From: Candidatus Delongbacteria bacterium
Lineage (GTDB): Bacteria; Delongbacteria; UBA4055
Length of the DNA: 15,771 bases
Direction: 5' to 3'
Assembly: GCA_016938535.1 (NCBI GenBank)
Contig: JAFGUL010000165.1
Location: forward strand, 1-15,771
Shown: positions 1-15,771 of the stretch, piece after piece
How the letters are laid out: every line of letters starts with the position of its first letter
Numbering within the stretch: the stretch's first letter is position 1
Made by a program: the position numbers and the translations under genes
The notes under the pieces: generated by a model
What the model was told of the DNA's origin: nothing
The model's database searches: none
What the model saw: only the letters and a program-made list of their open reading frames with translations

Positions 1-516
1 AGATTCAGTTGATAGTTTTCGTTCTATCTCGAATTTTTCTTCGCCTATGCTGTTGTCTGTCCATGAAAGATTTGCGCTTGTTATGCTAGTCTGGGTTGAT
101 GTTAGATTTGTTGGAGCGGGGATTGTGTTGTCGTGAGCAAGTAGTTTCGGGTCGGATATATTTTCATCGTAATATACATACACTCTGTATTCATAGGATT
201 TGTCTATTGTAACTGTGTCTGTGCAAGTTAACTCTGCACCGGGCAGGATTTTATATTTTTCTGCCCATTCGCCGGTTCCGGTTTTGCGGTCGAGCCTGAA
301 TTTATAGCCGTTAGGATAATCGCTCTGGTTGATTGTCCAGTTCAGACGGATATTTTCAAGGTCAACGACGGTTTTTGTGAGTGTCGAGACAGGATCGATG
401 GATTTGCTCCAGTATTCGCTGTCGAGAGGGTTCGTATGCTCTCTTTCTTCCGAGCAGGCGAAGAATGTTATGGCGATGGTTGCGATTATTGTCAGGATCA
501 GTATAGTTTTTTTCAT
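1..516 (-). CDS. Fibronectin type III lipoprotein (partial, runs off window start)
   Basis: The 172 visible codons are open to the window edge, so the C-terminus is missing. The protein begins MKKTILILTIIATIAITFFA followed by Cys21, a lipoprotein signal peptide with an atypical Phe-rich lipobox (FFAC). After a short linker (SEEREHTNPLDSEYW) there is one fibronectin III-like beta domain at about residues 43-125. A second begins at about 134, with the typical 'P.NL......T..NLSWTDNS.GE..FEIER' pattern. A GGAG ribosome site lies 8 nt before the ATG. The stop of the Abi-like gene is only 19 nt upstream on the same strand, so some co-transcription is possible. The first 36 residues closely resemble those of the FGE-fold lipoprotein at 7083-8258, so the missing part may carry the same C-terminal domain (inference). 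Role: probable outer-membrane-anchored or surface protein; no enzyme motif is visible. Confidence 0.88.
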   Translation of the reverse strand, partial: MKKTILILTIIATIAITFFACSEEREHTNPLDSEYWSKSIDPVSTLTKTVVDLENIRLNWTINQSDYPNGYKFRLDRKTGTGEWAEKYKILPGAELTCTDTVTIDKSYEYRVYVYYDENISDPKLLAHDNTIPAPTNLTSTQTSITSANLSWTDNSIGEEKFEIERKLSTES

Positions 517-535
517 TGTTTGTGCTCCGATTATT

Positions 536-1207
536 TCAATTTATCTTTTTATCAATACTATCGAAGGCAGATGTGTATTTTACCAAATCTACATCTATCC
601 ATTCAAGCAGTTCATATATATCCTTCCTGATAATTTTCGCATTACTAAAATCAATATCGTTGCCATTAAAACATATCGGTTCGTTATGGTATATCCTGTT
701 GCGAAACAATCTGATATTATTCAGTTTGTTGTTAATTATATGCCTGTTGACATTTAACGGTTTTTTGGGGAAACAATGAATAACAACTCCGCCAATTAAT
801 TTGTAATGATATTTCTGAAATAAGCTTGTCCAAAATCCAAAGGATAATTCAGCTATAACCTTACCGGATGTTACCGGAATCTTGCCTTTATTACCTGCTA
901 TTGTTTTCTCCGCGTTTGCAACACTGTTTTTTAAAAAATATTTGCTTGGCAACAAAGAAGGATTATTCATAAAGCCGTTTTTTTCGGTTATTATCCAATT
1001 CGGATTTGCAAAATGCGACGATATCTGGTAATCTATTACATTTCGTAAGAATATTTCAAAAAGATTTAATATCGGATAAAATGCTTGTGATACACGCAAG
1101 TTCTTCTGATACAATTTCATTGCTTTTGTTTTTGAGTTATTAGTTGCAGTTAAATATCTTTTTAGCCTTGGTTGTGAAATGTAATATTCTAAAGTACTGT
1201 ATTTCAT
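536..1207 (-). CDS. Abi-like HEPN-domain protein (Abi_2/PF07751 type)
   Basis: This is a 223-aa cytosolic protein without a signal peptide. The N-terminal pattern 'ISQPRLKRYL....A..LY..N.RVSQAFYP.L...EIFLRNVID' (residues 10-59), the central 'ELSFGFWTSLF' (120-130) and the late 'RLFRNRIYHNEPI' (166-178) are the landmarks of the Abi-like family. R169-x4-H174 is the HEPN ribonuclease signature. Relatives include phage abortive-infection proteins and suspected RNA-cleaving toxins. Cleavage activity here is inferred from the intact motif. AAGAGG lies 7 nt before the ATG. The gene is A+T-rich and stands alone between a lipoprotein gene and a small-RNA-like element transcribed in the opposite direction, which suggests an RNA-linked defence or toxin-antitoxin unit. 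The exact subfamily (AbiF/AbiD versus other Abi_2 branches) cannot be fixed by eye. Confidence 0.85.
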   Translation of the reverse strand: MKYSTLEYYISQPRLKRYLTATNNSKTKAMKLYQKNLRVSQAFYPILNLFEIFLRNVIDYQISSHFANPNWIITEKNGFMNNPSLLPSKYFLKNSVANAEKTIAGNKGKIPVTSGKVIAELSFGFWTSLFQKYHYKLIGGVVIHCFPKKPLNVNRHIINNKLNNIRLFRNRIYHNEPICFNGNDIDFSNAKIIRKDIYELLEWIDVDLVKYTSAFDSIDKKIN

Positions 1208-1218
1208 TTAAAATCCTC

Positions 1219-1247
1219 TTGCGTTTTGATAATAATATTTGTATATT
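1219..1247 (+). promoter_or_regulatory. Putative sigma70-type promoter of the divergent small RNA
   Basis: TTGCGT (1219-1224) and TATATT (1242-1247) are separated by exactly 17 nt. Transcription would start near 1254, three bases before the first stem of the predicted RNA. The -35 overlaps the 5' leader of the Abi-like gene on the other strand. Confidence 0.5.
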
Positions 1248-1257
1248 ATGCTTGTAA
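1229..1257 (-). promoter_or_regulatory. Putative promoter of the Abi-like gene
   Basis: On the minus strand TTACAA (1257-1252), a 17-nt spacer and TATTAT (1234-1229) lie about 22 nt before the Abi-like ATG. The -10 is good (5/6) and the -35 is poor (3/6). It interleaves with the plus-strand promoter of the small RNA, so polymerase at one site should interfere with the other. Confidence 0.4.
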
Positions 1258-1340
1258 TGCTTGATAAAGCCTCTTTCTTATCCGTAAGAAATGTAATCAA
1301 GCGTGAGACATTAGACCTCCCCTTAAGGAGGTCTTTTTCT
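1254..1340 (+). ncRNA. Candidate structured small RNA divergent from the Abi-like gene
   Basis: Three stacked signs support an RNA gene of about 87 nt. (1) An outer helix pairs ATGCTTGAT (1257/1258-1265) with ATCAAGCGT (1296-1304), seven perfect pairs plus one wobble and one more. (2) Inside it is a perfect 7-bp hairpin, TTTCTTA (1274-1280) with TAAGAAA (1285-1291), closed by a TCCG loop of the stable UNCG type. (3) An intrinsic terminator follows at 1313-1338. A 17-nt-spaced promoter precedes it. No known RNA family could be assigned from sequence alone. By position it could be an RNA antitoxin or regulator for the HEPN protein, as known for some AbiF-type and type III systems (inference). 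An opposite-strand 61-codon frame (1208-1393, TTG start after AAGGA) crosses the element and ends at the Abi ATG; it looks less convincing than the RNA. Confidence 0.55.
1313..1340 (+). terminator. Intrinsic terminator of the small RNA
   Basis: A perfect 8-bp stem, AGACCTCC (1313-1320) with GGAGGTCT (1327-1334), and a 6-nt loop are followed by a T-rich tract (TTTTTCTTTTG). The T tract is present only on the plus strand, which sets the direction of the small-RNA transcript. Confidence 0.75.
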
Positions 1341-1452
1341 TTTGTTATAGCCGTTACTTTTGTGCACTGTATGTTTACTTTAGATGTTTTCAATTTAATT
1401 CCTTATCTATCGGTTTATTTAAAAGTCTATAATATACGAAGAAATCTTTTTT

Positions 1453-1513
1453 AATGCACTCCCGTTGTGCATTGTTTTAGTGCTTTGCACAATATTCTCG
1501 ATTTTTTGTGCAA
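1453..1513. repeat. Cluster of TGCAC/GTGCA inverted repeats
   Basis: Two hairpins sit side by side. AATGCAC (1453-1459) pairs with GTGCATT (1467-1473), followed on the plus strand by GTTTTAG. TTGCACAA (1485-1492) pairs with TTGTGCAA (1506-1513). A minimal GTGC-TTT-GCAC lies between them (1480-1490). The repeats lie at the 3' end of the short minus-strand ORFs. They could be a weak bidirectional terminator or a protein-binding/recombination site. The rest of 1341-1476 holds nothing recognisable. Confidence 0.45.
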
Positions 1514-1593
1514 TAGAATTTAATCATCTTGTTGACTTCAACGAAATGATCTTCCTCCAATTTTTCAAACAGTTCAATTATTATTTTCTCCAC
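1477..1593 (-). CDS. Short hypothetical ORF, 38 aa (GTG start)
   Basis: Reading from GTG at 1593 gives an acidic, probably helical peptide (VEKIIIELFEKLEEDHFVEV...). GGA lies 8 nt upstream, directly after the stop of the previous short ORF. The frame is open further back to a TTG at 1626. It is one nucleotide out of phase with the 43-aa ORF upstream. Skipping the T of that ORF's TAA stop would fuse the two into one protein of about 82 residues (...EEIRKK-KEKTVEKIIIELF...). It may therefore be half of a frameshifted gene. Family unknown. Confidence 0.4.
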   Translation of the reverse strand: MEKIIIELFEKLEEDHFVEVNKMIKFYCTKNREYCAKH

Positions 1594-1603
1594 AGTTTTT
1601 TCC

Positions 1604-1735
1604 TTATTTCTTCCGTATTTCTTCAATATTCATGCCTGTATCATAGACGGTTTCTTTCTTAGTTTTATTTCTTAAAAAGACTGTGCTAAAGAATTCTCCG
1701 GATTTTACTATATCTAAAAGATCTTCGTATTTCAT
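1604..1735 (-). CDS. Short hypothetical ORF, 43 aa
   Basis: The ATG follows AGAGG by 8 nt and directly abuts the TAA of the frame upstream (TAA-ATG), which is typical of coupled genes. The peptide starts MKYEDLLDIVKSGEFFSTVF and ends NIEEIRKK; it is charged, soluble and without Cys. It lies in the same direction as the DUF234-type ATPase and may be co-transcribed with it. No family is recognised. It could be the first half of a gene continued in the 1477-1593 frame after a +1 shift. Confidence 0.5.
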   Translation of the reverse strand: MKYEDLLDIVKSGEFFSTVFLRNKTKKETVYDTGMNIEEIRKK

Positions 1736-1843
1736 TTAATTTTCCTCTAATTGTACAGATTTCGGTTTAATTAAACATGTTTCACAGCCGTGTTCATCAG
1801 GATTGCCATTTATACTCCTTACAATAGTTGTTTCTAAAGTCAA
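1736..1843 (-). CDS. Short hypothetical ORF with Cys pair, 35 aa (uncertain start)
   Basis: The frame opens with a TTG overlapping the ATPase stop (CTTTGA) and runs to a TAA abutting the next ATG. Its second half, GNPDEHGCETCLIKPK, looks protein-like and has a Cys-x2-Cys. However, the only strong ribosome site (AAGGAG, 5 nt before an ATG near 1815) feeds a different frame that stops after 12 codons. A one-base change there would give M-G-N-P-D-E-H-G-C-E-T-C. This suggests a recent frameshift or a sequencing error. Function unknown. Confidence 0.35.
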   Translation of the reverse strand: MTLETTIVRSINGNPDEHGCETCLIKPKSVQLEEN

Positions 1844-3159
1844 AGATACTTATCAATATCGCCAATATCAAAGCATTTGTATTCAAAAGAATAACCCTGA
1901 TATAATTTTATAAGTTCAGAGCATTTTTCTTTAAACTTTGCAGGCTGAAACCTTGACTTATTAAGCTTAACTTCTGCGAACAGCATTTTTTTATCAATAT
2001 CATTGACGGCAACAATATCTATCTCGTTCTGATTCCCTTTTTCCCAGTAATTGCCGACCTTTCCAAATTCTCCGGTATCGGTTATCAGATCGCTGAAAAG
2101 TTTTTCAAGTATTTTTCCTGAATAAGTCGAAATATCTCTATTAATCACTTTTTTAATGTATTCAAAATTTCCGCCTTCGACCGATGATGAATATTTGAAT
2201 ATAAACCTAAACCAGAATTTGAGAAAATTATCTTTGATATAATATTTGGTTGTTCTTGAGTTCTTTTTACTTCCGAAGGGTTTAACAGAAGCGATGATGT
2301 CATATTCTTTTTCAAGCTTGTCAAGATATCCTCCTACGCTTTTTTCAAGAATTGATTCTATTTCGCTTCGTGAAGTTTTGCTTTGAGAAATAAGCTCGAT
2401 TATCGAAAAATATATTCCATAATCCTTTCCGAATTCTTCAATTAGAGAGTTTTTTCCTTCTTTGATAAAAGGCGAATCCTGCGACAGTATAAAATCTATA
2501 ATTTCATCATAACTAAACCGCTTGTTATTTACAAGAATTTCTTCATATCTCGGATTGCCTCCGGTAAAAAGATAGTGAAAAAATAAGTTTTCGTTACTGT
2601 AAGCGGTGTTATCGGAAAGAATTTCTTTTATTACCTTAGGTTTAAAAGGCTTTATATAAAGTGTCCTGTCGGCTCTACCGAAAAGAGGTTCTTTTTTATC
2701 CTGAAATATTTTAATCATCAGAGAATATACTGAGCCGATAAATATTACATTAAGCTTAGTCTGAAATTTATATTTGTCCCATAATTTTTGTATCTCCGAA
2801 TAAACCGAAGGATTGATATTAAAAAATTCCTGAAATTCATCAATTACCAACACAAATCTATCATTTTTGGCATAAATTAGAAGCATCTCAAAGATTTCGG
2901 CGAATGACCTAATCTCTCCAAAAATCTTTTGATTGGTAAATTCCTGAATCTGCTCGGCAAATTCTCCGCAAAGCAGATTTTCAGCCTTCTTGGCAATAAA
3001 AAAATATAAATGCTTTTTCTTTTCAGCAAAGTTTCTTACAAGCAAAGTTTTACCGACTCGTCTTCTGCCTGTAACAACCGTAAGCTTTCCGTATTCCGTA
3101 CTCTGTGAATAAAGGCTTTCAAGTATCCTTAGTTCTTCTTCCCTATCGTAAAACTTCAT
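1840..3159 (-). CDS. AAA-type ATPase, ATPase_2/DUF234 family
   Basis: A 439-aa cytosolic protein. Walker A is GRRRVGKT (31-38) and Walker B is FVLVIDEF (102-109), followed by a sensor-like 'VIFIGSVYSLM'. This is the classic PF01637 layout, common in archaea and anaerobic bacteria. The C-terminus is DUF234-like: 'KYYIKDNFLKFWFRFIF', then NEIDIVA (378-384) and FAEVK (394-398). Together these look like the D...ExK core of a restriction-endonuclease-like fold. The physiological role of the family is unsettled, with links to mobile DNA and defence. The start at 3159 is chosen because GGAGG lies 7 nt upstream; an in-frame ATG 15 codons earlier lies almost on the promoter. Three short ORFs follow directly downstream. 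Confidence 0.88.
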   Translation of the reverse strand: MKFYDREEELRILESLYSQSTEYGKLTVVTGRRRVGKTLLVRNFAEKKKHLYFFIAKKAENLLCGEFAEQIQEFTNQKIFGEIRSFAEIFEMLLIYAKNDRFVLVIDEFQEFFNINPSVYSEIQKLWDKYKFQTKLNVIFIGSVYSLMIKIFQDKKEPLFGRADRTLYIKPFKPKVIKEILSDNTAYSNENLFFHYLFTGGNPRYEEILVNNKRFSYDEIIDFILSQDSPFIKEGKNSLIEEFGKDYGIYFSIIELISQSKTSRSEIESILEKSVGGYLDKLEKEYDIIASVKPFGSKKNSRTTKYYIKDNFLKFWFRFIFKYSSSVEGGNFEYIKKVINRDISTYSGKILEKLFSDLITDTGEFGKVGNYWEKGNQNEIDIVAVNDIDKKMLFAEVKLNKSRFQPAKFKEKCSELIKLYQGYSFEYKCFDIGDIDKYL

Positions 3160-3160
3160 A

Positions 3161-3193
3161 TTGCAACCTCCATTACTGTAACTGCTGTTGCAA
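3161..3193. repeat. Inverted repeat in the 5' leader of the ATPase gene
   Basis: TTGCAAC (3161-3167) and GTTGCAA (3187-3193) form a perfect 7-bp inverted repeat around a 19-nt loop. One arm overlaps the end of the GGAGG ribosome site and the other touches the likely transcription start. It could be an operator or an RNA hairpin that masks the ribosome site. Confidence 0.45.
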
Positions 3194-3194
3194 T

Positions 3195-3223
3195 AATATA
3201 ACACTATTTAGATTTAAATCCAA
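3195..3223 (-). promoter_or_regulatory. Promoter of the DUF234-type ATPase gene
   Basis: On the minus strand TTGGAT (3223-3218), a 17-nt spacer and TATATT (3200-3195) are followed by a leader of about 30 nt before the ATG at 3159. This marks the ATPase as a unit separate from the upstream envelope genes. Confidence 0.55.
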
Positions 3224-3242
3224 CAATTTTATTCTTTTTTTT

Positions 3243-5045
3243 TTAAAAACTAATCTTGAAGTCTGCGAGCTTGATTCTGTCCTCGGTTCTCATGCTGTCG
3301 GGCTGCCATGCTCTCACATAGATCTTCGGTTCTTTTATGTTGCGCAGGTCCATGAGCAGAAAGAGATAGCCTTCGTCACTGTAATTGGTAGAATTGTAAT
3401 ACTGCTTGATCTCTAGAGCATAAACCTTCTGCCTGTTCTTTTTCTCGACGGTGTTATCTTCGAAATTAATGTTTATGAACTCGTTTGAATTGAAAGCTCC
3501 TCTGAGCCTGTGCATATACTCTTTCTTGCCCATTTTGTCGTATTTGACCCTTTTACCTTTTGCAAGCTCGTCATACATTCCGTCAATCTGCTCGCCCGGC
3601 TTTAGCACCCTGCCTACAATTATCAGCGCGTTATCGGCGAAAATTGATTCGATATAATCGGCCTGTTTCAGGCAGTATGCGGTTTTGTAAAGCTCCATGA
3701 ACTGGACAAGCTGTATTTTTTCCTCGGTCGTGCCGAAAGAATCAGGCCTGTTCATAATATCTCTTACCGCGATTTCAGAAAGAGAAAAAGTCAGTGCGTC
3801 AATTTTATCATCTGTATCGAAAGTGAAAACTACATTTTCGGTGAATTTGGCATCGCTTCTCGGAAAAGTGAACGACATCGGTACTGAACGGACTACTGTC
3901 TGATCGTTAAGTTTATAGGACTTAAGTTCAGTCTCATCAAGTAAAATTGAAGCATTGCCGTACATGATAAGGTCCTGGAACGCAATATAACCCGCGTCTG
4001 TAAAAAGATGCTTCACTTCGTGGTATTTTTTGCTCTTTATCACTTCAACTACCTGAACTACAGATTCAAGGCAAACATCTTTTTCAATGGTAATTTTTTT
4101 ACTCTCCTTTGGCTGAGCGGTAGCCGCAACAGGTTCAGGAGCTTTTGTTATATCTATCGGCGGCCATGAAGCATTCGGGAACGGGTAGTGCTGAAGATTC
4201 TCCAGAGCTTTTACGATATCGTTTTCAAATTTTATCAGATTTTCGAATTTATACTCCGCCCTTATCATCAGCCTTGAAACGCTCTCCGCCGAATGACCGA
4301 AAAGATCAACCTGAGCCAGCCCGTTCCTCGCTTTGACCGAAGACCATGTGTCACCGGTGTAATATGTAAAATCAAAATTCGTTACAGGGAAATCATTATA
4401 GCTGATCTTGAGAATGACATTTTTTTCAGCCGGCTTCGATCTTATATCCGCCACTTCTATTTTAATGTCTGAAAATATCTTATTTATCCTTTCCGGAAGA
4501 GCTACCGTAAGCAGTCTCTTGTCGAAGGAATCGAGCTTCATCTGCCTGTTGTATTCATCGCAGTTGACCAGTAGATATGCCCAGTAGTAATTCTTAAGCG
4601 CATCACCGATCCTGTACGATTTTTCCGCACTCATTCCTGATTCGACGAGATCATTTATTTTGCCAGTTAGTTCGGAAGTTTCAGAAGCCTCTTTAAGCAT
4701 CTTCATCATTTCGTCCTCATCAAGCTCGGCAGTCAGCTTGATCTCCCATGTCGGATAACTATATTCTTTCACCAAATATACAGTGTTTTTTAACAACCCG
4801 ACCGAACATGCGGCAATTCTGTCCTTCTTAAGCTCAAAATTCTCGATAACCGTAGAACTTTTTATCATTGTCGCGTATTTTTCTACAGCGTCCCTTTTAG
4901 CATGCGTAATCGCAGTCTGCTCGGCCTGTACCTTATTTTCGAGATCGCCATGGGTATAACTTGCCTCACCGCTGATCGTCACGATCTTTTCCGCATATAC
5001 CGCGAAAACTGCACTTAGGATAATATAGAACATCACCTTTTTCAT
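3243..5045 (-). CDS. Exported protein, LPP20/FlgT-like N-terminus and NTF2-like C-terminus
   Basis: A 600-aa protein with a signal peptide (MKKVMFYIILSAVFAVYA, then EKIV). Residues about 20-120 (V.GEASY.....A......A..HAKRDAVEKY) follow the pattern of LPP20/FlgT N-terminal domains found in secreted or outer-membrane-associated proteins. The centre is unassigned. A linker at about 295-320 is rich in Pro, Ala and Lys. The last 170 residues ('KKEYMHRLRGAFNSNEFININFEDN...YLFLLMDL....P.IYVRAWQPD') resemble an NTF2/SnoaL-like module of exported Bacteroidota proteins; this is a recollection of the pattern, not a search. An upstream in-frame GTG at 5048 is possible, but the ATG at 5045 sits better behind AGAGG (6 nt). 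The gap to the PEGA gene is 18 nt. Likely periplasmic; function unknown. Confidence 0.8.
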   Translation of the reverse strand: MKKVMFYIILSAVFAVYAEKIVTISGEASYTHGDLENKVQAEQTAITHAKRDAVEKYATMIKSSTVIENFELKKDRIAACSVGLLKNTVYLVKEYSYPTWEIKLTAELDEDEMMKMLKEASETSELTGKINDLVESGMSAEKSYRIGDALKNYYWAYLLVNCDEYNRQMKLDSFDKRLLTVALPERINKIFSDIKIEVADIRSKPAEKNVILKISYNDFPVTNFDFTYYTGDTWSSVKARNGLAQVDLFGHSAESVSRLMIRAEYKFENLIKFENDIVKALENLQHYPFPNASWPPIDITKAPEPVAATAQPKESKKITIEKDVCLESVVQVVEVIKSKKYHEVKHLFTDAGYIAFQDLIMYGNASILLDETELKSYKLNDQTVVRSVPMSFTFPRSDAKFTENVVFTFDTDDKIDALTFSLSEIAVRDIMNRPDSFGTTEEKIQLVQFMELYKTAYCLKQADYIESIFADNALIIVGRVLKPGEQIDGMYDELAKGKRVKYDKMGKKEYMHRLRGAFNSNEFININFEDNTVEKKNRQKVYALEIKQYYNSTNYSDEGYLFLLMDLRNIKEPKIYVRAWQPDSMRTEDRIKLADFKISF

Positions 5046-5063
5046 CACTAACCTCTCTATTTA

Positions 5064-7016
5064 CTATTTATAACTGCTTTCTTTATACCACGAATAGAAA
5101 AAATATCCAAGCGGGGCAAGCGAGACTGAGAATGAAATATCACGGTATTTATCCGACGATATAGCATCCTCTCTCAAGCCCTGAACTTCTGCCGATGTGC
5201 TCGTTAGCGGAGCTGATTCGTACTGGTCGTAATAATCGTTCCCTGCCCAGTAAAAATATCCGCCCGCGCCCGCCCATACCGCAAAAGCTCCGAGCGCATA
5301 CCATTTCTGTTTCTTCCAGAAGTCGCGCTTTTCTTTCTGCGATCCTTCATAGGTCTGCATAGTAAGCCTGAGAGTCTTGTTTTCGCCCTCCGACAAGCTA
5401 AAATCTTCGCTTTTATCGAGATAGCCGTCGTAAGTCAGTCTGAGTTTGTAATCGCCGATAAGAAGCGGAACAACTGCGGGAGTTTTACCTTTGTCTTCCC
5501 CGTTCAAAAATATCTTTGCACCTTTCGTCTCAGCAGGTTCAGAAAAAATATTCACACTGCCCATTATCGGTTCTGGCTCCAGACTTACTTCCTGTTCCCT
5601 TCCGATGTTGATAAAAACCTCTCTTGTAGCGTCTTTATGCCTGTCTCTTTTTGCTACAATATCATACCTGCCCGGACTCAGATTTCCCTGATACGCGCCG
5701 TTCCCCTCTTTTTTGCCGTTAATGAATATTTCAGACTTATCCGCATTGATCTTCAGCGTTCCGAAGTTCTTATTCATAACGAAAGTTCTTTCCGCGGTCT
5801 GAGAGTCACTCACCTCTATAATATCTTCATAATCCGACCAGAGTTCCCGCGTGATTTTGACCGTATATCTGCCCGATTTGGCCTTTTCAACTATATATGG
5901 AGTTTTACCTACATTCCTGCCGTTCAGCCACAATACAGCTTCAGAAGGCTCGGATTTGATTATTAATTTCCCGAAATTAGGCTTTAATGCAAGATCCACA
6001 TCAATCTCATCGCCGTCTTTGAACTCAACCTCTTTTGTGTCGGAATAATAAAGATCTTTTTCAGCCTTAAAAATATGCTTCCCGCTCTCTATCCTCGTCT
6101 TTGGAACAGCCTTATCTCCAAGATAAACACCGTCAAGATACAGCTTTGCATCAACCTGATCCGCCTTAAGAGAATAATAACCGAATCTCGGTTTCAATTT
6201 TATCTCAGGAAGATCCAACATCTGACCTTCATTGACCGTAAAAGTGCCTTCATGAGTATAATAAAAATTCGATCTGACGCTGATAGTATATTCACCTGCG
6301 ATCAAAGATTCCTGCATCGGAGTAATACCGAACTTCTGCCCATTCAAGAATATTTCAGCACCCGAAGGATCAGAAGAAATAGAAACGATCCCCGGCATCT
6401 TTAAATTAGCCCGATTGCTTCCCGGAGTAAGCTCAATATTCACCTCTCTGTCCGAATTAAGCGATATGTTCTCCTTTTTATCCAAAAAACCGTCCTTAAT
6501 AAAAGTGAACACATAATCACCCTTAGCCAGCCTGAACTCGGCAGATTTTCCGCTTACTTGAACAGGAGCACCTTTGTCCTTTCCGATGTGAACGCCCTCA
6601 ACATTTATGTTGAAAGTCAGCCTGAAAAGCCCGTCATCCATAACATTTCCCGAACCGACCGTAGCAAGTTTGAGCACATAAACCATGTCCGATTCGATCG
6701 AAGGCTCCATAACGAACTCGAAAGGCGCAAACCCCTCCTTAGAAACCTTAATGAACTTCTCGCCCCGCGACAAATACGCCCAGAACTCACCCGGATGGCT
6801 CTTGTCCGTCTCCACAACTCCGAGATTCGAAATCACCAGAAAACCCGACTGATCAGAATGAATCTTCAAAAGACCCGTCTTGTTCCCGTTATCATCCATA
6901 ACATTACTCTGCCGCGCATCAAGATCGCTAGAATCCGCCTTATACGAAACCAGCTTAAAGTCCGCACAGTAAGCCAGCCCAATCGCTATAAGGATAAGTA
7001 GAATTAATTTTTTCAT
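5064..7016 (-). CDS. PEGA-repeat envelope protein
   Basis: A 650-aa protein. The signal sequence MKKLILLILIAIGLAYC could be cut as a lipoprotein (LAYC17) or after Ala18. About seven PEGA-like beta units follow, near residues 50-115, 131-196, 208-275, 278-343, 348-414, 418-480 and 486-553. The clearest are SSDPSGAEIFLNGQKFGITP (213-232), SEPSEAVLWLNGRNVGKTP (355-373) and the one at 491-513 (ending FLNGEDKGKTP). A Lys-rich stretch (561-571) and a hydrophobic segment (573-591, WYALGAFAVWAGAGGYFYW) come near the C-terminus, then a second short hydrophobic patch (629-641). PEGA domains are thought to bind cell-wall or surface-layer components. GAGG lies 5 nt before the ATG. Part of a four-gene run between the FGE-fold lipoprotein and the LPP20/NTF2-like gene. 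Confidence 0.9.
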   Translation of the reverse strand: MKKLILLILIAIGLAYCADFKLVSYKADSSDLDARQSNVMDDNGNKTGLLKIHSDQSGFLVISNLGVVETDKSHPGEFWAYLSRGEKFIKVSKEGFAPFEFVMEPSIESDMVYVLKLATVGSGNVMDDGLFRLTFNINVEGVHIGKDKGAPVQVSGKSAEFRLAKGDYVFTFIKDGFLDKKENISLNSDREVNIELTPGSNRANLKMPGIVSISSDPSGAEIFLNGQKFGITPMQESLIAGEYTISVRSNFYYTHEGTFTVNEGQMLDLPEIKLKPRFGYYSLKADQVDAKLYLDGVYLGDKAVPKTRIESGKHIFKAEKDLYYSDTKEVEFKDGDEIDVDLALKPNFGKLIIKSEPSEAVLWLNGRNVGKTPYIVEKAKSGRYTVKITRELWSDYEDIIEVSDSQTAERTFVMNKNFGTLKINADKSEIFINGKKEGNGAYQGNLSPGRYDIVAKRDRHKDATREVFINIGREQEVSLEPEPIMGSVNIFSEPAETKGAKIFLNGEDKGKTPAVVPLLIGDYKLRLTYDGYLDKSEDFSLSEGENKTLRLTMQTYEGSQKEKRDFWKKQKWYALGAFAVWAGAGGYFYWAGNDYYDQYESAPLTSTSAEVQGLREDAISSDKYRDISFSVSLAPLGYFFYSWYKESSYK

Positions 7017-7082
7017 ATACGCCTCAATATTTTTATTTCAATACCCTTTAAATCTCCTCCAAAGAACACAGAGTAAGCTACG

Positions 7083-8258
7083 CTATTTGGTCCTCGATAA
7101 ACGAAAGCCAATGTTGCTGCCGTAGTAGCAGGGGGTGAGTTTAAAGCTACGACACGCGCATCGTAAACCGAAGACGTCGCTGTCGACCAAGCTGCCCCCG
7201 CGCAAAACACGGTAAGTTTGTGCTGTGTCAGGCCCATCTGGATCAGTTTCCGTAGTACTTGAATATGTTGCTTCCCAGTCCCAAACCCATTCCCAAACAT
7301 TGCCTGCCATATCGCAAAAGCCAAGATTACTGTTACCGCTCTGATAACTGCCAACTGTCGTCGTTGATCCGACATTTGAATTATAGTTACATAAGGTACT
7401 TGACGGTGCTGTCTCACCCCACGGCCATGTCCTGCCGTCATTATACCTTGCCGCGTATTCCCATTCAGCTTCGGTTGGAAGTCGATATCCTTTTGCTGCA
7501 AAATCGCAGAGAGCTTTACTCCACATATACATTACTGTTGTATCTGCATAAGTAGGTACAGTTCCCCATAAATCGGGATCGGTTGATCCACTGATTGTGT
7601 AGCACGGAGTTAATCCTTCTGCTATACTCCGTTTGTTGCAGTAAACAAGTATTGAATACCAGCTTACCGTCTCCACAGGTCTGTTCAAATCCCCTGTACG
7701 ATATGACGGATTACTACCCATTGTGGTCAGCCATTCTTGCTGGGTTAATTCGTATTTCCCCAAATAGAACGGTCTTGTTATGTTTACAGTGTGGATCGGT
7801 TGCTCGTCGCTGTCGACCAAGCTGCCCATGCTGAAACTGCCAGTCGGGATTTCTATCATAGTCCCAATTGTTGCAGAATTCACTTCACTTGTGTAGCTAC
7901 TGTAATAGGTTGAATAGTAAGCTCTTACTTTGTAATAGTATATAGTGCCAGTCGTAAGCCCTGTGTCTGTCCATGTCAACGCGTTTGCGGCGACTGCTGC
8001 GTAGTCTGTTACCCATGTGCCTGCTGCACCGACCTTGCGATCAATTTTAAAGCCATCTTCACCTGTCGAGTTGTCTATCCAAGTTAGTTTGATTGAAGTT
8101 TCGGATAAAACAGATGTATTCAGATTTGAAGGTGCAATGTTGTCCCTATCCCAATAGTCTGGATCGAGCGGGTGGGTCGGAAGTCTTTCTTCAGAGCAGG
8201 CGTAAAAGATCGCCGCTATTACTGTCAGGAAGATTAGAGATATTGTTGTTTTTTTCAT
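7083..8258 (-). CDS. Lipoprotein with FnIII and FGE-sulfatase (SUMF1-like) domains
   Basis: A 391-aa protein. The signal peptide ends FYA-Cys21 and is followed by SEERLPTHPLDPDYW. A fibronectin III domain spans about 43-130. A formylglycine-generating-enzyme-like (PF03781) C-type-lectin-type fold runs from about 133 to the end, with MGS...DEQPIHTV (144-158), YELTQQEW, GYRLPTEAEWEYAAR (257-271), GNVWEW (320-325), RVLRGGS (350-356) and IGFRLSR (383-389). The two catalytic cysteines of true FGEs are not at the equivalent sites (Leu357 and about Val362); only the later RCA-type Cys367 is present. A binding rather than enzymatic role is therefore likely. The usual GGSW Trp is Leu. The C-terminal loop codons are unusual (see 7113-7199). 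GAGG lies 8 nt before the ATG, and the gene starts 17 nt after the AlbA_2 regulator. Paralogue of the partial lipoprotein at the window start. Confidence 0.92.
   Translation of the reverse strand: MKKTTISLIFLTVIAAIFYACSEERLPTHPLDPDYWDRDNIAPSNLNTSVLSETSIKLTWIDNSTGEDGFKIDRKVGAAGTWVTDYAAVAANALTWTDTGLTTGTIYYYKVRAYYSTYYSSYTSEVNSATIGTMIEIPTGSFSMGSLVDSDEQPIHTVNITRPFYLGKYELTQQEWLTTMGSNPSYRTGDLNRPVETVSWYSILVYCNKRSIAEGLTPCYTISGSTDPDLWGTVPTYADTTVMYMWSKALCDFAAKGYRLPTEAEWEYAARYNDGRTWPWGETAPSSTLCNYNSNVGSTTTVGSYQSGNSNLGFCDMAGNVWEWVWDWEATYSSTTETDPDGPDTAQTYRVLRGGSLVDSDVFGLRCACRSFKLTPCYYGSNIGFRLSRTK
7113..7199 (-). other. Candidate hypervariable region (DGR-like) in the FGE-fold lipoprotein
   Basis: Residues 354-382 form the surface loop region between GGS and IGFR, the place diversified by retroelements in C-type-lectin-fold target proteins. 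Most codons here end in C (GTC, GAC, AGC, GAC, GTC, TTC, then AGC, CTC, ACC, CCC, TGC, TAC, TAC, GGC, AGC, AAC). Codons just upstream mostly end in T, A or G. Adenine-specific mutagenesis of AAC or similar template codons leaves such an NNC pattern. No reverse transcriptase, template repeat or Avd gene is in this window, so the assignment is inference. Confidence 0.35.
7175..7197 (-). repeat. 23-bp direct repeat, copy 2 (codes GSLVDSD near the C-terminus)
   Basis: Identical over 23 bp to 7805-7827 (plus strand begins CGTCGCTGTCGACCAAGC) and read in the same frame. This copy takes the place of the usual GGSW-x loop sequence of the family, so it is probably the recipient copy. Confidence 0.8.
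7805..7827 (-). repeat. 23-bp direct repeat, copy 1 (codes GSLVDSD near the start of the FGE fold)
   Basis: Matches 7175-7197 exactly, 630 bp away in the same gene. The encoded MGS...DSDEQPIH fits the family's conserved N-terminal motif, so this is probably the donor copy. Confidence 0.8.
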
Positions 8259-8275
8259 ATATCGTACCTCGTTTA

Positions 8276-9700
8276 TTATTTCTGTATTACTTCCCAGTGG
8301 CCTGTTTTTCTTGAGCCTACTCTTTTAAGCAAACCAAGATCAATTAGTTTTTTAATATTTGAATAAATATTTCTTTCATGCAAACCTATCTTTTTCGATA
8401 AATCCGATGCAGTAATATTTGGGTTTAATGATATTTCTTTCAGCATTTTTTCTTGAGAAGAAATTAATTTATCCTGCTGTTTATCCTGCTGTTTATCCTG
8501 CTGTTTATCCTGCTGTTTATCCTGCTGTTTATCCTGCTGTTTATCCTGACCTTTATCCGGTCTCCTCATTATTATAGTGAACATTCCCTCAGTTTTGTAT
8601 TCAGGTTCGGGCAATCCCGCTTTCAGCATGAGGTTTCTCATTCTCATTATTCCTGATCCGACCTGCTCTACAAGGTTCATTCTTGTAAAGAGACCAAAGA
8701 TCAGCGGATTTCTGGAGTAGCTTTTGGTTCCGAACTCCTCTTTGCTTATTGCACTTGCAAGGCCGCCTGGATTTGTGATCTCCACTCTGTCGTCGAACAG
8801 CTCAACTATTATTGTTGTACCTTTATCGTAATAGTCTCTATGGCAGAGGCTGTTAATTATTGCTTCCTTGAAAACATTTTCGGGAATTTCCCAGTGTTCA
8901 AGTCTGGGACCAGATCCCTGAGTTTCAATCTCATAGCGGACATCGAGCTTTTTCTTAAGCCAGTAAACTGTCTGAGTAAGCTGTGAAAGTAAAGGTCCGT
9001 CATAAATCTTATCATCAGCAATAAACCTTTTATTTATACCGTCAAATGCCACGCATCGTAAAACTGCGTTATCAAAATATTTTTGTGGATATTTACCAAA
9101 GAAAAGAACCGAACCGTTCTTGAATTTTTCTTTCAGTGTGAGCATTTTAAAATTTGCAAATATCTGATTGTCAGTTACTGTATTTGATATCGGCACACCC
9201 TCTCTGAACTCAGCCATGATCATCTCGTCAATTTCATTTTTTGGATCAAATTCTGAGCACTCGGCTTCATCGAAAATAATCTTCCCTGACCTGTTGAAAA
9301 AATCCCTCATCTGTTCCGCAGTTGTCAGCTTTTGCGTCACTGCTCCTAATCTGACATAGATCGCACCTGAAAGCACATAAGGTTTATCAGTGCCCGAAGG
9401 GACCTCAATCACACCCAGTTTCTTTCCTTCTATTTCAATGATCTCAAGCTGAACATGAAGTGCAGGAGTAATTTCTCCCAAACTGTTCTGAATCGCTGCT
9501 CTTTTGGCATTGTCTATTGTTGTTCCTTTAATCTCGTTTTTGTCATTCACACCAAGAATAATGACACCACCGGCTGAATTGGCAAATGCGCATACCTCCT
9601 CAGAAATTTCTCTCACTTTTGAAGGTACCGACACTTTAAATTCGACATTGTAGCCTTCGCCGCTTTCTACTAATAACTTTATATCCTTGTCTGTTATCAT
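8276..9700 (-). CDS. AlbA_2 (Schlafen-type)/HATPase_c_4/winged-helix regulator, COG2865-like
   Basis: A 474-aa cytosolic protein, often annotated as RecG-related or as a putative transcriptional regulator. An AlbA_2 domain covers about 15-130 (EGYNVEFKVS, then EVCAFANSAGGVIILGVND). An ATPase-like C-terminal region (PF13749 type) covers about 270-365 (EIPENVFKEAIINSLCHRDY...DDRVEITNPGG...GSGIMRMRNLM). Next come a DKGQ and six perfect DKQQ tandem units (382-411). A winged helix follows at 416-472 (NPNITASDLSKKIGLHERNIYSNIKKLIDLGLLKRVG), closely resembling a DNA-binding HTH. GAGG lies 5 nt before the ATG. It heads the run with the FGE-fold lipoprotein, so it may control that unit (inference). 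The ligand and DNA targets are unknown. Confidence 0.88.
   Translation of the reverse strand: MITDKDIKLLVESGEGYNVEFKVSVPSKVREISEEVCAFANSAGGVIILGVNDKNEIKGTTIDNAKRAAIQNSLGEITPALHVQLEIIEIEGKKLGVIEVPSGTDKPYVLSGAIYVRLGAVTQKLTTAEQMRDFFNRSGKIIFDEAECSEFDPKNEIDEMIMAEFREGVPISNTVTDNQIFANFKMLTLKEKFKNGSVLFFGKYPQKYFDNAVLRCVAFDGINKRFIADDKIYDGPLLSQLTQTVYWLKKKLDVRYEIETQGSGPRLEHWEIPENVFKEAIINSLCHRDYYDKGTTIIVELFDDRVEITNPGGLASAISKEEFGTKSYSRNPLIFGLFTRMNLVEQVGSGIMRMRNLMLKAGLPEPEYKTEGMFTIIMRRPDKGQDKQQDKQQDKQQDKQQDKQQDKQQDKLISSQEKMLKEISLNPNITASDLSKKIGLHERNIYSNIKKLIDLGLLKRVGSRKTGHWEVIQK
8471..8554 (-). repeat. 12-bp tandem repeat (six perfect units plus one divergent) in the regulator gene
   Basis: The plus-strand unit TATCCTGCTGTT is repeated perfectly six times (8471-8542), followed by a degenerate copy (TATCCTGACCTT, 8543-8554). 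It codes a charged, Gln-rich (DKQQ)n linker between the ATPase-like and winged-helix domains. The unit is a multiple of three, so copy-number change by slippage alters linker length without breaking the frame. Confidence 0.95.
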
Positions 9701-9730
9701 CTACGCCTCAATAATACAATGATCTTACTT

Positions 9731-9760
9731 TTGCGTTCTCTATATTTAAATTCTTATAAT
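9731..9760 (+). promoter_or_regulatory. Promoter of the radical SAM gene
   Basis: TTGCGT (9731-9736), an 18-nt spacer and a perfect TATAAT (9755-9760). The -10 lies inside an 11-bp inverted repeat (CTTATAATAAG, 9753-9763). The divergent AlbA_2 regulator gene starts at 9700, so this short region may serve both genes. Confidence 0.55.
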
Positions 9761-9835
9761 AAGATAACGGCAAAGTATTTTTTAGTCAAACATTTTATTC
9801 TTTTAATTTACCGTCAATTTTCATACATTTCTTCT

Positions 9836-10741
9836 ATGAAGAAAGCTGATAATTATTATTGGTCTGAGATCCTGCCTTTTATGAAGGAGAGGTACGGGAA
9901 AAAACTCGGCAAGATAGGGCTGACGCTTCACATTCCCTGCCCGAATGATCCGCCGTGCATATTCTGCAATAAGGATTCGTTCATTCCGCAGACTATCAAA
10001 GGAGCGGTTACTGTTAAGGAGCAGATGGATCAGGGATTACCTTATGTTAAGCGCAAGTACCCGACTGACGAGTTCGTGGCATATTTTCAGGATAACACTT
10101 CGACTTACGGCGATATTGATTATCTCGAAAAGTCGTTCAAAGAAGCACTGAGTTATCCTGAAATAAGGGTGCTTGCGCTTTCTACGCGGCCGGACAGCAT
10201 TTACCCGGAACTACTGGAAATGCTGAGCAGCACTGCCGCAGGCAGGGATGTATGGCTTGAGCTCGGACTCCAGTCGGTTCACGACGAAACGCTCAAGACA
10301 ATCGGCCGCGGGCACGACTACGCCTGCTTTTTGAACGCGTTCAAAATGATCAGAGAAAACACTGATTTTCTGACAGGCGTTCACCTGATAATCGGGCTTC
10401 CGGGTGAAACTGACGAAATGGTTTTCGGAACATTTCGCGAAATTAACAGATTAAAGCCCGATTATATCAAGATCCATCACCTTCAGGTTATAAAAGGTAC
10501 CGAACTCGAAAGGATATACAACAGCGGAGGGTACGAGCCTCTTAAAATGGATAAATACATTGAACTCTTTTCCAAAGCAGTCTCATTCCTCGACAAAAGT
10601 ATTGTGATACACAGAAATCTGTCCAGAGCTCATGCGGATCAGCTCATAGCTCCAAAATGGGGTGTTATAGCGGAAGAGTTCAAAGAAAAAATACATGACT
10701 ATATGGATATAACCGGCCTTTATCAGGGCTCGTCACTTTAA
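9836..10741 (+). CDS. Radical SAM protein, TIGR01212/YhcC type
   Basis: A 301-aa protein starting MKKADNYYWSEILPFMKERY. The frame is open for 39 more codons upstream, but that stretch overlaps the promoter and looks non-coding. The [4Fe-4S]-binding cysteines are C35, C41 and C44 in HIPCPNDPPCIFCNKDSFIP (C-x5-C-x2-C), shorter than the usual CPN...GG-C-x2-C of YhcC. Further family landmarks are YFQDNTSTYG, ALSTRPDSI, LELGLQSVHDETLKTIGRGHD, GVHLIIGLPGETDEM, HHLQVIKGTELE and HRNLSRAHADQLIAPKWG. The family's biochemical reaction is not well defined. No Shine-Dalgarno site precedes the ATG, unlike most neighbours. It converges on dacA, and the two reading frames overlap by 9 bp. Confidence 0.9.
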   Translation: MKKADNYYWSEILPFMKERYGKKLGKIGLTLHIPCPNDPPCIFCNKDSFIPQTIKGAVTVKEQMDQGLPYVKRKYPTDEFVAYFQDNTSTYGDIDYLEKSFKEALSYPEIRVLALSTRPDSIYPELLEMLSSTAAGRDVWLELGLQSVHDETLKTIGRGHDYACFLNAFKMIRENTDFLTGVHLIIGLPGETDEMVFGTFREINRLKPDYIKIHHLQVIKGTELERIYNSGGYEPLKMDKYIELFSKAVSFLDKSIVIHRNLSRAHADQLIAPKWGVIAEEFKEKIHDYMDITGLYQGSSL

Positions 10742-11674
10742 TGTCCCAGCATCGGCTTTATCTACTACAGGCTCGGGAGCTCTTTCGGCCTCGAGTTCGG
10801 AAAATCCCCATGTAACAAGATCGTTGATGAACTTATCTCTTCCCTTCATGCTGCGGGAACCAAGAACTACTGCTACAAGCCTGTCCTCATCTTTTTTGGC
10901 TGTTGCAACGATGCAGAAACCCGCTTTATCGTAGAATCCCGTCTTAAGTCCGTCAAAATACGGGTAATCCTTTATAAGCCGGCTCGTATTCCTCAGGTCG
11001 AACCTGTTCTTTCCCTGTCTTACGCTGTCTGTCCATCTTGAACTGTACTTTAAAATGAGAGGATGTTTCAGCATCTCTTGTGCAAGGAGTACAAGATCAT
11101 AGCAGGTCGACAGGTTCGCACCCTTGTTGTTCTTCCTGTTCTTTCTTGAAGGCGGAAGCCCGTGAGGGTAATAAAAAATCGTATTCTCCATCTCCAGCTG
11201 TTTTGCTCTTGAATTCATCATGTTCACGAAAAGAGGCACTTTCCCTTCTCCGCCAATCTTCTCGGCGAGAACTGTGGTAGCGTCATTCGCAGATTTCATG
11301 ATCACAGATTTCAGAAGGTCTTCAACAGACATCTCTTCGTGTTCCCGCAGGTAAATCTGAGACCCTCCGATCTTTGAAGCCGCAGTCGATGTCCTGAGGG
11401 TATCTTTCAAAGAAAGTTTTCCGTTTTTAATCTCTTCGACCACAAGCAGGATAGACATCATTTTCGTAACCGAAGCAATCTCGTATTTATTATAAGCGTT
11501 GTGTTCGAAAAGTATTTTACCGCCTTTAAGATCGATCAGCAATGCGGCCGAATAATCTTTGAACCTGTTCTTAAAAGATTTGCTGAGATCCGTTTTTTTG
11601 TCAAATTTGGGATTTTGAGCCTGGGAAAGAGAAAATAAACCTATGAGGATAAGATCGAACAATAATTTTTTCAT
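10733..11674 (-). CDS. dacA: D-alanyl-D-alanine carboxypeptidase (peptidase S11, PBP5-like)
   Basis: A 313-aa exported protein with signal peptide MKKLLFDLILIGLFSLSQA. Active-site motifs are S68-V-T-K71 (SxxK), S128-A-N130 (SxN) and K244-T-G246 in FDGLKTGFYDKAG. It trims terminal D-Ala from peptidoglycan pentapeptides in the periplasm. It is shorter than E. coli PBP5 and lacks an obvious C-terminal membrane-anchoring amphipathic helix, so it may be soluble. The start lies 17 nt after queC, which suggests co-transcription; the ribosome site is weak. The stop overlaps the end of the convergent radical SAM gene. Confidence 0.93.
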   Translation of the reverse strand: MKKLLFDLILIGLFSLSQAQNPKFDKKTDLSKSFKNRFKDYSAALLIDLKGGKILFEHNAYNKYEIASVTKMMSILLVVEEIKNGKLSLKDTLRTSTAASKIGGSQIYLREHEEMSVEDLLKSVIMKSANDATTVLAEKIGGEGKVPLFVNMMNSRAKQLEMENTIFYYPHGLPPSRKNRKNNKGANLSTCYDLVLLAQEMLKHPLILKYSSRWTDSVRQGKNRFDLRNTSRLIKDYPYFDGLKTGFYDKAGFCIVATAKKDEDRLVAVVLGSRSMKGRDKFINDLVTWGFSELEAERAPEPVVDKADAGTLK

Positions 11675-11691
11675 ACTTGGCTTTTCGTTAT

Positions 11692-12366
11692 TTAAACATA
11701 CGCTGTTTCATCTTTATAACCCGAATCTTCGAACCCTTTCCTTCTTAAGATACAGCTGTCGCAGTGTCCGCAGGCCTTACCGAAAACAGGCTCGTAACAT
11801 GATATCGTTTTTGAGTAATCGACACCGAGACCTTTACCCGTTCTTATTATTTCAGCTTTGGTCATGCTTATGAGGGGCGCTTCGATAATCAATTTGATCC
11901 CTGTCTCGACCGAACTTTTTAGCGCAAGGTCAGCGACTTTCTGATATGCCGAGATATACTCGGGCCTGCAGTCGGGATATCCTGAATAATCCAGGCTGTT
12001 AACACCTATGAAAATCGCTTCGGCACCGATCGTTTCAGCATAGGCCAGAGCATAGCTTAAAAAAACAGTATTCCTGGCGGGAACATAAGAATCCGGTATT
12101 TTCGTAGAATCAAAGCTGTCTTTTTTAACTTTGATGCTGTGATCGGTGAGGGATGAAGCTTTAAAGAATTCCCGGTCGAGATGCGCTATCCTGTGTTCCG
12201 CAACTCCGAATTTCCCTGCGTTGTATGAAGCAAGTTCAAGCTCGACAGAGTGCTTCTGGCCGTAATCGAAAGAAAGCGCATAGACCTCGAACTCTCTGTC
12301 TTTGGCAACAGCCAGACAGGTGGTCGAATCAAGTCCCCCCGAAAGAAGTACAACGGCCTTTTTCAA
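11692..12366 (-). CDS. queC: 7-cyano-7-deazaguanine (preQ0) synthase QueC
   Basis: A 224-aa cytosolic enzyme that converts 7-carboxy-7-deazaguanine, ammonia and ATP to preQ0 in queuosine biosynthesis. The ATP PP-loop is SGGLDS (9-14). The zinc site is C190-x8-C199-x2-C202-x2-C205 (CYEPVFGKACGHCDSC). YVPARNTVFLSYALAYAE (94-111) and GYPDCRPEYISA (129-140) are family signatures. The length matches the family. The start is TTG at 12366, behind AGGAGG (4 nt); there is no suitable ATG. The gap to the lipoprotein gene upstream is 8 nt, so it is probably in the same operon. Other queuosine genes are not in the window. Confidence 0.97.
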   Translation of the reverse strand: MKKAVVLLSGGLDSTTCLAVAKDREFEVYALSFDYGQKHSVELELASYNAGKFGVAEHRIAHLDREFFKASSLTDHSIKVKKDSFDSTKIPDSYVPARNTVFLSYALAYAETIGAEAIFIGVNSLDYSGYPDCRPEYISAYQKVADLALKSSVETGIKLIIEAPLISMTKAEIIRTGKGLGVDYSKTISCYEPVFGKACGHCDSCILRRKGFEDSGYKDETAYV

Positions 12367-12374
12367 AGAACCTC

Positions 12375-12911
12375 CTACAGTTCGCCCTCGGCCTTCAACA
12401 GAAGATGTATCTTAACCGTCATTTTCTTTTTATCACTATTATCGGGGAGATCGTATACATATGCTTCACCATAAAATATCTTCGTTCCGGCCGATGCGAG
12501 GAATAAGTTGAAGAGCGATATCTCTTCCTGAGTCATTACAACGGTGAAAGACTGATCGAAATCCGCCTGGGAGTAATCGTATTCTTTTACGAATAGAACT
12601 TCACCGGCAGAGCTGTTCTTTTTCATAGTAAGCCTGATCTTGCCGCTAAGATCCGCAGGTTCTGCGTAAGTTACAGTGTATTTTGCTTCCAGGAACTTGA
12701 AATCTTTGATCTTATCCTTGTATTCCTGATATACGGAGCTCGAGTCCAGGTCGTAGACCTCGCTTGATGTGATAGTAGTGCTGTATGACGAATCCGTCAT
12801 AGCGACCGTAAAAGGAACGTTTACGGAAAAATCCTCGAACTGATCGCAGCCTGTCATAAAGAATAGAGCTGATACTGCGGCAGCAAAAACCAAAATTTTA
12901 ACGGTCTTCAT
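12375..12911 (-). CDS. Small lipoprotein of unknown family
   Basis: 178 aa. The signal peptide ends with the lipobox MTG-Cys22 (ALFFMTGCDQFEDF). The mature part is Ser/Asp-rich, appears to alternate beta strands, and has no recognised motif. GAGGAG precedes the ATG by 6 nt. It lies between the barrel-like gene (20-nt gap) and queC (8-nt gap), so it is probably co-transcribed and may work with the barrel-like protein at the outer membrane (inference). Confidence 0.85.
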   Translation of the reverse strand: MKTVKILVFAAAVSALFFMTGCDQFEDFSVNVPFTVAMTDSSYSTTITSSEVYDLDSSSVYQEYKDKIKDFKFLEAKYTVTYAEPADLSGKIRLTMKKNSSAGEVLFVKEYDYSQADFDQSFTVVMTQEEISLFNLFLASAGTKIFYGEAYVYDLPDNSDKKKMTVKIHLLLKAEGEL

Positions 12912-12931
12912 TTTTTTCTCCTCATTTATAG

Positions 12932-13819
12932 TTAAAATTCAAAACTCATACCTGTTGATATGACGGACTGCGAATTGTAGGTATAGTCCGCGTTCAGCAC
13001 GAAGAAGCCGAGCCTGAGCGATGTCCCCGCAGTAATACCTAAGCTGTTGTCTCCTTTGATTGTCAGGCTGACGTCCTTAGCTTCCCTCAGTTCCGGATCT
13101 GCGTTGTCGGGGTCTCCGGTTATTGAATAATTCGCGTCAACCCGGGTAGACTGGAATCCGGTTCCTCCGTAAATCGTGAATAGTCCGAATTTCCTGCTCG
13201 CTATAAGATTTATGACGAAATTATCAAAATCGAGCTGATCCGAGAATTTCATTTTCCCGATACCGAACTGAACCGCGCCGTCGAAGGGCAGTTTTTTAAA
13301 ATATCTTGTAACCTCGTGCTTGATCGCGAACGAATAGAAGTAAAACTCCTCTCTCTCTGTACCTATTTTTTGGGTAGGAATGAATTTGGCTGACAGCTCT
13401 GTTCCCTTCCATGCCAGGGTCATCTGTGGAAAACCCATTGGAAGATTATCCACTTCAAAACCGCCCGGGTAAGAAACAAAACCTCCTGTTCCGTAAGCGT
13501 AACCGGGATCTCCGCCGTAAACGGTACTCGTAGATCCGGAAGTGTATCCGGCCGGAAGATAAGGCGTAAAGCTTTTCTGATCCTCCGGAATGAAGATGAT
13601 CAGAGCTCTCATGGAAAATCCGCCGGATATTTTTTCTGATACTTCTGCATTATGGTACATCCCTGAATTAAGACCGACTCCGAGAGAAGTAACCAGAGGT
13701 TTAATATACCCTTCTACGTTCTTCTTGGACATAAAAGAAAGAACTTCGTCTACACCGGCCGTTAAATACTGAAAAACGGGTGCGGCTGCTATGATTAGTA
13801 TGATTATCAATTTCCTCAT
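12932..13819 (-). CDS. Outer-membrane beta-barrel-like protein (DUF6588-like)
   Basis: 295 aa with signal peptide MRKLIIILIIAAAPVFQYLTA. The mature start 'VEGYIKPLVTSLGVGLNSGMYHNAEVSEKISGGF' matches the pattern recalled for DUF6588 proteins. Later strands alternate (YFYSFAIKHEVTRYF, GAVQFGIGKMKF, FGLFTIYGGTGFQST, GITAGTSLRLGFFVLNADYTY) and the chain ends in SFEF. A terminal Phe is typical for BamA-assembled outer-membrane proteins. A Gly/Tyr-rich loop lies at about residues 105-130. GAGG lies 8 nt before the ATG. First gene of the run to lipoprotein, queC and dacA; no clear promoter was found in 13820-13890. Confidence 0.75.
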   Translation of the reverse strand: MRKLIIILIIAAAPVFQYLTAGVDEVLSFMSKKNVEGYIKPLVTSLGVGLNSGMYHNAEVSEKISGGFSMRALIIFIPEDQKSFTPYLPAGYTSGSTSTVYGGDPGYAYGTGGFVSYPGGFEVDNLPMGFPQMTLAWKGTELSAKFIPTQKIGTEREEFYFYSFAIKHEVTRYFKKLPFDGAVQFGIGKMKFSDQLDFDNFVINLIASRKFGLFTIYGGTGFQSTRVDANYSITGDPDNADPELREAKDVSLTIKGDNSLGITAGTSLRLGFFVLNADYTYNSQSVISTGMSFEF

Positions 13820-13890
13820 TTTCTGATCCTCATGATTTTTTATTTTAAGTTAAAGATAAATCTTTACAAAATCAAGTCATATATATTTGT

Positions 13891-15012
13891 TTATTTTCTT
13901 GCTACCGAAAATATATTGTTGTGACCCCTTACGATGAATTTATTCATTTCGAGCATGAAGAGTTTGCTCATGAGCAGTCCGGTATCCAGACACAATTCAT
14001 CCGACAACTCGTCGATACTCTTTGAGTCTTCAATGAGAAGACTGAATATTTTTTCTTCGATGTCGTCTGTGAACGATATCAGTTTTTCCTCGACCGCCCT
14101 GACTTTATCCGAAGTTCTGTTCTTTACCCGATCGGGCATCTCATCAATAATATCATCGACGCACATGACAAGTTTTGCCTGACCTGTTTTTATAAGATTG
14201 TTCCCTCCTTCGAACTTAGGTCTGAATATCTCGTTCGGAATGGCGAACACCTCTCTGCCCTGCTCGAGCGCAAAATTGGCCGTTATAAGCGAGCCCGAAT
14301 CTTTTTTAGCTTCCCCGATCAGTACGCCCAGGCTTATTCCGCTTATAACGCGGTTCCTTGCGGGAAAAGTGTAGGTCGTCGGTTTCGTGCCAATCAGGAA
14401 AGGTGAAAAAACTGCTCCTCCCGACTCTGCTATAGACCTCCGCACAGCCCTGCTTTCCAGATTAACCCCGCAGTCAATGCCTGAGCCCAGAACCGCGACC
14501 GTCCTTTTTCCCCCCTCCAGCGCGCCCTTGTGCGCGACCGTGTCCGCCCCCATCGCCAGCCCGCTGACGATAACATATCCAGCCTGCGCGAGTTCCCTTG
14601 AAAGCCTGCCTATCGTCAGCGCTCCGGACTTCGTCACGGCCCTTGAGCCCACTACGGCTACGGATATGTCGTCCTTTTCGCTCAGCACACCTTCGTAGAA
14701 AAGGTACAGGGGCGGATCATAGATGTTCTTCAGATTGTCAGGGTAGCCTTCGTCAAATACCGTCACCAGCCCGTAATCCTGGAACTTATTGAGCATTTCC
14801 ATCTGATCGAGGTACACAGAATCGTCGAATACGGCTTTCCTCAGGCTCACTATCCCGTTGACCGATATCCCGCTGATCTGAAGCTCTTCATCCGGTAATT
14901 CCCTGCATTCTTCCGCTGTTCTGCATGCCGACAGAAGTTTATTGATCGATGCACTTGTAATATTCTTCACCGATTCAAGCTTTACAATTTCTCTGAACAT
15001 ATCCGCTGTCAC
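13891..15012 (-). CDS. dprA: DNA-processing protein DprA (Smf)
   Basis: A 373-aa protein that loads RecA on incoming single-stranded DNA in natural transformation. Domains are an N-terminal helix-hairpin-helix/SAM-like part (about 15-65), the extended Rossmann DprA core (about 85-290) and a C-terminal winged helix (about 315-370). Core motifs are AVVGSRAVTKSG (119-130), SGLAMGADTVAHKGAL (150-165), FPARNRVISG (216-225), GSLITANFALEQGREVFAIPNE (240-261). The usual 'YP.EN' after G-x-D is replaced by GVNLESR. The start is GTG at 15012, behind GGAGG; the first in-frame ATG, four codons on, is too far from it. Separated from obgE by a terminator, so it depends on its own promoter or on read-through. 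Confidence 0.96.
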   Translation of the reverse strand: MTADMFREIVKLESVKNITSASINKLLSACRTAEECRELPDEELQISGISVNGIVSLRKAVFDDSVYLDQMEMLNKFQDYGLVTVFDEGYPDNLKNIYDPPLYLFYEGVLSEKDDISVAVVGSRAVTKSGALTIGRLSRELAQAGYVIVSGLAMGADTVAHKGALEGGKRTVAVLGSGIDCGVNLESRAVRRSIAESGGAVFSPFLIGTKPTTYTFPARNRVISGISLGVLIGEAKKDSGSLITANFALEQGREVFAIPNEIFRPKFEGGNNLIKTGQAKLVMCVDDIIDEMPDRVKNRTSDKVRAVEEKLISFTDDIEEKIFSLLIEDSKSIDELSDELCLDTGLLMSKLFMLEMNKFIVRGHNNIFSVARK

Positions 15013-15033
15013 TTTTCCTCCAATGTTTTTTGG

Positions 15034-15074
15034 AAAAATAACACAAAGGGCGTGTCAAATCGTGACACGCCCTT
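15034..15074 (-). terminator. Intrinsic terminator after obgE
   Basis: A perfect 12-bp stem (AAGGGCGTGTCA, 15046-15057, with TGACACGCCCTT, 15063-15074) and a 5-nt loop. On the minus strand it is followed by TGTGTTATTTTT. It lies 18 bp beyond the obgE stop. A T-rich stretch also follows on the plus strand, but no plus-strand gene ends there. Confidence 0.85.
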
Positions 15075-15092
15075 AATATATTTTGATTTTTT

Positions 15093-15771
15093 TTATCTTT
15101 CCCAGACCGGAACAGGTGTTTCAGTCTCTTTTATCTTTTCAGCTATCATGAGTTTAAGTTCTTCAAGTCCTTCGTTGCTGAATGACGATATCTTGTGATC
15201 GAAAAACTTCCCTTTATACGGTTTTTCAAGCAGATCTTTTTTGGACATAATGACAATGAACGGCTTTTCCCGCATAATATCGCTGTATGTAAAAAGTTCG
15301 TTCTGAAGCACTTTGAAATCTTTTTTATAATCCTCCGAATCAGCTGTGATGAGGTAAACAAGAACTTTTGTTCTTTCTATATGCTTTAAGAATCTGAGAC
15401 CGAGGCCCTTTCCTTCGCTTGCGCCCTTGATCAGCCCCGGAATGTCGGCCATAACGAAACTTTTATAATTTTCATATTTTACTATCCCCAGATTGGGAAA
15501 CAGTGTTGTGAAAGGATAATCCGCTATTTTCGGCCTTGCGTTGGAAAGTACGGAGAGCAGAGTTGATTTTCCCGCGTTAGGGAATCCAACGAGTCCAACA
15601 TCGGCCAGAACTTTAAGCTCGAGGATCAGATGCTTTTCTTCACCGCTCAATCCGCTCTGAGCATATTTGGGAGCCTGCCTTGTCGCGGTCTTAAAATGAG
15701 CGTTCCCCCATCCTCCCTTTCCGCCTTCCAGGAACAAATAATGTTTTTTGTCTTCCGAGACATCAAGGTAT
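15093..15771 (-). CDS. obgE: Obg-family GTPase (5' part cut by the window end)
   Basis: The 225 visible residues are in frame to the window edge. They begin in the Obg fold (HYLFLEGGKGGWGNAHF) and run through the G domain. G1 is GFPNAGKST and G3 is DIPG within MADIPGLIKGASEGKGLGLRFLKHIER. G4 is MSKKD, with Ser in place of the usual Asn of NKxD. The G5 region is ISSFSNEGLEEL. It ends right after the G domain (VPVWER), without the extra C-terminal domain of Bacillus Obg. Obg proteins act in late 50S ribosome assembly and stress control. The true start lies beyond the window. Confidence 0.95.
   Translation of the reverse strand, partial: YLDVSEDKKHYLFLEGGKGGWGNAHFKTATRQAPKYAQSGLSGEEKHLILELKVLADVGLVGFPNAGKSTLLSVLSNARPKIADYPFTTLFPNLGIVKYENYKSFVMADIPGLIKGASEGKGLGLRFLKHIERTKVLVYLITADSEDYKKDFKVLQNELFTYSDIMREKPFIVIMSKKDLLEKPYKGKFFDHKISSFSNEGLEELKLMIAEKIKETETPVPVWER

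Follow-up and report, generated by a model that had tools for sequence, protein, structure and literature searches.

A conserved small RNA encoded divergently from Abi_2-type HEPN protein genes, a probable RNA antitoxin of a predicted ribonuclease module

The stretch of DNA analyzed here (the window, 15,771 nucleotides from Candidatus Delongbacteria) carries a gene for a predicted HEPN ribonuclease and, just upstream of it on the opposite strand, a structured small RNA that recurs beside relatives of the gene as a conserved, covarying, standalone unit with a conserved opposite-strand placement. We interpret the pair as probably a two-part, horizontally moving abortive-infection module, in which a divergently encoded RNA antitoxin would restrain a HEPN RNase in a manner like that of AbiF and its RNA AbiFr. 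This RNA-protein pairing is real and AbiF-like, but its RNA belongs to a different family; we did not find the module listed in the databases and literature that we searched. The suspicion of the initial annotation, made from the sequence alone, that no RNA had so far been connected with this subfamily is borne out to the extent that no Rfam 15 family and no paper that we found covers the RNA. A literature search that included the available part of a microbiome RNA survey (PMC8040213), and that mostly did not reach subscription papers, turned up no account of an RNA next to genes of this Abi branch.

The abi gene (536..1207, minus strand) encodes 223 amino acids, a predicted Abi_2-type HEPN RNase and probable toxin, and is preceded by a Shine-Dalgarno-like AAGAGGA (1214..1220, minus strand) 6 nt 5' of its ATG. 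The intact R-x4-H motif recognized in the initial annotation lies at residues 169-174 (RNRIYH; 686..703 on the minus strand), and R169, N170, R171, Y173, and H174 are invariant in 47/47 aligned sequences, a set that includes the window protein and consists of intact genes only. The protein alignments (A3 and A4) leave out the broken or partial genes L022, L025, L045, L049, L051, L061, L062, and L066-L069, and also intact but close relatives. The Pfam family Abi_2 (PF07751) matches residues 3-178 with 23.9 bits (E 6e-5) against a curated cut-off of 25.6, and among relatives L052 (26.3) and L130 (28.1) score above that cut-off and L132 (19.6) below it. The best PADLOC model is PD-T4-5 (50.5 bits, E 4e-14), which is also the top model in 10/10 relatives tested; the second is AbiD (E 6e-6). 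In an AF2 monomer model with a mean pLDDT of 95, the predicted fold has one clear match, PbAbiF with bound antitoxin RNA (8VZ6), in a comparison where a structure family's absence from the VIA-align list does not thereby exclude it as a fold relative. We predict the protein to be a small HEPN RNase belonging to the Abi_2 superfamily.

The RNA, which we call type A, is a putative antitoxin of about 87 nt encoded at 1254..1340 on the plus strand, leaving a gap of 46 nt from the abi start codon (1207), as had been described. This segment folds with -28.5 kcal/mol against -13.6 ± 3.2 for shuffled sequences (z -4.72; 0/200 as good), and the two nested stems of the initial annotation are recovered: an outer stem P1 (1257..1265 with 1296..1304), supported by folding and by covariation in relatives, and an inner stem (1274-1280 with 1285-1291), supported by folding. 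The inner stem forms an apical hairpin (1274..1291) with a UCCG loop. Between the stems, the internal-loop strand AAAGCCUC (1266..1273), of which GC pairs with GU and CUC forms a bulge, faces UGUA (1292..1295), which is CGUA in most relatives. An intrinsic terminator with an 8-bp stem (1313-1334) and a T tract (1313..1342 in all) follows on the same strand, opposite to the gene, in agreement with the earlier description. The UNCG-type loop is indeed present in the window, but it is rejected as a defining feature, since the apical hairpin varies among relatives in sequence and length and its loop is unconserved. The promoter also claimed earlier fares unevenly: a consensus scan found no plus-strand sigma-70-type promoter of at least 9/12 matches ending just 5' of 1254, whereas relatives carry the conserved promoter-like motif described below. 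The reverse strand of 1254-1340 folds comparably well (z -4.65), so the choice of strand rests on the terminator and on the promoter and conservation in relatives. The model of the type A RNA, R1, scores 61.5 bits at 1253-1321 of the window, which is itself among the 62 training sequences. Terminator-like sites number two in 1.4 kb of the window against 0.5 expected; a second hairpin-plus-T site lies downstream of the small RNA at 1452-1474 (plus strand).

A profile built from 24 relatives gave 69 loci with protein relatives in a collection with one genome per species, mostly from Bacteroidota and at 29-70% identity. Upstream of the gene and on the opposite strand, 61 of the 69 loci have the type A RNA, with the consensus GUAAUGCUURAUNAAGCCUC, a variable hairpin, CGUAAUYAAGU, and then a terminator in most. 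Its core lies 34-221 nt (median 50) upstream of the protein-match start; in most loci that start coincides with the start codon, truncated genes (L067, for example) being an exception. The remaining eight loci comprise six with a second class of RNA (type B; L060-L065), one that starts at a contig end (L069), and one truncated relative with no RNA visible upstream (L066). Some loci keep the divergent RNA core although abi appears broken or truncated (L022, L051, L061, L062, L067, and L068).

Covariation was assessed in an alignment of 62 type A sequences, 60 of them distinct (A2). Standard pairs fill 97.6% of the paired cells, two-sided changes occur at 9/12 pairs and in 80 cells against a shuffled mean of 22.6, and 0/500 shuffles equal the alignment on any of five measures. 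While kinship alone can beat such shuffles without structure, it is retained in a slid control, in which moving the pairing partner by 1-3 columns lowers pairing to 29-45%. Compensatory changes affect 5/7 modeled pairs of P1, and within the internal loop the A at 1268 and the CCUC at 1270-1273 are invariant (62/62). A conserved protein-coding region, which the initial annotation had set against a structured RNA, is rejected: the spacing from CCUC to YGUA is 11-22 nt in 59/60 type A loci (the sixtieth, L016, being a pattern artifact and L058 lying outside the pattern), and the lengths between these blocks fall in all three frame classes (33/16/11). Coding is further disfavored because the loop letters are near-invariant while the apical hairpin varies in sequence and length. 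Neither of the two outcomes that the initial annotation had named as refuting it, a lack of conserved RNA beside homologues or a conserved coding frame, was found. The motif TAnnTTTG, which we take to be the Bacteroidota -7 promoter element, stands exactly 5 nt 5' of the RNA in 42/60 loci and anywhere in the preceding 42 nt in 44/60, against 3.9 expected from mono-shuffles, in a test that covered 60 of the 61 type A loci. Of 60 type A loci, 53 have a terminator-like site after the RNA, where mono-shuffles give 1.5; the remaining one of the 61 (L059) was too short to count.

Type A is one of several RNA classes that occupy this position. In the phylum, the protein profile matched 20/395 genomes, with 22 match sites inspected, two of them at contig ends (L088, and L090, which starts inside a type C RNA). 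By inspection, 18 of the 20 sites with a readable upstream region have a divergent hairpin RNA: four of type A, five of type B (including a variant, B''), one B3, seven of type C, and one C-like. At the two others, the fragment matches L187 and L189, no upstream RNA was seen. Type B has the core UCCUCUCCC...GGUGAYGA within stems, with two-sided changes at 5/14 pairs; its sequences were selected first by visual inspection and afterwards with a pattern containing the core, so that the invariance of the core in its alignment (A6) is partly due to selection. Its range takes in Bacteroidota and plasmids of Aeromonas, Pantoea, E. coli, P. aeruginosa, and P. syringae. The 14 plasmid relatives among the matches listed include one with type A, five with type B, two with type C, three with unclassed hairpins (in Azospirillum, Nocardia, and Raoultella), and three unclear cases; on plasmids of Novosphingobium, Zymomonas, and P. 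amygdali no classable RNA was seen beside the relative. The Raoultella plasmid relative (L183:797-997) scores 84 bits to PD-T4-5 and has a divergent hairpin and a strong terminator upstream. For the window and 37 loci, no Rfam 15 family reaches its cut-off on these RNA classes, the sub-threshold models being leaders, sRNAs, miRNAs, and similar.

By and large, the class of RNA goes with the lineage of the protein. This holds even within a single genome, G006, whose three abi copies are each paired with a different class (A, B, and C); there the type B RNA is matched by the type B model R2 at E 5e-17 from outside its training set and the type C RNA was called by eye. In a FastTree protein tree, the tips with type A (47 tips, support 0.83), type C (5, 1.0), and B3 (2, 0.98) are each monophyletic, and the type B clade also holds B'' and some unclassed tips; in this tree the L087 row is in the wrong frame, and six P-proteins are labeled type A without inspection of their DNA.

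The genome searches with R1 and R2, each of which matches its own training loci by construction, scored part of the candidates, so that their counts are lower bounds. In 8/8 whole genomes chosen for a type A locus, G006 among them, the RNA occurs once, at the abi gene, and no type A RNA was found in three genomes carrying the other class. The draw of 395 genomes from the phylum gave at least six R1 matches in five genomes, of which four adjoin a protein relative (one of these in the centre genome), one is at a contig end, and one is without a relative; a class-level draw of 244 genomes gave at least five, the sole new one (L096, in G456) adjoining the protein gene at a point where its frame is broken. 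Further R1 matches are on L128, a plasmid from Bacteroides (E 2e-11), and on L141, a viral contig (E 2e-5); a single-protein scan of viral contigs found no relative. Two sites have a type A RNA with no Abi_2 neighbor in view, in genomes G123 (L077:836-1717, contig C1) and G033 (L072/L099, contig C129), and in both it stands beside homologous pairs of a HEPN protein (PF08780) and an MNT nucleotidyltransferase, the pair in L077 being so identified by Pfam. For type B, a set of 80 genomes that took in all 20 protein-positive genomes gave at least 12 matches, five adjoining a relative and seven not. The seven are B'' RNAs at L177:978-1036, L177:2336-2397, L178:903-964, L179:249-309, L180:957-1018, L181:171-229, and L182:84-150, up to three per genome and several with altered core letters. 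Six have no protein relative in the surrounding stretch; for the seventh, L182, the contig begins 83 nt away in the direction in which the gene is expected, and the 3' end of a different abi gene, which has an RNA of its own, is also close by. Six of the seven share a 3' flank that is the end of a conserved reading frame, the frame itself being seen in four; it resembles what we take to be a type I methylase gene. These lone B'' RNAs have the look of relics or of orphan antitoxins.

AbiF, together with its antitoxin RNA, is regarded as ancestral to Cas13. As far as the available text of the study goes, AbiF of C. difficile is toxic, and its RNA, RCd22, encoded on the same strand upstream of the gene and co-transcribed with it, has two RF03085 motifs, neutralizes AbiF by binding, and also affects abiF expression in cis (PMC12373285). 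According to the part of a review available to us, one AbiFr is bound per PbAbiF monomer and two bulge nucleotides inhibit the RNase (PMC12737573), and Abi2, AbiF, and AbiD are described as HEPN families in the accessible portion of PMC3710099. The window protein shares the PbAbiF fold in its model, yet a direct sequence match was not found: phmmer and profile searches against 8vz6 gave nothing at E limits of 1 for the single sequence and 10 for the profile, and hhalign against phiC2 AbiF gave a probability of 1.3 and nothing usable. As a positive control, phiC2 AbiF finds 8vz6 at E 8e-30. The PADLOC AbiD model likewise matches phiC2 AbiF at E 7e-95 against E 6e-6 for the window protein, a weak match that points to distant kinship with AbiF. 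AbiF proteins have 287-300 aa against 223 aa here; RCd22 and the phiC2 RNA are on the abiF strand whereas type A RNA is on the opposite one; and RCd22 has two motifs where type A RNA has one. The comparison with the Rfam abiF model that the initial annotation had recommended was negative, as RF03085 is absent at E<=10 from window 1220-1360 and at E<=1 from the window and 37 loci, and a control copy in phiC2 scores 37.6 bits, above the cut-off, on the gene's strand. A search of 198 Bacteroidota genomes for RF03085 also gave no match, but its controls were silent too and absence is not shown. By eye, the abiF consensus CCCGCCAAGCCUCUCA...GCUCAAAUCGGCGGGU and type A both hold AAGCCUCU in a bulged hairpin, and their stems and 3' strands differ. 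In viral contigs, 25 loci are 89-100% identical to phiC2 AbiF.

Other systems offer partial likenesses. Type III toxin-antitoxins (ToxIN, TenpIN, CptIN) resemble the module in that an RNase toxin is thought to be neutralized by a bound structured RNA. In the descriptions available to us, however, their antitoxin RNA consists of repeats and is transcribed together with the toxin, whereas here there is a single hairpin on the opposite strand, and no tandem-repeat antitoxin RNA was found on the toxin strand, with no repeat array in window 1-4000. The ToxN fold also differs from the HEPN Abi fold. In HEPN-MNT systems (MntA-HepT) the antitoxin is a nucleotidyltransferase protein, and no MNT nucleotidyltransferase was recognized among the window proteins scanned. 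PD-T4-5 is described, in the part of the source available, as a single anti-T4 gene borne on an E. coli plasmid and a distant AbiF/D relative with an abortive phenotype, counted as toxin-antitoxin-like, and that part does not mention an RNA (PMC9519451). It is the best PADLOC model for the window protein, yet at 50.5 bits the two are different genes. The hairpin beside the Raoultella relative suggests that the PD-T4-5 system may also include an RNA.

In the mechanism that we consider probable, the HEPN protein would dimerize like PbAbiF, with the R-x4-H sites at the interface, and the RNA would fold into a bulged hairpin plus terminator, bind the protein, and hold its RNase off. If the supply of the small RNA failed, for example when a phage stops or degrades host RNA, the RNase would be freed and growth would arrest. 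Transcription, binding, neutralization, toxicity, and trigger of the module are all steps that we infer. The initial annotation had left the choice between an RNA-neutralized and an RNA-guided ribonuclease open; neutralization is the best explanation given the fold match to AbiF with its RNA, and guidance has no support, with no spacer-like segment seen in the RNA and no array in window 1-4000. That the RNA is a guide or activator, making the HEPN protein an RNA-guided or RNA-activated, Cas13-like effector, is very unlikely, since the locus has no repeat-spacer array in window 1-4000, the RNA has no unconserved, guide-like single-stranded stretch (what varies is the apical hairpin and the tail that leads up to the terminator), and each of the eight whole genomes has a single type A RNA, at the locus. 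A guide of the CRISPR type in particular is rejected, as no spaced repeat array is present in window 1-4000.

Alternatively, the RNA could control the expression of abi rather than the activity of the protein, through transcription interference or RNA-protein autoregulation. A candidate abi promoter (ATTACA-18-TATTAT, a 9/12 consensus match at 1258-1229 on the minus strand) overlaps the 5' end of the RNA, and RCd22 likewise affects abiF expression in cis (PMC12373285, available part). Interference alone would leave the conserved internal-loop letters and the compensatory stems unexplained, and the RNA has no visible complementarity to abi mRNA; we regard control of expression as an unlikely substitute for neutralization, though the promoter overlap could add transcriptional coupling to it. 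An antisense RNA to abi mRNA is rejected, as the only 19-nt repeat listed between RNA and gene has mRNA sense. The RNA might instead be a trans-acting orphan or addiction RNA, selfish or regulatory, that also serves HEPN-MNT toxins or has no partner, as the type A copies beside HEPN-MNT pairs in G123 and G033 and the dispersed, partnerless B'' RNAs could suggest. The two type A copies differ in orientation to the HEPN gene, however (divergent in G123, co-directional in G033); in the G123 copy the C of CGUA, otherwise nearly invariant, is gone, as would be expected of a relic; 92 nt of the G033 contig remain beyond the RNA, so that an abi gene may have been cut off; and 0/28 other HEPN loci searched have the RNA, all of which leaves this possibility quite improbable. 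We give hardly any credence to an ordinary cis-leader, attenuator, or mere terminator region unrelated to the protein: the top Rfam score in the window is indeed a Phe_leader, but at 27.6 bits against a cut-off of 55, the RNA is not leader-like because the nearest plus-strand gene with a recognized domain, among those tested, begins at 9719, and an unrelated leader would not accompany the protein in most of its loci. An amino-acid leader is rejected, with all Rfam scores below threshold.

With this module, the pairing with an RNA reaches beyond AbiF proper into an Abi_2 branch that is distinct in sequence and has the opposite gene polarity, a branch for which the defense library used matches single-protein models only and whose RNA families are absent from Rfam 15. 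Cloning or annotating these genes without the upstream ~150 nt may omit half of the system. It also becomes testable whether RNA control is ancestral to Abi_2 HEPN proteins and whether RNA and protein diversified together. A broader reading, which we put forward tentatively and think rather doubtful, is that the whole small-Abi_2 (PD-T4-5-like) branch is one superfamily of divergent RNA-antitoxin/HEPN-RNase modules, in which several RNA families arose beside AbiF/AbiFr and the RNA was redeployed in some lineages in trans or beside HEPN-MNT pairs. Such a superfamily would span Bacteroidota, Delongbacteria, Pseudomonadota, and Actinomycetota; if true, it would bear on how Cas13 gained its RNA, and an RNA redeployed beside HEPN-MNT would amount to hybrid RNA-plus-protein control.

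The window host probably acquired the module horizontally. Five taxon-named sequences among the best 38 matches of the window DprA are all Candidatus Delongbacteria (57-71% identity; the top match has 95%), whereas the top match of the Abi protein (91%) is on a 1.2-kb contig and the next, at 65-70%, include named Bacteroidota. Elsewhere in the window, all on the minus strand, 1840-3204 encodes an AAA ATPase with DUF234 (ATPase_2 E 4e-18) whose best PADLOC match, at 148 bits, is the candidate defense family PDC-S27, and 8276-9700 encodes an AlbA_2/Schlafen and HATPase_c_4 regulator in which a series of KQQD repeats precedes a winged helix. Two fn3-related proteins with alike N-termini are encoded at 1-516 and 7083-8258, the second with an FGE-sulfatase domain.
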